Shown: positions 1 to 64,000 of the stretch, one piece after another
Position numbering within the stretch: the first letter of the stretch is position 1
Layout: every line of letters starts with the position of its first letter
Assembly (NCBI RefSeq): GCF_003675875.1
Contig: NZ_RCDI01000002.1
Location: forward strand, 932,786-996,785
DNA length: 64,000 nucleotides
Origin: Halostella limicola
Lineage (GTDB): Archaea > Halobacteriota > Halobacteria > Halobacteriales > Natronoarchaeaceae
Reading direction: 5' to 3'
Notes under the pieces: generated by a model
The model's database searches: none
Told to the model about the DNA's origin: nothing
Seen by the model: the letters and a program-made list of their open reading frames with translations, nothing else
Program-made: the position numbers and the translations under genes

Positions 1-700
1 TGTAGACGTCCTGGATCGGGAGGCGGAGCGGCGCGTCCGTCGGCGGCTCCGGCTCCTCGAGGCCGTTCAGGGCGTCGAGCAGGATCTCGCCGTCGTACCA
101 GGGCGTGTTGTCGCTCTCTTCGGCGATGTTGTCGCCCTCGAAGGCGGAGATCGGGATGAAGCTGGCGTCCTCGGTGTTGAACTGAACCTGCTTGAACAGG
201 TCCTTGACTTCCTCGACGACCTGGTTGTAGTCGGACTCGTTGTAGTCGACGAGGTCCATCTTGTTCACGCCGACGATCAGTTCGTTGATGCCGAGCGTGC
301 GGGCCAGGAAGACGTGCTCCTGGGTCTGGGGCGCGACGCCGTCGTCAGCGGCGACGACGAGGACGGCGTTGTCGGCCTGGGACGCGCCCGTGATCATGTT
401 CTTGACGAAGTCGCGGTGGCCCGGACAGTCGACGATGGTGAAGTAGTAATCGTCGGTGTCGAACTCCTGGTGGGCGATGTCGATGGTGACGCCGCGCTCG
501 CGCTCCTCGGCGAGGTTGTCCATCACGTAGGCGAACTCGAAGCCGCCCTTGCCCTTCTGCTCCGCTTCTTCCTTGTGCTGTTCGATGACGTGCTCGGGAA
601 CGCTCCCCGTCTCGTAGAGGAGTCGGCCCACGAGCGTGCTCTTGCCGTGGTCGACGTGGCCGATGATGGCCAGGTTCTGGTGGGGTTTGTCTTCGCTCAT
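1..700 (-). CDS. tef1: Translation elongation factor 1-alpha (partial, C-terminal end cut by window edge)
   Basis: Archaeal EF-1A, the GTPase that delivers aminoacyl-tRNA to the ribosome in the cytoplasm. The first 233 residues are present, starting [20 protein letters not shown]. The G1 motif (GHVDHGKS), switch I, G3 (DCPGH) and G4 (NKMD) are all visible. The rest of domain I and domains II-III lie beyond base 1. The ATG at 700 is the only start that keeps the conserved N-terminus. It reads in the same direction as EF-2 and the RNA polymerase genes, as in the haloarchaeal str region. A TATA-like GGTTTTAACTG about 50 bases upstream could be its own promoter. Confidence 0.97.
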
Positions 701-883
701 TGGTATCTCACGCGCAGAGGCGCTATATCGGAGTCTTTCGGCGGAAGCAGTTAAAACCATTTCGATACGGTACGTCACCCATCCCGCCTCCGTCGGGCGG
801 TTTGGTGACCCGTGGCACGGATCAGCGGGAGCGGTTCCGGGCGGGAGAGCACCCCTCGGCGGCGCAACGGTACCGAGAGCGAG

Positions 884-1831
884 TCACTCCAGCCGGCCGA
901 CGTCCGCGAGCACGGCCGTCGCCGTCTCCGGGCCGCCGGCGCCGCGCCCGCTGACGTTCAGGCGACCGGCGTGGCGGGTCTCCAGCTGGACGATGTTTCG
1001 CGTGCCCGTGACGGCGAGCGTGCCGTTCGCCGGGACGAGCCGGGGGCCGACGCGGACGCCGTCCGGGGACGCCTCGCCGATGAGCCGGACGGTGCGGCCG
1101 TCCTCGGCCGCGAGTTCGAGGGCGCTGCCGGGGACGTCCCGGATGCCGTCGACCTCGGCGTCGTCGAGCGAGAACTCCGCGTCGCCGTCGCTGAGCACGT
1201 TCGCGAGGATGACGCACTTCAGCGCCGCGTCCGTCCCGTCCACGTCGAACGCGGGGTCGGCCTCGGCGACGCCGAGGTCCTGCGCCTCGGCGAGGACGTG
1301 CTCGTAATCGATCCCCTCCGCGGCCATCCGCGAGAGGATGAAGTTCGCGGTGCCGTTGAGGACGCCCCGCGCCGCGGTCACCTTCGACGGCCCGAAGTCG
1401 GCGATGGTCGACAGCACCGGGATGGCCCCGCCGACCGTCGCCTCGAAGAGGACGTCGCCGGCGCTGTCGCGCTCCAGCGCGCGCAGGTCGCCGTAGCGCT
1501 CGGCGACCGGTCCCTTGTTCGCCAGCACGACGTGGCGATCGCGTTCGAGCGCCGCGCGGGCGTGCCCGAACCCGGGTTCGGCGTCGCCGAGGGTGGTCGG
1601 CGTCGCCTCGACGAGGACGTCGTACTCCGCGGCGAGCGCGTCGTCGGGGTCGGCGTCGCCGACGCTGCCGGCTTCGTCCTTCCGGTCGAACGCGGCCGCG
1701 ACGTCGACGCCGTCGGCGTCGGCGACGGCCCCGCGGGAGTCGGCGACGGCGGTGACCTCGTGTCCGTACTCGCCGGCGAGTTCGGCGACGGAGCGCCCGA
1801 CGGCGCCCGCGCCGAGGACGGCGATTTTCAC
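884..1831 (-). CDS. hom: Homoserine dehydrogenase
   Basis: NAD(P)-dependent reduction of aspartate semialdehyde to homoserine, the branch point to threonine and methionine. The 315-residue protein starts MKIAVLGAGAVG with a Rossmann GxGxxG loop. It carries the family motif NGTANFILSRM in the catalytic domain. It has no C-terminal ACT domain of its own; a separate ACT gene lies directly upstream and the two overlap by four bases (GTGA), so translation is probably coupled. The start is GTG at 1831, fixed by that overlap and by the Rossmann strand beginning at residue 2. Its place between the EF-2 and EF-1alpha genes is unusual for an amino-acid biosynthesis gene. Confidence 0.93.
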   Translation of the reverse strand: MKIAVLGAGAVGRSVAELAGEYGHEVTAVADSRGAVADADGVDVAAAFDRKDEAGSVGDADPDDALAAEYDVLVEATPTTLGDAEPGFGHARAALERDRHVVLANKGPVAERYGDLRALERDSAGDVLFEATVGGAIPVLSTIADFGPSKVTAARGVLNGTANFILSRMAAEGIDYEHVLAEAQDLGVAEADPAFDVDGTDAALKCVILANVLSDGDAEFSLDDAEVDGIRDVPGSALELAAEDGRTVRLIGEASPDGVRVGPRLVPANGTLAVTGTRNIVQLETRHAGRLNVSGRGAGGPETATAVLADVGRLE

Positions 1832-2415
1832 GCCGTCTCACCGCCGTTCGTGAGCGGCTCGACGACGCGGAGGTCCTTCTCGTCCGCGAGCGTCCGAACC
1901 GTCGACAGCGCCTCGTCGGTCCGCCCCGACTCGACGGCGAGGCGGATCCGCGCGGAGGAGACGTCGTCGGTGCCCTCCGGCGACGAAAGCGAGAGGTCGA
2001 CGACCGACGCGCCCGAGCACTCCTCGATCCGGTTCAGCGAGTCCGAGAGGTCGGTGTCGATGATGTGGCCCGCGAGCAGGACCGTCACCTCCTCGCTGTA
2101 GCGCTCCGCGCCGGCCTGGATGACGTTGACGCCGGCGTCGCGGAGCGCGGCGACGATGTCGTCGAACCGGTCCGGCGGGCACTCGATGTCGACCTCGACG
2201 GGGATGTGTCCTCGCGGCGTGAGGTTCCCCCGCTCGTGGAAGATCGAGAGGAGGTTGCCGCCGCTCTCGGCGATCGGTTCGAGGGCGCGGAGCAACTCGC
2301 CGGGCTCGTCGACGAGTTCCAGGCGGACGGTGTAGGACCGTACCCCGCTGCCGTCTGCGACCTCGTCGCCGGCCTCGTCCCCGCCGGCCTCGGCGTCACC
2401 CGGCAACGGGACCAC
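1828..2415 (-). CDS. ACT-domain amino-acid-binding protein, probable regulator of homoserine dehydrogenase
   Basis: A 195-residue acidic protein. An ACT fold is visible at about residues 27-95 (YTVRLELVDEPGELLRALEP, then GGNLLSI). The C-terminal half resembles a second, more divergent ACT-like module. ACT domains bind amino acids and often confer feedback control. The four-base overlap with hom strongly suggests it is the detached regulatory subunit of that enzyme; this is inference from context. The GTG at 2415 is chosen because an in-frame stop lies just upstream and no better start precedes the ACT strand. The first 25 residues are low-complexity Gly/Asp/Glu. Confidence 0.8.
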   Translation of the reverse strand: MVPLPGDAEAGGDEAGDEVADGSGVRSYTVRLELVDEPGELLRALEPIAESGGNLLSIFHERGNLTPRGHIPVEVDIECPPDRFDDIVAALRDAGVNVIQAGAERYSEEVTVLLAGHIIDTDLSDSLNRIEECSGASVVDLSLSSPEGTDDVSSARIRLAVESGRTDEALSTVRTLADEKDLRVVEPLTNGGETA

Positions 2416-2605
2416 CTCGCACAGCGCGCGTCATGTTCATGTCTTTCCTCTCTCCCCCGCCCGCTAAAGAGTTCACCCATTCGCAAATCTCTCCGACGTC
2501 GGTGAAATAGCGCGATCCCCGGTCGCGGCCCCGCCGCGGGAGCCGCAGGGTCGAAAGAAAGCGATGTCGAAGCGACGGCGGCCGGCGTCGGACTCGCGGC
2601 CCGTC

Positions 2606-3859
2606 TCAGAACCGCGGCGACTGGGCCTGAACGACGTCGGACACGGCGCTCAGTTCGCCCGCGAGGATGACCAGCACGTCGTCGATAGAGAGGATACCCG
2701 TCAGTTCGCCCTCGTCGTCGACGACCGGCACCCGGCGGATGTCGTTTTCCGCGAGCGTCTGGAGGACGTCGAACATCTCCTCGTCCTCGTCGACGGTCAC
2801 CGGGTCCTCGGTCATGAGATCCTCGACCGCGCTGTCGGTGAGGTCGGGCGTCTCCTCCATCGCGAGCGTGATCTTCCGGTCGGTGATGATGCCGACGGGG
2901 CGGTCGTCCTCGGTGATCACGACCGTCCCGACGTCCTGCTCGGACATCATCGCGACGATGGTGGCGATGGGCGTGTCGCGGTCGGCGGTGACGACCTCGT
3001 CGCGGGCGAGCCGGTCCATCCCGACCGGCTCTACGGGGATCGACTGCGCCCGCTGGCGGTACTGCTGCATCTGACCGCCCCGCATCTGGCCGCCCTGTGC
3101 CTGCCCGCTCTGCATCTGGCCGCCCTGCTGCGTCGTCCCGGACTGACCCGCCTGAGCGCCCATCTGTCCGGCCTGCTGCCCGGTCTGACCGGTTCCGCCT
3201 TGATGGCTCGTGCCTGCGTGCTGACCCGCGTGACTCGTGCCGGCCTGCTGTCCACCGTGGCTCGGCTCGGACTGTCGACCTACCTGAGCGTTACCGGGCT
3301 GGTGGCTCGTTCCCGTCGTCTCGGCTCGGGAGGGCTGGCCCGAACCCTGCCCGGTCTGGTGCGACTGCTGTCCCGTCCCGCGGTGACCCATCTGCCCGGA
3401 CTGATGGCCCATCTGCCCGGACTGCTGCCCTGCACCTGAGTGGCCCTGCTGGCGCATCTGCCCGCCGCTCTCCCCGCCGAACTGGGAACCACCCGAGGGG
3501 TGGGTTCCGCCGGCGTGCTGGGAACCGCCGGACCGGGCACCGCTCTGCTGGTGTTGCTGCTGGGGCGACGGCTGCCCGCGGCGGCCGCCGGACCCCTGGC
3601 GTCGCTGCGACTGGCCGCCGGACTGGTGGTGCGACTGCTGGCCCGGCGGGGTGTACCCCGTGCCGCGCTGCGGCGGTTGACCGCCCTGCCGTCCCTCGTG
3701 CGGTCCCTGTTGTCCGCGCTGTCCCTGCTGTCCCTGCTGGGAACCGCCGGACCCCGGGGGAGACTGCGAGCCGCCGCGCCCCTGAGAGCGACCGCCCTGC
3801 TGTCCTTGCCGGTGCTGTTCGTCGGTCCGTCGTCGGTCGGATGTGTTACGGTCTCTCAT
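2606..3859 (-). CDS. Gln/Gly/Ser/His-rich low-complexity protein with C-terminal CBS-domain pair
   Basis: A 417-residue protein in two unlike parts. Residues 1 to about 270 are low complexity, built from Gly, Gln, Ser, His, Thr and Arg (repeats such as GQQ, GTSH, SGQMGHQ) with very few acidic residues, which is strikingly unlike a normal haloarchaeal protein. Residues from about 275 to the end form two CBS motifs (DEVVTADRDTPIATIVAMM, then VEDLMTEDPVTVDEDEEMF), a module that usually senses adenine nucleotides. It sits between EF-2 and the ACT-hom pair on the same strand. The ATG at 3859 is preferred over a GTG three codons upstream. Function is unknown; a disordered, self-associating tail attached to a nucleotide sensor is a reasonable guess. 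Confidence 0.85.
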   Translation of the reverse strand: MRDRNTSDRRRTDEQHRQGQQGGRSQGRGGSQSPPGSGGSQQGQQGQRGQQGPHEGRQGGQPPQRGTGYTPPGQQSHHQSGGQSQRRQGSGGRRGQPSPQQQHQQSGARSGGSQHAGGTHPSGGSQFGGESGGQMRQQGHSGAGQQSGQMGHQSGQMGHRGTGQQSHQTGQGSGQPSRAETTGTSHQPGNAQVGRQSEPSHGGQQAGTSHAGQHAGTSHQGGTGQTGQQAGQMGAQAGQSGTTQQGGQMQSGQAQGGQMRGGQMQQYRQRAQSIPVEPVGMDRLARDEVVTADRDTPIATIVAMMSEQDVGTVVITEDDRPVGIITDRKITLAMEETPDLTDSAVEDLMTEDPVTVDEDEEMFDVLQTLAENDIRRVPVVDDEGELTGILSIDDVLVILAGELSAVSDVVQAQSPRF

Positions 3860-4058
3860 GAATATCACCGCTGTTTCCGCGTCCGAGTGTCACGGCGACA
3901 CGCGGGGCCACGACACTGCGGCGAATAAACCCCGACGACAGTTACGGCTTACACGGTTCGAAACGGGGGTTAAGGCCACGTTTGCCGGCGATAAGCGCGG
4001 CCCACCGGCCCGGTAAGCGTCGCTACGCGGCCGGAAAGAACGGGAAGGAGAGGAGCCG

Positions 4059-6248
4059 TTAGATGTAGTCGATCGACTCGGGGAGTTCGAGCTTCATCCC
4101 CTTGCGCTCGCGGATCTCCATGATCTGGTCGCGCTGGAGGTTGTCGGCCATGACCTGGAAGCCGGCGTTCTCCGTGTTCCAGGAGGCGCGGCCCTCGGTC
4201 GCGGAGCGGATGTCGCTGGAGAAGCCGATCATCTCCTCGACGGGCGCGACGCCCTCGACGACCATCAGGTCGCCTTCCTGGTACATGTCGTCGACGCGGC
4301 CGCGGCGACCCTGGATCTCGCCGGAGGCCGAGCCCATGTACTCGTTGGGGACGTCGATGCGGACGTCCTGGATCGGTTCGAGCAGGCGAACCTCGCCGCG
4401 GATGAGCGCGCGGTGGACGGCGTCGCGGACGGCCGGGATGACCTGCGCGGGACCGCGGTGGATGGTGTCCTCGTGGAGCTTCGCGTCGTGCAGGCGCAGC
4501 AGCGAGCCCTGGACGGGCTCGGCGGCCAGCGGACCGTCGTTGAGTGCCTCTTCGAGGCCCTCGATGACGAGCTCCATCGTCTCGTTGAGGTGCTGGATAC
4601 CCTTCGTGTCGTCGATGAGGATGTTCGTCCCGTGGATGTGCTCGACGTTCTGGGACGTGTCCTTGTCCATGCCCGCTTCCTGAAGCGCCTCGCGGCGCTC
4701 CTGCTCGGGCATGTTCATGGAGACGTCGCCGAGCTGGATCTTGTCGACGATCTCCTCGTCGAGCGGCTGGAGCGAGATGTAGAAACGGTTGTGGCGGTTC
4801 GGCGAGATGCCCTCGACCTCCTGGGTCGGCTGCTGGGGGGCCTCGCGGAAGACGACGATCGGCTCACCGGTGTTGACCGGGATGCCCTGATTGCGCTCGA
4901 TGCGCTGAGTGATGACCTCCAGGTGGAGCTCGCCCTGTCCGGAGATGAGGTGCTCACCGGTCTCCTCGTTGATCTCGATCTGGATCGTCGGGTCCTCCTT
5001 GGAGACTTGCCGGAGCGTCTCGATGAGCTTCGGCAGGTCGTCCATGTTCTTCGCCTCGACGGACTTCGTGATGACCGGCTCCGAGATGTGCTCGATGGAC
5101 TCGAACGGCGTCATCTCAACGCTGGAGACGGTGGAACCGGCGATGGCGTCCTTGAGGCCCGTGACGGCGGCGATGTTGCCGGCGGGGACGCGGTCGACCT
5201 CCTCGCGCTCGCCGCCCATGTAGATCCCGACGCTCTGGATGCGGTTCTTGCCGGCGGTCCCGGAGACGTACAGCTCCTGGCCCTTCTCCAGCGTGCCGGA
5301 GAAGACGCGGCCCGCGGCGATCTCCCCCGCGTGGGGGTCGACGCCGATGTCGGTGACCATCAGGACGACCTCGCCGTCCTCGTCGACTAGCCGCATCGTG
5401 TCCGCGAGCTCGGAGTCGGCGTCGCCGCGCCAGATCCGCGGGATACGGCGGGGCTGCGCGTCGACGGGGTTCGGGAAGTGCTCACAGACCATGTCGAGCA
5501 CGACGTCGGACAGCGGCGTCCGCTCGTGGAGCTCCTGGCGCTTGTCGTTGCGCTCGAGCTCCATGATGTCGGCGAAGTCCATCCCGGTGCGCTGCATCGA
5601 CGGGAAGGAGACCCCCCACTTGTAGAGCGCGGAGCCGAAGCCGACCGTGCCGCCCTCGACGGAGACGGTCCAGTCCTCGTCGATGTCGTCCATCTCCTCG
5701 GTCATGCCGCGGATGAGGTCGTTGACCTCGCGGATGACCGAGAGGAGGCGGTTCTGCATCTCCTCGGGCCCCTCCTGGAGCTCGGAGATGAGGCGGTCGA
5801 CCTTGTTGATGAACAGGGTCGGCTTGACGCCCTCGCGGAGCGCCTGGCGCAGCACCGTCTCCGTCTGGGGCATCGCGCCCTCGACGGCGTCGACCACGAC
5901 GAGCGCGCCGTCGACGGCGCGCATCGCGCGGGTCACGTCGCCGCCGAAGTCGACGTGGCCCGGCGTGTCGATGAGGTTGATGAGGTAGTCGGTGTCCTCG
6001 TACTCGTGCGTCATGGAGACGTTCGCGGCGTCGATCGTGATGCCGCGTTCCTGCTCGTCCTCCTCCGTGTCCATGGCGAGCTGTTCGCCCGCGGTCTCGT
6101 CGGAGATCATGCCCGCACCGGCGAGCAGGTTGTCCGTCAGCGTCGTCTTGCCGTGGTCGACGTGCGCGGCGATGGCGATGTTCCGGATCTGCTCCGGTTC
6201 GTCCATCAGCCGTTCGCACTGTTCGACGATCTTCTTACGTCGGCCCAT
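4059..6248 (-). CDS. fusA: Translation elongation factor 2
   Basis: Archaeal EF-2, the GTPase that drives ribosomal translocation. All 729 residues are present, the normal archaeal length. G1 is [11 protein letters not shown]3 DTPGH, G4 NKVD. The C-terminal domain contains the diphthamide loop ([15 protein letters not shown]), whose His is the residue modified to diphthamide and targeted by diphtheria toxin. The ATG at 6248 gives the standard [11 protein letters not shown]-terminus. It reads with the ribosomal and polymerase genes but lies 7.8 kb from rps7, so it is probably transcribed from its own promoter in the 188-base gap upstream. Confidence 0.98.
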
Positions 6249-6436
6249 TAGTACCCCATAATCGCCAGCGGGGTGAAAAGGGTAGTGTTTCGTTGTCGGG
6301 GTGTGAGAGGGTGAAGCACGGTCCGAACCCGGCGAAATGACGGGGTACGAACATCCCGACGCGACGGGGCAGGAACGACCCGAAACGGCGGGCGGTCCGA
6401 CCCACAGTTTTGAGGGAGCGCGTCGTACCCCGACGC

Positions 6437-7525
6437 ATGGTGGGGGACCTTCTGATCTACGGATCGTACGGCTACGCGGGACGCCTGATCGCGCGGCGCG
6501 CCGTCGACAGCGGGCTGGACCCGACGATCGCCGGCCGGGACCCGGAGCTGGTGGAACGGCAGGCGACCGACCTCGGCGTCGACCACCGCGCGTTCAGCCT
6601 GAAACACCAGCGCGTCGTCGAGAACCGCGTCGCCGAGGCGGACGCGGTGCTCAACTGCGCCGGCCCGTTCTCGTCGACGACCGGCCGCCTGGCGTCGGCC
6701 TGCATGGCGGTCGGGACGGACTACCTCGACCTCGCCGGCGAGATCGACGTCCTGGAGTGGGTCGCGGCGCGGGACCGCGAGGCGGAGAAGGCGGACGTGT
6801 CGCTCGTCCCGGGCGTCGGCTTCGACGTGGCGGCGACCGACTGCCTGGCCGGGTTCCTGGAGTCGCAACTGCGGTCGGCGACCGACCTGACGCTGGCGCT
6901 CGACGGCCTCGGGACGTTCTCGCCGGGGACGCTGAAGTCCATCGTCGACGACCTGCCGAAGGCCGGGGCAGTCCGGGAGAACGGGGCCGTCCGGACCAGG
7001 CCGGCGGCGTGGAAGACCCGGGAGTTCGACTTCGGGCGCGGGTCGAAGACGGCCGTCACCGTCCCGTGGGGCGACGTCTCCTCGGCGTACTACACCACGG
7101 GCATCCCGAACATCGAGGTGTACGCCACCGTCCCGGAGTACGCCATCGGGCCGATGCGGCGATCCCGGAGTCTGATGCCGCTGCTCGGCAGCGGCCCGGT
7201 GAAGACCGCCCTGAAGGCGCTGATAGACGCGACGGTGTCGGGGCCGAGCGCGGAGAAACGGTCCCGGAGCTCGACCCGCGTGTGGGGCGAAGTCACCGAC
7301 GACGAGGGGAACAGCGTGGCGGCGCGGCTGGAGACGCCGGACACCTACGACTTCGCGACGGCCAGCGCCGTCGACGCCGCCACGCGCGTGCTCGAAGACG
7401 ACGCGCCGGCCGGCTTCCAGACGCCCGCCTCGGCGTTCGGGGCGGACTTCGCCCTCGATATCGCCGGCGTCGGTCGGACCGTCGTCGATGCGAAGCGGGC
7501 CCCCGCCGCAGGGACGGGTCGGTGA
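6437..7525 (+). CDS. Saccharopine dehydrogenase-like / trans-acting enoyl reductase family oxidoreductase
   Basis: A 362-residue NAD(P)-binding protein. The N-terminus [20 protein letters not shown] is a Rossmann nucleotide-binding loop typical of the saccharopine dehydrogenase-like family, which in bacteria includes trans-acting enoyl reductases. The substrate cannot be told from sequence; lipid or isoprenoid reduction is possible. A TTG further upstream would add nine residues, but the ATG at 6437 begins right before the Rossmann strand and is preferred. It is divergent from EF-2 and begins the block that interrupts the translation cluster. Confidence 0.82.
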
Positions 7526-7568
7526 CGGGGTAAGAGTCATACCGCTCCGACTCCTGTTAGAGGTACGC

Positions 7569-8324
7569 ATGGACGTTCGCGTGCAGGGGCCGGGGCCGAC
7601 CGCGCCGTTTCTCAGCGCACAGGACCGCTTCGAGACCGAGTACGACCTCGACCTGCCGGTCCACGTCCGCGTCCGCGAGGACCCCGACGAGCGGACCTGG
7701 ACCGGTCACGACGCGGAGAAGCACGTTCTCAACATCTCGCGACAGGCCGCGACCAGCGCGATGGCGCGGGATCTGGCGCTTCACGAGTACGCCCACATGC
7801 GCCGCCACGAGAGCGGCCACCCCTCACACACCCAGTCGACGGAGGAGGCGCTGTACCTCGCGCTCGCCGGCAAGAGCGTCGAGCGGCGGCGGCTCACGCA
7901 CTGCTACCAGATCGCGAATCACATGAAAGACATCTACGCCGACGACATCACGCTCGAAGTCGGCTCGCCCGACAAGCTCGTCGACTTCCTCGAATCGAGC
8001 CTCGCGAGCGCGCTCGTCGACGCGCCCGGGCGGCCGCCGCGGAACGTCTCGCACCCGCAGAACCCCGCGGCCGACCCGGAGATCACCGCGGTCAACGCGG
8101 CGTTCGCGCTGGCGCTGGTCGAGCGCCACGACCTCGTCGACCGGGACCACCGGATCTACGACCTCGCCGACGCCGCGGCCAACGACGCGCCGAACGTCAG
8201 TGTCGACCGATTCCGCCGGCAGTTCCGCTCGCTCTCCCGGGACCCCGACGAGAGCGAGTACCGGAAGGCGCTGGTCGACGCCACCCGCGAGTATGCCGCT
8301 GGGGGCGAGCGGGCGGCGGACTGA
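7569..8324 (+). CDS. DUF5781 family protein with HExxH zinc-peptidase motif
   Basis: A 251-residue haloarchaeal conserved protein assigned to DUF5781 from memory of the family. It contains LALHEYAHMRRHESGH, an HExxH zinc-binding site in an apparent helix, followed by EEALYLALAG, where a third-ligand glutamate would be expected in a gluzincin metallopeptidase. No signal peptide or membrane segment is seen, so it should be cytoplasmic. The ATG at 7569 gives MDVRVQGPGP; earlier starts in the frame run into the previous gene. It follows the enoyl-reductase-like gene by 43 bases. Peptidase activity is inference from the motif alone. Confidence 0.8.
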   Translation: MDVRVQGPGPTAPFLSAQDRFETEYDLDLPVHVRVREDPDERTWTGHDAEKHVLNISRQAATSAMARDLALHEYAHMRRHESGHPSHTQSTEEALYLALAGKSVERRRLTHCYQIANHMKDIYADDITLEVGSPDKLVDFLESSLASALVDAPGRPPRNVSHPQNPAADPEITAVNAAFALALVERHDLVDRDHRIYDLADAAANDAPNVSVDRFRRQFRSLSRDPDESEYRKALVDATREYAAGGERAAD

Positions 8325-8387
8325 CGGACGAGCGCGATACCCGAAACGCGCCCGCTTAAGGAAACTCCCGTTCTTCGGATCGGTAGC

Positions 8388-9920
8388 ATGCAGGTACGCG
8401 TCGACTGGCGCACTAGTTGTAGTCTGGTCGGGACCGTCTGCAAGTACATCGCGGTTCCGATGGGGTTTCCGCTCCTCGTCGCGCTCTACTACGGCGAGTC
8501 GCCACTGCCGTTTCTCGTCGGTATCGGCGTCGCCGCCGCCCTCGGGTTCTCGCTCGAACGGCTCGACCCGGACCCGGAGCTCAGACACCGGTCCGCGTTC
8601 CTCATGGTGTCGCTCACGTGGCTGGTCGTGCCGCTCGTGGGGACGGTCCCGTACCTCGTCGCGGGGAACGGGACGATCGCTCACCCGGTCAACGCGATGT
8701 TCGAGAGCATGAGCGGCTTCACGACGACCGGATCGACCGTGCTCGGTGAGATCTCCTTCGAGCGCCACTCCCGGTCGGTCCTGCTGTGGCGACAGCTGAC
8801 CCAGTGGCTCGGCGGAATGGGGATCGTCGTGCTCATGGTGGCGATCCTCTCAGAACTGTCGGTCGGCGGCGCACAGATCATCAGCGAGGAGGCCCCGGGC
8901 CTCAATCTGGAGAAGCTGACGCCTCGGATCCAGGAGACCGCCCGCGCGCTGTGGCTGATCTACTTCGCGTTCACCGTCGCCGCGGCCGCCCTCTACTACG
9001 GGTTGCATCTGGCGGGTCTCGCGCCGAACATGGACCTCTACAACGCCGTCGCGCACGCGCTCACGACGCTTCCCACGGGCGGGTTCTCGCCCGAGGCCCG
9101 GAGCGTCGAGGCGTTCAGTCCGGCCGTCCAGTGGGCTGTCATGCTGTTCATGGTCGTCGCCGGGACCAACTTCGCGCTGTTCTGGCACGTCGCGCGCGGC
9201 AATCCGGAACGGTTGACGCGGAACACCGAGTTCCGCACGTACCTGCTCGCGATTGGCGTCGTGGGCGGTCTCGTGACGGCGCTGCTGTACACCGGCCACG
9301 GTCTGGCGGAGGTGCCGGAGAACGTCGCGACGATACCGGGGAGCGTCGAACCGGCGCTCCGGCAGGCCCTGTTCCAGGCGCTCGCCATCGTGACGACGAC
9401 GGGGTACGCCAGCATGGACTTCAACACGTGGAGCGCCTCCGCACAGGTCGTGTTGCTGTTCGCGATGTTTCTCGGCGGGTCGGCCGGGTCCGCGGCCGGG
9501 TCCATCAAGATCGTCCGCTGGCTGACGATCGCGAAGGCGAGCCGCCGGGAGCTGTTCACGACTATTCACCCCGAGGCGATCCGCCCGATCCGCATGTCCG
9601 ACGGCATCATCGACGAGGAGACGCTGCGCGGCGTCGCGGTGTTCATACTGGTCTTCGTCTCGATATTCGCGGTCTCGACCGTCCTGATCTTCGTGGACGC
9701 CCACCGCACCGGTCTCGACCTCTCCGCGATCGAGGCCGTGAGCGTCGCGATCGCGACGCTCGGCAACATCGGACCGGGGTTCGGAATCGTCGGGCCGATG
9801 GACAGCTTCCTGCCGTTCTCGAACGCAGCGAAGCTGTACATGGTCGTCCTGATGTGGATCGGCCGCCTGGAGATCCTCTCGGTGCTGGTGGTACTGACGC
9901 CGTCGTACTGGCAGAGCTGA
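8388..9920 (+). CDS. trkH: TrkH-type potassium uptake protein
   Basis: Integral membrane K+ channel/transporter subunit of 510 residues. Four pore-loop repeats with selectivity-filter glycines are visible: GFTTTGSTVL, TLPTGGFSPE, TTTGYASMDF and LGNIGPGFG. The intramembrane loop GGSAGSAAGSIK after the third pore is also present. Haloarchaea accumulate molar K+ as their osmolyte, so multiple Trk systems are usual. No adjacent TrkA/RCK regulatory subunit gene is seen, so the partner must be encoded elsewhere. The ATG at 8388 precedes the first hydrophobic segment; GCTTAAGG upstream may be part of the promoter. Confidence 0.95.
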   Translation: MQVRVDWRTSCSLVGTVCKYIAVPMGFPLLVALYYGESPLPFLVGIGVAAALGFSLERLDPDPELRHRSAFLMVSLTWLVVPLVGTVPYLVAGNGTIAHPVNAMFESMSGFTTTGSTVLGEISFERHSRSVLLWRQLTQWLGGMGIVVLMVAILSELSVGGAQIISEEAPGLNLEKLTPRIQETARALWLIYFAFTVAAAALYYGLHLAGLAPNMDLYNAVAHALTTLPTGGFSPEARSVEAFSPAVQWAVMLFMVVAGTNFALFWHVARGNPERLTRNTEFRTYLLAIGVVGGLVTALLYTGHGLAEVPENVATIPGSVEPALRQALFQALAIVTTTGYASMDFNTWSASAQVVLLFAMFLGGSAGSAAGSIKIVRWLTIAKASRRELFTTIHPEAIRPIRMSDGIIDEETLRGVAVFILVFVSIFAVSTVLIFVDAHRTGLDLSAIEAVSVAIATLGNIGPGFGIVGPMDSFLPFSNAAKLYMVVLMWIGRLEILSVLVVLTPSYWQS

Positions 9921-9970
9921 TGACCTCGCGACCGCTGGCACGACGGGCAGGCCGACGGCCGTGCCGTCGC

Positions 9971-11305
9971 CTACTCCTCCCCGGGCGTGAACCGCACGAG
10001 CACGTCGTCGCGCTCCGTCGGGAAGCCGTCGCCGGCCCGGCCGTCGCGGTTGCAGGTGACGCCGTACAGCGCGTCGTCCGGCCCCTGTTCCACGTGCCGG
10101 ACGCGGCCGAGTTCGTCCTCGAACGTCGTGTGTGAAGTCGCTGTGTAGCGGTCGTCGTAGAACTCGTCGTCGAACCGCCGACCCCCGTCCGCGGGGGGCA
10201 GGTCGCGGTCCGGCTGCGAGAGCGTGACGACGTTCACGTGCTGGCCGCCGAGCGCGCCGATCACCAGCCGGTTTCGCCACTGCGGGAGGGCATCACCGGT
10301 GTAGAACACGGAGCCGGACGGCGCCCAGGTGGCGTTGCCGGTGTTGGCGACCGGCGGGTGTACCCCGTCGGCGGGGTACTCGTCGACCTCACGGGCGTCG
10401 GGCCACCCGTAGTCGTGCCCGGGGACGAGCACATTCACCTCGTCGTTGCCGCCGGGCCCGTGCTCGTCGACGACCGGCGTCCCGTCGGGGAGGAACGTGA
10501 CGCCCTGCGGGTTCCGGTGGCCATACGTGTACACGCGCGGATCGCCGACGCCGGGGTTCCCCGGCGCGGGGTTACCGTCCGGCGTCACGCGAAGCACCGC
10601 TCCCGCGACCGACTCCGGGTCCGCAGCGAGCGGCTCCTCGCCGGCGTCGCCCGTCGTGATCCAGAGGTAGTTCTCCGGGCCGAACGTGAGGCGACCGCCG
10701 TTGTGATAGCTGTCCGCCGGGATCCCGTCGACGATCGTCGTCTCCGTCGCCTCTGGGTCGTCCGCGCTCACGTCGACGTACGCGACCCTGTTGTACCGCT
10801 CGTCGCCGTCCTCGTACGTGTAGTAGACGTACACCACCGGCGGGTCGGGGTACGCGGGGTGAACCGCGACGCCGAGGGTACCGCCCTCGCCGCCCTCCAC
10901 CCACCAGCTGCTCTCGTCGGAACCGGGGTCGAGCGACCCGGCGTCGATGGCGTCTGCGGGCCGAGTCACCTCCCTGACGTCGTCGCCGTCGAACACCTTG
11001 ATGCGGCCGATCCGCTCCGTGATGAACAGCTCGCCGCTCGGGGCGAACGAGAGGTCCCACGGGATCTCCAGGTTCTCGACGAGCACCTCGGTCTCCACGG
11101 CCGCCTCGACGGGCGAGGCGGTCGGCGAACTCCAGTCGGGGTCGTAGCGGTCCCACGACGCCAGGTCGTGGGGGGCGGAGAGGTCGTAGTTCGGTTGTTC
11201 GGCAGTCGTTCGGTCGCTTCCCGGCGACCCCGCCGAGACGCAACCGGCGAGGCCGGTCGCGCCCGCGAGGGCAAGGAAGCGACGCCGGGACCAGCGTTCA
11301 CTCAT
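9971..11305 (-). CDS. PQQ-dependent glucose/sorbosone dehydrogenase family protein, Tat lipoprotein
   Basis: A 444-residue exported beta-propeller protein of the soluble aldose sugar dehydrogenase/GSDH family. The N-terminus has a twin-arginine signal (SRRRFLALAGATGLAGC) with a lipobox Cys at about residue 22, so it should be anchored outside the membrane. Family motifs include IPWDLSFAPSGELFITERIG, YHNGGRLTFGP, YGHRNPQG and DEHGPGGNDEVN. Such proteins oxidise aldoses with PQQ, but many homologues have unknown substrates. A DtxR-like inverted repeat lies 15-29 bases before the start. An MFS gene lies immediately upstream on the same strand. Confidence 0.9.
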   Translation of the reverse strand: MSERWSRRRFLALAGATGLAGCVSAGSPGSDRTTAEQPNYDLSAPHDLASWDRYDPDWSSPTASPVEAAVETEVLVENLEIPWDLSFAPSGELFITERIGRIKVFDGDDVREVTRPADAIDAGSLDPGSDESSWWVEGGEGGTLGVAVHPAYPDPPVVYVYYTYEDGDERYNRVAYVDVSADDPEATETTIVDGIPADSYHNGGRLTFGPENYLWITTGDAGEEPLAADPESVAGAVLRVTPDGNPAPGNPGVGDPRVYTYGHRNPQGVTFLPDGTPVVDEHGPGGNDEVNVLVPGHDYGWPDAREVDEYPADGVHPPVANTGNATWAPSGSVFYTGDALPQWRNRLVIGALGGQHVNVVTLSQPDRDLPPADGGRRFDDEFYDDRYTATSHTTFEDELGRVRHVEQGPDDALYGVTCNRDGRAGDGFPTERDDVLVRFTPGEE

Positions 11306-11318
11306 ATCCGCCCCGTAG

Positions 11319-11334
11319 TTTAGGTCAGCCTAAA
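11319..11334 (-). promoter_or_regulatory. DtxR/IdeR-like operator (TTTAGG-N4-CCTAAA)
   Basis: Perfect six-base inverted repeat TTTAGG TCAG CCTAAA, matching the core of iron-dependent DtxR/IdeR/SirR-family boxes (TTAGG...CCTAA). It ends 14 bases before the start codon of the sugar dehydrogenase, where a leaderless haloarchaeal gene would have its TATA box or transcription start. A very similar box precedes the Rieske gene at 30601. Binding is not shown. Confidence 0.6.
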
Positions 11335-11379
11335 TACTTTCCATCTTATGGAGAGGTAAGTTTCGGACAATACTCGGCA

Positions 11380-12612
11380 TCAGGACCGGTCGGCGACGCC
11401 CGCGGGGGCAGTGTCGGGCGCAACGGGCGTCGCGAACAGCACCAGGACGACGGCCGCGGCGAGGAAGACGCCGCCGAACCCGGCGACGGCGACGAGCGGC
11501 CCCGCGGCGTCGGCGACGACGCCGCCGGCGAGGATCAGCGGGACGCGGAGGAGCGCGTACGCCATCGACGCCGCCGACAGCACTGTCGCCCGCCCAGCGG
11601 CGTCGATCCGGTCGTTGAGGTACCGCCCGGCGACGGGCCGGAGGAGGGCGTCGCCCGCCCGCATCGCGAGAAACACCGGGACGGCGAGCGCCGGCGCGGC
11701 CCAGGGTGAGACGAGCGCCAGGCCGATGCCGACAGGGACGAGCAGCACCGCGGTCCGGAGCCCCAGCGCCGACTCGACGGTTCCGGCGTGGTAGCTCGCC
11801 ACCGCGGCGACCCCGGTGAAGCCCGCGTAGAGCACGCCCAGCGTCGACGCCTCCGGAACGCCGAGCCACGCGGCGTCGCGCTCAAGCACCACGACGGTGA
11901 TCGGCTGGACGTACGTGTTCGACGCGGACACCGTGCCGAAGAAGAGGCCGACGTAGAGCACGAACGTCCGGAGGTCCGGCCTCGCGAGCGCCGTCCGGAC
12001 CACGCCGGCGGCCTCCCGCGCGGTGAGGTGGTCGTCGGCGTCGCCCGCGTAGCCCTCGTTTCGCGGCATCGAGAGGAGGACGGGGATCCCCGCGACGTTG
12101 ACGGCGGCCGCGGCGACGAACGGCACCGTCGGCTCGACGACGTACAGCAGCCCGCCGGCGACCATCGTGACGACGCTCGCCCCCCGCTTGAGCGATTCGC
12201 CGCGCCCGCGGACGCGCGTGAACCGGTCCTCGTCCCCGCGGGCCCGGAGCGTGTCGTACAGCCACGCGCTGTCGCTTCCCGACCGGAACGTCAGGCCGAG
12301 CGCCCAGAGCGCGTACAGGGCGACGAACGCGGCGAACGACCGCGCCCACACGAAGCCGACGAGCGACGACACGAGCAGCGCCGCGCTGATGACGAGGCTG
12401 TTTCGCCGGCCGACGCGGTCGCCGACGTATCCCGTCGGGATCTCCCCCGCGGTCACCAGCACGGCGACGACCGCCGACAGCGTCGCGATCTCGCTGTAGG
12501 AGAGGCCGCGGGCGAGCATGAACAGCGTGAAGATCGGCGTGATGAAGCCCACTGAGGCGGTGGCCTGATACAGGAAGTACCGCCTCACCGGCGGTGACTC
12601 GTCACGCCACAT
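11380..12612 (-). CDS. Major facilitator superfamily transporter
   Basis: A 410-residue integral membrane protein with about 12 hydrophobic segments. The loop between segments 2 and 3 reads GYVGDRVGRRNSL, the signature MFS motif A. The N-terminus MWRDESPPVRRYFLYQATAS has a short cytoplasmic tail. The substrate is not recognisable; export of a drug or metabolite is typical for this subgroup. It ends 74 bases before the sugar dehydrogenase start, with the DtxR-like box in between, so the downstream gene may have its own promoter. The start at 12612 is an ATG. Confidence 0.88.
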   Translation of the reverse strand: MWRDESPPVRRYFLYQATASVGFITPIFTLFMLARGLSYSEIATLSAVVAVLVTAGEIPTGYVGDRVGRRNSLVISAALLVSSLVGFVWARSFAAFVALYALWALGLTFRSGSDSAWLYDTLRARGDEDRFTRVRGRGESLKRGASVVTMVAGGLLYVVEPTVPFVAAAAVNVAGIPVLLSMPRNEGYAGDADDHLTAREAAGVVRTALARPDLRTFVLYVGLFFGTVSASNTYVQPITVVVLERDAAWLGVPEASTLGVLYAGFTGVAAVASYHAGTVESALGLRTAVLLVPVGIGLALVSPWAAPALAVPVFLAMRAGDALLRPVAGRYLNDRIDAAGRATVLSAASMAYALLRVPLILAGGVVADAAGPLVAVAGFGGVFLAAAVVLVLFATPVAPDTAPAGVADRS

Positions 12613-12850
12613 TCTGGCCGCCCCCGGTCGTCGATCGGACCGGCCGGCCGGTCCCCGCGAACGCTGTGGCGCGGGACCTGACTGCGGCGCGCGCGATCTC
12701 CGTCATTCGGCCGGGACCACTCGCGGGACCGAGAAAAGCGTTCGCTGAACGGCATTTTTGTATCATCACGTATGTTTCTCCCCGACGCCGGCGCCCACTC
12801 ACCCCGACACCGAAATACTCACACGTGATGGCATTGAAAAGAACGGGCAC

Positions 12851-14062
12851 ATGCCCTCCGACCGCACCCGACGCCGAGTGCTTCGATCCGTCGCACTGGC
12901 GTCCGGAGTCGGCCTCGCCGGCTGCTCTGAACTGTCGAGCGGCGGGGAATCGACCACGACCGGAACGACCACTGAGACGGGAACGACGACCGGGACCGCC
13001 GCTTCGAACGACGGCCAGGATCGCCCGGTCACGGGCGAGGCGGTCCCCGAACTCGCGCCCGTGGACGACGCCGTCCTCGGGTTCGCGTCCGAGAACGGCG
13101 TGCCGGCTGCCGCCGCGGCCGTCGCGAGGGACGGCGAGGTCGTCCACGAGCGGGGGTACGGCTGGCGCGACGCCGACCGGACCGACCCCGTGCCGCCGGA
13201 CACCCCCTTTCGCCTGGCGAGCGTCACGAAGGCGCTGACGAACGCGGCCGTGCACGGCCTGTTCGACGACGGGGCGCTCTCGCCGGACACGCGCGTCTTC
13301 CCGATGCTCGACCTCGACCCGCTCCCAGGCGACGAGCCGGACGACCGCCTCGACGAGATAACCGTCCAGCACCTCCTCAACCACGCCGGCGGGTGGGACC
13401 AGCGGGCGACGTTCGATCCCGTGTTCCACGACTTCGCCATCGCCGACCGGATGGACCTCTCGGAACCGCCCGGCCCGCGCGAGACCGCCCGCTTCATGCT
13501 CGGCCGTCCGCTCCAGTTCGACCCCGGCAAGCGACAGGTGTACTCCAACTTCGGCTACCTCCTGCTCGGTCTGCTCGTCGAGCGCGTCGCGGGCGCGTCG
13601 TTCCCCGAACACGTCCGCGAGTCGGTCCTCGGCGGCGTCGACGCCGACCGCCTCTACCGGGGCGCGTCGCTGCCTGAGAACCGCCCGGACCGCGAGGTCC
13701 ACTACCGCAGCAACGGCCGGTGTTCGAACGTGATGGCGCTCGACCGCGACGACATGGTCCCCTGTGCCGACGGCGGCTTCCACCTGCAGGGAACCGGCGC
13801 CGCCGGGTCGCTCGTCAGCTCCACACGCACCCTGCTCGGGTTCGCCGGCGACTACTGGATCACCGGCGAGCCCCGCGCCGGCGACGGCGGGCCGTACGTC
13901 TACTTCGGCTCGATCTACGGCACCTTCACGATGCTCAAACAACGGTCGGACGGCGTCGACGTCGCCGTCCTCCTGAACCGCCGCGGCGCGATGCCCACGT
14001 CGTTCGCGTCGCTCGAAGAGGACGTCGACGCGGCGATAGACGCGGTCGACGAGTGGCCGTGA
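12851..14062 (+). CDS. Serine hydrolase, class C beta-lactamase/penicillin-binding-like, Tat lipoprotein
   Basis: A 403-residue exported enzyme of the beta-lactamase class C/esterase family. The Tat lipoprotein signal is TRRRVLRSVALASGVGLAGC. A Thr/Glu-rich linker follows, then the hydrolase domain. The nucleophile motif SxxK is in RLASVTKAL and the Tyr-containing YSN motif in VYSNFGYLLLG. As archaea lack murein, the natural substrate is more likely an ester, peptide or amide than a cell wall. The ATG at 12851 starts the Tat signal; the frame stays open further upstream but without a signal sequence. It converges on rps7. Confidence 0.88.
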   Translation: MPSDRTRRRVLRSVALASGVGLAGCSELSSGGESTTTGTTTETGTTTGTAASNDGQDRPVTGEAVPELAPVDDAVLGFASENGVPAAAAAVARDGEVVHERGYGWRDADRTDPVPPDTPFRLASVTKALTNAAVHGLFDDGALSPDTRVFPMLDLDPLPGDEPDDRLDEITVQHLLNHAGGWDQRATFDPVFHDFAIADRMDLSEPPGPRETARFMLGRPLQFDPGKRQVYSNFGYLLLGLLVERVAGASFPEHVRESVLGGVDADRLYRGASLPENRPDREVHYRSNGRCSNVMALDRDDMVPCADGGFHLQGTGAAGSLVSSTRTLLGFAGDYWITGEPRAGDGGPYVYFGSIYGTFTMLKQRSDGVDVAVLLNRRGAMPTSFASLEEDVDAAIDAVDEWP

Positions 14063-14105
14063 CCGGCGGCACCGCTGGGCGGCGAGAAGACGAGAGAAGG
14101 GAAAG

Positions 14106-14723
14106 TTACCGCGCGGCGGCGGCGACGCGCTCTTTCTCTTCCTTCTGGTTGATCGCGTACGTCTGGACGTCGTAGTTGGCGGCGCCGAGCAGCTGGTCGG
14201 CGAGCGCGTCCTCGACGTCGGTCGCGCTCTTGAAGGAGTCCTGGTAGACGCCCTCCGCGATGAACTTCAGCGCCTGGTCGACGCGGCGCTGGGGCGCGAC
14301 GTCGACGGCCTTCGGGACGGAGATGCCACCGTACTTCAGGCGGACGGTCTCCTCGCGGGGCGCGGCGTTCTCGACGGCGGTGACGAGCACCTGCACAGGG
14401 TTCTCGTCGGTGCGGTTCTCGATGGTCTCGAACGCGTCGCGGACGATGTGCAGCGCCTGCTGCTTCTTGCCCGTGTTCTCCTCGGTCTGCATCAGGCGGT
14501 TGATCAGCCGCTCGACGATGGAGATCTCGGACTTCTGGAACTGCTTCTGCGCGTGACGGCCCATCGTGTGCGCGACGGGCGTGACGGTGATGTAGCGCTC
14601 GGTCGAGGGGTCGGCGTACTCGATGCCGGTGACCTCGTACTCGCCGAACAGCTTCGCGCCGAGTCCGTCCTCCTCGTCCGTGCCCGCGGGCTTCTCCGGT
14701 TCGGGTTGGTCTTCTGCGGACAT
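14106..14723 (-). CDS. rps7: 30S ribosomal protein S7 (uS7)
   Basis: Small-subunit protein that nucleates assembly of the 16S rRNA head. The 205 residues fit archaeal S7, with the usual acidic N-terminal extension (MSAEDQPEPEKPAGTDEEDG) followed by conserved regions such as VERLINRLMQ and GGISVPKAVDVAPQRRVDQA. The ATG at 14723 lies two bases after the rps12 stop, so the two are co-transcribed. In many archaea EF-2 would come next; here it is displaced by inserted genes. Confidence 0.98.
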   Translation of the reverse strand: MSAEDQPEPEKPAGTDEEDGLGAKLFGEYEVTGIEYADPSTERYITVTPVAHTMGRHAQKQFQKSEISIVERLINRLMQTEENTGKKQQALHIVRDAFETIENRTDENPVQVLVTAVENAAPREETVRLKYGGISVPKAVDVAPQRRVDQALKFIAEGVYQDSFKSATDVEDALADQLLGAANYDVQTYAINQKEEKERVAAAAR

Positions 14724-14725
14724 GG

Positions 14726-15154
14726 TTATCGGACCGGCTTCTCCGCGTTCCCGCGGACGAGTTCGATCAGGCTCACGCCGTTGACCTTCTCGACCTTGTA
14801 GTTCACGCCGGAGAGGTCGCCCATCGCGCGGCCCTTCGCGCCGCCGATGCCGGCGATGGTGACCTCGTCGTGCTCGTCGATGAACGAGATGGCGCCGTCG
14901 CCGGGGCAGAACGCCGTGACCTGCTTCCCGTTCTTGATGAGCTGAACCCGGACGCACTTCCGGATCGCGGAGTTGGGCTGTTTCGCTTCGATACCTACCT
15001 TTTCGAGGACGATACCGCGGCCCTGGGGCGCGCCCTCAAGCGGGTCGGACTGCTCACCGAGACCCCGCTCACGGCGGGCGTACTCCGTGTCGGACCACCG
15101 TCGCTTCTGGCGGTCCTGCTTGAGTTTGCGCGCGGCGTATTTGCCGTTTGCCAT
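14726..15154 (-). CDS. rps12: 30S ribosomal protein S12 (uS12)
   Basis: Decoding-centre ribosomal protein of 142 residues, the normal archaeal length. Conserved blocks [20 protein letters not shown] and [15 protein letters not shown] are intact. The PNSA loop, where miscoding and streptomycin mutations occur in bacteria, is present. The start [12 protein letters not shown] is standard. It is separated from nusA by about 195 bases, long enough for its own promoter, and is followed at once by rps7. Confidence 0.98.
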
Positions 15155-15330
15155 AGTACCTGCCTGTAGCTAACGGAGCCACTTAAGCATCCCCTTTTGC
15201 GACGGCGCGTTACGGCCTGAGCGCGCGCGAGCGGGGGCGATAGCGGGATCTGAACGCGTTTCGCCAGACTAGCTCTGCGCGACGTTCGGGACGGATGCGG
15301 TCAGCAGATCGGCTGAGAGGATCGAAACGA

Positions 15331-15340
15331 AGCGAAAAAC
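15331..15340 (-). terminator. Possible T-rich terminator after nusA
   Basis: On the minus strand the nusA stop codon is followed within about 15 bases by a G/C run and then a five-T run (15339-15335), then more T-rich sequence. Archaeal intrinsic termination needs only a short U-tract, so this is a candidate end for the RNA polymerase operon transcript. The evidence is weak. Confidence 0.3.
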
Positions 15341-15349
15341 GGCGGGGGG

Positions 15350-15772
15350 TTACGTCAGCTGGATGTCGTCGACGTCGTAGTGGCGCGCGACGAGCGTTCG
15401 GGCCGCCTCGATGTTCTCGCCGCCCTTGCCGATGGCCGCGCCGGTGTCCTCCTCGGCGACCTCGGCGTAGGCGATGGTCTCGTCGTCCTCGCTTATCGTC
15501 ACGTTGTAGACCGCGGCCGGCGACAGCGCGTTGGCGACGAACGCCTCGGCCGTGTCCGCGTCCTCGACGAGTTTGACGTCCCTGCCGATCGTCTCCTCGA
15601 CGCGGCGGACGTGCCGGCCGCCCGGCCCGATCGCGTCGCCCATGTCGCCCGCGGTCACGAGGATGAGCACGCGGTCGTCCTCGACCACGCAGTCCCGGGC
15701 GGTCGCCTCGGTCTCCTCCTCGAACGCGGCGATGAACTGGCGCGCGGCGTCGGACAGGGTTCGCGTCGGCAT
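15350..15772 (-). CDS. nusA: NusA-like transcription termination/antitermination factor (KH-domain protein)
   Basis: A 140-residue archaeal NusA homologue. It consists of two KH RNA-binding domains only, without the S1 and acidic domains of bacterial NusA. Both GxxG loops are seen: DAIGPGGRHVRRVE and AAIGKGGENIEAA. The start codon overlaps the rpoA2 stop by one base (TGATG), which implies translational coupling. The position between rpoA2 and rps12 is the classical archaeal arrangement. Confidence 0.94.
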   Translation of the reverse strand: MPTRTLSDAARQFIAAFEEETEATARDCVVEDDRVLILVTAGDMGDAIGPGGRHVRRVEETIGRDVKLVEDADTAEAFVANALSPAAVYNVTISEDDETIAYAEVAEEDTGAAIGKGGENIEAARTLVARHYDVDDIQLT

Positions 15773-16968
15773 CAGTCGGCTTGCTGCCGGTTGAACGACC
15801 CCATCTTGAGGTCGACGTCGCCGGTGCCGAGCTTGATCGGCTTGCCGACGATGACGTTCTCGGTGACGCCGTCCAGGTCGTCGACCTCGCCGTGGATCGC
15901 CGCGTCGAGCAGGTGGTTGACCGTCACCTCGAACGCGGCGCGGGCCAGCACGGAGTCCTTCGAACCGGAGATGCCGTGGCGGCCGATGGACTCGATGGTC
16001 CCCTGATTCGTCATGATGTCGGCGACCAGCATCAGGTGTCGGATGTTCACGTCGTCGAGGCCCTGCTCCTCCAGCGTGTCCATCGTCTCCTCGATGATCG
16101 CCTCGCGGGCGGCCTCGACGCCGAGGTTCCGGTAGATCTCGTGGATGTTGTTACACGTCGTCCGGGAGGCGTCGACGCCCTCGATCGAGAGCACGTCGCC
16201 GAAGGCGGACCCCTCGGTGTAGAGGACGAACTCCTCGCCCTCGTCGGTCTCCTCCTTGCGGATGACGACGCGGGTGACCTCCTCGATCCCCTTGAACGTG
16301 ATGTCGCGCAGCTCCTCGACCAGTTGCAGGAGGTCGCGGTAGCTGGGCTCCTCGGGGCCGAACTCGATGGCCGACCCCTGCTGGACGGTGTCGACGCCTA
16401 GCGAGTCCTCGATGATGCCCGCGATCTCCGCGGCGATCTCGTCGGTACTGTCGACGCGGGGCCAGCGCTCCTGAAGCGTGTCCTCGTTGAGGCTGATCTG
16501 GACGCGCATGTCGGCGACATTCGTCGAGATGTCGCCCAGCGCGAGGATCTTCGTCGCCTCGATCTCCCAGACGACCTCGTGGGCGCGCTCGCGGTCGTCC
16601 GCGAACTCGTCCTCGAGGAACACCGTCATCATCGGCGTGTCCGGGGTCTTCCGGGCGTCCACCAGCTCGATGAGCCGTGGGAGGCCCTGCGTGACGTCGA
16701 TCTCCGCGACGCCCGCGTAGTGGAACGTGTTCATCGTCATCTGCGTCCCCGGCTCGCCGATCGACTGCGCGGAGACGGTCCCGACGGGGTCGAGCGGGTC
16801 GACGCGCGTGTCGAGGTAGCGGTTCTCGACCGCCTTCGATATCTGGTCCGCCTGCTCGACGGTGACGCCGTCGCGCTCCTCGATCGTGCTGTACACTTCG
16901 TCCTTGAGCCGCTTGGGGAGGTCCGTGTCCTCCACGACGGCTTCGATGTCGGCTGTGATCTCAGTCAT
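15772..16968 (-). CDS. rpoA2: DNA-directed RNA polymerase subunit A'' (Rpo1C)
   Basis: The 398-residue C-terminal part of the largest RNA polymerase subunit, split from A' as in all archaea. It includes the trigger-loop and cleft-closing regions: [20 protein letters not shown] and [20 protein letters not shown]. The C-terminus contains [20 protein letters not shown]. The start overlaps the rpoA1 stop by eight bases. No intein is visible. Confidence 0.97.
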
Positions 16969-19924
16969 CGTTCATCGGGGGTTCCGAGGGTGCGGTCGGC
17001 TCGCTGGGCTCCGGGAGCTCGTCGGCGCGCCGGGAGTCGGCGTGCTCGGAGAGGTTCGTCGGCGGACGCTTCTCGCCCAGGAACTCCTGCAGCGAGGCGT
17101 CGTCGTCGAACTCCGCTTCGAGGACGCGGTCGGCGATGCGGTCGACGTCGATCTCGTTGTCGGCGTCGGAGGACACCTTCACCGGGCTGGTGCCGTCCTC
17201 GCCGAACTCGAACTGGACGACGGTGTCGCTCGTGTCGCGGACGGTGCCGTCGTACTGCGTCTCCAGCTCGGAGAGCGCGTTGATGAGGCGGCGCTGCAGG
17301 TAGCCGGACTTCGACGTCCGGACCGCCGTGTCGACCAGGCCCTCGCGGCCGCCCATCGCGTGGAAGAAGAACTCCCGCGGGGTGAGGCCGTTCGTGTAGG
17401 AGTTCTGCACGAAGCCGTGGGCGTCGGCCGACAGGTCGTCGGGCTTGTAGTGGCTCAGCGTGCGGTCCTCGTAGCCGCGGTTGATCCGCTCGCCGCGAAC
17501 CGCCTGCTGGCCGACGCAGCCGGCCATCTGGGTCAGGTTCAGCAGCGACCCGCGCGCCCCGGACTCGGCCATGACGACCGCGGGGTTGTCGTCGTCGAAG
17601 TGCTCCTCCGCGATGTCGCCTGCGTTGTCACGCGCGCGACCGAGCGTCTGCATGATCTTCATCTCCAGCGTCTCGTCGACGGTGCGGCCCGGCAGGGACT
17701 CCAGGTCCCCGTTCTCGTAGGTCTCGATGAGCTCCTCGACGCGGTCGTTCGCGTCGGTGATGGTCTCGTTGATGCGCTCCTCGGCCTCCTGGGGCACCGT
17801 CTCGTCGTCGATGCCGATGGAGAAGCCGAAGTGCATGATAGAACGCATCGCCAGCGAGGCGACCTCGTTGATGAACTGGCGGGCGCGGGTCTTGCCGTAC
17901 ACCTTCGCGATGGTGTCGACGACCTCGCCGCCGAACGCGCCGACGCCGCCCTCGTCGATGGTGCCCTCGACGAGCTGGCCGTCCTCGACGACGACCGTGT
18001 CGCCGGCTTCGCTGGTGAACTCCAGGTTCAGGTCGTCCGGCAGCAGCTCCGAGAAGATGTCGTGGCCCGTCCAGTAGGGCAGTCCCTCCTCGTCGGTGCC
18101 GCTCGGCTCGGGCAGCTCGTCGATGCGCGTCGCGCGCAGCAGGTCGAGCGCCTGGGTCTCGTTGAACTGCGGGTTGGTGTGGGTCAGCAGGTAGGTCCCG
18201 CTGATGTGGTCCTGGATCGCGCCGATGATGTTCTCGCCGAAGCGCGGCGAGAGGATCTGCTCCTGGACGCGCATCAGCACGCGCGCCTCGGCGCGGGCCT
18301 CCTCGTTCTGGAGGGCGTGCATGTTCATCTCGTCGCCGTCGAAGTCCGCGTTGTACGGCGGGCAGACGACGGTGTTGAGCCGGAACGTCTTGTACGGCAT
18401 CACGACCACCTCGTGGGCCATGATGGACATCCGGTGCAGCGACGGCTGGCGGTTGAACACGACGATGTCGCCGTCGATGAGGTGGCGGTTCACCTCCCAG
18501 CCGGGCTCGACCTTCTCGGCGAGCTCCTCGCAGTTCTTCTCGGTCACCTTCAGGCGGCGGCCGTCCGGTCGGCGGACGTAGTTCGCGCCCGGATGACCCT
18601 CGGGACCGTTGGAGACGTAGCGGCGCGCGTCCCGGAGGTTCCGCTCGTTGACGTTCATCGTCTGGGTCATCTCCTTGGCGACGCGGTCGGGCACGCCGAC
18701 CTCGTTGAGCGAGAGCGTCGGGTCGGGCGAGATGACGGTCCGGGCCGAGAAGTTCACGCGCTTCCCGGACAGCGAGCCGCGGAAGCGGCCCTCCTTGCCC
18801 TTCAGGCGCTGGCTGAGCGTCTTCAGCGGCCGGCCGGAGCGGTGGCGCGCCGGCGGCGTGCCGCTGATCTCGTTGTCCATGAAGGTGGTGACGTGGTACT
18901 GGAGCAGCTCCCAGAGGTCCTCGATGATGAGCTGGGGCGCGCCGGCCTCGCGGTTCTCCATGAACCGCTGGTTGATGCGGATGATGTCGACCAGCTTGTG
19001 CGTGAGGTCGTCCTCGCTGCGCTGGCCGTTGTCCAGCGTGATCGAGGGTCGCGCGGTGACCGGCGGCACCGGCAGCACCGTCAGGATCATCCACTCGGGC
19101 CGCGAGCGCTCGGGGTTGATGCCGAGCACCTCGATGTCCTCGTCCGGGATGTCCTCGAACCAGTCCCGGATGTCGCTCGGCATCAGCTTGTTCATGTCCT
19201 CCTCGGTGAGGTCCACGTCGAGCGCCTTCTCGATGGCCTTGCGGTCGTCCTCGCGCGGGCGGAACTCGCCCGAGAGGATCTCGTTGACCCGCGAGAGGGC
19301 GATGCCGGTCTCGTCGGCGAGCTCGTTCGGGCTCGTCGGCTCCTCGTCCTCGTCCTCGTCGCCCTGCATCGCGGCGGCGATCATCTGCGGGTACTCGCTG
19401 GAGAGGACCTGCTGGACCTCGTAGTACGTGGTCGGCTTCTCGTGGTTGATGTCGAACTGGACCTCGCCGCAGTGCGGGCAGCGGTCCTTCTTGCGTGCCT
19501 GCCGGATGGCGGCCTTCGTCACGTCGCTGATGTCGTTGCCGAGATCGACCGTCGTCTGGAGCTGCTCGCTGAACTCCGCCTTCTCGTCCTCGGTGAGCGT
19601 GAGCCGCGAGCAGTCCCGACAGGTGCCGCGAAGCAGGCGGCGGATGAGCTTCGTGAAGCCGACGTGGATGACGGGCGCCGCGAGCTCGATGTGCCCGAAG
19701 TGGCCGTTACAGGAGCCGGAGTGCTGGCCGCAGGTCTTGCACTCCAGACCGGGGTCGATGACCCCGAGACGCGGGTCCATCAGCCCCATGTCGATGGGGA
19801 ACCCGTCGTCGTCGTAGGTGTCGGCCGTGATGATCTTCGTCGCGCTCATGTCCCGATACTCCTCGGGGTCCATCAGCCCGAAGCTGATTTCGCCGATCTC
19901 TTTGGGTGTCTGGTTCGTTGCCAT
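16961..19924 (-). CDS. rpoA1: DNA-directed RNA polymerase subunit A' (Rpo1N)
   Basis: The 987-residue N-terminal part of the largest subunit. Zinc sites near the N-terminus are [17 protein letters not shown] and a following CRDC; another cluster is CPHCGE. The catalytic loop [12 protein letters not shown] carries the three Asp that hold the active-site Mg2+. A haloarchaeal insertion rich in Glu/Asp ([19 protein letters not shown]) interrupts the clamp region at about residue 200 and includes an HTH-like stretch. It starts one base after rpoB1 ends. No intein is seen. Confidence 0.97.
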
Positions 19925-19925
19925 G

Positions 19926-21758
19926 TTAGACTGCGTCCTCCAGTTCCAGTCGCGGCGCGATACCGAGCGCCTTCATCTCGTCGAGCAGGAGCTTGAACGC
20001 GTAGCTCATCTCGATCTCGTGGACGTCCGTCTCCTCGCCGCAGTTCGGACAGTAGACGCGGTTCTGCTCGACGTTCTCGACCGCGCTCATCCCGCAGTTA
20101 CCGCAGACGTGGATGAACTCGCGGTCGGACTCGTCGAGGAGCCGTTCTTTCAGCGCCATCGCGGCGCCGTGCCCGATGAGCACGTCGCGCTCCATCTCCC
20201 CGACGCGCAGGCCGCCCTCGCGGGCGCGGCCCTCGGTGGGCTGGCGGGTCAGCACCTGCACCGGACCGCGCGAGCGGGCGTGGAGCTTGTTCGAGACCAT
20301 GTGGTACAGCTTCTGGTAGAAGATCGTCCCGACGAAGATCTCGGCCTCGATCTTCTCGCCGGTGACGCCGGAGTACATGATCTCCTTCCCGCTTGACTTG
20401 AAGCCCTTCTCCGTCAGCGCGCCGCGGAGCTCGTCCTCGTCCTCGCCGGTGAAGGCGGTCCCGTCGACGCGGCGGCCTTCGAGCGAGCCGACCTTGCCGC
20501 CGATCATCTCCAGCACGTGGCCGACCGTCATGCGCGACGGGAGCGCGTGCGGGTTCAGGATGAGGTCCGGAACGAGGCCCTCCTCGGTGAACGGCATGTC
20601 CTCCTGGGGCGCGATGTGGCCGACGACGCCCTTCTGACCGTGCCGGGAAGCGAACTTGTCGCCGAGTTCGGGGATGCGCTCGTCGCGCACCGACACCTTC
20701 GAGAGCTTGGAGCCGTCCTCGCCCTCCATCAGCGTCACCGTGTCGACGACGCCGCTCTCGCCCGAGCGCATGGTGACGGAGGTCTCACGGCGCTTCTGGG
20801 GGGAGAGCCCGCCCATGTCGTCCGGCTCTTCGAGGAACCGGGGCGGACTCGTCTTGCCCAGCAGGACGCTGTTCTCGTCGACCTGCGTCTCGGGGTTGAC
20901 CAGCCCGTCCTCGTCTAAGTGGTTGTACGCGTCCTCGCCGCGGGCGCCGCGGACGTCCTGGCTCGGGATCTCGAAGCGGTCCTCCTGGCCGCCGGGGTAG
21001 CGGCGCTCCTCGCCCTCGTAGGTGCGCAGGAAGTGCGAGCGGGCGAGCGCGCGGTCGACCGACCCGCCGTTCAGCACCAGCGCGTCCTCGATGTTGAACC
21101 CCTCGTAGGACATGACGGCGACGACGAAGTTCTGCGCCGCGGGGCGCTCGTCGTAGCCGATCTGCTCGGTGGTCTGGGTCTTGACCATCGAGAGCTGCGG
21201 GTAGTGCAGGAGGTGCTGGCGCGTGTCGGGGCGGATGCGGTAGTTCGCCGCCGGCAGGCCGAGCGACTGCTTGATCATCCCCGCGCCCATCGTGATGCGC
21301 GGCGAGGCGTTGTGCTCGGGGTAGGGGATCATCCCCGACCCGATGCTGAAGATGAGCTGCGGGTCGATCTCCAGATGGGTGTGGTCCTCGGTGATGTCCT
21401 CGCGCTCGACGGCGACGTAGATGTCCTCCTCCTCCTCGGCGTCGATGAACTCGACGTAGCCGTGCTCGACGAGGTCCTCGAAGTCGAGGGTGCCCTCCTT
21501 GACGGCCTCTATCTCCTCGTCGGAGATGAGCGTCTCGCCGTCCTCGACGACCAGCAGCGGGCGGCGCGCCCGCCCGGCGTCCGCGTTGACGATGACCTCG
21601 CGAGTGCGGTCCTTGACCGAGACGTTGACCATCTCGCTCACGTCGCCGCGCCGGCGCGCTTCGCGGATCTGCTCGGCGAGCTGGTGGGGGTCCGGGTGGG
21701 TCCCGACCAGGCTCCCGTTGACGTACACCTTGGCTTCTCGCTGTTGTTGCTGACTCAT
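19926..21758 (-). CDS. rpoB1: DNA-directed RNA polymerase subunit B' (Rpo2C)
   Basis: The 610-residue C-terminal half of the second-largest subunit. Conserved motifs include [17 protein letters not shown] in the hybrid-binding region, and [20 protein letters not shown] with [19 protein letters not shown]. The C-terminal zinc site is [12 protein letters not shown]...CPNCGE. Haloarchaea and some methanogens split subunit B here. The gap to rpoB2 is three bases, so both halves are produced from one transcript. Confidence 0.97.
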
Positions 21759-21761
21759 GTG

Positions 21762-23330
21762 TTAGTCTCCCTCCGCTCGTCGGTCGACGCCCTCGATGCC
21801 GGGGATGCCCTCGACACCCATCGACGCCAGTTCGCGTTTCAGTCCCTGTTCGTCCTCGACGTTCTGTGACAGCTCCATGGCCTGCGCGAAGTTCTTCACC
21901 AGACCGCAGTTCGGACCCTCCGGCGTCTCGGAGGGACCGATACGCCCCCACTGGGTGGCGTGCAGGTCGCGCGCCTCGAAGTGCGGCTGCGACCGGCTGA
22001 GCGGCGAGCGCAGGCGGCGCAGGTGCGACAGCACGCCCATGAAGTTCGTCCGGTCGACCAGCTGGGAGACGCCGGAGCGGCCGCCCACCCAGTTGCCCGT
22101 CGCGATCGGGTGTTCCAGCCGCTCGGTCAGCACGTCGGAGCGGACGACGGTGTTGACCGAGAGCTGTCGGTTGCGCATGTTGGCGCGCTCGAGCTGGTAC
22201 TTCACGTCCCGGGCGAGCTTGTTCAGCGCCGTCCGGAACAGGTCCTTCATCAGGTCGCCGCTGACCTTCAGGCGCTTGTTCGCGTAGTGGTCCTTGTCGT
22301 CGGACTCGCGGCGGCCGAGCGCGAGCTCGAAACAGGCCTCGGCCATCCGGCAGAGGTAGTACGCCTTGTTGATGCGGACGTCCTCCTCCTCGACGCCCTC
22401 CTCGTGGAGGTGCGGCAGGAGGTAGCGGTCGATGACGTAGTTGGCGCGTTTCAGCTGGTAGTTCTTCCCCTGGCCGGAGGCGACGCGCTTGCCCAGCGCC
22501 TCGATGGCCTCCTCCTCGGACTGGACCTCGGCGGCCTCCAGGTTCTCCAGCATGAACTTCACGATCTCGGGGTCGTCCGAGACGCGGTGGACGATCTCCT
22601 CGTCGGACTCCAGACCGAGCGCGCGGACGAGCGTGACGAAGTTGATGCTGCCCGACACGGACGGGAACGACACTTCGAGCAGGCCGTCGCGGGTCCGCTC
22701 GACCAGCACCAGCGCGCGGTAGCCCCGGCGCTGGGAGAACGTCTTGGCGACCTGGATCTCGTCGCCGTACTTCGTGTCGTACTCCGCGAGAATCTTGTTC
22801 GGCGCGAGGTCCTCGCTGGTCATCAGCACGCGCTCGGAGCCGTTGACGAGGAAGTAGCCGCCGGGGTCGGCCGGGTCCTCGCCGATCTCGATGAGCTCCT
22901 CGTCGGAGAAGCCGGCGATGTTACACTTCTCGGAACCGACCATGATCGGCATCCGGCCGATCTTCGTCTCCGTGCTGTCGACGACCCGGTCCTCGCCCTC
23001 CTCGGGGTCGCCTTTCACGATGCTCATCTCCATGAACACCGGGGCGGCGTAGGTGATGTTCCGCAGGCGGGCCTCCTGCGGGTACAGCAGCTCCTCGCTG
23101 CCGTCGGCCTCGCGGACCCGCGGCGTGACGACGCGGACGTCGCCCAGCTCCACGTGAACCGGCTCCTCTCCCTCCTTGTCGCCGATGTCGGTGTCGATCG
23201 TCTCCTTCTCGTCGACCACCTGCTGCATGCCGCGGTTCAGGAAGGCGTTGAACGAGCGGTAGTGGTGTTCGGCGAGCCGTTCTTTCGAGAAGTACTCCTT
23301 CGAGATCGCGCGTCGGTCTTGTCGTTCCAT
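21762..23330 (-). CDS. rpoB2: DNA-directed RNA polymerase subunit B'' (Rpo2N)
   Basis: The 522-residue N-terminal half of the second-largest subunit (protrusion, lobe and fork). Conserved blocks are EKCNIAGFSDEELIEIGEDP and, near the C-terminus, TQWGRIGPSETPEGPNCGLV, the fork region. It starts MERQDRRAISKEYF one base after rpoH ends. The split point relative to rpoB1 is the usual haloarchaeal one. Confidence 0.97.
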   Translation of the reverse strand: MERQDRRAISKEYFSKERLAEHHYRSFNAFLNRGMQQVVDEKETIDTDIGDKEGEEPVHVELGDVRVVTPRVREADGSEELLYPQEARLRNITYAAPVFMEMSIVKGDPEEGEDRVVDSTETKIGRMPIMVGSEKCNIAGFSDEELIEIGEDPADPGGYFLVNGSERVLMTSEDLAPNKILAEYDTKYGDEIQVAKTFSQRRGYRALVLVERTRDGLLEVSFPSVSGSINFVTLVRALGLESDEEIVHRVSDDPEIVKFMLENLEAAEVQSEEEAIEALGKRVASGQGKNYQLKRANYVIDRYLLPHLHEEGVEEEDVRINKAYYLCRMAEACFELALGRRESDDKDHYANKRLKVSGDLMKDLFRTALNKLARDVKYQLERANMRNRQLSVNTVVRSDVLTERLEHPIATGNWVGGRSGVSQLVDRTNFMGVLSHLRRLRSPLSRSQPHFEARDLHATQWGRIGPSETPEGPNCGLVKNFAQAMELSQNVEDEQGLKRELASMGVEGIPGIEGVDRRAEGD

Positions 23331-23331
23331 G

Positions 23332-23559
23332 TTATTCTACGACTAGTCGGTAGACGACTGCTTCGTCTGTCGTTCGGGAGTCTCGGACGATCTTGATCAC
23401 GTTCCCGACCTCGGCGTCGTCGGGCAGCGCGGGGTCGGCGCGCTTGATCTTCGGTAAGTCCGTCCGGTCGATGTTGTACTCTTCTAGCACGTCCTCGACG
23501 GCGTCCTCGTCGAGGACGGTGTGCTCGGGTACCAGGTTGTGTTGGCTTACATCTACCAT
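23332..23559 (-). CDS. rpoH: DNA-directed RNA polymerase subunit H (Rpo5)
   Basis: The 75-residue archaeal counterpart of the C-terminal domain of eukaryotic Rpb5. It starts [20 protein letters not shown] and contains the typical [14 protein letters not shown] and [20 protein letters not shown] stretches. It is the first gene of the polymerase operon, so the promoter for the whole unit should lie in the bases just to its right. Confidence 0.96.
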
Positions 23560-23859
23560 GTGTGTCTGACCAGGGGAGAAGCTGCTGTCACGAGATACTA
23601 CAGGCTGTTACACGCGGGGAGGATTTAAGGCTTGCCAAGTTGATTGGCATGCGCGGCTACGGGAGGAGAGGGCGAGCACGACGGCGGCGGGAGGCGGATG
23701 GATTCCTGGTCAGGTATCCGGTATGATGACGTTGTGCTATAAATCGTTTGTGGGGAGGTGACACGGATTCGCGGGACGGGAGCGGTCCGGTGACGGCTCC
23801 GGAGGCGGGCGCTTTAGAAAGTCTTAAGTTTACAACCCGGAAATGGTAGGATGCGTTCA
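23560..23859. promoter_or_regulatory. Promoter region of the RNA polymerase operon and of tRNA-Asp
   Basis: Three hundred bases without a gene. On the minus strand a TATA-like CCTTAAATCC (about 23620-23629) lies some 60-70 bases before rpoH. A perfect inverted repeat sits immediately upstream of it (23633-23649). On the plus strand TCTTAAGTTTAC at about 23822-23833 is a plausible TATA element some 30 bases before tRNA-Asp. Nothing else was recognised. Confidence 0.5.
23633..23649. promoter_or_regulatory. Inverted repeat upstream of the RNA polymerase operon
   Basis: TGCCAA GTTGA TTGGCA, a perfect six-base inverted repeat with a five-base spacer. It lies directly upstream of the TATA-like element of rpoH, where an activator or repressor dimer could bind. 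No regulator is known to me for this sequence. Confidence 0.45.
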
Positions 23860-23932
23860 GCCCGGGTGGTGTAGTGGCCCATCATATGACCCTGTCACGG
23901 TCGTGACGCGGGTTCAAATCCCGCCTCGGGCG
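23860..23932 (+). tRNA. tRNA-Asp (GTC), copy 1
   Basis: A 73-base cloverleaf. The acceptor stem GCCCGGG pairs with CTCGGGC and the discriminator is G. The anticodon stem-loop TGACC-CTGTCAC-GGTCG gives anticodon GTC. The T-arm is GCGGG-TTCAAAT-CCCGC. CCA is not encoded. It differs from the copy at 24383 only at the first base of the anticodon stem (U27-G43 here, C27-G43 there). No intron. Confidence 0.97.
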
Positions 23933-24382
23933 CTTCTTCCGATTTCCAATTCTCTAGTGAGGCGTCTCGTCGTCGATCCTCGTGGTTGCCAACTGCGCGA
24001 ACGTTCGAGTACGATAGCGGAGCCACCGGTCGTCGATGAACAACCCGCGAAATGGCGACGAGACTGAGGCCTCCGTACTCGCCCGGCTAGTGGATCCCTG
24101 CGTAACAGTCGCCGTCCCGTTCGAGGACAGCGACCGGTACGGCCCTGATCGCAGACGACGGCCGGAGTCGCCACCGCGTCCGGTGCGATACCGCTGGGTG
24201 AACGGTACCGTTCGGCGCAACCGCTACACGCCCACTGCAGGTCCGGAGCCGATGGGCGTCAGATAACTGCTGGCGGACCGGGTCGGCGTCTCCCGGTCGC
24301 GCCGCGCGCCAACGCCTACCACTGAGCGGAGAGATCGACACCGCTTAATAATGCCGGCAGCAATGAGGAAATGCGTTCGAAA
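23933..24382. other. Spacer between the two tRNA-Asp genes, no convincing gene
   Basis: About 450 bases. Open frames of 60-90 codons exist on both strands, but none has haloarchaeal composition or a recognisable fold, and they overlap one another. The first dozen bases after each tRNA are nearly identical (CTTCTTCCGA), which suggests the tRNA was duplicated with its flank. A TATA-like GCTTAATAATG at about 24338-24348 probably serves the second tRNA. Confidence 0.5.
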
Positions 24383-24455
24383 GCCCGGGTGGTGTAGTGG
24401 CCCATCATACGACCCTGTCACGGTCGTGACGCGGGTTCAAATCCCGCCTCGGGCG
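24383..24455 (+). tRNA. tRNA-Asp (GTC), copy 2
   Basis: Same 73-base cloverleaf as copy 1 with a single substitution that turns the U27-G43 pair into C27-G43. Anticodon GTC, discriminator G, no encoded CCA and no intron. The upstream flank shares ATGCGTTC with copy 1 and the downstream flank shares CTTCTTCCGA. Confidence 0.97.
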
Positions 24456-24529
24456 CTTCTTCCGACTTTCAGTTCTCCAGCGCCTCGTCTCGATGCTGAG
24501 CGACGATTCTTCCGACTGGCGAGCGCCCG

Positions 24530-25564
24530 CTACCGCGTCTCGCTCGCCCGCGGACTCGCCCCACCGTGGGGCGTGTCGCGCTTGCGGACCCGCACGGCGC
24601 GGACGGCCTCCGTCGCGTCGTCGACGAGCGTCACTTCGCCAGGCTCTGTCGGGGTCCGCTCGCCGAAGGAGGCGCCCATGTAGGTCGGGCGGGCCGCTTC
24701 GAGCGCCTCGCGGTCGGCGCGGGAGGTGAGACGGTGTGCGAGTACGAGGTCGGCCTGCGAGACGGCGACTCCGGGGAGCGCGCTGGGGCGCTGCGTCGCG
24801 GCGACGAGGCTGACCCCCGGCTGTCGCCCGCGGGTCAGGACCCGTCGCAGCGCCGGCCCGGCGATTCCCTCGAAGAACGCGTGGGCTTCGTCGACGAGGA
24901 GCCACGGGAGGCGGTCGACGGCGTCGGCGACGCAGGCGTCGTACAGGCCGAGGGCGACCGCGCGGACGATCGCGTTCATCGCGGCGGCCGAGAGCCCGGA
25001 GAGGTCGAGCACGGTCGCTCCCCCGTCGAGGAGGTCCGCGGGGGCCAGTCCGTCGGGGGAGAAGACGCCCCACGTCGCGGCGAGCCCGAGGTGATTGCGC
25101 GCGGCGAGGCGGTGTTCCGCCGCCGCATCGGCTTCCTCGACGGTCGCTTGCATCTCCGACAGCGACGCCGCGTCGGCGGCTGCCCGCCACACGAGTGCGC
25201 CCGGGCCTGACGACGGCGAGAGGTCGAGCAGCCCGCACCACGCCCGCGGCGGTACTGCGTCCGCCCGCACCGTCGGCGACGCCGGGACGGACGCGTCCAC
25301 GTCGTCCGCGCCCGACGCGAGTCCGCGGAAGACGCCCATCGGGTCGACGACGACGGGGGCGACGCCGGACGCGCGGGCGAGCTCCTCCGCGAGGACGCCC
25401 AGCGTGTACGACTTTCCGTAGCCGCGCTTGCCGACGACGAGCGCGGCGTGGGGACGGTCGACGTCGAGCCGACACGGCGCGCCGGGGCTGCCGTCGCGGG
25501 CGCGAAACGACCCGAGGTCCGCCGCCGGCCCGCGGTCGTCGTCGCGGCCGAGCACGTGAGCCAT
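24530..25564 (-). CDS. HerA/FtsK-like P-loop ATPase
   Basis: A 344-residue cytoplasmic ATPase. The Walker A loop VVGKRGYGKSYTLG is at about residues 43-56 and Walker B PWLLVDEAHAFF near residue 225. An arginine/sensor-like VSLVAATQRPSALP follows, as in HerA and related hexameric DNA or protein translocases (DUF87-type). It is shorter than true HerA (about 500-600) and lacks its N-terminal barrel. No NurA nuclease gene is adjacent, so a role in end resection is not supported by context. The ATG at 25564 gives MAHVLGRDDD. A 47-base piece of its 5' coding region recurs at 26764. Confidence 0.8.
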   Translation of the reverse strand: MAHVLGRDDDRGPAADLGSFRARDGSPGAPCRLDVDRPHAALVVGKRGYGKSYTLGVLAEELARASGVAPVVVDPMGVFRGLASGADDVDASVPASPTVRADAVPPRAWCGLLDLSPSSGPGALVWRAAADAASLSEMQATVEEADAAAEHRLAARNHLGLAATWGVFSPDGLAPADLLDGGATVLDLSGLSAAAMNAIVRAVALGLYDACVADAVDRLPWLLVDEAHAFFEGIAGPALRRVLTRGRQPGVSLVAATQRPSALPGVAVSQADLVLAHRLTSRADREALEAARPTYMGASFGERTPTEPGEVTLVDDATEAVRAVRVRKRDTPHGGASPRASETR

Positions 25565-25722
25565 AGCGACGGTGGCCGCGGGGTCGTACTTGAACCTGCA
25601 GACGGCCGTCGACGACCGAGGGCTCGTCGAGGGGCCGGTCGACCGGTCTCGTCGATCGAGCAGTGCGACACCTCGGGCTGCAGGACGGCGACGCCTATCA
25701 CCCTCGGAACCGATCGCAGCGC

Positions 25723-26220
25723 ATGGACGTTCGCGACGCGCGACCCGCGGACGCCGCGGCGGTGAACCGCGTCCACCTCGACGCCGTCGCCGAACTCGGA
25801 CCCGAGGCGTACGACGAGGCGCAGGTCGCCGCGTGGGGGAGTTCGGACCCGTCCGACTACGACCTCGCCGGCGGCGACAACCGCTTCGTCGTCGCGGAGA
25901 TCGACGGCGAGGTCCGCGGGTTCGGCGAACTGGCCTACGAGGCGGGCGACTACCTCGATCCGGCGGCCGACGCCGAGGTGAAGGCCGTGTACGTTCATCC
26001 CGCAGCGGTACGGCGAGGGGTCGGGTCCGCGCTCCTCGCGGAACTGGAGCGCGACGCGCGGGAGAGCGGCTTCCAGACGGTCGGTCTCTGGGCGTCGCGC
26101 AACGCCGTGCCGTTCTACGAGCGCAACGAGTACGAGCGGGTCGCGGAGCGAACCCACGAGTTCGGCGGCGAGGTCGAGGGGTCGGTCGTCGAGTTCCGGA
26201 AGGACCTGACCGGCGACTGA
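25723..26220 (+). CDS. GNAT family N-acetyltransferase
   Basis: A 165-residue acetyltransferase. It starts MDVRDARPADAAAV, the common first strand-helix of GNAT enzymes. The acetyl-CoA loop is seen in VKAVYVHPAAVRRGVGSALL (Q/RxxGxG/A type). The C-terminal NAVPFYERNEYERV matches the usual final helix. The acceptor is unknown. The ATG at 25723 is preferred because the preceding 20 codons show no homology-like pattern. It is divergent from the HerA-like gene. Confidence 0.88.
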   Translation: MDVRDARPADAAAVNRVHLDAVAELGPEAYDEAQVAAWGSSDPSDYDLAGGDNRFVVAEIDGEVRGFGELAYEAGDYLDPAADAEVKAVYVHPAAVRRGVGSALLAELERDARESGFQTVGLWASRNAVPFYERNEYERVAERTHEFGGEVEGSVVEFRKDLTGD

Positions 26221-26253
26221 GGGTTTAAGTGCGAAAACGGGGGCAGACCCCGC

Positions 26254-26703
26254 ATGCGAACGTTCGACCGATTCGCGGCCGACGAGCGCGCCATCGAGGG
26301 ACTGCCGATCCGACTGGTCATCGCGCTAGTCGTCGGCGTCGCCAGCCTGAGCGTGATGATGAACATGCTCTCCGGCGTCGGGAGCCTCGCGGTGAGCGAA
26401 CTCGACGCGCAGCCGTCCCCCGACGTGGTCACGCCGGGTCAGCAGGACGTGGAGGTACTCGTCGTCGACGACGACGGCGACCCGGTCGCCGAGGCGACCG
26501 TCGTCGTCCGCGGCGACACGGCGGATCTCGACGGGACGAAGACGGCGACGACGGGGACGGACGGGCGGGCGACGGTGACTGTCGACCCCGCGCTCGGGCC
26601 GAATCAGGACGAGGGCGAACTGGAGATAGACATCAAACCGCCGAGCGGCGACGAGTACGTCGACCGGCGGGCGAACACGGCGGTGCTGGTGGTAGAAGAG
26701 TAG
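26254..26703 (+). CDS. Membrane-anchored protein with carboxypeptidase-regulatory-like Ig fold
   Basis: A 149-residue haloarchaeal protein. A charged N-terminus (MRTFDRFAADERAIEGLPIR) is followed by one hydrophobic segment (LVIALVVGVASLSVMM), rather like a type IV pilin or pilin-like signal. The outer part holds a beta-sandwich with VEVLVVDDDGDPVAEATVVV and a TDGRATVTV strand, typical of carboxypeptidase-regulatory-like domains. It may be a surface or pilus-associated protein; the sequence gives no more. It starts 33 bases after the acetyltransferase. Confidence 0.75.
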   Translation: MRTFDRFAADERAIEGLPIRLVIALVVGVASLSVMMNMLSGVGSLAVSELDAQPSPDVVTPGQQDVEVLVVDDDGDPVAEATVVVRGDTADLDGTKTATTGTDGRATVTVDPALGPNQDEGELEIDIKPPSGDEYVDRRANTAVLVVEE

Positions 26704-26763
26704 CGACGCCACAAAGCGGGCGGAGTCCGCGCGGAGCGGGCGACGGACGGGACAGTGGACGGC

Positions 26764-26810
26764 CCGGGGCTGCCGTCGCGGGCGCGAAACGACGCCAGGT
26801 CAGCCGCCGG
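26764..26810 (+). repeat. Partial copy of the HerA-like gene's 5' coding sequence
   Basis: Thirty bases identical to 25482-25511, then 14 of 17 matches to 25528, in the same orientation. The original lies inside the HerA-like ATPase gene (codons for about SFRARDGSPGAP). The copy is in non-coding DNA between two genes. It looks like debris of a local duplication. Confidence 0.6.
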
Positions 26811-26859
26811 AACACGAGACGCCCCGACCTCTGCTACCGCGTTCCCGGACGCCGCGCCG

Positions 26860-27591
26860 TCAGCCGTCCCAGTCGATCCAGTCCTGCTCCCAACCGCGGC
26901 GGGACTGCGCCTCGCGCTCGGCGAACTCGCGGTCCTCGCGGGCGGTCCGGTTGCGCTCGATGGCGCCGGCCTGCTCGCCCTCGACCAGAAGCGGGGAGAA
27001 CGCGACCGACCCCAGCGGCGTCGGCTCGTCGTCCTCGAAGGCGGTCAGCGTCTGCTGTTTCGCGCCGACGGGCATCACCAGGCGGCCGTCGTCGTCGAGC
27101 TGGTCGAACAGCGCGGGCGGCGGCTGGACGGCGGCGGCTTCGAGCAGGATGCGGTCGAACGGCGCGTACTCCGGCAGGCCGTCGGCCCCGTCGCGGCAGT
27201 CCACCAGGACGCCCTCGTAACCGGCGTCGGCGAGGTTCTCGCGGGCGTCGAGCACGACCCGGCGGGTGATGTCGACGGCGTGGACGTTGGCTTCGCCGGC
27301 GATCTCGGCGAGGACGGCCGCTGTGTAGCCGACGCCCGCGCCGACGACGAGCACGGAGTCGCCGGACTCGGCGTCGAGGGCTTCGAGCAGACGGGCCGCG
27401 GTGCTCGGCGCGAGGACGCGCGTCCCGAGCCGTTCGTGGGAGGTGTCGGCGTAGGCGGCGCGCTCGTCGGTGACGAACTCGTGGCGGGGGACCGCCCGCA
27501 TCGCGACGCTGAGGCGGTCGCTCCGGACGACCCCCTTCGCCTCGTGTTCGAGGCTGTCGACCATGTCGTCGCGCAGTACGGCGGGTTCCAT
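26860..27591 (-). CDS. Divergent Pcm-like (protein-L-isoaspartate O-methyltransferase family) methyltransferase
   Basis: A 243-residue SAM methyltransferase. The N-terminus keeps the Pcm landmark MRAVPRHEFVTDERAAYAD, and the SAM motif is SVLVVGAGVGYTAAVLAEIA. The Pcm substrate motif (IGxxQTISxP, intact in the neighbour at 28646) is replaced here by RLGTRVLAPSTAARLLEAL. The C-terminal tail EQDWIDWDG is specific. Repair of isoaspartyl residues is therefore uncertain for this copy. It lies 21 bases after the upstream methyltransferase in the same direction. Confidence 0.82.
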   Translation of the reverse strand: MEPAVLRDDMVDSLEHEAKGVVRSDRLSVAMRAVPRHEFVTDERAAYADTSHERLGTRVLAPSTAARLLEALDAESGDSVLVVGAGVGYTAAVLAEIAGEANVHAVDITRRVVLDARENLADAGYEGVLVDCRDGADGLPEYAPFDRILLEAAAVQPPPALFDQLDDDGRLVMPVGAKQQTLTAFEDDEPTPLGSVAFSPLLVEGEQAGAIERNRTAREDREFAEREAQSRRGWEQDWIDWDG

Positions 27592-27612
27592 AGCCGATCT
27601 ACCGACTCGACG

Positions 27613-28536
27613 CTAATCAATCGCGCGCTTGGACCCGGTTACCGCCTGCCGATCCGTCCCCGGAACGTCGCGCACGTCGACCGACTCGAACCCGGCGTCG
27701 AGCCACTCGCGGTACGCCGCCGCGGAGCGCGGACCGCTCTCGCCGGTCGCGAGCGCCGCGATCGCGTCGGCCGTCGCGCCGGGCGACCGGTCCGCGAGAC
27801 GGTCCACGACCACGACGGTACCGTCGGGAGCGAGCGCGTCGGAGAGGCGGTCGATAAGATCGCGGGTTCCGTCCGCGGGCCGCCGGCGGTCCGCGGCGGG
27901 GACGAACGCGAGGTCCGCTTCGGGGAGCGGCTCGTCGTCGGTGACGAGGTCGACCGGTTCGTGCGCGAGGAACGGTCGGGAGACCTCGACGGCCTCGGAG
28001 CGGTCGACCAGCGTCACGTCGAAGCCGCGGGCGACGAACTCCTTGGCGTAGGTCCCGGGCGCGCCGCCGACGTCGAGTACGCGGTCGGCGGCCGGCCGCT
28101 CGCGGACCGCGGCGGTCACGCAGGCGCGGACGGTCGACTCGTCGGTCGCCGCGACCGCGCCGAGGCGGTTCCGCGTCCAGTCGTCAGACCGGTCAGGCGG
28201 GTCGCCCGTCCGCATCGTCTCCGGGAGCGACGCCAGCGCGTCGAACCGGTCGAGGGCGTGCGGGAGACGACCGATCGAGCGCACGTCGGTCTTGGCGAGC
28301 AGGCCGAGCGCACGGTTGGTCGGCTCGTGGGACTCGCCGACGCGTTCGAGAAATCCCTCGGTCGCGAGGGCGTCGATCGTCGCGCGCACGGCTCGCTCGG
28401 TGGTGTCGGTCTCGGCGGCGATATCGGCGGGATCGCCCGCGCTGGTCAACAGCGCGTCCAGCACGCCGGTCTCGCGGGCGGCCCACAGCAGCGCGAGCGT
28501 CTCGACGGACGCCGCGCCGCGCTCTCGTGTCGGCAT
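27613..28536 (-). CDS. SAM-dependent O-methyltransferase-like protein with N-terminal winged helix
   Basis: A 307-residue protein. The first 90 residues form a winged-helix dimerisation/substrate domain (LALLWAARETGVLDALLTSA, then TERAVRATIDALATEGFLER). The methyltransferase fold follows, with SAM motif VLDVGGAPGTYAKEFVARGF. This layout is that of plant/bacterial small-molecule O-methyltransferases and of some regulators. The substrate is unknown. The ATG at 28536 (MPTRERG) is preferred to one nine codons earlier because the sequence between is unlike protein. It sits between two Pcm-type genes. Confidence 0.82.
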   Translation of the reverse strand: MPTRERGAASVETLALLWAARETGVLDALLTSAGDPADIAAETDTTERAVRATIDALATEGFLERVGESHEPTNRALGLLAKTDVRSIGRLPHALDRFDALASLPETMRTGDPPDRSDDWTRNRLGAVAATDESTVRACVTAAVRERPAADRVLDVGGAPGTYAKEFVARGFDVTLVDRSEAVEVSRPFLAHEPVDLVTDDEPLPEADLAFVPAADRRRPADGTRDLIDRLSDALAPDGTVVVVDRLADRSPGATADAIAALATGESGPRSAAAYREWLDAGFESVDVRDVPGTDRQAVTGSKRAID

Positions 28537-28645
28537 GCGACCGCCTTCGGTCGCGACCGACAAAAACGGTCATAGAGTCGGTTGTCGGTCAGTTCCGTAT
28601 TTCGCCGACGCGGGGACGGCGATAGCGGTACACAGTCCGTCCCTA

Positions 28646-29287
28646 TCAGTCGCCGCCGCGCATCTGGACGAATCGGACCCCGCCGTGGTCCTCGCGTTCG
28701 AGGCCGTCCTCGGTCTTGCGGATCAGCTGGAGCGACTGGTGGCGCGTGCCGACGGGGGCGAGCACCCGCCCGCCGGTCCGCACCTGGTCGATCACGGCGT
28801 CGGGGACCGAGGCCGTCGCACAGGTGAGATACGCCGCGTCGTATGGCGCGTGCTCGGGCCAGCCCTCGCGACCGTCGCCCCGCCGGATCGATATCTCGCC
28901 GTAGCCGAGGTCCGCAAGCGTCTCGCGGGCCCGCTCGGTGAGTCGCTCGCCGTACTCGACGGAGTAGACGTTCTCGGGGCCGACCACCTCGGCGGTGACG
29001 GCGGCGTGGTAGCCACAGCCCGTGCCGATCTCCAGCACCCGATCGCCGGGCGAGAGCCGCAGGAGGTCGGTCATGATGGCGACCATGTGCGGCGCGCTGA
29101 TCGTCTGGTCGTCGCCGATGGGCAGCGGGTGGTCCTCGTACGCGCGGTCGCGGCGGGACTCCGGGACGAACTCGTGGCGCGGGACCGCCCGCATCGCCGC
29201 AAGCGTCGCCTCGTCGTCGACGCGCTTCGCGAGCCGGTCGACGAGTTTCCCGCGGCGCTCCTCGTAGTCCTCCCCACCCCCGAACAT
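28646..29287 (-). CDS. pcm: Protein-L-isoaspartate O-methyltransferase
   Basis: The 213-residue repair enzyme that methylates L-isoaspartyl residues so they can revert to aspartate. The family motifs are intact: RAVPRHEFVPESRRDRAYED, then PLPIGDDQTISAPHMVAIM, then SAM motif VLEIGTGCGYHAAV. The length is normal. The stop is two bases from the start-proximal neighbour's end, and the next gene upstream (zinc finger) precedes it by two bases, so they are likely one transcript. Start is an ATG giving MFGGGEDYEERR. Confidence 0.95.
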   Translation of the reverse strand: MFGGGEDYEERRGKLVDRLAKRVDDEATLAAMRAVPRHEFVPESRRDRAYEDHPLPIGDDQTISAPHMVAIMTDLLRLSPGDRVLEIGTGCGYHAAVTAEVVGPENVYSVEYGERLTERARETLADLGYGEISIRRGDGREGWPEHAPYDAAYLTCATASVPDAVIDQVRTGGRVLAPVGTRHQSLQLIRKTEDGLEREDHGGVRFVQMRGGD

Positions 29288-29289
29288 GG

Positions 29290-29946
29290 CTACCAGGCCG
29301 ACCAGGCGCTCGTCGTCTGGTCCCGGCCGTACAGCCGCTTGATGTCCTTCGCGATGGCGGCGTCGCCGTCGTAGTCCAGCTTGTCGAACTGGTACCCCTC
29401 GGCGTCGTCGCGGATGACGATGCCCTCGATCTCGAACTCCTCGTCACCGTGCTCCTCGACCTCGCCGACGGTGAACTCGTAGTCGCCGGGGACGAACACC
29501 TCGACGCTGCGGGTGTCCTCGCGGTTCCCGGTCCCCTCCTTGGGGTGGATGGTCGCGTTGACGCTCACGTTGTCGACGGCGCGCGTCCAGAACGTGTCGA
29601 CGTCCTCGACGGTCGCCTCCTCGACGCGGCGCTGCTCGTCGAGTTCGAGGCCGGTGATCCGCACCGTCATGATCGCCTCCTCGGTGTCGAGCACGAACTC
29701 CTCACCGACGGCGACGGTCTCCTCGGGCGGCGCCTCGGCGGTCGCGGTGAACGACTCGCCGTCCTGAGAGACAACGACGTCGCGGCTCACTTCCTCGTCC
29801 TCCTCGATGCTAGTCTTGTGAACGTGGCTGCACTCGGTGCAACGCACCGTGGCCTGTCCACCGGGCTTGAGCACCTCGTGGACGGTCTCGATGTCCGGCG
29901 AACAGGACGGGCAGGTGGCCGCGACCCGTTCGGAAACGTCAGTCAT
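29290..29946 (-). CDS. HVO_0476-type zinc finger protein
   Basis: A 218-residue haloarchaeal protein with an N-terminal zinc ribbon (CPSC ... CTEC, ligands at about residues 11-14 and 36-39). A beta-rich acidic body follows (GEEFVLDTEEAIMTVRITGL). It resembles the family I remember as HVO_0476, next to an aminopeptidase gene in Haloferax, as here. Function unknown; RNA or protein binding is possible. The ATG at 29946 (MTDVSERVAATCPSC) is set by the zinc ribbon. It is two bases upstream of pcm. Confidence 0.82.
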   Translation of the reverse strand: MTDVSERVAATCPSCSPDIETVHEVLKPGGQATVRCTECSHVHKTSIEEDEEVSRDVVVSQDGESFTATAEAPPEETVAVGEEFVLDTEEAIMTVRITGLELDEQRRVEEATVEDVDTFWTRAVDNVSVNATIHPKEGTGNREDTRSVEVFVPGDYEFTVGEVEEHGDEEFEIEGIVIRDDAEGYQFDKLDYDGDAAIAKDIKRLYGRDQTTSAWSAW

Positions 29947-30050
29947 GACCGACACTACTGGCCGTGCGCGTAAAAGCGATCGGAGTTGCGCGCTCGGGTG
30001 CGGGAGCCGCGCGTTACGTCGAAAGCGGCGTCTCGGGACGCCGCGCCCGC

Positions 30051-30587
30051 TCACCGGTCGAGCCGTCGGCAGGCGTCGAATCGGTCGTCGGTTAGATAGA
30101 CGTCGCCGTCTCGGACCTCGATGGTCACCGCGTCGAGCGAGTCGCCGCGGCAGGGGCCCGCGGTACAGAACCCGTCGCCGCACTCGAACCGAGCGCCGTG
30201 TTCGTGGCAGACTACCTGCCCGTCGCTGACGATGGCGCCGTCGCCCGGGTCCAGACGCACCTTCGGCTTGTGTGGGCAGGAGTTGCGCCACGCCAGCACG
30301 TCGTCGCCGGAGCGCTGGAGGATGAACTCCGTTCCGCGCCGCCCGTCGAGCGCTTCGCACCGGAGCGTGCTCTCGCGGGGGACGTCCGCTACGGGCGCGA
30401 CGAAGCGGGACTCGCCGTCCTCGTCCGTCGGGTCGGCGTTCGACGCGCTGTCGTCGGTCCCGCCGGAACTGCTCACGCTGAACCGGAACATCGCGTCGCC
30501 GGCGCTCACCTCGCCCTCGTCGTCGTGGATCCGGGCGGTCTCCTCCCCTCCCTCGGCCTCGACCGAAACGCGGTTCCCTTCACGCAT
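30051..30587 (-). CDS. Rieske [2Fe-2S] domain protein
   Basis: A 178-residue soluble protein. The C-terminal Rieske domain has both cluster-binding boxes, NSCPHKP (Cys, His) and VVCHEHGARFE (Cys, His). Extra cysteines follow in GFCTAGPC. No transmembrane anchor is seen, unlike bc1-type Rieske subunits, so this looks like a ferredoxin-type electron carrier. The first 75 residues are acidic and low in structure. A DtxR-like box lies just upstream of the start, which fits control of an iron-sulfur protein by iron. The DoxX gene is next upstream on the same strand. Confidence 0.88.
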   Translation of the reverse strand: MREGNRVSVEAEGGEETARIHDDEGEVSAGDAMFRFSVSSSGGTDDSASNADPTDEDGESRFVAPVADVPRESTLRCEALDGRRGTEFILQRSGDDVLAWRNSCPHKPKVRLDPGDGAIVSDGQVVCHEHGARFECGDGFCTAGPCRGDSLDAVTIEVRDGDVYLTDDRFDACRRLDR

Positions 30588-30600
30588 GGGGACGACGTTG

Positions 30601-30614
30601 TTAGGCGGGCCTAA
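30601..30614 (-). promoter_or_regulatory. DtxR/IdeR-like operator (TTAGG-N4-CCTAA)
   Basis: Perfect five-base inverted repeat TTAGG CGGG CCTAA, 14-27 bases before the Rieske start codon. Same half-sites, same spacer length and nearly the same distance to the start as the box at 11319 before the sugar dehydrogenase gene. It is expected to overlap the transcription start or TATA region of a leaderless mRNA. Confidence 0.6.
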
Positions 30615-30662
30615 AACGCCTTTCGGAGCGCAGTCCCGCGACCCCCAGCGGGGGGCCCTCGA

Positions 30663-31796
30663 TCACCCCGGACTCGGCTCCTCTACGCCCGACGTCTCGT
30701 CGACGGTCTCGTCCGACTCCTCGGTGCCGGCGGTCGACGTGTCGACCGTCGACGTCCGGCCGTGGAGCCAGTTGTCGAGGGCGAGGGGGCCGCTCCCGGT
30801 GATGAACAGCATGGACGCGAGGCCGAACAGCGAGATGTGGGCGATGACGGGGTCGTCGGGCAGGCCGAACAGCGTCGTGGTGAACAGGACGAACGCGACC
30901 CCGCAGCTCGCGCGGGTGAACAGGCCGAGGATCAGGACTGTCCCGAGCGCCATCTCGGTGAGGCCGGCGCCGACGACCCACATCCCGGGCTCGACCGGGA
31001 CGACCGCGGTCAGGTCGTACTTCTCGACGACCTGAAGGGCGCGGCCGGGATTCAGCAGCTTCTCGACGAAGCCGAGGTAGACGAAGTTGAACCCGAGCGC
31101 AATGCGGACTGCCGTCGCCGCGTAGTCCTCGTAGGGCGAGACGACGGCGTCGAAGCGCCGCGAGACGTTCCGGACCGGGTCGATAGAGGAGTACAGCGTC
31201 CGGTCGTCGTCGGCCACCTCCTTGAACATCTGGTCCGCGCTGGGGCGGCCGCTCCCGACGAGGACGATGCCGAGGAGCGCGCCGACGTACTCGCTTGCGA
31301 GCAGGAGTTGGGGCTCGAAGGGGAGCCGCGCGAGGTAGGCGAGAAGCCCGAGGGCGGCGACGAACCGCGTCGCGAACCCGAACAGCAGGAGGAAGCCGAT
31401 GCCGACCTGAAACAGGCGCGTTACCGCTGGCACCGCGGGGCTGAAGAAGTAGCCGGCGAACCCGGCGCCCACGAGCGGGAGGCCGATGCTCAGCCGGAGC
31501 ATCCACGGGACGAGGTCGACGTACTCGTGGAGCGTGTTCCGGAGCACCGCCAGGTCGTACGCCGCGGGTCTGTAGCGGAGGTAGCCGGCCACCGCCACGG
31601 CGACGGCCAGCCCGCCGCCGGCGAACAGCGCGGCGTTGAGCGGGTCGCTCAGTACGTCGATCACGAAACGGATCGCGTCGACGGGATCGCCGGACCCCTC
31701 GGTGACGTACCGGACGTGGGCCCGCGCCCGTCCGGCGATCGTCGTCAGGAGCGCCGTCGTCGCCAGGATCCAGACGCCCGCACGTCGGGTGAACAT
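30663..31796 (-). CDS. DoxX-family membrane protein
   Basis: A 377-residue integral membrane protein with an N-terminal signal or first helix (MFTRRAGVWILATTALLTTI) and about eight further hydrophobic segments. Repeated DoxX-type features such as RIALGFNFVYLGFVEKLLNP and GLTEMALGTVLILGLFTRAS are visible. DoxX proteins are linked to quinone/thiosulfate redox or to oxidoreductase complexes, but most are uncharacterised. The tail is Asp/Glu/Ser/Thr-rich. The ATG at 31796 begins the first hydrophobic helix; the open frame extends upstream without protein character. The Rieske gene follows 75 bases later. Confidence 0.8.
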   Translation of the reverse strand: MFTRRAGVWILATTALLTTIAGRARAHVRYVTEGSGDPVDAIRFVIDVLSDPLNAALFAGGGLAVAVAVAGYLRYRPAAYDLAVLRNTLHEYVDLVPWMLRLSIGLPLVGAGFAGYFFSPAVPAVTRLFQVGIGFLLLFGFATRFVAALGLLAYLARLPFEPQLLLASEYVGALLGIVLVGSGRPSADQMFKEVADDDRTLYSSIDPVRNVSRRFDAVVSPYEDYAATAVRIALGFNFVYLGFVEKLLNPGRALQVVEKYDLTAVVPVEPGMWVVGAGLTEMALGTVLILGLFTRASCGVAFVLFTTTLFGLPDDPVIAHISLFGLASMLFITGSGPLALDNWLHGRTSTVDTSTAGTEESDETVDETSGVEEPSPG

Positions 31797-31872
31797 AGGC
31801 TGTTGTAGGGGCGACGCCGCCGAAAAACCCGGGTGTTCGTTCGGCGCGTTCGAACCTATCGGACGCGCTGAC

Positions 31873-32826
31873 CTAGCGGACGCCCTCGGGCAGGGCGACT
31901 TCCTCGCCGTCGGCGTACACGGTCGGGTCGCGGATGATCCCGTCGAGGTGGACGGGGGCGTCGGTGTCGCCGCCGATGCCCGCGTCGTCGCCGATCGCGA
32001 CGTGGACCGTGCCGCCGGCCTTCTCGTCGAGGAGGACGGAGCCGACGAGTTCGGTGACGGCGACGTTCGTGCCGATGCCGAGCTCGGCAAGGTTGTAGGC
32101 CGCGTCGCCGACCTCCTCGGCGGCGGTCTCGACCTGTTCGCGGACCTCGTCATCGCTGATCGACGTGACGGTCCCGTCCTCCACCTCGAACGAGAGCGTC
32201 TCGCCGTCGCCGAGCAGGCCGTGGGGCATCATCGTCCCGTCGACGACGTACGTCCCGTCGGCGCTCTCGGGGCTGACGAACACCTCGCCCGCGGGCAGGT
32301 TCGAGAAGTCCCCGGGCTCGCGGACCATGCCGGTGTCCGAGAGCCACTCGCGGTCCCCGGGGTAGAACGTGATGTCGGTGCCCCGTTCCGTCGTCACGCG
32401 GACCTCCTCGGCGTCGGCGACCTGCTCCAGCATCGCCTCGCACTCGGCGGCGATGGACTCGTAGTCGGCGTCCAGGCCCGTGGTGAACACCTCCTCCGTG
32501 ATGCCGGGCAGCGTCGCGCCGCGAGCGCCGGCCTCGCAGGCGTCGCCGCGTGCGCGAGTGTGGCTCAGGCTCTTCGTCGTCGGCGCGAGGAACACGTCGG
32601 CCTCCCGCATCGCCGCCGCGACGGGGGCCGGCGGCTCCTCGCCGTGCTGGTCGCCCGGCGGGTACCGAACGATCGTCGCGTCGTCGGTGATCTCGCTCGC
32701 CACCTCGTACAGCGCCTCGCCGATCGGCTCGCGCTTGTCGTCGGTGACGACGGCGCAGGACTCGTCGGCCCCGAGGTTCAGACACTGTTCGACCGCAGTC
32801 TCGGCGGGTTCCCGAAGGTCGGTCAT
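31873..32826 (-). CDS. Aminopeptidase, M29-like metallopeptidase
   Basis: A 317-residue cytoplasmic protein. The C-terminal half has the metal-site pattern of the M29 (aminopeptidase T/AmpS) family: NLAELGIGTN, then DEKAGGTVHVAIGDD, then DAPVHLDGIIRDP, giving Glu, His and Asp ligands. The usual M29 length is about 370-410, so this is a short version. The N-terminal domain (MTDLREPAETAVEQCLNLG) is typical of haloarchaeal members. The ATG at 32826 is chosen as the first codon with this pattern. It is 25 bases from the phosphoesterase gene upstream. Confidence 0.85.
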   Translation of the reverse strand: MTDLREPAETAVEQCLNLGADESCAVVTDDKREPIGEALYEVASEITDDATIVRYPPGDQHGEEPPAPVAAAMREADVFLAPTTKSLSHTRARGDACEAGARGATLPGITEEVFTTGLDADYESIAAECEAMLEQVADAEEVRVTTERGTDITFYPGDREWLSDTGMVREPGDFSNLPAGEVFVSPESADGTYVVDGTMMPHGLLGDGETLSFEVEDGTVTSISDDEVREQVETAAEEVGDAAYNLAELGIGTNVAVTELVGSVLLDEKAGGTVHVAIGDDAGIGGDTDAPVHLDGIIRDPTVYADGEEVALPEGVR

Positions 32827-32851
32827 GGGAGCACGTGCGCGCGGCGGGGGG

Positions 32852-33352
32852 TTAGTCCTTGTCTTCGATCCGCTCGAACGCGACCTCGCCGGAGTCCGTA
32901 TCGAGTACGGCGACGTGGAGCGGGTCGGGAGCGGGCGGGATGGCGATACCGCCGGGGTTGATCCGGGCGGTGTCACCCTCCTCGTGGGCGCGCTGGTGGG
33001 TGTGGCCGTGGAGGACGTAGTCGTACTCGCCGCGCTCGACCAGCGCCTGTACGATGGGCATGCTGGTGCCGTGGTACACCGCGAACTCGGTGCCGTCGAG
33101 CGTCAGCTCGGCCATCTCGCCGTGGTACGTGCCGAACGCCTCGACCGCCGCCTGCAGGTTCCACTCGCCGTCGTTGTTGCCCCGAACGACGTGGAACTCC
33201 CACTCGTCGGACTCGAACGGCGTCGCCGAGAACGGCGCGACCACGTCGCCGCAGTGGACGACGGCGTCGACGCCCTCGTTCTCGAAGTGTTCGACCGCCC
33301 GCTCCACAAGGTCGACGTTGTCGTGCGTGTCCGAGACGATGCCGATACGCAT
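32852..33352 (-). CDS. YfcE/MJ0936-type metallophosphoesterase
   Basis: A 166-residue calcineurin-like phosphodiesterase. All metal-binding motifs are present in order: GIVSDTHDN, VVHCGDVV, VRGNNDGEW and YVLHGHTHQ. Archaeal homologues hydrolyse phosphodiesters in vitro with an unclear natural substrate. The start ATG at 33352 gives MRIGIVSDTH with the first ligand at residue 7. It lies between pgk and the aminopeptidase gene, reading in the same direction. Confidence 0.92.
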   Translation of the reverse strand: MRIGIVSDTHDNVDLVERAVEHFENEGVDAVVHCGDVVAPFSATPFESDEWEFHVVRGNNDGEWNLQAAVEAFGTYHGEMAELTLDGTEFAVYHGTSMPIVQALVERGEYDYVLHGHTHQRAHEEGDTARINPGGIAIPPAPDPLHVAVLDTDSGEVAFERIEDKD

Positions 33353-33433
33353 GTGCGGCGGTACGGCGACACTCGGGATAAGCGTAGGCGGTCGCGGCGA
33401 GACCGGAAAACGGTGCGCCGCGGTCGGCGCCGG

Positions 33434-34645
33434 TCAGTCCCGGCGGAGCGCCTCGACGGCGGCGAGCGGTTCGCCGGTGAGTGCGCGGAGGTACGCGCCG
33501 CCGGCGATCGAGAGGTGGTCGAAGTTCTCGCGCCCGAGGTCGTACATCTCGACGGTGCGGGAGGTGTCGCCGCCGCCGACAACCGAGAAGCAGTCGCTCT
33601 CGGCGACCGCGCGGAGCACCTCGACGGTGCCGTAGCTGAACCGCTCGTCCTCGAAGACGCCGAGCGCGCCCTTGACCAGGACGGCCTCGCTCTCCTCGAC
33701 GTGCGGGACGTACTTCTCGACGGTGTCGTGGCCGACGTCCATGTAGGAGACGGACTTCTCGTCGATGTCGTCGACGTCGTGCTCGGCGCGCTCGCCGTTC
33801 TCGTCTTCGTAGGCCATGTCCTCGGCGAGCGCGATGCGGTCGCCGTACTCCTCCAACACGCGTTCGATGGTCTCCGCGTTCTTCTCGTAGTTGTCGTCGT
33901 AGAGGTCGGGACCGTCGGGCAGGTCGCGGCCGACCGGGTAGCCCGCGGCGCGGAGGAACAGCTCGCCGACGACGCCGCCGAGCAGGAACTGGTCGACCTT
34001 CTCGTCGAGATGCTCCATCGCGGCGATGACGTCCTCGGCCTTGGTGCCGCCGAGCGCCATCGTCACCTTGCCGTCGAACTCGCGGCGCTCGACGCTGGTG
34101 TTGTACTCGTACTCGTCGACCATCACGCGGCCCGCGTAGGCGTCCATCACCTGCGGGAAGCCGACGATGGAGGCGTGCGCGCGGTGGGCCGCGGAGTAGG
34201 CGTCGTTGACGTAGGCGTCGAACTCGGGCGCGAGCGTCCGCACGAAGTCGCTCTCGGCGTGCTCCTCGGGGGAGCGGTCGCCGAGCTCCTCGTCTTCGAG
34301 GAAGCGGACGTTCTCGAGCAGGAGCGCCTCGCCGCCCTCGGTGTCGTCGATGGCGGCCAGCGCGTCCTCGCCGTACACGTCGTCGACGAACGCCACGTCG
34401 CGGTCGAGGTGGGAGGCGAGCACCTCGGCGTGGGACTCCAGCGAGACGAACGAGTCGCGCCCGGGGCGGCCCTGATGGGCCATCATGACGACCGCGTGGC
34501 CGTCGTCGAGCAGCTCCTGCACCGTCTCGGCGTGGCGCTCGAAGCGGCGGTTGTCCTGCGCGCGCCCGTCCTCGATGGGCGCGTTCAGGTCGAGTCGGAC
34601 CAGCAGCCGCTGTTCGGGGTCGAGGTCGTCGAGAGTGTCGAACAT
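33434..34645 (-). CDS. pgk: Phosphoglycerate kinase
   Basis: Glycolytic/gluconeogenic enzyme interconverting 1,3-bisphosphoglycerate and 3-phosphoglycerate with ADP/ATP. The 403 residues are full length. Substrate motifs RLDLNAPIEDGR (N-terminal) and MMAHQGRPGRD are seen, and the nucleotide side has GGTKAEDVIAAM and VVGGGDTSRTVEMY. It begins three bases after the type I gap stop, so gap and pgk form an operon for consecutive steps. Confidence 0.97.
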   Translation of the reverse strand: MFDTLDDLDPEQRLLVRLDLNAPIEDGRAQDNRRFERHAETVQELLDDGHAVVMMAHQGRPGRDSFVSLESHAEVLASHLDRDVAFVDDVYGEDALAAIDDTEGGEALLLENVRFLEDEELGDRSPEEHAESDFVRTLAPEFDAYVNDAYSAAHRAHASIVGFPQVMDAYAGRVMVDEYEYNTSVERREFDGKVTMALGGTKAEDVIAAMEHLDEKVDQFLLGGVVGELFLRAAGYPVGRDLPDGPDLYDDNYEKNAETIERVLEEYGDRIALAEDMAYEDENGERAEHDVDDIDEKSVSYMDVGHDTVEKYVPHVEESEAVLVKGALGVFEDERFSYGTVEVLRAVAESDCFSVVGGGDTSRTVEMYDLGRENFDHLSIAGGAYLRALTGEPLAAVEALRRD

Positions 34646-34648
34646 GGG

Positions 34649-35734
34649 TTAGGCCGAAGGCTCGACCTCTGCGGACTTGTCCGTTTCCGTCTCGGCCACG
34701 AGACCGGCCATGTCCAGCATGCGGTTCGCGAAGCCGTACTCGTTGTCGTACCAGGCGAGGATCTTCACGAGGCCGTCCTCGGCCTCGACCTCCATCGTGG
34801 AGTTGAGATCGACCAGCGAAGAGAAGGGGACGCCGACGATGTCGCGGGAGACGACCTCGTCCTCCGTGTAGCCGAGGACGCCTTCGAGGTCGCCGTGGGC
34901 GGCCTCCTTGATCGCCTCGTTGACCTCCTCGGCGGTGACGTCTTCCGCCAAGTCGACGGTGAAGTCAGTGATGGAGCCGTCCGGGACGGGGACGCGCATC
35001 GCCATCCCGTCGAGCTTGCCCTCGAGTTCGGGCAGGACCTCGGTCGTCGCCTGCGCGGCGCCGGTCGAGGTCGGGACGATGTTCTCGGCGGCGGCGCGGC
35101 CGCGGCGGGTCTTGGCCATCGGCCCGTCGATGAGGTTCTGCGAGCCGGTGTAGGCGTGGACCGTCGTCAGCATGCCGGACTCGATGCCGAACTCCTCGTC
35201 GAGCACCTTGGCGACCGGCGAGATGGAGTTCGTCGTACAGGAGGCGTTCGAGACGACGTCCTCTCCCTCGTACTCGTCGTCGTTGACGCCGTAGACGATG
35301 GTCTTGACTTCCTTCTCGCCTTTCGGCGGCGCGGAGATGACGCACTTGTCCGCACCGGCCTCGACGTGCTTGTAGGCGTCGTCGTAGTTGCGGAACAGGC
35401 CGGTGCACTCGAAGGCGACGTCGACGTCGAGGTCGTCCCACGGGAGCTCGGCGGGGTTCTTCTCGGAGAAGAGCGGCACCGAGAGGTCGCCGACGGTGAG
35501 CTCCTCGCCGTCGAGGTCGACACCGTCGAGCGTGCCGTGGACGGTGTCGTACTCCAGCAGGTACGCCATGTCCTCGCTGTCCATCACGTCGTTGATCCCG
35601 ACGATCTCGACGCCCGCCGTGTCCATCGCCGCGCGGAAGACGTTGCGGCCGATGCGACCGAAGCCGTTCAGGCCGACGCGGATCGGGTCGGTCTCGTCGG
35701 CGACGGCGCTGGCTGCGTTCGAACCTTTACTCAT
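34649..35734 (-). CDS. gap: Glyceraldehyde-3-phosphate dehydrogenase, type I (bacterial-type)
   Basis: Phosphorylating GAPDH of 361 residues. The NAD loop is VGLNGFGRIGRNVFRA and the catalytic site SNASCTTNSISPVAK contains the active Cys; the catalytic His is in the MLTTVHAYTGSQ stretch. This is the bacterial-type enzyme, reported as the glycolytic GAPDH (GapI) in Haloferax volcanii. A TATA-like ATAAATAC (35763-35770, minus strand) lies about 30 bases before the ATG, so the mRNA is probably leaderless. The C-terminus has an acidic tail. It is divergent from the type II gene. Confidence 0.97.
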   Translation of the reverse strand: MSKGSNAASAVADETDPIRVGLNGFGRIGRNVFRAAMDTAGVEIVGINDVMDSEDMAYLLEYDTVHGTLDGVDLDGEELTVGDLSVPLFSEKNPAELPWDDLDVDVAFECTGLFRNYDDAYKHVEAGADKCVISAPPKGEKEVKTIVYGVNDDEYEGEDVVSNASCTTNSISPVAKVLDEEFGIESGMLTTVHAYTGSQNLIDGPMAKTRRGRAAAENIVPTSTGAAQATTEVLPELEGKLDGMAMRVPVPDGSITDFTVDLAEDVTAEEVNEAIKEAAHGDLEGVLGYTEDEVVSRDIVGVPFSSLVDLNSTMEVEAEDGLVKILAWYDNEYGFANRMLDMAGLVAETETDKSAEVEPSA

Positions 35735-36024
35735 ATCTGAATAATGGATCTGTGGGGGTAAAGTATTTATCCAAAAAGCTCCCTATGTTCGGAACTATTT
35801 AATTTATCGAAAGATTATGGTATATTCCTCGCCCGCCCGACAGCGTGCTCCCCCCCCCCACGGATCCGGTCGAACAATAATATATTCTACATAGTGAAGG
35901 ATTACCACATTCCGATACGATAGCCGTCACGTCATGCGAAATTCACTGGCACTACTCGATTACGAGTTAAAATCTATCAAAAAGACACGAAAAGGTTATC
36001 CCCGTCAACGTGGGATACCAGTGT
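35735..36024. promoter_or_regulatory. AT-rich divergent promoter region between the two GAPDH genes
   Basis: A 290-base spacer, much richer in A/T than its surroundings. It contains the type I gap TATA element near 35763, an eight- to ten-C tract near 35850, and a TrmB-like palindrome at 35953-35968. TTAAAA at about 35967-35972 and AAAAGGTTAT at about 35991-36000 are alternative promoter elements for the type II gene. No short gene was found in it. Confidence 0.6.
35953..35968 (+). promoter_or_regulatory. TrmB-like binding motif TACT-N7-GAGTT
   Basis: TACT CGATTAC GAGTT. The haloarchaeal sugar regulator TrmB is known to bind TACT-N7/8-GAGTA, so only the last base differs. Its core ACTCG ATTA CGAGT is a perfect inverted repeat. 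It lies some 60-70 bases before the type II gap start and just upstream of a TATA-like TTAAAA, a place suited to activation. Confidence 0.55.
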
Positions 36025-37038
36025 ATGCTCCAGGTGGGCGTCAACGGGTACGGCACGATTGGCAAGCGCGTCGCGGACGCGGTTCGGGCGCAGCCCGACA
36101 TGGAGATCCGCGGCGTGGCCAAGACGTCGCCGGACCACGTCGCCGAGAGTGCCAACCGCCACGGCTATCCGCTGTACGTAGCGGGTGCCGACGGGACGGG
36201 AGAGTTCAAGAGCGCGGGCCTTGACGTAGCGGGGACCGTCGACGAACTCGTCGCCGAAAGCGACGTCGTCGTCGACGCGACCCCGGGCGGGATCGGCGCC
36301 GAGAACAAGCCGCTGTACGAGGACCACGACACCCCGGCGCTGTTTCAGGGGGCGGAGTCGCCGGACGTGGCCGACGTCAGCTTCAACGCGCGCGCCAACT
36401 ACTCGGAGGCGCTGGGCGAGGAGTACGTCCGGGTCGTCTCCTGTAACACGACCGGCCTGTCCCGGCTGCTCGCGCCGCTGTACGAGACGTACGGCGTCGA
36501 GCACGTCAACGCGACGCTGGTCCGCCGCGGCGGCGACCCCGACCAGTCCTGTCGCGGGCCGATCAACGACACTCTGCCGGACCCCGTGTCGCTCCCCTCG
36601 CACCACGGTCCCGACGTCCAGACGGTCTTCCCGGACCTCTCGATCCACACAGCCGGCCTGAAGGTGCCGACGACGCTGATGCACGTCCACAGCCTCAGCA
36701 TCACGCTCGACGCCGAACCGAGCGAGGCGGAGGTCAGGGACCTGTTCGCCGACGAGGACCGCCTCTTCCTCGTCCCGGAGGGGATGGGCATCGACGGCGC
36801 GGGCGCGCTCAAGGAGTTCGCCCGCGACGCCGGCCGTCCCCGGGGCGACGTCTGGGAGAACTGCGTCTGGGAGGAGTCGATCACGACCGACGGTACCGAG
36901 CTCCACCTGTTCCAGGCGATCCACCAGGAGAGCGACGTCGTCCCGGAGAACGTCGACGCCCTGCGGGCCGTCGCCGAGCTCGCGGACGCCGAGGAGAGCA
37001 TCGAACGGACGAACGAGACCCTCGGCGTCGGTATCTGA
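36025..37038 (+). CDS. gapB: Glyceraldehyde-3-phosphate dehydrogenase, type II (archaeal-type)
   Basis: Archaeal NAD(P)-dependent GAPDH of 337 residues. The N-terminus [20 protein letters not shown] is the canonical archaeal dinucleotide loop, and the active Cys is in [13 protein letters not shown]. The catalytic His is likely in [10 protein letters not shown]. The orthologue in Haloferax volcanii (GapII) is reported to act in gluconeogenesis. The ATG at 36025 fits the Rossmann strand; a GTG five codons earlier does not. It is transcribed away from type I gap-pgk through the shared spacer. Confidence 0.96.
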
Positions 37039-37100
37039 TACGACCCCGCGCGCCTGCGTCTGACAGAAGGCTTTTGCCCGCGCGATCCTTACCCACGCCC

Positions 37101-37499
37101 ATGCGACGCGACGACCGCGACGAGCCCTTCGACGACCTGTTCCGGGAGATAGAGCGCATGATGAACGAGATGATGGGGGCGGGATCCGGCAGCGCCGACA
37201 TGCACTTCGAGAGTTCGGCCGGGTTCGGATCCGACACGCACGTCGACATCCACGAGACCGGCGACGAGGTCCGCGTCGTCGCCGACCTCCCCGGCGTCGA
37301 GAAAGACGACATCGACCTCAAGTGCGACGGCAAGGTGCTCACCATCAGCGCCGCCAGCGAGCGCCGGGAGTACGACGAGCGCGTCTCCCTGCCCGCGCGC
37401 GTCGACGAACACACCGCCGCGGCGACGTACAACAACGGCGTCCTCGAAGTGACGTTCGACCGCGCCGACGACGGCTCCGCCGACATCGACGTCAACTGA
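37101..37499 (+). CDS. hsp20: Hsp20/alpha-crystallin small heat-shock protein
   Basis: A 132-residue ATP-independent chaperone. The alpha-crystallin domain runs from about residue 45 (HVDIHETGDEVRVVADLPGV) to NNGVLEVTF near the end. The N-terminal arm is short and Met/Arg-rich (IERMMNEMMG). The C-terminal IxI motif usual for oligomerisation appears only weakly as IDV. The ATG at 37101 gives MRRDDRDEPF. Its last eight bases overlap the end of the convergent ATP-grasp gene. Confidence 0.93.
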   Translation: MRRDDRDEPFDDLFREIERMMNEMMGAGSGSADMHFESSAGFGSDTHVDIHETGDEVRVVADLPGVEKDDIDLKCDGKVLTISAASERREYDERVSLPARVDEHTAAATYNNGVLEVTFDRADDGSADIDVN

Positions 37500-38361
37500 C
37501 GAGGTCGCGCACGGCCCCCGCCAGGCGGTCGTAGAAGTCCGGCCGGTACTTCGTCGCCGCGTCGATGGTCGGCCGGGCGTTCGTCTCGTTGACTACCGTC
37601 CTTTCCTCCGTCACCAGCAGGTCGACGCCGAGAAACCGAACGCCGAGCGTCTCGGCCGTCCGCTCGACGAGCGCTCGCCGTTCCTCGTCCAGTTCGACGC
37701 CCTCGGCGACCGCCCCGCGGTGGACGTTGTGCTTCCACTGGCCCGCCGCCAGCGCGTCCTCGGGGAGGCGGCGCTCGACCGCGCCGACGTACTCGCCGTC
37801 GATCACCATCGCGCGGTAGTCGGTCGCGCCGGGCAGGTACTCCTGGACGAGAAACGACTTGTCGCCGGTCGCCCGGTAGTCGTGGACCAGGTCGAGGTAA
37901 TCGACGACGCCGAGGAAGGAGTCGAGGTCGTGGGCCTTCGCCACCCCGACACCGCGCGTCGCCGAGTTCGGCTTGACGACCACCGGCGGGTCGAACCGCT
38001 CGAACGTCTCGACGAGCGCCTCCTGGTCGGCCGGGTTCGACACCATCACCGTCTCGGGCACGGGGAGGCCGGCCCGCCCCAGTTCCGCTATCACGCCGCC
38101 CTTGTTCCGCGAGGTCGCGACGGCCTCGCGGCCGTTCAGCCACGGCACGCCGAGCAGGGCGTCGACCGCCGCGCCCTCCATCAGCCTGCCGGGGAACACG
38201 AACCCCGCGTCGAACTCGTCGGGGTCGAACGGGACATCGCCGGTGAGGGGGATCGCCCGCTCGCGGGCGGGGACGTGCGCGACCTCGATCCCGCGCTCGG
38301 CGAGCGGGTCGGCCATCCGCTCGAACGTCTCCTCGCGGTTGGCGACCGCCAGTCTGAGCAT
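37492..38361 (-). CDS. RimK-type ATP-grasp ligase
   Basis: A 289-residue ATP-grasp enzyme. The central ATP-binding segment has PVVVKPNSATRGVGVAKAHD and FLVQEYLPGATDYRAMVIDG. The Mg-binding end is TVVNETNARPTI. RimK relatives ligate glutamate or other amino acids to protein or small-molecule carboxylates; archaeal versions include LysX and MptN/CofF. Which one this is cannot be told. A run of six T on the minus strand at 38392-38387 could be its TATA-like element or the terminator of rpl16. Confidence 0.85.
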   Translation of the reverse strand: MLRLAVANREETFERMADPLAERGIEVAHVPARERAIPLTGDVPFDPDEFDAGFVFPGRLMEGAAVDALLGVPWLNGREAVATSRNKGGVIAELGRAGLPVPETVMVSNPADQEALVETFERFDPPVVVKPNSATRGVGVAKAHDLDSFLGVVDYLDLVHDYRATGDKSFLVQEYLPGATDYRAMVIDGEYVGAVERRLPEDALAAGQWKHNVHRGAVAEGVELDEERRALVERTAETLGVRFLGVDLLVTEERTVVNETNARPTIDAATKYRPDFYDRLAGAVRDLVS

Positions 38362-38418
38362 GGCCGTACCTGCGGCTGGAGGGACGAAAAAACCGCGTGA
38401 AAGTGAGTGCGCCTGCTA

Positions 38419-38949
38419 TCAGGCGACGAGGAGTTCCTCGCCGCGTTCGACGACGACGCGACACGGCGGCGAGATCTTGTTGTACGCGCGGCGGAACGCC
38501 TCCTTCGCGACGTCGGCGTCCTCGACCGAGCACCAGACGGTGAAGAGGCGGTCGTTGGCCGGGATCCGCGCGGCCGTACCGACGACCTTCCCGAACGCCT
38601 GACGCATCCCGTCGGAGACGCGGTCCGCGCCCGCCCCGGTCGCCTGCTTGTTCTCCCGGATGACGTGGTGGGGGAACTTCCGGAGGATCATCTTGTAGTT
38701 CTCCTGGCCGACCTCCTTGAGCATGTGGCGGTTGGCCGACAGGCGCGCGGCTTCGAGCGACCCGTGGCGGAGCTGGACCTCCTCCTCGGTGATCAGACTG
38801 ATCTGGACGGGGTAGTCGTCGGGCTCCGTATCGACGTTCCCCATCTTGTGCTGTGCGATCTTGGACCCGGGGATACCGGTGATGTACTCTCGGCGCGTGT
38901 ACGGCGGCTTGTCGATGTTCCGATACATCGAGGCGGGCTTGTCTGACAT
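38419..38949 (-). CDS. rpl16: 50S ribosomal protein uL16 (archaeal L10e)
   Basis: Large-subunit protein of 176 residues near the A-site and peptidyl-transferase centre. It has the characteristic [20 protein letters not shown] start and the [15 protein letters not shown] loop. The final EELLVA matches other haloarchaeal versions. The ATG at 38949 is fixed by that start; the open frame runs further upstream but is not protein-like. A TATA-like GGGTTTATT on the minus strand near 38982-38990 suggests a promoter about 35 bases upstream. Confidence 0.97.
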
Positions 38950-39110
38950 GGTTATTACAGGGTACTGAGGCTCACCGCGCGAATAAACCCTTCGAAGCAG
39001 TACTGCCAGCGCGCTCGCCGACCGCGGCGGGGTCCCGCGGCTCGACGGGCGGCGACCGGTGGAGAAAAACGAACGACGTATCGGCGTCAGCGGGCAACAG
39101 GTCCGGCGCT

Positions 39111-39347
39111 TCAGGCGGCCGCGACGCGGTCGCCGGTCTTCTCGACGACGCCCTGCGAGGTCAGCGTGTCGAGGACGCCGAACAGCGTGATCTTCTGCAG
39201 GTCTAGCGCGTCCTGGACGTCGTCGACGGTCGTCTCGCCGGTGACCGAGACGTAGAGGTAGACGAGCTTCGCGCACGGCGAGTTCAGTTCTGTCGGCAGC
39301 GTCGGTGCGGCGTCGGATTCGGTCGTGAGGGCCTGTTGCGGGCTCAT
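39111..39347 (-). CDS. Small winged-helix (MarR/TrmB-like) transcriptional regulator
   Basis: A 78-residue single-domain HTH protein: [13 protein letters not shown], then the recognition-helix region [20 protein letters not shown], then [19 protein letters not shown]. It has no effector domain, so it may act with a partner or simply as a small DNA-binding protein. It is preceded by an AT-rich spacer with palindromes that could be autoregulatory. A TTATA at about 39375-39388 (minus strand) is a likely TATA box. Target genes are unknown. Confidence 0.82.
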
Positions 39348-39720
39348 GTTGTCTCGTCTCTAAATTCCGCGTTCCGGTATAAGAGTCTATGGTGCATACA
39401 AATAATATACTCCTGAGTGACCCCATGTGATTATATGACTCGAAGGTATGGGGGATATGGCCATACTGTTGGGTGATATATCATAAATAGAGGGAAACGT
39501 GTACGGAGTTTCCGTGCTCGCAGTCAGGCAGTTACGTTCCGGCGGTTGGATCTCCTCTCGCGTCTCTGTGGTTTCATTCGCGAGGATCTCGATAGGCAAG
39601 AGCCACGAGCCCTTGCTCGCTCCGCTCGCAAGGATACCGCCGATCTCTGTTCGGCGAACCCTCGCTCGCTACGCTCGCAAGGACGACGACTACTTGACTC
39701 CGGAACAGACACTCTCGCGT
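39348..39720. other. Spacer with AT-rich promoter, palindromes and TCGCTNCGCTC hairpin repeats
   Basis: The left 140 bases are AT-rich, with TATGGCCATA (a perfect ten-base palindrome near 39455) and several TATA-like stretches. The right part carries a hairpin at 39611-39633 (CCTTGC stem, TCGCTCCGCTC loop) and a second loop copy at 39666-39676. No gene was recognised. Confidence 0.5.
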
Positions 39721-40320
39721 ATGCAACCGACGATGAGCGGGACCTTCCGGGTGTTACCGGGCCGGGACGACGGGGAGTGGCTGTTTCTCGACGTCGAGTC
39801 GGCCGACCCGACCTACCTGCCGAGGAGCGGCCACGACGCCGCCGGGGTCGCCGATCTCGAACCCGGTTACCGCGTGGACGCCGCGGTCGAGTGGCGCGAC
39901 GACGACCCGGTGGTGGTCGACCTCGACGTCCGCGACGGGACGCTGTTCGAGTTCGTCGACGGGACCGATACCGTCTTCGAGGCCGCGGAGGAGACCTGGC
40001 TGAACGCGCGCGCCGACAACGCGGGGATGAACGCGGACGTGACCTACGGGACGGACGGCGACGCGAACGGCGTCGTCTACACCTTCGCCGAGCAGGGCGG
40101 CGAGCGCGACCTGTTCGCCGAGTTCCGCGACGGCGTCCGGCCGCTCGACCCGCTCATCGCCCGCCTCGCGGAGGGCGAGGAGCCGCCGTTCGAGGTGTTC
40201 GTCATCCGGCCGGCGGCCGAGCCGTTCGTCATCGTCTACCTCGTCATCGAGAAAGGCGGCCTGCTGGCGAACACCGTGCGGGACACCTACGACTGCCCGC
40301 GGGCGGACGACGCCGAGTGA
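39721..40320 (+). CDS. Conserved haloarchaeal protein, possibly DUF6663
   Basis: A 199-residue acidic soluble protein with a regular beta pattern (GTFRVLPGRDDGEWLFLDVE, then EPFVIVYLVIEKGGLLANTV). I recall a haloarchaeal family of this shape as DUF6663 but am not certain. No catalytic motif, metal site or membrane segment was seen. The ATG at 39721 follows a stop-rich repeat region; MSGTFRV four codons later is an alternative. It is two bases from the CHY zinc-finger gene and probably co-transcribed with it. Confidence 0.7.
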   Translation: MQPTMSGTFRVLPGRDDGEWLFLDVESADPTYLPRSGHDAAGVADLEPGYRVDAAVEWRDDDPVVVDLDVRDGTLFEFVDGTDTVFEAAEETWLNARADNAGMNADVTYGTDGDANGVVYTFAEQGGERDLFAEFRDGVRPLDPLIARLAEGEEPPFEVFVIRPAAEPFVIVYLVIEKGGLLANTVRDTYDCPRADDAE

Positions 40321-40322
40321 CG

Positions 40323-40676
40323 ATGACCGGGGAGGAGACCGCGGTCGACGTCCACGGCGTGCGGGTCCGCGGCGTCGGCGTCGGTCCCGAGACGCGCTGT
40401 GCCCACTACGACCGTCCGCGGGACGTCATCGCCGTCCGGTTCGCGTGCTGCGGGACGTACTACCCCTGCTTCCGGTGTCACGCCGCGGTCACCGACCACG
40501 ACGCCGAGGTGCGCCCCCGCTCGGCGTTCGAGGAGCCGGGAGTGCTCTGCGGCGTCTGCGGTGCCGAGCTTTCGGTCCGGGAGTACCTCGACGCCGCCGA
40601 CGCCTGTCCCCGCTGCGGCGCGGGATTCAACCCGGGCTGTGCGGACCACTACGACCGGTACTTCGAGACGGGGTAG
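40323..40676 (+). CDS. CHY-type zinc finger protein
   Basis: A 117-residue protein full of zinc ligands: CAHYDRPRDV (the CHY signature), CCGTYYPCFRCH, CGVCGAEL and CPRCGAGF, then CADHY. CHY zinc fingers occur in Pirh2-like ubiquitin ligases and in small bacterial/archaeal proteins such as Hot13-like factors, where they bind zinc and probably protein partners. The ATG is two bases after the previous stop. Function here is unknown. Confidence 0.85.
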   Translation: MTGEETAVDVHGVRVRGVGVGPETRCAHYDRPRDVIAVRFACCGTYYPCFRCHAAVTDHDAEVRPRSAFEEPGVLCGVCGAELSVREYLDAADACPRCGAGFNPGCADHYDRYFETG

Positions 40677-40739
40677 CGCGTCGGGGCGACGATCGCCACC
40701 GTCAGGGACGCCGGCTCGGTCCCTCGCGGCGAGAAGGCG

Positions 40740-41153
40740 TCACTCCTCCGGATCGAAGTCGAGCGACGCGGAGTTGACGCAGTAGCGCTTGCCGGTCGGG
40801 TCGGGGCCGTCGTCGAACACGTGGCCGAGGTGGCCCTCGCAGCGCGCGCAGACGATCTCGGTCCGCGTCATCCCGAGGCTGTCGTCGCGGCGCGTCTCGA
40901 TCCGGTCGGGGTCGACGGCGTCCCAGAAGCTCGGCCACCCGGAGCCCGACTCGTACTTCGTCTCGGAGTCGAACAGCGGCGCGCCGCAGCCGGCGCAGAC
41001 GTAGGTGCCGTCCTCCTTCTTGTCGAGGTACTCGCCGCTCCTGCGCGGTTCGGTGCCGCCCTCGCGGAGCATCCGGTACTCCTCGTCCGTCAGGCGCTCG
41101 CGCCACTCCGCCTCGGAGTCCGGCAGGTCGTCGGTCGCGGTGTCGTTCGACAT
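40740..41153 (-). CDS. msrB: Methionine-R-sulfoxide reductase
   Basis: Repairs oxidised methionine (R-epimer) in proteins. The 137 residues carry both zinc-binding CxxC pairs (CAGC and CARC). The conserved GSGWPSFWDAVDP block and RYCVNSASLDF, which includes the catalytic Cys of the RYCxN motif, are intact. The ATG at 41153 gives MSNDTATDDL; the frame extends upstream without conserved sequence. It converges on the CHY gene. Confidence 0.96.
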   Translation of the reverse strand: MSNDTATDDLPDSEAEWRERLTDEEYRMLREGGTEPRRSGEYLDKKEDGTYVCAGCGAPLFDSETKYESGSGWPSFWDAVDPDRIETRRDDSLGMTRTEIVCARCEGHLGHVFDDGPDPTGKRYCVNSASLDFDPEE

Positions 41154-41296
41154 ACTCACAGGTAGGAGCCCCGTCGGGATGGGTGTTGCGACCGGGGAAC
41201 GAGCCCGCACCGACCGGCCAGACGTCGCCGAGATGAGGAACAGCTCGGTCCCCGAGGCGACCGACGTTTTTGCCAGCGGGTGTGGTACACCGAGGC

Positions 41297-41590
41297 ATGG
41301 ACGTGAACGAGGTCATCAAGTCGATCGACGCGGCGAGAGACGAGTCGCTCAGCGAGAGCCGGAAGCGCGAGTCGGAGTACGACCGCCGTCGACAGGCGTA
41401 CAAGAAGGCGATCCGCGAGGTCCGCGGGACCGCCGGCAACGACGAGGCGCGGGCGCTCGCAGACTGGATCGAGGCGCGCATCCGCGACGACGGCGAACTG
41501 CCGCGCGCGAGGGAGGTGCGTCAGAAGGGCGCGGACGTGGTCAGGGAGAGCGGCCGCTCCGTCTCGACGGGGTCGTGGCTCGGCGCGTGA
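41297..41590 (+). CDS. Hypothetical protein, small charged helical
   Basis: A 97-residue protein, predominantly helical and highly charged (SIDAARDESLSESRKRESEY, then YKKAIREVR). Not recognised. It is shorter and more basic than most haloarchaeal proteins. The ATG at 41297 (MDVNEVIKS) is preferred to earlier codons for its composition. It ends at the base before the carbonic anhydrase stop, so the two genes are exactly convergent. Confidence 0.6.
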   Translation: MDVNEVIKSIDAARDESLSESRKRESEYDRRRQAYKKAIREVRGTAGNDEARALADWIEARIRDDGELPRAREVRQKGADVVRESGRSVSTGSWLGA

Positions 41591-42283
41591 TCAGTCGGTC
41601 AGGCGCTTCACCGCGTCGCCGAACGCCTCCGGGAGCTCGCCCGCGATGACGTCCGTGTCCGTCTCGCCGTCCACGTTGACGAGGTACGTCCGGCCGCGGA
41701 CGTCGCCGTACACCTCCTGGAAGTCGTAGACGAACCCGTAGACGTTCGCGTCCTCGGGCACGTCGTCGGCCTCGCGGAGGAACGCGACCTGCCGGTCGAC
41801 GTTGTACTCGACGAGCTGATTTATGACGTCGGCTTCGGATGCGTCCTCGTCGACCGCGTCGCTCGCTAGCCCGTCCTCGACGACCGGGACGAGCGACCCG
41901 ACCCACTTCATGATGCCCGGCGGCTCCTCGCCGGCCTCGCCGGTGACCGCCCGGTACGCCGCCGTCACCGCCCCGCAGCCAGTGTGACCGACGACGGCGA
42001 CGGTGCGGGTCTCCGTGTGCGCGATGGGGTAGAGCAGGTTACCGTTGACGACCTGCTCGCCCTCGTGGTCGTCCCACGTCTGGTTGCCGACGTTGCTCGG
42101 CGTGAAGATCCAGCCCGGCTCGTCGACGTCCCACATCCCCTCCTGGGACACCCGCGAGTCCGAACAGCAGACCGAGACGACCGACGGGCGCTGTTCCTCC
42201 TGCACCTCGTCGAAGTAGTCTTCGGGCAGGCTCTCGACGTGCGAGCGGTTCCCCTCCAGAAGGTCGAGCAGCGTCTCGTCCAT
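41591..42283 (-). CDS. Beta-class carbonic anhydrase
   Basis: Interconverts CO2 and bicarbonate with a zinc cofactor. Zinc and catalytic-dyad motifs CCSDSRVSQEG (Cys-Asp-Arg) and VVGHTGCGAVTAAYR (His-x2-Cys) are intact in 230 residues. No signal peptide is seen, so it is cytoplasmic. The ATG at 42283 gives MDETLLDLLEGN. A minus-strand CGTTTTTACC at about 42306-42314 is a likely TATA element some 25-30 bases upstream. It is divergent from the antiporter. Confidence 0.94.
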   Translation of the reverse strand: MDETLLDLLEGNRSHVESLPEDYFDEVQEEQRPSVVSVCCSDSRVSQEGMWDVDEPGWIFTPSNVGNQTWDDHEGEQVVNGNLLYPIAHTETRTVAVVGHTGCGAVTAAYRAVTGEAGEEPPGIMKWVGSLVPVVEDGLASDAVDEDASEADVINQLVEYNVDRQVAFLREADDVPEDANVYGFVYDFQEVYGDVRGRTYLVNVDGETDTDVIAGELPEAFGDAVKRLTD

Positions 42284-42371
42284 ACGACCCGTTTCGACGA
42301 GGGGGTAAAAACGAGTACTGGTCCGCGACGGCGCCGCGGCCGTTTTGTGAGCGGGCGTCGTCGGGCGAACG

Positions 42372-43718
42372 ATGGAGGCGCTCAACCTGTGGCTCGCCGT
42401 CGTCGGCGGACTGACGCTCGTCCTCGGCCTGTTCGCGGGGCTGTTGCAGAGCCGCGCGTACGTCCTCTCGGACCCGATGGTCGCCACGCTGGTCGGCGTC
42501 GCCGTCGGGCCGTACGGCCTCGCCGTACTGCGGCTTTCCTGGGTCGGCGACCCCCTCGCAGTGCTCGAACAGGTCGCCCGCCTCACCGTCGCCATCGCGG
42601 TGATGAGCATCGCCCTGCGCCTCCCCGACGAGTACTTCTGGCGGCAGCGGCGGGCGCTGTCGGCGCTGCTCCTCGCCGGGATGACGGGGATGTGGCTCGC
42701 GAGCGGCCTGCTCGCGCACCTGATCCTCGACGTGCCCGTCTGGGTCGGACTGCTCGTCGGCGCGGTCGTCACCCCGACCGACCCGGTCATCGCGAACACC
42801 ATCGTCACGGGTGGCACCGCCGCGGAGAACATCCCGACGCGCCTCCGGAACCTCATTTCGGCTGAGGCGGGCGCGAACGACGGTGGGGCGTACCCCTTCG
42901 TCTTCCTCGCGATACTCGTCCTCTCACACCCCCTCGAAACGGCGGCGGTCGAGTGGGTGACGGAAACGCTGCTCTGGGAGGTCCTCGGCGCGGTCGCGAT
43001 CGGCGCGGTGGTCGGGGCCGCCGCCGGCTACGCCGAGCGCTGGACGGACCGCCAGGAGTTCCTCGACGAGACCTCGGTGCTCACCGTCACCGTCGCGCTC
43101 ACGTTCACCGTCCTCGGGGCCGTAAAGCTGCTCTCCAGCGACGGCGTCCTCGCGGTCTTCGCGGCGGGGTTCGCGTACAGCGTGCTGGTCGACCCGGCCC
43201 ACGAGGTGCAGGAGCAGCGGTTCCAGGAGGTCGTCAATCGGCTGTTCACCGTCCCGGGCTTCGTCGTCTTCGGGATGGCGCTCCCGTGGTCGGCGTGGTT
43301 CGCGCTGGGATGGTCCGGCGCGGCGCTGGTCGTCGGGGTGTTGCTGCTCCGCCGCATACCCGTGGTCCTCGCCCTCCGGAGCGCGCTCGGGCCGATAGAG
43401 CGCACGCGCGACACGCTGTTCGTCGGGTGGTTCGGCCCGATCGGTCTCGCGGCGGTGTTCTACGCGACGCTCGCCGCCCGCCGCACCGGCGACCGCCGGG
43501 TGTGGGTCGTCGCCAGCCTGCTCGTCGCCGGTTCCGTCGTCGCACACGGCGCGACCGCGACGCCGCTGACGCTGCGGTTCGGTCGCGCGGAGCGGGAGGA
43601 GAACGGGGACGGACGTGACGACAGTGAGAACGGGGACGGGTCCGACGGCGGCGAGGCCGACGACGGCGCGGTGACCGGGCAACCCTGTAGTCTCGACCCG
43701 CGGAATCCGCCTCCATGA
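42372..43718 (+). CDS. CPA1-type Na+/H+ antiporter
   Basis: A 448-residue membrane antiporter with about 12 hydrophobic helices. The ion-binding core VVTPTDPVIANTIVTGG (TDPV) and LISAEAGANDGGAYPFVFL, where CPA1 members usually have ESxxNDx, are visible. The C-terminal tail is strongly acidic with Gly/Asp repeats (EENGDGRDDSENGDGSDGGE). It overlaps the NUDIX gene by four bases (ATGA). Confidence 0.92.
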   Translation: MEALNLWLAVVGGLTLVLGLFAGLLQSRAYVLSDPMVATLVGVAVGPYGLAVLRLSWVGDPLAVLEQVARLTVAIAVMSIALRLPDEYFWRQRRALSALLLAGMTGMWLASGLLAHLILDVPVWVGLLVGAVVTPTDPVIANTIVTGGTAAENIPTRLRNLISAEAGANDGGAYPFVFLAILVLSHPLETAAVEWVTETLLWEVLGAVAIGAVVGAAAGYAERWTDRQEFLDETSVLTVTVALTFTVLGAVKLLSSDGVLAVFAAGFAYSVLVDPAHEVQEQRFQEVVNRLFTVPGFVVFGMALPWSAWFALGWSGAALVVGVLLLRRIPVVLALRSALGPIERTRDTLFVGWFGPIGLAAVFYATLAARRTGDRRVWVVASLLVAGSVVAHGATATPLTLRFGRAEREENGDGRDDSENGDGSDGGEADDGAVTGQPCSLDPRNPPP

Positions 43719-44326
43719 CGCAGAGCGACGACGCCGCGGCGGACCTGCTCGCTCTCCTCGACGAGTTGCGCGTGATCGCCGAGAACGGACTGGAGTACGC
43801 CGACGACCCGTACGACGAGGAGCGGTACCGGCGGGTCCGCGAACTCGTCGCGGAGCACTACGGCCGGGCGCTCGACCTGCCCGACGAGATGGTCCGGGAG
43901 CGACTCGCCGGCGAACTCGGCCACGTCACGCCGAAAGTCGGGGCGACGGCCGCGGTCGTCGACGACGGGCGCGTACTGACGATGCGGCGACCCTGCGGCG
44001 ACTGGTGTCTGCCGGGGGGCAACGCAGACCCCGGGGAGGACCCCGAGGAGACCGTCGTCCGCGAGGTCCGGGAGGAGACCGGCCTCGACGTCGAGCCGGT
44101 CGAACTCGTCGACGCCTACGAGTTGCCGCCCGGGACTGACTACGACCCGCACGGCGCGGTGACGCTCCTCTACCGCTGCGAGCGCGTCGGCGGCGACCTC
44201 GAACTCTCCCGCGAGGGCGAGGCGCTCGACTGGCGCCGGCCGGGCGAGGTCGACGGGTGGTTCTTCGACCACGAGCGGTACGCCCGGGACGCGCTGGCCG
44301 GCGTCGGCGGCCCCGACGACCCGTAA
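43715..44326 (+). CDS. NUDIX hydrolase
   Basis: A 203-residue hydrolase. The NUDIX box GNADPGEDPEETVVREVREE followed by TGL is complete (G-x5-E-x7-REVREETG). An N-terminal helical domain of about 65 residues precedes it, as in the ADP-ribose/nucleoside-diphosphate group with an extra N-terminal domain. The exact substrate is unknown. The start overlaps the antiporter stop (ATGA), so the two are translated from one mRNA; a functional link is unclear. Confidence 0.92.
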   Translation: MTQSDDAAADLLALLDELRVIAENGLEYADDPYDEERYRRVRELVAEHYGRALDLPDEMVRERLAGELGHVTPKVGATAAVVDDGRVLTMRRPCGDWCLPGGNADPGEDPEETVVREVREETGLDVEPVELVDAYELPPGTDYDPHGAVTLLYRCERVGGDLELSREGEALDWRRPGEVDGWFFDHERYARDALAGVGGPDDP

Positions 44327-44456
44327 ACGGGACGTAACGACCGCCCGATGCCCCACCTCGCCGACGTCGACGGGATCGGCGAAACCGCTCGCTAACGACG
44401 CTATCGCGGACAAGCGGTTCATAACAATGGGCGGCCGTGCGGTGAGAGCGGACACG

Positions 44457-45941
44457 ATGCCACCGACAGGGGAGTCCGGCGACGAGGCGACAGGGATCGA
44501 TCGACGGACCGTCATCCGGGCGGTCGGCGGCGCCGCCGCGGTCGGCGCGTTCGCGACGGGGGCCGCCGGCGACGACGACGGCGAGGGGGCCGCCTACGCG
44601 GTCGCGCAGGGGGACGCCTGCGTCCCCGTCGTCCCGCTGTCCGGCGACGAACCGGTCGAGGACCTGTACGACCTCCAGATCCCGGACAAGTACGGGGGCG
44701 ACAACGGGGCGAGCGACGACGGCGGGCCGTACTTCCAGTCGAACGGGACGAAGGACCTCCAGGCGGTGAACGCGACGATAACCTTCCTCTACGACGGGCC
44801 GGACGGTCTGAGCCTCGTCGTCGTCCACGACAGGCCGGGCGACGAGGCGGGCGGCGCGGTGAGCTGGACGGTCCGGGACGCCCCTGAGGACGCGGAGTGG
44901 GCGGTCAAAGACGACCTGTACCTGGACGGCGGCGAACCCGACCAGAACAACTACGACCGCTGGGACGTGGGCGGAACCACCCACCAGATCGACTGGACGT
45001 GGGGCAGCGCCGGCACCGACGGCGGCGCGCTCCGGGGGCTCGGCGAAGCGACGATCACCATCGTTCCGGCGTTCAACGAAGAGTCCGCGCTCTGGGGCGA
45101 GCACTACGCCGAGGACCCGATCACCGACTGGCAGGTCCTGTCGTTCCCGGACGGCCGGGACTCCCCCAAGCGGACGTCGCTCGACCTCGACCGACCGATC
45201 GCGATCGGGGCCGGCGCGTGCGACGCGGGCGTCAAGAGCGAGGACGAGAGCGCGGCGTCGGACGACGGCGAAAGGGCTCGGGTCGAAATCGACGTGAAAC
45301 CGGGGAGCGACCACAACCCGATCAACCCGCGGAGCCGAGGCGTGATCCCGGTCGCGATACGCGGCGGTGACGAGGTCGACCTGGACGAGATCGAGACGGA
45401 CGAACTCGAGTTCGGTCCGAGCGACGGCGAGGGAGAACGAGAGATCGACGGCGACGGCGCTTCCCCCGCTCACGGCGGCCACGGCGAGCCGATCGACGGC
45501 GACGACCGCAACCGCCTCGTCGTCCACTTCCCCGCGCACGAGGCCGAGTTCGAGCACGGCGACACCGTCGCCGTCCTCACCGGCGAGACCGACGAGAGGG
45601 AGTTCTTCGGGACGGACGAGGTGACCATCGTCGGGAACGGTGGAGACGACGAGGACGACGATGATCGGGACCGCGATGACGACGATGACCATGACCGTGG
45701 TGACGACGACCGCGACGAGGACGACGATCGTGACGCCGACGATGACCGTGACGAGGACGAGGACGACGACCGCGATGACGACGACCGCGACGAGGACGAG
45801 GACGACGACCGCGACGAGGACGAGGACGGCGGACCCGGCCGCGGAAACGGGAACGGAGGCGGACGCGACAACGGCAACGGGCGCGGGAACGGAAACGGCC
45901 GCGGGAACGGACGTGGGAAGGGCCGCGGCAACGGTAGATAA
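44457..45941 (+). CDS. Tat-exported protein with Asp/Arg-rich and Gly/Asn/Arg-rich C-terminal repeats
   Basis: A 494-residue secreted protein. The Tat signal is IDRRTVIRAVGGAAAVGAFA. A globular region follows, then a small domain with VEIDVKPGSDHNPINPRSRG, a motif found in many secreted bacterial and archaeal proteins of unknown role. The tail from about residue 395 is low complexity: first DDRDED-type repeats, then NGRGNGNGRG repeats to the end, so an acidic-mixed block is joined to a strongly basic one. The ATG at 44457 begins the signal peptide; an ATG ten codons earlier is less likely. Function unknown; metal or polymer binding is possible. Confidence 0.78.
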   Translation: MPPTGESGDEATGIDRRTVIRAVGGAAAVGAFATGAAGDDDGEGAAYAVAQGDACVPVVPLSGDEPVEDLYDLQIPDKYGGDNGASDDGGPYFQSNGTKDLQAVNATITFLYDGPDGLSLVVVHDRPGDEAGGAVSWTVRDAPEDAEWAVKDDLYLDGGEPDQNNYDRWDVGGTTHQIDWTWGSAGTDGGALRGLGEATITIVPAFNEESALWGEHYAEDPITDWQVLSFPDGRDSPKRTSLDLDRPIAIGAGACDAGVKSEDESAASDDGERARVEIDVKPGSDHNPINPRSRGVIPVAIRGGDEVDLDEIETDELEFGPSDGEGEREIDGDGASPAHGGHGEPIDGDDRNRLVVHFPAHEAEFEHGDTVAVLTGETDEREFFGTDEVTIVGNGGDDEDDDDRDRDDDDDHDRGDDDRDEDDDRDADDDRDEDEDDDRDDDDRDEDEDDDRDEDEDGGPGRGNGNGGGRDNGNGRGNGNGRGNGRGKGRGNGR

Positions 45942-46025
45942 GCCGCGACCACGTGCAGGCGCTGCTCCCGCAGCCTCTACACTCGATCGCCCACCTCGGT
46001 CCGCGGCGGCTCTCCCTCGGCACCG

Positions 46026-46241
46026 TCACCGACTGACCGCTAGCGAGTACGCGAGCACGCCGCCGAACACGGTGACGTAGTACAGCCAGTTCGGCCAGCC
46101 CATCGCCCGGAAGGCGAACGACGTCGCGGCGACCCACGCGACGACGAGGACGATATCGACCGCGAGGGACTGCCAGGGGACGGCGGCGACCGCCGATCGA
46201 GCGGAAGCGAGCGGGCCACGGGACTCGGAGTCCATGGCCAT
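46026..46241 (-). CDS. Small membrane protein
   Basis: A 71-residue protein: a soluble N-terminal 25 residues, then two probable transmembrane segments (LAVDIVLVVAWVAATSFAF and LYYVTVFGGVLAYSLAVS). Not recognised. It lies 32 bases downstream of the trypsin-like protease gene in the same direction and may be co-transcribed. Start could be either of two ATGs two codons apart (46241 or 46235). Confidence 0.6.
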   Translation of the reverse strand: MAMDSESRGPLASARSAVAAVPWQSLAVDIVLVVAWVAATSFAFRAMGWPNWLYYVTVFGGVLAYSLAVSR

Positions 46242-46273
46242 ACCGTCCACGCGCGGAGTGGTAAAGGCGCGCC

Positions 46274-47440
46274 TCAGAAGTGCAGGCCGTACGCGTCCAG
46301 CAGGTGGTACCCGGCGGTCCCCCACGCGAAGTTCGCCCCCGGCCACCAGGTGCGAGCGTTGTTGATGCCGCCGACGAGGACGTAGTCGTCCGGGTTCTCC
46401 GGGTCGGCGTGGAAGTTGACCGAGCCGCTGTCGCCGTCCTGCAGCGTCCCCTCGTCGCCCCACTTGAGCTGGCCGGACTTGCACGCCTCACCGGCGTAGC
46501 AGGTCATCCCGTCGACCCCTTTTATCCGCCCCGATGTCCGGTCCGTCATCGCGCCGAGCTTCGTCAGCGGCTCGTCCCGCGCCGTGAGGTCCGCCAGTCC
46601 CATCTTCGTGTACTGGCCGATGACCGTCGAAGGCGACGCCCGCTCGATCTCCGACGATGGCCGGTACTCCGAGACGGGCGCGACCCGTACCACGTCGGCC
46701 TCCGGGTATCCCCGGACGACGTCGCCGACGTGGTACGGATCGTCGTCGTACAGCACCGCCAGCGGTTCCCCCTCGTGTTCCGTCTCCTTGGTCCCGGACG
46801 CGCCGTACACGTGGTTCGACGTCGCGAAGAACCGCTCCCCGGTCTCGGCGTCGTACAGCGCCGGCGTGAGCGTGCCGAACTTCTCGCCGCCCTCGCAGAT
46901 GATCCCGCCGGGGACGCCGTCCGGGTTCAGGTCCGCCACCTGGTGCGCGTCCGCCAGTTCGAGGTCCTCCTCGGCCTTCGGCGGAATCTCGTCGACGACG
47001 TTCACCTCCACTTCGACCCCCTCGGTCAGGTTCTCGAGCGTCTCCGAGACGCTCTCGTCGGTCGCGTCGACGGATATCGACGCCTCGGGGTCGCTGTAGC
47101 TCCCCGGGACGATGAACGATCCGAGCAGCGGAGAGAGTCCCGCCTCTCGGATCTTCTCCTGAACGCCGAAGGCCAGCCGCACGCTCTCGTGCCAGGCGAC
47201 CGGCACGTCCTTGGTCCGCGGTTCGAGCGTCTCCGCGTCCGGCGACGGCCGCGCCATCGCGTAGGTGATCGTGTCGAGGTCGTCCGACGAGACGTACTCC
47301 GCCCCGTAGCCCAAGACGAGCGCGCCGCTCACGCCGAGGTTGATCCCGGTCCGTAGCAGTCGGCGGCGGCTCAGGCGCGCCCCCGTTTCACCGTCGCTCT
47401 CTCCCCCACTGTCGCCGTTAGTTTGCTCTCCTTCCGCCAC
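46274..47440 (-). CDS. Tat-exported trypsin-like serine protease
   Basis: A 388-residue protein with a Tat-type N-terminus (ARLSRRRLLRTGINLGVSGA) and no lipobox Cys. The C-terminal 190 residues carry a trypsin-fold catalytic pattern: His210 in FATSNHVYG, Asp249 in PEADVVRVAP and Ser338 in LQDGDSGSVNF. Cys182, Cys314 and Cys320 could form disulfides. The middle region (about 65-160) is alpha/beta and may be a propeptide or inhibitory domain. Homology to S1 peptidases is inferred from the triad spacing and the GDSGS motif. The start ATG is at 47440. Confidence 0.75.
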   Translation of the reverse strand: MAEGEQTNGDSGGESDGETGARLSRRRLLRTGINLGVSGALVLGYGAEYVSSDDLDTITYAMARPSPDAETLEPRTKDVPVAWHESVRLAFGVQEKIREAGLSPLLGSFIVPGSYSDPEASISVDATDESVSETLENLTEGVEVEVNVVDEIPPKAEEDLELADAHQVADLNPDGVPGGIICEGGEKFGTLTPALYDAETGERFFATSNHVYGASGTKETEHEGEPLAVLYDDDPYHVGDVVRGYPEADVVRVAPVSEYRPSSEIERASPSTVIGQYTKMGLADLTARDEPLTKLGAMTDRTSGRIKGVDGMTCYAGEACKSGQLKWGDEGTLQDGDSGSVNFHADPENPDDYVLVGGINNARTWWPGANFAWGTAGYHLLDAYGLHF

Positions 47441-47543
47441 GTCGGAATAACGTACGACGCGTGCGTTTAATGGGCTTGTGCCGCATGATCTCGGAGAGAG
47501 GTATTTTCGAAGGGTCGTAAGCCGCCCGTAGAAGCGAGAGTCG

Positions 47544-47663
47544 CTAGAGATCTCGTCCGGGGGCTTCCTCTGCCGTCTCCTCGACGCCTTCCGCGAGCGC
47601 CTCTTCGGCGCCTCCCTCTCGGTACTCCTCGATCATCTCTTTGAGGATATTGACTACGTTCAT
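47544..47663 (-). CDS. Small acidic helical protein, 39 residues
   Basis: Reads MNVVNILKEMIEEYREGGAE then EALAEGVEETAEEAPGRDL, an amphipathic acidic helix with haloarchaeal composition. The overlapping frame starting at 47670 would give an Arg-rich peptide and is not favoured. A strongly AT-rich promoter with a 25-base near-palindrome lies just upstream, and the trypsin-like protease gene starts 103 bases downstream on the same strand. It could be a regulatory peptide or the first gene of that unit; this is inference. Confidence 0.5.
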   Translation of the reverse strand: MNVVNILKEMIEEYREGGAEEALAEGVEETAEEAPGRDL

Positions 47664-47680
47664 GAGCATTCATTTTATTT

Positions 47681-47705
47681 ATATCGAAAATTAATTTTCC
47701 GATAT
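47681..47705 (-). promoter_or_regulatory. Near-perfect 25-base palindrome in an AT-rich promoter
   Basis: The left arm ATATCGAAAATT is mirrored by AATTTTCCGATAT, with one extra base as the only flaw. It overlaps TATA-like sequence (TATAAATA at 47683-47676 on the minus strand) and sits 18-42 bases before the 39-codon gene. It has the size and symmetry of an operator for a dimeric repressor. Confidence 0.55.
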
Positions 47706-47894
47706 CACCAAACTATCTCACACAGTCCATCACGGGCAGCGAGCCCAGCGAGCGGCCGTCCCGAACCGAGACCGTGACGCGACGGCGTCCGGGTGCGGCG
47801 TGCGGGATCGAACCCAGCGTGGTGTCGCACCGCTCCCGGAACGTTCCGCATCGCCGGGGATGAACTACAAGGACGCGGAGGTCGATTTTCGGGT

Positions 47895-48242
47895 ATGGAG
47901 TCCAGTCAAGACGACGGCGGCCGCGGTCGACTCGCCCGCAAAACTCTCACTGCAGTTCTGGCGCTCGTCGCTGTCAGTTCGCTTCGAAAGGGGAAGCGAT
48001 TGCGGGGTGCCCTCGCGGCCGCCGGCGCGGCCGCGCTCGGCTACCAGGCGACGTCCGGGTCCGGCGACCTGGAGGAAACGCTAGAGAGCGTCACCCCGGG
48101 CGAGAGTGCAACGTCCGCGGCCGACACCGACGACAGGAGCCAACTCCGCTGTGCGGCCTGCGGTGAGCCGATCGTGCCCGGACAGAGCCGCGGGCCGAAC
48201 GAGAACGACGAGATCGTTCACGACGACTGCCTGGAGGCGTAA
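47895..48242 (+). CDS. Small membrane-associated zinc-binding protein
   Basis: A 115-residue protein. A basic N-terminus (GRLARKTLTAVLALVAVSSL, then RKGKRLRG) and a hydrophobic Ala/Gly stretch (ALAAAGAAALGYQ) suggest membrane association. An acidic linker leads to a C-terminal zinc site CAACGEPIVPGQ...VHDDC, a CxxC/HxxC LIM-like half. Not assigned to a family. The ATG at 47895 is preferred; upstream codons in the frame look non-coding. Confidence 0.62.
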   Translation: MESSQDDGGRGRLARKTLTAVLALVAVSSLRKGKRLRGALAAAGAAALGYQATSGSGDLEETLESVTPGESATSAADTDDRSQLRCAACGEPIVPGQSRGPNENDEIVHDDCLEA

Positions 48243-48350
48243 GCGCGCGACGACAGTCGAGGAAACCCGCTCAGCGATGTCTCGTCTAGTTCAGTAGCTG
48301 ATCGGGTCACGTGCTTTCCGCTCGGCGTGACAGCCTCCTGAAAAAGTATA

Positions 48351-48369
48351 CCGCCTCCCGGATTCGAAC
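48351..48369 (-). repeat. Partial copy of the 3' end of tRNA-Phe
   Basis: Nineteen bases (CCGCCTCCCGGATTCGAAC on the plus strand) match 48478-48496 of the tRNA-Phe gene with one mismatch, in the same orientation. They cover the 3' acceptor strand and the T-arm/T-loop. No other part of a tRNA is present. tRNA 3' ends are common attachment sites for integrative elements, so this could be an att remnant. Confidence 0.5.
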
Positions 48370-48373
48370 TACG

Positions 48374-48468
48374 CGAACGCCTCGCTACGCTCGGCGTTCT
48401 CTACTTCCAATCCGTCCGGATATCGTTTTCAGAATCCGCCGCGCTCGCTTCGCTCGGCAGTCGGATTC
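48374..48468. repeat. Two hairpins with conserved loop TCGCTNCGCTC
   Basis: Hairpin 1: stem GAACGCC/GGCGTTC (48375-48381 with 48393-48399), loop TCGCTACGCTC. Hairpin 2: stem GAATCCG/CGGATTC (48432-48438 with 48462-48468) enclosing TCGCTTCGCTC at 48445-48455. The same eleven-base loop with a variable sixth base occurs at 39617-39627 and 39666-39676. Stems differ while loops are conserved. Confidence 0.55.
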
Positions 48469-48475
48469 AGAGAAG

Positions 48476-48549
48476 TGCCGCCTCCCGGATTTGAACCGGG
48501 GACAGCTCGATCTTCAGTCGAGTGCTCTCCCAGTCTGAGCTAAGGCGGC
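48476..48549 (-). tRNA. tRNA-Phe (GAA)
   Basis: A 74-base cloverleaf on the minus strand. Acceptor GCCGCCT pairs with AGGCGGC and the discriminator is A. The anticodon arm CTCGA-CTGAAGA-TCGAG gives GAA. The T-arm is CCGGG-TTCAAAT-CCGGG. No intron; CCA is not encoded. A partial copy of its 3' end lies about 110 bases away at 48351. Confidence 0.97.
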
Positions 48550-48638
48550 TCGTCCGTCGAACGCATTCACCTCTCGGTCGATGCGGGCAAAAAGGATTTC
48601 GAAACACGGCGGCCGATTACGGCAGTCGATAATGCGGG

Positions 48639-49133
48639 TCAGACCTCGCCGCGGAAGACGTACTCTTCGAGTGTCTCCCCCGCGAGCGTCGTCGGTCGCG
48701 TCTCGACGCGCTCGAACCCGCGGGCTCGGTAGAACTCGACGCCGACGGAGTTGTCGGCGAGCACCAGTATCTGGATCTCGGACGCCCCGCGATCGGCGAG
48801 GTACGCCTCCACCGCGTCGAGCAGGCGCGTACCGATGCCGTCGCCCCACCGGTCCGGATGGACGTAGATGCTGGACAGGCGGCCGACCGACTCCGTGCGG
48901 GGGACGTCGCCGCTGGCGTAGCCGACTACGCCGTCGGCCGCCGCGACGAAGTGTCCAACCGAGGGTTCCGTCACTGCTCGTTCGACCGCCTCCGGCGAGT
49001 ACCACCGGGCGAGACACTGCGCCCGCGTCTCCGGGGCCAGGATGTCGCCGTACGCCGCCTCCCACCCGGCCTCGGCGACGCGGCGGATACCGTCGACGTC
49101 GTCGAGCGTGGCCCTTCGGACCTCCACCGTCAT
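48639..49133 (-). CDS. GNAT family N-acetyltransferase
   Basis: A 164-residue acetyltransferase starting MTVEVRRATLDDVDGIRRVA. The acetyl-CoA loop lies in SIYVHPDRWGDGIGTRLLDA. The C-terminal NSVGVEFYRARGFERVETR is the typical last helix-strand. The substrate is unknown; RimI-like protein N-terminal acetylation or antibiotic/metabolite acetylation are both possible. It lies beside tRNA-Phe and reads in the same direction. Confidence 0.88.
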   Translation of the reverse strand: MTVEVRRATLDDVDGIRRVAEAGWEAAYGDILAPETRAQCLARWYSPEAVERAVTEPSVGHFVAAADGVVGYASGDVPRTESVGRLSSIYVHPDRWGDGIGTRLLDAVEAYLADRGASEIQILVLADNSVGVEFYRARGFERVETRPTTLAGETLEEYVFRGEV

Positions 49134-49216
49134 ACGGACGCGTTCGACCGCCCGCGTGAAAAGCCCGGGTGAGAGCGAGGGAAGGCGTTTTGCCGCTCGG
49201 CGTGCGACGTTGCCGC

Positions 49217-49330
49217 ATGGGCGACCCGGCCTGTTACCGCGACTACTGCCCGGAGTGCGACGCGCAGGCGACCATCGTCGACGGCGAGTGTCCGGAGTGC
49301 GGAGCCGATCTGAGCGAGGCCGATCGGTGA
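49217..49330 (+). CDS. Small double-CxxC zinc ribbon protein, 37 residues
   Basis: Reads MGDPACYRDYCPECDAQATI then VDGECPECGADLSEADR. Two CPEC pairs 14 residues apart form a compact zinc ribbon. Tiny zinc-ribbon proteins are abundant and often functional in haloarchaea, with roles in swarming, biofilm or adaptation reported for some. Codon use is normal for the region. It lies between the acetyltransferase and tRNA-Val. Confidence 0.72.
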   Translation: MGDPACYRDYCPECDAQATIVDGECPECGADLSEADR

Positions 49331-49348
49331 CTGAAATGTCAGGAAAAA

Positions 49349-49422
49349 TGGGTTCGGGCGGTTTCGAACCGCCGATTTCGGCCTTGTAAAGGCCGCGTCA
49401 TGACCAGCTAGACCACGAACCC
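49349..49422 (-). tRNA. tRNA-Val (TAC)
   Basis: A 74-base cloverleaf on the minus strand. Acceptor GGGTTCG pairs with CGAACCC and the discriminator is A. The anticodon arm CGGCC-TTTACAA-GGCCG gives TAC. The T-arm is GGCGG-TTCGAAA-CCGCC. No intron; CCA is not encoded. Confidence 0.97.
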
Positions 49423-49506
49423 GTATCCGAAGGAAGTCTCTCGGGAGGAATAACTGTTACTTTCCTCGTCGGAATCGATTAGGGGAGAGAGCCCGATGGA
49501 AGAAAC

Positions 49507-50091
49507 ATGGAGCGCTGGAAGGTGCTGAACGTGGCGGGCGTGTTCGTCGTCCTCGCGCTGGTAGGCGGCGCCGCCGTTCAGGCGGGACTCGTGGCGAACC
49601 CCTTCGTCGACGACCGCGACCGGGCGACGGTGACGGTCACTGACGGCGACGGGGGCAACGGGACGCTGGCCGTCGTGGAGGCGGAGGTGGCGGACACGAA
49701 CCAGGAGCGGTACACCGGACTGAGCGACCACGAGTCGCTGGAGAACGGGTCCGGGATGCTGTTCGTCCACGACGACGAGAACGACCGGACGTACGTGATG
49801 CGCGAGATGGACTTCGGCATCGACATCGTCTTCGTCGCGGCGAACCGGACGATTACGACCATCCACGAGGCGCCGAAACCCGGGCCGAACGAGGACGGCG
49901 AGCAGCAGCGGTACGGCGGCGTCGCGAAGTGGGTGCTCGAAGTGCCGAAGGGGTACACCGACGCGCAGGGCATCGAGGAGGGCGACCGGATCGAGATCGA
50001 GTACGGAAACGGGACGGCCAACGCGAGCGAGAACGCGACCGTGCGGATCAACGAGTCCGAGCGCCGCTTCGTCAACGGGTGGTCGCCGTGA
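49507..50091 (+). CDS. DUF192 family exported protein
   Basis: A 194-residue protein with one N-terminal hydrophobic segment (VLNVAGVFVVLALVGGAAVQ). A DUF192 domain follows at about residues 55-175 (VADTNQERYTGLSDHESLEN, then GMLFVHDDENDRTYVMREMD, then GVAKWVLEVPKGYTD). DUF192 proteins are small beta-barrels of unknown role, often surface-exposed. It overlaps the next gene by four bases (GTGA). Confidence 0.9.
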   Translation: MERWKVLNVAGVFVVLALVGGAAVQAGLVANPFVDDRDRATVTVTDGDGGNGTLAVVEAEVADTNQERYTGLSDHESLENGSGMLFVHDDENDRTYVMREMDFGIDIVFVAANRTITTIHEAPKPGPNEDGEQQRYGGVAKWVLEVPKGYTDAQGIEEGDRIEIEYGNGTANASENATVRINESERRFVNGWSP

Positions 50092-50357
50092 ACGAGCGGG
50101 TGGCGGCGCTCGCGGACCAGCGGGGCTGGCGCGCCGAGGACTTCGCCGCGAGGGTCCACTACGAGGGCGCCGGCGACCGGTACAGCGTCGAGTACTACGC
50201 GCCGAGCGGCTGCGTGCTGTACTGGAAGGTGAAAGGGGACGGCGAGACCGCGGTGCCGGTCGGCCGCGAGACGGTGCCGGACCCGTTGCGGGACCGCATT
50301 CGGGAGGACCTCGCCGACGCGGGCGTCGACCCCCAAATCGAGGGGCGCTCGCTCTGA
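50088..50357 (+). CDS. Conserved hypothetical protein
   Basis: An 89-residue protein, alpha/beta, with no recognisable motif (VAALADQRGWRAEDFAARVH, then SGCVLYWKVKGDGETAVPVG). The GTG at 50088 overlaps the DUF192 stop (GTGA), which decides the start and implies coupled translation. Possibly a partner of the DUF192 protein, but it has no signal peptide, so it is more likely cytoplasmic. Confidence 0.68.
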   Translation: MNERVAALADQRGWRAEDFAARVHYEGAGDRYSVEYYAPSGCVLYWKVKGDGETAVPVGRETVPDPLRDRIREDLADAGVDPQIEGRSL

Positions 50358-50410
50358 GTGTTTCGATTCGAAAGAATGGCTTTTCACCGAGTAGCCGTTG
50401 CCCTTAGCTA

Positions 50411-52345
50411 ATGGGAATCCACGAGGAGGACGACGACCCCTTCGAGGAGCAGCGCGAGAGCGCCGAGAACCCGATGGGGCGGCTGTTCGGGGAGTACGGT
50501 CGCGAGAACGCGCTCCAGTTCGTCGTGGGGCTCGTCGCGAGCATCTTCGCGCGGCTGCTCGACCTCGTTCCGCCGGTGCTACTCGGGTTCGCGCTCGACT
50601 CCATCTTTCGGGACGAGAAGTCGTTCACGGCGCTGTGGCTGGTCCCGGACGCGTGGCTCCCGGCGGACCCGCAGGACCAGTTGCTGTTCTCCGTCGGCGT
50701 GATCGGCGGCGCGTTCCTCTTCGGGGCGGCGTTTCACTGGATCCGCAACTGGGGCTGGAACTCCTTCGCGCAGAACATCCAGCACGCGGTGCGGACGGAC
50801 ACCTACGACAAGATGCAGCGGCTGAACATGGACTTCTTCGCCGACAAGCAGACCGGCGAGATGATGTCGATCCTCTCGAACGACGTGAACCGCCTGGAGC
50901 GGTTCCTCAACGACGGGATGAACTCCATGTTCCGCCTGTCGGTGATGGTACTCGGCATCGCCGGCATCCTCTTTTACTACAACTGGCAGCTCGCGCTGGT
51001 CGCGCTCGTCGCGGTGCCGCTCATCGGCCTGTTCACCTACAAGTTCATCCAGACGATCCAGCCGAAGTACGCGGACGTGCGCTCCAGCGTCGGCAAGGTC
51101 AACTCCCGGCTGGAGAACAACCTCGGCGGCATCCAGGTGATCAAGACGAGCAACACGGAGGAGTACGAGTCGGACCGCGTCGAGGACGTCTCGCGGGACT
51201 ACTTCGACGCCAACTGGGACGCCATCGCGACGCGGATCAAGTTCTTCCCCGGCCTGCGCCTGCTCGCCGGCGTGAGCTTCGTGACGACCTTCCTCGTCGG
51301 CGGCTACTGGGTGCTCATGCCCTCCGCGGCCGGCGGCCCCGGGCCGCTGACCGGCACACTCAGCGAGGGGGAGTTCGTCACGTTCATCCTGCTCACGCAG
51401 CGGTTCATCTGGCCGATGGCGCAGTTCGGACAGATAATCAACATGTACCAGCGCGCCCGCGCCTCCAGCGAGCGCATCTTCGGCCTGATGGACGAGCCGA
51501 GCCGGATCGAGGAGGACCCCGCCGCGGAGGAACTCACCGTCGGGGACGGCGACGTCGAGTACGACGGCGTCAGCTTCGGCTACGACGACGGCGAGACGAT
51601 CATCGAGGACGTCTCCTTCGACGTCGAAGGCGGCGAGACGCTCGCGCTGGTGGGGCCGACCGGCGCCGGCAAGTCGACCGTCCTGAAGCTCCTCCTGCGC
51701 ATGTACGACGTCGACGACGGGGCGATCCGTATCGACGGCACCGACCTCCGCGATGTGACGATCCCCAGCCTCCGGCGGTCGATAGGCTACGTCAGTCAGG
51801 AGACGTTCCTCTTCTACGGTACCGTGAAGGAGAACATCACCTACGGCACGTTCGACGCGGACGAGGAGGAGATCGTGGAGGCCGCGAAGATGGCCGAGGC
51901 CCACGAGTTCATCACGAACCTCCCGGACGGCTACGACACGGACATCGGCGAGCGCGGCGTGAAGCTCTCCGGCGGCCAGCGCCAGCGCATCTCCATCGCC
52001 CGGGCGATCCTCAAAGACCCCGAGATCCTGATCCTCGACGAGGCGACCAGCGACGTGGACACGGAGACGGAGATGCTCATCCAGAAGAGCCTGGACCAGC
52101 TCACCGAGGACCGCACCACGTTCGCCATCGCGCACCGGCTCTCCACGATCAAGGACGCCGACCAGATCGTCGTCCTGGAGGAGGGGCGGATCGTCGAGCG
52201 CGGCGCGCACGAGGAGCTGCTGGAGAACGACGGCCTCTACGCCCACCTCTGGGGCGTGCAGGCGGGCGAGATCGACGAGCTGCCGGAGGAGTTCGTCGAG
52301 CGCGCGGCGAAGCGGCAGGCGCGGACCGAGAGCGTCGACGACTGA
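50411..52345 (+). CDS. ABC transporter, fused permease and ATPase (exporter type)
   Basis: A 644-residue half-transporter that should work as a homodimer. The N-terminal half (about 30-335) has six membrane helices; the C-terminal ATPase has Walker A LVGPTGAGKST, signature KLSGGQRQRISIARAIL and Walker B ILILDEATSD. It matches the MsbA/MDR-like exporter class; substrate lipid, drug or peptide is unknown. The acidic N-terminus MGIHEEDDDPFEEQRESAEN is haloarchaeal. It ends next to two tandem hairpins and converges on otsB. Confidence 0.93.
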   Translation: MGIHEEDDDPFEEQRESAENPMGRLFGEYGRENALQFVVGLVASIFARLLDLVPPVLLGFALDSIFRDEKSFTALWLVPDAWLPADPQDQLLFSVGVIGGAFLFGAAFHWIRNWGWNSFAQNIQHAVRTDTYDKMQRLNMDFFADKQTGEMMSILSNDVNRLERFLNDGMNSMFRLSVMVLGIAGILFYYNWQLALVALVAVPLIGLFTYKFIQTIQPKYADVRSSVGKVNSRLENNLGGIQVIKTSNTEEYESDRVEDVSRDYFDANWDAIATRIKFFPGLRLLAGVSFVTTFLVGGYWVLMPSAAGGPGPLTGTLSEGEFVTFILLTQRFIWPMAQFGQIINMYQRARASSERIFGLMDEPSRIEEDPAAEELTVGDGDVEYDGVSFGYDDGETIIEDVSFDVEGGETLALVGPTGAGKSTVLKLLLRMYDVDDGAIRIDGTDLRDVTIPSLRRSIGYVSQETFLFYGTVKENITYGTFDADEEEIVEAAKMAEAHEFITNLPDGYDTDIGERGVKLSGGQRQRISIARAILKDPEILILDEATSDVDTETEMLIQKSLDQLTEDRTTFAIAHRLSTIKDADQIVVLEEGRIVERGAHEELLENDGLYAHLWGVQAGEIDELPEEFVERAAKRQARTESVDD

Positions 52346-52422
52346 CCGGCGCTGAGTGGTGCCGAGGCACCGCGGTCGTCGTTCGCAGTCGACGACTGAC
52401 CGGCGCTGAGTGGTGCCGAGGC
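52334..52422. terminator. Tandem 35-base repeats with hairpins between convergent genes
   Basis: Two copies of a 35-base unit (52334-52368 and 52388-52422, 54 bases apart) starting at the last three codons and stop of the ABC gene. Each contains a compact hairpin: GGTGCC-GA-GGCACC in copy 1 and GGTGCC-GA-GGCGCC in copy 2, the change keeping the stem through a G-U pair. They lie between the ends of convergent genes, where terminators are expected. No U-tract follows. Confidence 0.5.
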
Positions 52423-52428
52423 GCCGGC

Positions 52429-53262
52429 TTACCCGTCCGCGTCGGGATCGGAGTCCGGCTCGGGTTCCGCCAGCGCGGGCGACGCGGCGACGCGTTCGAG
52501 GAACCGCCGGACCTCGTCCACGTCGGCGACGCGGTAGTCCGCTGCCGTCTCTCCCTCGCCGACCTTCACGCCGACGCCGCCGTCCGGAAGCGCGCGGAAG
52601 GCCGCCTCGTCCGTGACGTCGTCGCCGACGTACGCCGGGACCCACGTCTCGTCGTCCGGGACGAGGCGGTCGCGCAGCCACTCGACGGCGCGGCCCTTGT
52701 CCCAGTCGACGTCGGGGCGGAGTTCGAGGATCTCCTTGCCCTCCGTCACGCGGAGCGGCGTGTCCGCGGCGGCCTCGCGGACCCGCTTCTCGACTATCGG
52801 CACCTCGTCGTCGTCGACCATGCGGTAGTGGACCGTCGCCGTCACCCGCTTGTTCTCGACGATCGCGCCCTCGACGCCCAGCGTCTCGCGCAGGTGCTTC
52901 GTGACCGCGCGCAGCGTGTCCTCGGCTTCCTCGGCGGCGGGGTGGACGGTCGTCTCCCCGTCGGCGTGGAGTTCGAGGCCGTGGTTGCCGGCGTAGGCGA
53001 TGTCGTCGACGGTGAGGCGCTCGCGCAGGTCGTCCAGCGCGCGGCCGCTGACCGCCGCGACCGCCGCGTCGGGGACCTCCCGAAGCAGTTCGAGCGCGTC
53101 CTCCGCGGCGGGATCCATCGCCGCCGCGTCGGGGCGGTCGACGATGGGCGCGAGCGTGCCGTCGAAGTCGGTGAAAAGGGCGAGACCGTCGGCGTCCGCC
53201 GCGCGGTCGGTCAGGGCTTCGGCAGCGGCGTCAGCTCCGTTCTCGCCGGTATCGGCGGCCAT
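52429..53262 (-). CDS. otsB: Trehalose-6-phosphate phosphatase
   Basis: HAD-superfamily phosphatase that makes trehalose from trehalose-6-phosphate. The catalytic loop is [14 protein letters not shown] with the nucleophile Asp near residue 39. Later HAD motifs are in [13 protein letters not shown] and [14 protein letters not shown]. The 277 residues are normal for OtsB. The start codon overlaps the otsA stop by one base (TGATG), so synthesis and dephosphorylation are co-expressed. Trehalose is a compatible solute in some haloarchaea. Confidence 0.94.
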
Positions 53263-54812
53263 CAGTGGAACTGGCGGCGCTGCGGCGGTTCGTACTGTTG
53301 TCCGGTCTGTACCGAGCGCGCCGCACGGAACTGGCGGGCGATCCAGGCGTACACGTCGTTCTCGTGGACCTGATCCCCGAGGGTCTGCATCCGCCGCCGG
53401 CGCTCGTCGTCGGGCGTGCGGAGGCCCCGCTCTATCGCGTCGGCGACGGCGTCGACATCGTAGGGGTTGATCAGTTCGGCACCGTCCCCCAGTTCCTCCG
53501 CCGCGCCGGCGAACTCGCTCAGGACGAGCGTGCCCGGTTCCCCGACCTTCGCGGCGACGTACTCCTTGGCCACGAGGTTCATCCCGTCGCGGACCGGCGT
53601 GACGAGCGCCAGGTCGGCGCCGCGGTACAGCCCCGCGAGGTGGTCCTGGGAGAGCATCTCGGTGGTGTAGACGATCGGCTGCCAGTCGTCGGTGCCGAAC
53701 CGCTCGTTGATCTCGGTCACCCGGTCGTCGATCCGGTCCTGCAGGCGGCTGTACGCCGGGATGGAGCTCCGGCTCTCGGCCCCCTTCTGGACGAACGTGA
53801 GGTCACCGCGCCACTCGGGCGAGCGCTCCCAGACGCGCTCCAGCGCGTCGAGGCGGCGCTCGATCCCCTTGGTGTAGTCGAGGCGGTCGACGCCGACGGC
53901 GACGCGCGTGTCCTCGCCGATGTCCCACTCGTCGCGGAACGCGGTCGAGAACGCCTCGGCCTCGGACGACCGGGCCTGTTCCGCCTGTGCGTCGGCGTCG
54001 ATACCGAGGCGGAACGGGCGGACGGTGGTGGTCTCGCCCCGGTAGCGGACCGACCCCGTGTCGCGGTCGACGGAGGCGTCGAGCGTCCGGTCGACGCAGT
54101 CGAAGAAGTTCCGGCAGTAATCGGGCGTATGGAACCCGAGGAGGTCGTTGGCGAGCAGGCCGTCGAGCACCGCGACCGCCCGCGGACAGATCTTGAACGA
54201 GTCCCACCCGGGCCACGGCAGGTGCCAGAAGTGCATGCAGAACGCGTCGGGCAGGAGGCGCTCGCGGACGATTCGGGGCGCCAGCGAGAGGTGGTAGTCC
54301 TGGAACCAGACGACTGGTTCCGGGCCGTCGGCGGCCGTCGTCACCGCTTCGGCGAACTGGCGGTTGACCGCCTGATACTGCTCCCAGTCCGACGTGGAGA
54401 AGTGGACTCGCGCCGTGTCGCTGTGACACAGCGGCCACAGGGTCTGGTTGCTGAAGCCGTAGTAGTAACCCTCCAGCTGCTCGTCGTCGAGCCAGACACG
54501 CTGGAGGTCGTAGGAGGGGTCGTCCGGCGGGACGCGCACGGCGCCGTCCTCGCTCACGTCGCGGTCGGCGTCGCCGCTCCCCCAGGCGACCCAGGTCCCG
54601 TTGACCGTCTGCATGACGGGATCGAGCGCCGCCGTCAGTCCGCCCGCGGGGCGGTCGACGGTCACCTCCCCGTCCTCGTACTCGTGGCTGTAGGGCTGGC
54701 GGTTCGAGACGACGATCGGCGCGCCGTCACCGTCGAGCAGCGACGCCGCGCGCACCGCCTCGGAGACGTTATCGCCGGCCACGACGATCACCCTCCGCGG
54801 AGCGACGCGCAC
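53262..54812 (-). CDS. otsA: Trehalose-6-phosphate synthase (GT20 family)
   Basis: Transfers glucose from a nucleotide sugar to glucose-6-phosphate. Family signs include [13 protein letters not shown], the [14 protein letters not shown] donor loop, [31 protein letters not shown] and [17 protein letters not shown]. The stretch [14 protein letters not shown] departs from the usual HIPFPSxE of bacterial OtsA, and could mean a different acceptor such as in glucosylglycerol-phosphate synthase; the adjacent otsB favours trehalose. The GTG at 54812 is taken as start; the real one may be a few codons downstream. Confidence 0.9.
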
Positions 54813-55043
54813 GGATGCCCGGTCCGCGTACCCGGTCCGCCCGGAAACGGTTGCTGTAGATCGACCGCCGTACGCTACTCTCGGGGTGCATGTGGATGTA
54901 CGTCCCGATAGCCCAACCGAACGGTTAATATGCCGAGACAGTTTCGGGAGATTCAGGAGATAGCGTATCGTTACCGGGGCGGAAACGCTGCCTTACGAAA
55001 GCGGATCCCGGCTGTAGTTTTAGATCGTTGCCATAATGGCGGC

Positions 55044-55394
55044 CTAGAACGACTCCTGGTCTCTGGAGGCCTCCTGCCCGGACTCGTCCTCGTCCTCGTC
55101 CTGGCGGTCCTCGCCGGGCGCGGGCGGCGTCCGGTCGCTGTAGTTCTTCCGGCCGATGGCCTCATCGCCGACCATATTGAACACGGCCGTGCGGACGCCC
55201 TCGGCCGATTCGTACGACTGGTCGCCCATCGGTTCGAGGAGTTCGCGGAATGTGGCCTCCCCCTCCGAGAACGTGACGGTCTCGTCCCCGTACGCGTCGA
55301 GCAGTTCCTCCGTGTCGGCAGGATAGTCGTGGTTCTCGATGTCCTCTTCGAGGTCGCCGAAGTCCACACCCATCTCCGTTTCGTCGTCTGTCAT
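55044..55394 (-). CDS. DUF5789 family protein
   Basis: A 116-residue, very acidic haloarchaeal protein. The core MGVDFGDLEEDIENHDYPAD and the following EELLDAYGDETVTFSEGEAT are the family signature as I remember it. The C-terminal 30 residues are disordered and Asp/Glu/Gln-rich. Function unknown. The ATG at 55394 (MTDDETEMG) is preferred over an earlier in-frame ATG. Confidence 0.8.
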   Translation of the reverse strand: MTDDETEMGVDFGDLEEDIENHDYPADTEELLDAYGDETVTFSEGEATFRELLEPMGDQSYESAEGVRTAVFNMVGDEAIGRKNYSDRTPPAPGEDRQDEDEDESGQEASRDQESF

Positions 55395-55463
55395 AGGAAT
55401 TTCCCCGCCTGAAACGACGAGAAGCGAACTCAAACCGTTTGCCCCACCTATAAATCAACCGAG

Positions 55464-56216
55464 GTGCAGCGTCGGTACGTGCACCTGACCGACGTCACCT
55501 GGACGGACGCCGCGGCCGCCGAGACGGACCTCGCCGTGGTGCCCGTCGGCAGCACGGAACAGCACGGCCCTCACGCGTCGCTCGGTACCGACGCGATCAC
55601 CGCCGAGGCCGTCGCGGCGGCGGGCGTCGAGGCGTACGACGGCGAGGTCGTCGTCGCCCCGCCGGTGACGGTGGGGGTGGCGGAGGAGCACCGCCAGTTC
55701 CCGGGGACGCTGTGGGTGAGCGAGGACACCTTCCGTCGGTACGTCCGCGAGACCGTCGACAGCCTCGCGTACCACGGCTGGGACCGGGTCGTGCTCGTCA
55801 ACGGCCACGGCGGCAACGTCACCGCGCTCCGCGAGGTCGCGGGGACGATCACCCGACGAGACGACGCCTACGCGGTCCCGTTCACCTGGTTCGACGCCGT
55901 CGGCGAGCACGCCGCTGACATGGGCCACGGCGGCCCGCTCGAAACCGCGCTCCTGCGTCACGTCCGTCCGGATCTGGTCGAGGAGGACCGGGTCGACGAG
56001 GCGAGGGAGGGGGCGAGCGACGGCTGGGGGGACTGGGTGAGCGGGACGAACCTCGCGTTCGACTCCGCGGAGTTCACCGAGAACGGCGTCGTCGGCGACC
56101 CCGGCGAGGGCGACGCGGAGCGCGGCGAGGAACTGCTCGACCTGGCAGCCGCGGCGCTGGCGGAGTTGCTCGACGCGGTCGAAAAGCGGGACGTGAGCCG
56201 ACCGCCCGACCGGTAG
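55464..56216 (+). CDS. Creatininase-family amidohydrolase
   Basis: A 250-residue member of the creatininase fold. Metal motifs are visible: VVPVGSTEQHGPHASLGTDA, VLVNGHGGNVTAL and ADMGHGGPLETALL. The family includes creatininase, riboflavin-pathway amide hydrolases (archaeal ArfB) and mycofactocin-associated MftE. ArfB would place it in F420/riboflavin synthesis, which haloarchaea have; this is a guess from family membership. The start is GTG at 55464. It directly abuts DUF5790 at its end. Confidence 0.87.
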   Translation: MQRRYVHLTDVTWTDAAAAETDLAVVPVGSTEQHGPHASLGTDAITAEAVAAAGVEAYDGEVVVAPPVTVGVAEEHRQFPGTLWVSEDTFRRYVRETVDSLAYHGWDRVVLVNGHGGNVTALREVAGTITRRDDAYAVPFTWFDAVGEHAADMGHGGPLETALLRHVRPDLVEEDRVDEAREGASDGWGDWVSGTNLAFDSAEFTENGVVGDPGEGDAERGEELLDLAAAALAELLDAVEKRDVSRPPDR

Positions 56217-56693
56217 TTACTCCTCGTCTTCCTCGTCCTCGGCGTCGTCCGCTCCCTCGTCGTCCGCGTCTTCGTCCGCCGCGTCCGAGTCCCCGTCGGC
56301 GGCCGCCTCGGCGTCCTGTAGCGTCCCGCGGAGCTCCGGGACGGTGGCCGTGAGGTCCCCCACCTGTTCGGCGGCGTCCTCCATCCCCGCGAGAAGCTCG
56401 TCCAGCTCCTCGATGGCCTCCTCCAGGTCCTCGGCGTCGTCGAACGCGTCCGCGCGCTGGCCCATGGTGAACCACTTCTTCGCGTCGCGGAGCTCCTCCT
56501 CGGCGTCGCCGGTGTCGAGCGCCGATCGGAGCCCGTTGAGGACCCCGAGGACGTTGTCGGCGTCCGTCTCCCAGACGTCGTCGGCGTCGGGGAGTTCGGA
56601 CCGGACGGCGTCCAGTGACTCCTCGACGTCCGCCCGCATCTCGGAGGCCGCTTCGCCGAACAGCTCGTCGTCGTCCAGGCTGGATTGACTCAT
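56217..56693 (-). CDS. DUF5790 family protein
   Basis: A 158-residue helical, extremely acidic protein (MSQSSLDDDELFGEAASEMR, then ELPDADDVWETDADNVLGVL). The C-terminal 40 residues are almost all Asp, Glu and Ala. The family is haloarchaeal and uncharacterised. The ATG at 56693 gives the conserved start. The gene ends on the base after the creatininase stop, convergently. Confidence 0.82.
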   Translation of the reverse strand: MSQSSLDDDELFGEAASEMRADVEESLDAVRSELPDADDVWETDADNVLGVLNGLRSALDTGDAEEELRDAKKWFTMGQRADAFDDAEDLEEAIEELDELLAGMEDAAEQVGDLTATVPELRGTLQDAEAAADGDSDAADEDADDEGADDAEDEEDEE

Positions 56694-56810
56694 ACTGACA
56701 AATTCCACCCGGTCGACTTTAAAGAGTGGCCCGAAAGCGAAAGTGAAACGTGGGGATATCACGCCCGAGACAGGGGATCAGCGATACCGGCGGTCCGCGA
56801 ACGTGAGTCG

Positions 56811-57158
56811 TTACCCCTCGACGTCGACGAGCTTCATCAGCGGGTAGCCGTCCTCCATCTCCATCCGCGTCCGGACGACGCGGCCCTCGTACTCGATGCG
56901 CATCTCGACCTCCATGAACCGGCCGGTGAGTTCGGTGTAGTCGGACGACGACTCCGCGAGTTCCGCTTCGAGCGCCTCGTCGAGTATCTCGACGGTCACC
57001 GACTCGCAGAACGGCTGGTTCTCGATGGCCTCGGCCATCGCCCGCTCCAGACTCCGGGCGCTGTCGGGGCTGACGGGCGTCCCGGCGAACTGGTGGTAGA
57101 GCGTGCCGAACTTGATGCCGGCCTCGAAGCAGGCCTCCTCGCGCTCTGTCGGGGTCAT
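56811..57158 (-). CDS. mptD: Archaeal dihydroneopterin aldolase
   Basis: A 115-residue protein of the MptD family (DUF372/MJ1585 type), which splits dihydroneopterin to 6-hydroxymethyl-dihydropterin in pterin synthesis. The signature CFEAGIKFGTLYHQFAGTPV is near the N-terminus, followed by ENQPFCESVTVEILDE and LTGRFMEVEMRIEYEGRV. Haloarchaea need this step for folate and methanopterin-like cofactors. The ATG at 57158 is the natural start. It is divergent from azf. Confidence 0.88.
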   Translation of the reverse strand: MTPTEREEACFEAGIKFGTLYHQFAGTPVSPDSARSLERAMAEAIENQPFCESVTVEILDEALEAELAESSSDYTELTGRFMEVEMRIEYEGRVVRTRMEMEDGYPLMKLVDVEG

Positions 57159-57324
57159 GGGCGACCCGAGACGCGCCCGGGGCAAGTGCGTTCCGTTCGG
57201 GTCCGCGACGCGTTCGACGCCCGGACCACCGCCGGTCGCCGAGCGCCTCGCGACCGCGCGTTCGCGCCGCGCCGACGACGTGAATCGCACGTTACTTATC
57301 CCGGAACGCTCTGGACTCACACGA

Positions 57325-58074
57325 ATGGACGACCCTGTCTTGCTCACGGGCGCGGAGGGCCGTGTCGGGCAGGCGATCCTGGGCGAGCTGGCGGACGCGT
57401 ACGAGTGGCGGCTCCTCGACCGGGACCCGCCCCGGAGCGACCCCCCGGGCGAGTTCGTCGTCGCGGACGTGACCGACGAGGAGACGGTCCGCGACGCGAT
57501 GGGCGGTGTCGGGGCAGTCATCCACCTCGCCGGGGATCCCCGCCCCGAGGCCCCGTGGGACAGCGTACTCACCAACAACATCGACGGGACGAAGACGGTG
57601 TTCGACGCGGCGGTCGACGCCGGCGTCGACCGCGTCGTCTTCGCCTCCTCGAACCACGCCGTCGGCGCGTACGAGACCGACGAGCGGACCCCCGACATGT
57701 ACCGGCCGGCGGACGACTTCCTGCTCGACGGCTCGGAGCTCCCCCGACCGAGCAACCTCTACGGCGTCTCGAAGGCGACCGGCGAGGTGCTCGGTCGCTA
57801 CTACCACGACCACCACGACGTCTCCGTCTGCTGCGTCCGCATCGGCAACCTCACGGAGAACCACCCCCCGATCGACTACGAGCGCGGCCAGGCCATGTGG
57901 CTCTCCTACCGCGACTGCGCCCACCTCTTCGACCGCACGCTCCGGGCCGACTACGACTACGAGATCGTCTACGGGATCAGCGACAACGACCGCAAGTACT
58001 ACTCGCTCGACCGCGCTCGTGAGGTCCTCGGGTACGAGCCGCAGGACAACTCCGCGCACCACAGCGACGACTGA
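57325..58074 (+). CDS. azf: NAD-dependent glucose-6-phosphate dehydrogenase, short-chain reductase type
   Basis: A 249-residue extended short-chain dehydrogenase closely resembling, from memory, the Haloferax volcanii glucose-6-phosphate dehydrogenase Azf that feeds the oxidative pentose phosphate route. The NAD loop is VLLTGAEGRVGQAILGEL, the catalytic Tyr/Lys pair is in NLYGVSKATGEVLGRYY, and conserved runs are HLAGDPRPEAPWDSVL and FASSNHAVGAYETDERTPDM. The enzyme is unrelated to bacterial Zwf. The ATG at 57325 starts MDDPVLL. A uronate dehydrogenase is the nearest alternative. Confidence 0.88.
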   Translation: MDDPVLLTGAEGRVGQAILGELADAYEWRLLDRDPPRSDPPGEFVVADVTDEETVRDAMGGVGAVIHLAGDPRPEAPWDSVLTNNIDGTKTVFDAAVDAGVDRVVFASSNHAVGAYETDERTPDMYRPADDFLLDGSELPRPSNLYGVSKATGEVLGRYYHDHHDVSVCCVRIGNLTENHPPIDYERGQAMWLSYRDCAHLFDRTLRADYDYEIVYGISDNDRKYYSLDRAREVLGYEPQDNSAHHSDD

Positions 58075-58080
58075 CTTTCG

Positions 58081-58701
58081 CTACTCGAACAGCCCGTTCA
58101 CGTCCGCCGCTCGCCGGTCGCGCCGCGACACGTGGTCGGCGAGGCGCTGGTAGATGATGGCGCGGTTCTCCGCGTCCCGCGCGAAGTCCATCACGAGCGT
58201 GACGAACTCGCTGGTCCCCTGCCCGTCCGCCAGGTCTTCTCGACCGTACGCCGCCGCTCTCCGTAACACGTCCGCGTCGTACCGCTCGTACTCCTCGGCG
58301 AGCACTGCCGCCGCGACGGCCGCCGGCTCGAACCGGAGGTCGCCGAGCGAGAGCGCCTCGCCCTCGTGGGTGAGCCGCGGTGCGGGGCCGCGCTCGATCC
58401 GCTCCGGGTCGGCCCCGAGCTCCGAGAGGTGGGTCCGGACGGCCGCGACGTCGACGCCGCGGTACTCGTCCGGCAGGCCGGCGAGGTAGCCGCTCGCGCT
58501 CTCGACGAGGCCGGCCGCGCCCGCCCAGTTGCGCTCCGCGGCGTGGTGGACGGCCGCCGTGAACTGGATGAGACCGTGGAGCAGCCGCTCGTCGTCGGTC
58601 CCGCGGTCGAGGTCCAGCCAGTAGTCCTCCCAGGCGTCGTGCGCGGCGTGGTACTCGCCCGCGTTGTACACCGCGATCCCCGCCCGGAGGTGGTCGCGCA
58701 T
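58081..58701 (-). CDS. DUF309 family protein
   Basis: A 206-residue helical protein with the DUF309 signature YNAGEYHAAHDAWEDYWLDL (the HExWE-like metal or ligand pair). LLHGLIQFTAAVHHA is a second conserved helix. The C-terminal half (SLGDLRFEPAAVAAAVLAEE on) is specific. DUF309 proteins are uncharacterised, possibly metal-binding. The ATG at 58701 begins MRDHLRAGIAVYN. It converges on azf, ending six bases from it. Confidence 0.85.
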   Translation of the reverse strand: MRDHLRAGIAVYNAGEYHAAHDAWEDYWLDLDRGTDDERLLHGLIQFTAAVHHAAERNWAGAAGLVESASGYLAGLPDEYRGVDVAAVRTHLSELGADPERIERGPAPRLTHEGEALSLGDLRFEPAAVAAAVLAEEYERYDADVLRRAAAYGREDLADGQGTSEFVTLVMDFARDAENRAIIYQRLADHVSRRDRRAADVNGLFE

Positions 58702-58815
58702 ACCCGGCGTTCGGCCGAGCGGGCAAAACGCGTTTCGTTCGGGAGAAGCGGCTATCGGGGACACAGGCTCCGAGACGGTAGAGCGGGTGCTCGAAGAGGC
58801 TGAAATCGGAAGAAG

Positions 58816-58888
58816 CGTCCGGACGGAGATTTGAACTCCGGTCCCTGGCTCCGCAAGCCAAGAGGATAGTCCACTACCCTACCCGGAC
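58816..58888 (-). tRNA. tRNA-Arg (GCG)
   Basis: A 73-base cloverleaf on the minus strand. Acceptor GTCCGGG pairs with TCCGGAC (one G-U) and the discriminator is G. The anticodon arm TTGGC-TTGCGGA-GCCAG gives GCG. The T-arm is CGGAG-TTCAAAT-CTCCG. No intron; CCA is not encoded. Confidence 0.96.
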
Positions 58889-59065
58889 TCACTTCTACGT
58901 ACCCGGGTGATACGTAAAGCGGTTACGGTATTCCCCCGCAGTGCGCCGGGATCACACGGGGCGGAGGAGCCGATCGTCCGCGAGCGCGTCCCGCCCGACG
59001 GCGACGGTGAAACAGCGGTTTGACCGTACGCAAGGGTTTTTCCGCCGCGTGGTACACTCGGAAGT

Positions 59066-59650
59066 ATGAAACGACGGGACCTGCTTCGCCGCACGACCGC
59101 CGCGCTCGCCGTCGGCGCGGCCGCGGGCTGTCTCTCCGAGGGCGACGGGAGCGCCGGCGACGGAGAGACGACCGACGAAGCGGACGGTGACACGGAGACC
59201 TCAACGGACACAGAAACGACCGCGGACCCGGGGACGAGGGCCGACGAGACGACGGACTCCGAGACGGAGACTTCCACCGACTCGACGGGGAGCGAGACGC
59301 CGACCATCCGGGACCGGGGGATAGGGACGTACGAGGCCGAGTGCCTCTCCGCGGAGGACGAGGAGCGGGCGAGCGTGGCGTTCGACGACCACCGGATCGA
59401 CGTCGAGGGGGCGGTCACCCTTCCGGACCCCTGTCACGAGCCGACGCTCGCGGCCGCCGAGTACGACGGCGACGCGTTAGTCGTGACCGTCGGCGCTTCG
59501 AGCGGGGACGACGCGGAGATGTGCACGCAGTGCACGGCGATCGCGGAGTACCTGATCCGCATCGGCTTCGACGAGGGAATCCCGTCGTCGGTGCGGGTCG
59601 AACACGAGACGACGGGCGAGACGCGGACGATCACCACTGCCTCGCCGTAG
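59066..59650 (+). CDS. Hypothetical Tat lipoprotein
   Basis: A 194-residue exported protein. The Tat/lipoprotein signal is KRRDLLRRTTAALAVGAAAGC, with the lipid-attached Cys at residue 22. A Thr/Asp/Glu-rich linker of about 65 residues follows, then a compact domain with four Cys (ECLS, DPCHEP, EMCTQCTA) and strands VEGAVTLPDP and ALVVTVGASS. No family recognised; disulfides or metal binding are likely. It lies alone between tRNA-Arg and the ssDNA-binding protein. Confidence 0.78.
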   Translation: MKRRDLLRRTTAALAVGAAAGCLSEGDGSAGDGETTDEADGDTETSTDTETTADPGTRADETTDSETETSTDSTGSETPTIRDRGIGTYEAECLSAEDEERASVAFDDHRIDVEGAVTLPDPCHEPTLAAAEYDGDALVVTVGASSGDDAEMCTQCTAIAEYLIRIGFDEGIPSSVRVEHETTGETRTITTASP

Positions 59651-59788
59651 CAAGGGTTTAAGCCGTACCGGGGGGCAAACGGGGGGCGAGATGGTGGCGA
59701 CCGACGGCCGACGATCGAGAGACCGCGGCGGGGCGAACCGGCAAGGACAACGCTTAAGCGCGGCCCAACCCTGCCTGTCCGTATATTC

Positions 59789-61252
59789 ATGGGCGAGATA
59801 GAGGATATCTATGCGGACCTCGACGCCGACGTTTCTCTGGAGGAGTTCCGGGAGGCCGTCGAGGAGAAGGTCGATCAGATGGGCGGGCTGGCCGACGAGG
59901 AGACGGCGGCGATGCTCATCGCCCACGAGCTCGACGAGAGCGAGGTCGACGGCGTCGCTGACGTCGAACCCGGGATGGAGGACGTCGAGTTCACCGCGAA
60001 GGTGGTCGGCGTCGGCGACGTTCGCACGTTCGAGCGCGACGGGGAGGACGAGGAGGACGGCCGCGTCGTCAACGTCGAACTGGCCGACGAAACGGGGTCG
60101 ATCCGCGTCACCTTCTGGGACAAGATGGCCGAGGGCGCGGTCGAACAGCTCACCGTCGGCGACGTCATCGCGATCAAGGGCCGCCCGAAGGAGGGGTACA
60201 ACGGCGTCGAGGTCAACGTCAGCGACGTCGACCCGGACGCCGACGAGGAGATCGACGTGCAGGTGCAGGACACCTACCGCGTCGAGGACCTCTCGCTCGG
60301 CCTCTCGAACGTGAACCTCGCGGGCAAGGTGCTCGACACGGAGTCCGTGCGCACCTTCGACCGCGACGACGGCAGCGAGGGGAAGGTGTCGAACCTCGTG
60401 CTCGGCGACCCGACGGGCAAGGTCCGCGTGACGATGTGGGACGGCATGGCCGACCGCGCCGAGGAGCTCTCATCGGGACTCTCCGTCGAGGTCGTCGACG
60501 GTTACGTGCGCGAGCGCGACGGCTCGCTCGAACTCCACGTGGGCGAGCGCGGCGCGATCGAGGAGATCGACGAAGAGATCGAGTACGCCCCCGAGAGCAC
60601 GCCCATCGAGACGCTGGAGATCGGCCAGACGGTCGACATCGGCGGCGTCGTCCGCTCGGCCGACCCGAAGCGGACGTTCGACCGCGACGACGGCAGCGAG
60701 GGGCAGGTCCGAAACATCCGCGTGCAGGACGACACCGGCGACGTGCGCGTGGCGCTGTGGGGCGACAAGGCGGACAAGGACATCGCGCCGGGCGACGAGG
60801 TCGCGGTGGCCGACGTGGAGATACAGGACGGCTGGCAGGACGACATCGAGGCCTCGGCCGGATGGCAGTCGACGGTGACGGTGCTGGACGAGGGCGACGC
60901 CGCCGGTGGAAGCGGCGACGGCGGCGACGGGTCCGCCGACCTCGACTCGTTCGGCGGGAGTTCCGACGACGCGTCGAGCGACGACGCGAGCGCGACGAGC
61001 AGTGGCTCGTCCGACCGCGGCGACGACGCTGCCGGCGGGGCCGCGTCCGGCGGTGCCGCCGCGGCGGTCACGGCCGACGGCGAGGAGGTGGAGTTCACGG
61101 GCACCGTCGTGCAGGCGGGCGAACCCGTCGTACTGGACGACGGCGAGGAGACGATGAGCGTCGACACCGACGAGGACGTCCGACTGGGCCAGGAAGTGAC
61201 GGTGCGCGGGACCGTCACCGACGGGCGGATCGACGCGGACGACGTGTTCTGA
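59789..61252 (+). CDS. rpa2: Single-stranded DNA-binding protein, multi-OB-fold (RPA2-like)
   Basis: A 487-residue replication protein A. Three OB folds are visible at about residues 60-150 (FTAKVVGVGDVRTF), 165-260 (LAGKVLDTESVRTFDRDDGS) and 275-375 (DIGGVVRSADPKRTFDRDDG). A Ser/Asp/Gly linker and a short C-terminal OB-like module (VEFTGTVVQAGEPVVLDDGE) follow. The N-terminal helical segment EEFREAVEEKVDQMGGLADE is characteristic. It is followed by the histone gene in the same direction. The RPA2 label rests on its standing alone without RPA-associated or phosphoesterase genes, and on remembered gene order. Confidence 0.88.
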   Translation: MGEIEDIYADLDADVSLEEFREAVEEKVDQMGGLADEETAAMLIAHELDESEVDGVADVEPGMEDVEFTAKVVGVGDVRTFERDGEDEEDGRVVNVELADETGSIRVTFWDKMAEGAVEQLTVGDVIAIKGRPKEGYNGVEVNVSDVDPDADEEIDVQVQDTYRVEDLSLGLSNVNLAGKVLDTESVRTFDRDDGSEGKVSNLVLGDPTGKVRVTMWDGMADRAEELSSGLSVEVVDGYVRERDGSLELHVGERGAIEEIDEEIEYAPESTPIETLEIGQTVDIGGVVRSADPKRTFDRDDGSEGQVRNIRVQDDTGDVRVALWGDKADKDIAPGDEVAVADVEIQDGWQDDIEASAGWQSTVTVLDEGDAAGGSGDGGDGSADLDSFGGSSDDASSDDASATSSGSSDRGDDAAGGAASGGAAAAVTADGEEVEFTGTVVQAGEPVVLDDGEETMSVDTDEDVRLGQEVTVRGTVTDGRIDADDVF

Positions 61253-61339
61253 AACGGATAATTCCGGACTGAAACCCCCGCAGATAGGCGAAACGCCGCT
61301 ACGAAAAAGGTTAAGGGCGCGACCGACCCGGGTTTTGGT

Positions 61340-61771
61340 ATGAGCGTTGAGTTACCGTTCGCCCCGGTCGACACCATTATTCGACGGAACGCCGGGGACC
61401 TGCGGGTGAGCGCCGACGCGGCGGAGGAACTCGCGCGACGCATCCAGAACCACGGGGCGACGCTGGCCATCGACGCGGCCGAACGCGCCACCGAGGAGGG
61501 CCGCAAGACGCTGATGGCCGCCGACTTCGGCGTCGAGCAGGTCGTCGACAAGGACTCGCTGGAGCTGCCGGTCGCCCCCGTGGACCGCATCGCGCGAATC
61601 GAGATCGACGACAGCTACCGGGTCTCGATGGACGCGCGGATCGCGCTCGCGGACATCCTCGAGGACTACGCCGACAACGTCGCGGCCGCCGCCGCGACGC
61701 TCGCGCGGCACGCCGACCGGCGAACCATTAAGGACGAGGACATCGAGACGTACTTCAAGCTCTTCGATTGA
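61340..61771 (+). CDS. hstA: Archaeal histone, double histone-fold
   Basis: A 143-residue tandem histone, twice the size of usual archaeal histones, as expected for haloarchaea. Fold 1 runs from ELPFAPVDTIIRRNAGDLRV to KTLMAADFGVEQVV; fold 2 from ELPVAPVDRIARIEIDD to RRTIKDEDIETYFKLFD. The two folds should pair within one chain like a fused dimer. The deacetylase gene overlaps its stop codon by one base (TGATG). Confidence 0.95.
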   Translation: MSVELPFAPVDTIIRRNAGDLRVSADAAEELARRIQNHGATLAIDAAERATEEGRKTLMAADFGVEQVVDKDSLELPVAPVDRIARIEIDDSYRVSMDARIALADILEDYADNVAAAAATLARHADRRTIKDEDIETYFKLFD

Positions 61772-62787
61772 TGAAGTTCGGCTACAGCGAGGTCTGCCTC
61801 GAACACGACACGGGCGAGCGCCACCCCGAGATCCCCGACCGCCTGCGGGCGATCCGAGAGGGACTGAAGCGGGAGTACGGCGTGCAGTATGTCGACCCCG
61901 CGCCCGCGGACGAGGCGGCGATCGAGGCGGTGCACGACCCCGACTACGTCGATGAGTTCCGTCAGTTCTGCGCCGACGGGGGCGGGAACTGGGACCCCGA
62001 CACGGTCGCCGTCGAGCGGACCTGGGACGCCGCCCTCCAGAGCGCCGGGCTGGCGCAGTGGGCGGCCGAAGAGGCGCTCGCTGGAGCCGACGGCAGGGAC
62101 ACGCCGTTCTCGATCGGTCGGCCGCCGGGCCACCACGCCGTCACCGACGACGCGATGGGGTTCTGCTTCGTGAACAACGTCGCCGTCGCCGCCCAGACCG
62201 CGCTCGACGAGCACGACGAGGTCGACCGCGTCGGCGTCGTCGACTGGGACGTCCACCACGGCAACGGCACGGAGGAGATATTCTACGACCGCGACGACGT
62301 CTACTTCGTCTCGACCCACGAGGAGGGGATCTACCCCGGCACCGGCGAGGTCGACGAGACCGGCGAGGGCGACGGCGAGGGGTATACGCTGAACGCCCCG
62401 CTCCCCGCCGGCTCCGGCGACGCGGAGTTCGCCGCGGTCTTCGACGACGTGATCGCGCCGGCGCTGGCGGAGTTCGACCCCGACCTCCTGCTCGTCTCCG
62501 CGGGGTTCGACGCCCACCGGCACGACCCCATCTCCCGCCTGCGCGTCTCCACAGAAGGGTACGGCGTCCTCACGGACCGCGTCCGGTCGATGGCAGACGA
62601 GACGGACGCGCCGCTGGCGTTCGTCCTCGAAGGCGGGTACGGTCTCGACGTGCTCGCGGAGGGCGTTCGGATGGTCCACGAGGTGTTCGACGGGCGGAAG
62701 CCGATGGAGACCGACGACGACGTCGACGACGACGTCCGGGAGCGGATCGCCGAGCTACGCGAGAATCACGGCCTCGGCGAGAAGTAG
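61771..62787 (+). CDS. Histone deacetylase family protein
   Basis: A 338-residue zinc deacetylase of the HDAC/AcuC/acetylpolyamine amidohydrolase superfamily. The catalytic and metal motifs are intact: PPGHHAVTDDAMGFCFVNN, VVDWDVHHGNGTEEIF, SAGFDAHRHDP and VLEGGYGLDVL. The natural start ATG at 61771 shares its A with the histone stop. Its substrate may be acetyl-lysine in proteins or an acetylated polyamine. Its end overlaps the convergent cca gene by 22 bases. Confidence 0.93.
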   Translation: MKFGYSEVCLEHDTGERHPEIPDRLRAIREGLKREYGVQYVDPAPADEAAIEAVHDPDYVDEFRQFCADGGGNWDPDTVAVERTWDAALQSAGLAQWAAEEALAGADGRDTPFSIGRPPGHHAVTDDAMGFCFVNNVAVAAQTALDEHDEVDRVGVVDWDVHHGNGTEEIFYDRDDVYFVSTHEEGIYPGTGEVDETGEGDGEGYTLNAPLPAGSGDAEFAAVFDDVIAPALAEFDPDLLLVSAGFDAHRHDPISRLRVSTEGYGVLTDRVRSMADETDAPLAFVLEGGYGLDVLAEGVRMVHEVFDGRKPMETDDDVDDDVRERIAELRENHGLGEK

Positions 62788-64000
62788 CGCGCGAGCTCCG
62801 CGCCGAACTCGCCGGCTAGCTCTCCGACCGCCTCGCCGACCAGCACCTCGTAGCCGTCGCGGAGCGTCTCCTCGACGGCCGCGCCGAGCCCCACGCCGAA
62901 CAGCGCGTCGCTCGAGAGGAGGTCGGCGGCGCTCGTGAACGCCCGGTCGCGCTCGACGACGTACCGGTCGCCGTCGACGAACGGGCCGTAGTCGTCGGTG
63001 TCGGCGTACTTCTCGTAGAAGCCGGTCGCGTGCCCGCGGACGTGGACCGGCGGGCCGTCGTGGCGCTCGACCGTCGGGAGCTCCGCGACGGCGAGTTCGA
63101 CGAACAGCACCGCGTCGCCGTCGGCGAACGCCGCGGCGCGCAACACGTCGAAGCCGCGGCGGTCGAGCTTCTCGGTCACGCCGGACAGCGACTTGCGGAG
63201 CTGGGGGTAGAGCTGGTCCTCGACGACGTCGGGCGCGTCGAAGCGGACGGCGAGCGGCGTCGTCCCGCGCTCGGCGACGTGCTCGCGCACCGCAGCGGCC
63301 GACAGCGGCTCCGGCGAGTCGGGAAAGAACAGGTCGGGCCGCGGGTCGTCGAGCAGTTCGCGAGCGTAGTGCTGGACGCGGGCGACGTTGTCGGGCGACA
63401 GCACGGCGGCGACGTTGCGCTCGGGGTCGGTCGGGTCGATGACGACCAGCGGGTCGTCGAACGTCGCCGCGCCGTGGTCCTCGGGGTCGAGGCGGACCGG
63501 CGGGTGCCAGTCGGCGGCGGCCTCGAGGAGCGCGCGGAAGCCGCCGTACTCCAGCACGAGGAGTTCGGTGAGGTAGCCGCTGAACCCGCGCGTCCGGAGG
63601 TCGCTCCCGTACGCGCCGATCCCTTTGAGGAACTGCTTGGCGAGGCGCACGTCGGCGGCGCTCTCGTCGTCCAGCCGCTCGCGGAGGTACTGCGTGTGAA
63701 ACGGGGTCCGGTCGACGGCCGACTGGATCCGCGTCGCGTCGGCCACGTCGTAGCAGGGGACGAGGTCGACGTCGAACCCCTCGTACTCGCCGGTGACGTA
63801 CGGGTGCTCGGCGTACTCCTCGCGGCCCTCCGGGAGCACCGCGTCGCCGACGCGGAGGCCGTACTCCTCCAGCGTCTCCCGGTCGAGGTCGGCAGGGAAC
63901 CGGACGAACACGTCGATGTCGCGGTCGCCGCTGACCCAGGTCCCCCGCGCCGTGCTGCCGACCAGCAGCGCGTCGGCGTCCACGTCCAGGTCGGCGACGG
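62766..64000 (-). CDS. cca: CCA-adding tRNA nucleotidyltransferase, class I archaeal (partial)
   Basis: Adds or repairs the 3' CCA of tRNAs. At least 411 residues are present; the N-terminal portion (about 40 residues) lies beyond base 64000. The nucleotidyltransferase motif is LLVGSTARGTWVSGDRDIDVFVRF, containing the GS and DxD metal site. The archaeal class I tail and body domains follow (RLAKQFLKGIGAYGSDLRTR, then RDRAFTSAADLLSS). None of the tRNA genes in the window encodes CCA, so the enzyme is needed for them. Confidence 0.95.
   Translation of the reverse strand, partial: VADLDVDADALLVGSTARGTWVSGDRDIDVFVRFPADLDRETLEEYGLRVGDAVLPEGREEYAEHPYVTGEYEGFDVDLVPCYDVADATRIQSAVDRTPFHTQYLRERLDDESAADVRLAKQFLKGIGAYGSDLRTRGFSGYLTELLVLEYGGFRALLEAAADWHPPVRLDPEDHGAATFDDPLVVIDPTDPERNVAAVLSPDNVARVQHYARELLDDPRPDLFFPDSPEPLSAAAVREHVAERGTTPLAVRFDAPDVVEDQLYPQLRKSLSGVTEKLDRRGFDVLRAAAFADGDAVLFVELAVAELPTVERHDGPPVHVRGHATGFYEKYADTDDYGPFVDGDRYVVERDRAFTSAADLLSSDALFGVGLGAAVEETLRDGYEVLVGEAVGELAGEFGAELARYFSPRP

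Follow-up and report, generated by a model that had tools for sequence, protein, structure and literature searches.

Stand-alone CBS-pair proteins (PF00571) occur in haloarchaea and other prokaryotes and contain a CBS pair of about 140 aa; relatives with solved structures are ST2348 (2ef7), MJ0100 (3kpb), and Rv2626c (1y5h). Within CBS ligand sites, the aspartate of the CBS motif holds the ribose of adenine nucleotides. Archaea also possess the ribosome hibernation factors Dri and HibA. HibA, which contains CBS domains, was described in 2026, and the CBS modules of both proteins bind archaeal ribosomes (PMC13324472). Each of these modules has four CBS domains, and HibA carries an additional HPF/RaiA domain (PDB 9e6q and 9sr9). 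CBS pairs are known, as are Csp-like bundles (Csp1/DUF326 copper-storage proteins) and phasins (haloarchaeal PhaP). To our knowledge, condensates of low-complexity proteins have been little explored in archaea. Here, we describe a CBS-pair protein of Halostella limicola, encoded within a 64,000-nucleotide stretch of DNA (the window), that carries a long glutamine- and glycine-rich N-terminal region. The subfamily to which it belongs, and a cluster of glutamine-rich genes associated with this subfamily, look undescribed: we found no description of either in the literature searched, which covered sources other than subscription papers and preprints.

The gene, its parts, and its neighbors are listed in Table 1. 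As the first-pass annotation had proposed, about 270 of the 417 residues are of low complexity and almost free of acidic residues, and this region is joined to a CBS pair, with two CBS domains in tandem (Pfam PF00571, E=1e-24). The region had been described as a "tail", but it forms the N-terminal head of the protein; we retain "tail" as shorthand for the N-terminal low-complexity region. Residues 1-274 consist of 24.8% Q, 25.9% G, 11.3% S, 8.4% R, and 5.8% H, with 0.7% Asn. They include 8 acidic residues, 23 Arg, 16 His, no Lys, and 3 aromatic residues, which gives a net charge of +15, while residues 275-417 hold 36 acidic and 9 basic residues (net -27). For comparison, we used 53 genes picked heuristically from the window by a simple rule: their mean D+E content was 20%, and the densest Q stretch reached 29 per 100 aa in the CBS protein versus 11 in the next gene. 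The Q-rich composition is far from chance for the Halostella limicola genome. DNA repeats of 9-30 bp are present inside the low-complexity region. A single-sequence AlphaFold2 model had a mean pLDDT of 41, and its confidence was low throughout, CBS pair included.

Table 1. Features of the tailed CBS gene and of its neighbors, with positions counted from the first letter of the window.
Feature	Position	Strand	Remarks
Whole gene, N-terminal Q/G-rich region plus CBS pair, 417 aa	2606..3859	(-)	ATG start, from the open reading frame
Low-complexity region, residues 1-274	3038..3859	(-)	Composition count
CBS pair and C-terminal segment, residues 275-417	2609..3037	(-)	Pfam PF00571
Conserved N-terminal segment MRDRNTSDRRRTDE	3818..3859	(-)	MRD[RNT]xTPDRRPTGE in congeners
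CBS1 motif GIITDRK	2873..2893	(-)	Lys in place of the ribose-binding Asp
CBS2 motif GILSIDD	2678..2698	(-)	Canonical S/T and D present
C-terminal motif QSPRF	2609..2623	(-)	Q invariant; SPR in most tailed members
Shine-Dalgarno GGTGAT	3864..3869	(-)	4 nt before the ATG; conserved in four congeners
TATA-like box GGGGTTTATTC, 11-mer	3923..3933	(-)	64-74 bases before the ATG; identical in four congeners
Elongation factor 2 (neighbor)	4059..6248	(-)	
ACT-domain protein (neighbor)	1828..2415	(-)	ACT match below the Pfam cut-off; conserved partner of homoserine dehydrogenase
Homoserine dehydrogenase (neighbor)	884..1831	(-)	
Elongation factor 1-alpha (neighbor)	1..700	(-)	Cut by the window edge

The tail shares with Q/N-rich prion-like and FUS-type domains that it is long, of low complexity, glutamine-rich, and acid-poor; it differs from both in being nearly devoid of asparagine and aromatic residues. 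Its earlier designation as prion-like is not supported, as the window protein contains at most 24 Q/N per 80 residues, whereas the classical criterion is at least 30 in 80, a density reached by 4 of 15 tailed CBS proteins. Because only 3 of the 274 residues are aromatic, stickers of the FUS type are lacking. Disorder and self-association of the tail are still plausible. Low-complexity regions of halobacteria are normally strongly acidic, with 34% D/E (PMC6821194), and the acid-poor set thus stands out. Acidic surfaces are the main reason why disorder prediction from sequence is unreliable in halophiles (PMC6384707), a caveat that is irrelevant to the acid-poor tail.

Among the findings that would speak against its idea of a condensate or assembly factor, the first-pass annotation had named absence of the tail from homologues and an origin as a random frameshift product. 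We found 23 tailed homologues, and the reading frame is kept in congeners. The genus has four other species, and in three of them (G001-G003) an orthologue of 342-352 aa occupies the same slot, with CBS pairs 77, 67, and 65% identical to that of the window protein; the assembly of the fourth (G004) is incomplete, and EF-2 was not found there either. The first 14 residues are nearly identical among congeners. The sequence GGGGTTTATTC is identical in all four congeners while the flanking sequence diverges, and it is likely to be the CBS gene's own promoter. Across eight pairs of tailed homologues, dN/dS was 0.23-0.56 for the tail and 0.15-0.42 for the CBS part, the tail values being rough because the alignment runs inside low complexity. 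Tail length changes quickly among congeners, and composition is not fixed either, with Q as low as 9% and acidic residues at 10% in the G001 orthologue. Judging from these patterns, the tail is under selection as a protein, though loosely, and is most probably translated. Since the frame, start motif, Shine-Dalgarno sequence, and TATA-like box are all kept in congeners, the region is not a frameshift product, and together with purifying selection, these conserved signals rule out a pseudogene origin.

CBS-pair relatives were found in 110 of 195 genomes of the order; most are untailed and about 140-150 aa long. Together with the hits of a second sample, 116 genomes of family f4 (home to Haloarcula-type genera), this yielded 23 proteins from four families whose N terminus is extended by 100-275 aa rich in Q, G, and P. 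Tailed genes or close relatives occur in the named records of Halobaculum sp. XH14, Halobaculum salinum, Halorientalis sp. IM1011, and Haloarcula marina. In a tree built from the CBS part alone, the 23 tailed rows fell with six untailed rows into one group of 29 (support 92/81). The tree topology allows, without proving, one single gain of the tail, which is confined to one CBS subfamily. The window protein shows the traits of this subfamily, namely, the Q/G-rich N-terminal region, a first CBS motif without Asp, and a C terminus of the Q-S-P-R type. A scan of the genome contigs returned only distant CBS proteins, and an untailed acidic CBS paralogue is encoded on contig C5 of the same genome.

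Compared to the stand-alone CBS-pair proteins, which it resembles in the size of the pair and in the order of the motifs, the window-type protein adds an N terminus of 100-275 aa, ends in SPR[FLY], and has lost the ribose-binding Asp of CBS1. The ribose/phosphate motif G-h-h-S/T-x-x-D is replaced by GIITDRK in its CBS1, and the Asp is absent from all 23 tailed homologues, which have K, S, T, H, or M instead, while it is present in 33 of 47 untailed relatives. In contrast, the GxxS/TxDD motif of CBS2 is kept in 23 of 23 tailed proteins and reads GILSIDD in the window protein. As a consequence of the CBS1 loss, each chain is expected to have no more than one canonical half-site. The earlier interpretation of the pair as a nucleotide sensor is weakened by this loss, yet it is still plausible.

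The position of the gene between EF-2 and EF-1alpha, from which a link to translation had been proposed, is indeed found in four congeners, but the ACT-domain gene and homoserine dehydrogenase also lie in this interval. The order EF-2, ACT, homoserine dehydrogenase, EF-1alpha recurred in 10 of 15 further EF-2 loci and is widespread in the order, whereas the CBS gene was found between EF-2 and the ACT gene only in this genus among the relatives read. In one sister genus (g3), this place is taken by an IMPDH-barrel gene that lacks CBS domains (L142:7658-8779 and L143:2435-3550), and in another (g2), by small ORFs. Elsewhere, tailed CBS genes adjoin TrkA (G007), lie between DNA topoisomerase I (topA) and a PcrB-family gene (G101 and G175), lie near dodecin (G103 and G190), or sit beside HalOD1 or BAT regulators. 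Outside the genus, the tailed gene is a member of stress/accessory islands, and the elongation-factor position is best read as a genus-specific relocation. A translation link by gene order is thus rejected, and the CBS gene is separated from a reading that its position in one genus invites. Away from the main elongation-factor cluster, a second EF-1alpha gene is preceded, at a distance of about 190 bp, by an untailed CBS-pair gene in G148 (L119:8347-10221) and also in G084.

Dri and HibA have in common with the window protein that they are archaeal and contain CBS domains; they differ in the four CBS domains per module and in the HPF domain of HibA, as the window protein has two CBS domains and no HPF domain. 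Moreover, HibA is encoded by a separate gene of the same genome (L200:2840-4090, G000:C2), a 416-aa frame with four CBS domains and an HPF-like C terminus. Its alignment with the 392-aa chain of PDB 9sr9 spans both from end to end (E=1.9e-46), and this chain, judged from its length and layout, is probably the P. abyssi HibA. Membership of the window protein in the HibA/Dri group is rejected on the domain count and on the presence of HibA elsewhere in the genome.

In genomes of family f4 (Haloarculaceae), the tailed CBS gene is located amid genes for BAT/HTH_10 regulators, HalOD1, PRC-barrel-like proteins, DUF5789, DUF4112, dodecin, and YihY. The same neighborhoods hold three other glutamine-rich families: a Csp/DUF326-like four-helix bundle flanked on both sides by Q/G/M tails, a helical phasin-like domain whose C terminus is Q-rich, and an "all-Q" protein composed almost wholly of Q/G/R/H (20-49% Q, with a few per cent Y+F). 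The cores of the first two match Csp1/DUF326 and haloarchaeal PhaP, from which these clustered partners differ by their Q/G-rich tails. Profile comparison identified the tailed phasin-like domain as a relative of PhaP (hhalign probability 98.7% over 66 columns against an untailed PhaP-type profile), and one untailed PhaP-type protein sits in a phaP-phaE-phaC cluster of the same genus. Clusters of all four glutamine-rich proteins were found in this family: the phasin-like, CBS, all-Q, and Csp genes are consecutive on one strand within 3.5 kb in G205 (L187:4758-8202), and a segment of less than 4 kb in G198 (L268:7613-11490) holds Csp, all-Q, CBS, and phasin-like genes. CBS, all-Q, and Csp are consecutive in G278 (L269:2774-5538), and tailed CBS, Csp, and phasin-like genes occur within about 30 kb in G097, G136, G221, and G239.

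Among 22 stretches around tailed CBS genes (362 kb), Csp was present in 5, phasin-like genes in 8, HalOD1 in 9, BAT in 13, and PRC in 10, counts to which no p-value is attached because some of the stretches depend on each other (a single Halorientalis locus enters twice, and neighbors share ancestry). Csp, phasin-like, and PRC genes were found in 0 of 14 untailed-CBS stretches (264 kb) and 0 of 18 EF-2 stretches (227 kb). Tailed Csp is also present in many genomes without tailed CBS; because it is much wider in distribution, the two are not obligate partners and no strict pairing exists. Tails that recognized each other through matching sequence might be expected to co-vary; co-evolution of the CBS and Csp tails within genomes was tested in 15 genomes and gave no signal, either for make-up (p=0.51) or for shared 4-mers (p=0.75), tails from the same genome being no more alike than those from different genomes.

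In the window's genus, the glutamine-rich members are dispersed. The own genome, which was also scanned for the pattern QQxQQ, encodes a tailed Csp-like protein on contig C6 (G000:C6:9326-10033, minus strand; L257), with GGQM repeats that resemble the CBS tail. It keeps 4 Cys versus 15 in the untailed, acidic paralogue on contig C2 (G000:C2:712447), which makes copper storage by the tailed protein doubtful. An all-Q protein of 277 aa is encoded 2.9 kb from the tailed Csp (L257:12974-13807, plus strand), and a second one of 356 aa, with 31% Q and 5% acidic residues, on contig C2 (L283:1396-2466, minus strand). No Q-tailed phasin was found in this genome. The neighborhood on C6 holds a fused NuoCD gene, uracil-DNA glycosylase, and DUF7553, as does the surroundings of the tailed CBS gene on a Halobaculum salinum plasmid, and the tailed CBS locus of G190 shares NuoCD and DUF7553 with it. 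These shared neighbors support a single ancestral island; in this genus, the CBS gene would have left it for the elongation-factor cluster. More broadly, a NuoCD-type gene (complex I 30/49 kDa) adjoins a tailed gene, either Csp or CBS, in different families (L257:7415-9292, L259:9770-11437, L113:5334-7019, and L330:8580-10304).

From the observed parts, their conservation, and their clustering, we infer how such a protein might work. We tentatively favor a CBS-pair sensor whose adhesive, acid-poor Q/G-rich N terminus would address it to an assembly of glutamine-rich proteins, although we would stop short of calling this probable. In a cytoplasm at molar salt, charge contacts would be screened, and the rest of the proteome would stay soluble through its acidic surfaces. 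Neutral-to-basic Q/G/R tails could then stick to one another as well as to the all-Q protein. With a single canonical half-site in each chain, the CBS dimer may bind an adenine nucleotide or a similar ligand, and the ligand-bound dimer would alter the assembly or its clients; the phasin-like member suggests a granule, for instance PHA, as a possible site of the assembly. Its fuller form, a dedicated haloarchaeal assembly orthogonal to the acidic proteome, with an all-Q/G/R scaffold and Q-tailed CBS, Csp-like, and phasin-like proteins encoded by one mobile stress island and CBS as the ligand-controlled member, is rather unlikely in its entirety. If true, a cluster of unrelated folds that share acid-poor Q-rich tails would be a tractable genetic system bearing on selective assembly at molar salt, a condition that screens charge-based stickers.

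Alternatively, the tail may be an entropic spacer or solubility segment, disordered and selected for its make-up only, with no assembly, and the CBS pair an ordinary small-molecule sensor acting toward some partner. The rapid change in length, the DNA repeats, the drift of Q content between congeners, the lack of co-variation between tails, and the few aromatic residues are all consistent with this. However, a similar tail is found on three unrelated cores and on the all-Q protein in one gene cluster, the N-terminal segment is conserved, and a neutral-to-basic region would be an unusual route to solubility where low complexity is normally acidic. We consider a spacer unlikely, though a serious contender. 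That the Arg/His/Gly-rich tail binds RNA or DNA, with the CBS pair switching the binding, is suggested by its net charge of +15 with 23 Arg and 16 His and by the DNA topoisomerase I gene next to it in G101 and G175. Yet unspecific charge binding is weak at molar salt, RGG-like triplets are few in the window protein, the Arg content varies, and the neighbors are not consistently nucleic-acid genes, all of which leave this improbable.

About equally improbable is a set of proteins on the surface of PHA or other storage granules, in which the phasin-like protein would anchor a Q-rich network and the CBS protein would report the energy state. The distant relationship of tailed phasin-like proteins to PhaP and the untailed PhaP in a phaP-phaE-phaC cluster of the same genus point in this direction; against it, a PHA synthase was not seen among the neighbors examined, of which part of the genes were annotated, and the window's genome yielded no tailed phasin. 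We regard a translation-linked factor, acting in ribosome hibernation or in elongation-factor control, as very improbable: the gene lies between EF-2 and EF-1alpha in four congeners, the ribosome-binding Dri and HibA are built of CBS modules (PMC13324472), and genus g38 has an untailed CBS gene upstream of a second EF-1alpha gene, but the elongation-factor linkage is confined to one genus, the CBS gene has its own promoter-like box, and the protein has two rather than four CBS domains and no HPF domain in a genome where HibA is separate. Last, an artifact in the form of a pseudogene, frameshift, or untranslated repeat might be suspected from the low complexity of the region and from at least one public record that places the start inside the tail; with the frame, the start signals, and purifying selection all conserved, its chance is negligible.

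In pHOS100 of Halorientalis sp. IM1011 (L331:14350-15285), the public annotation begins the CBS gene inside the tail, at 14743, and thus leaves out about 130 residues. Q-rich tails like this one may be under-annotated in public records.
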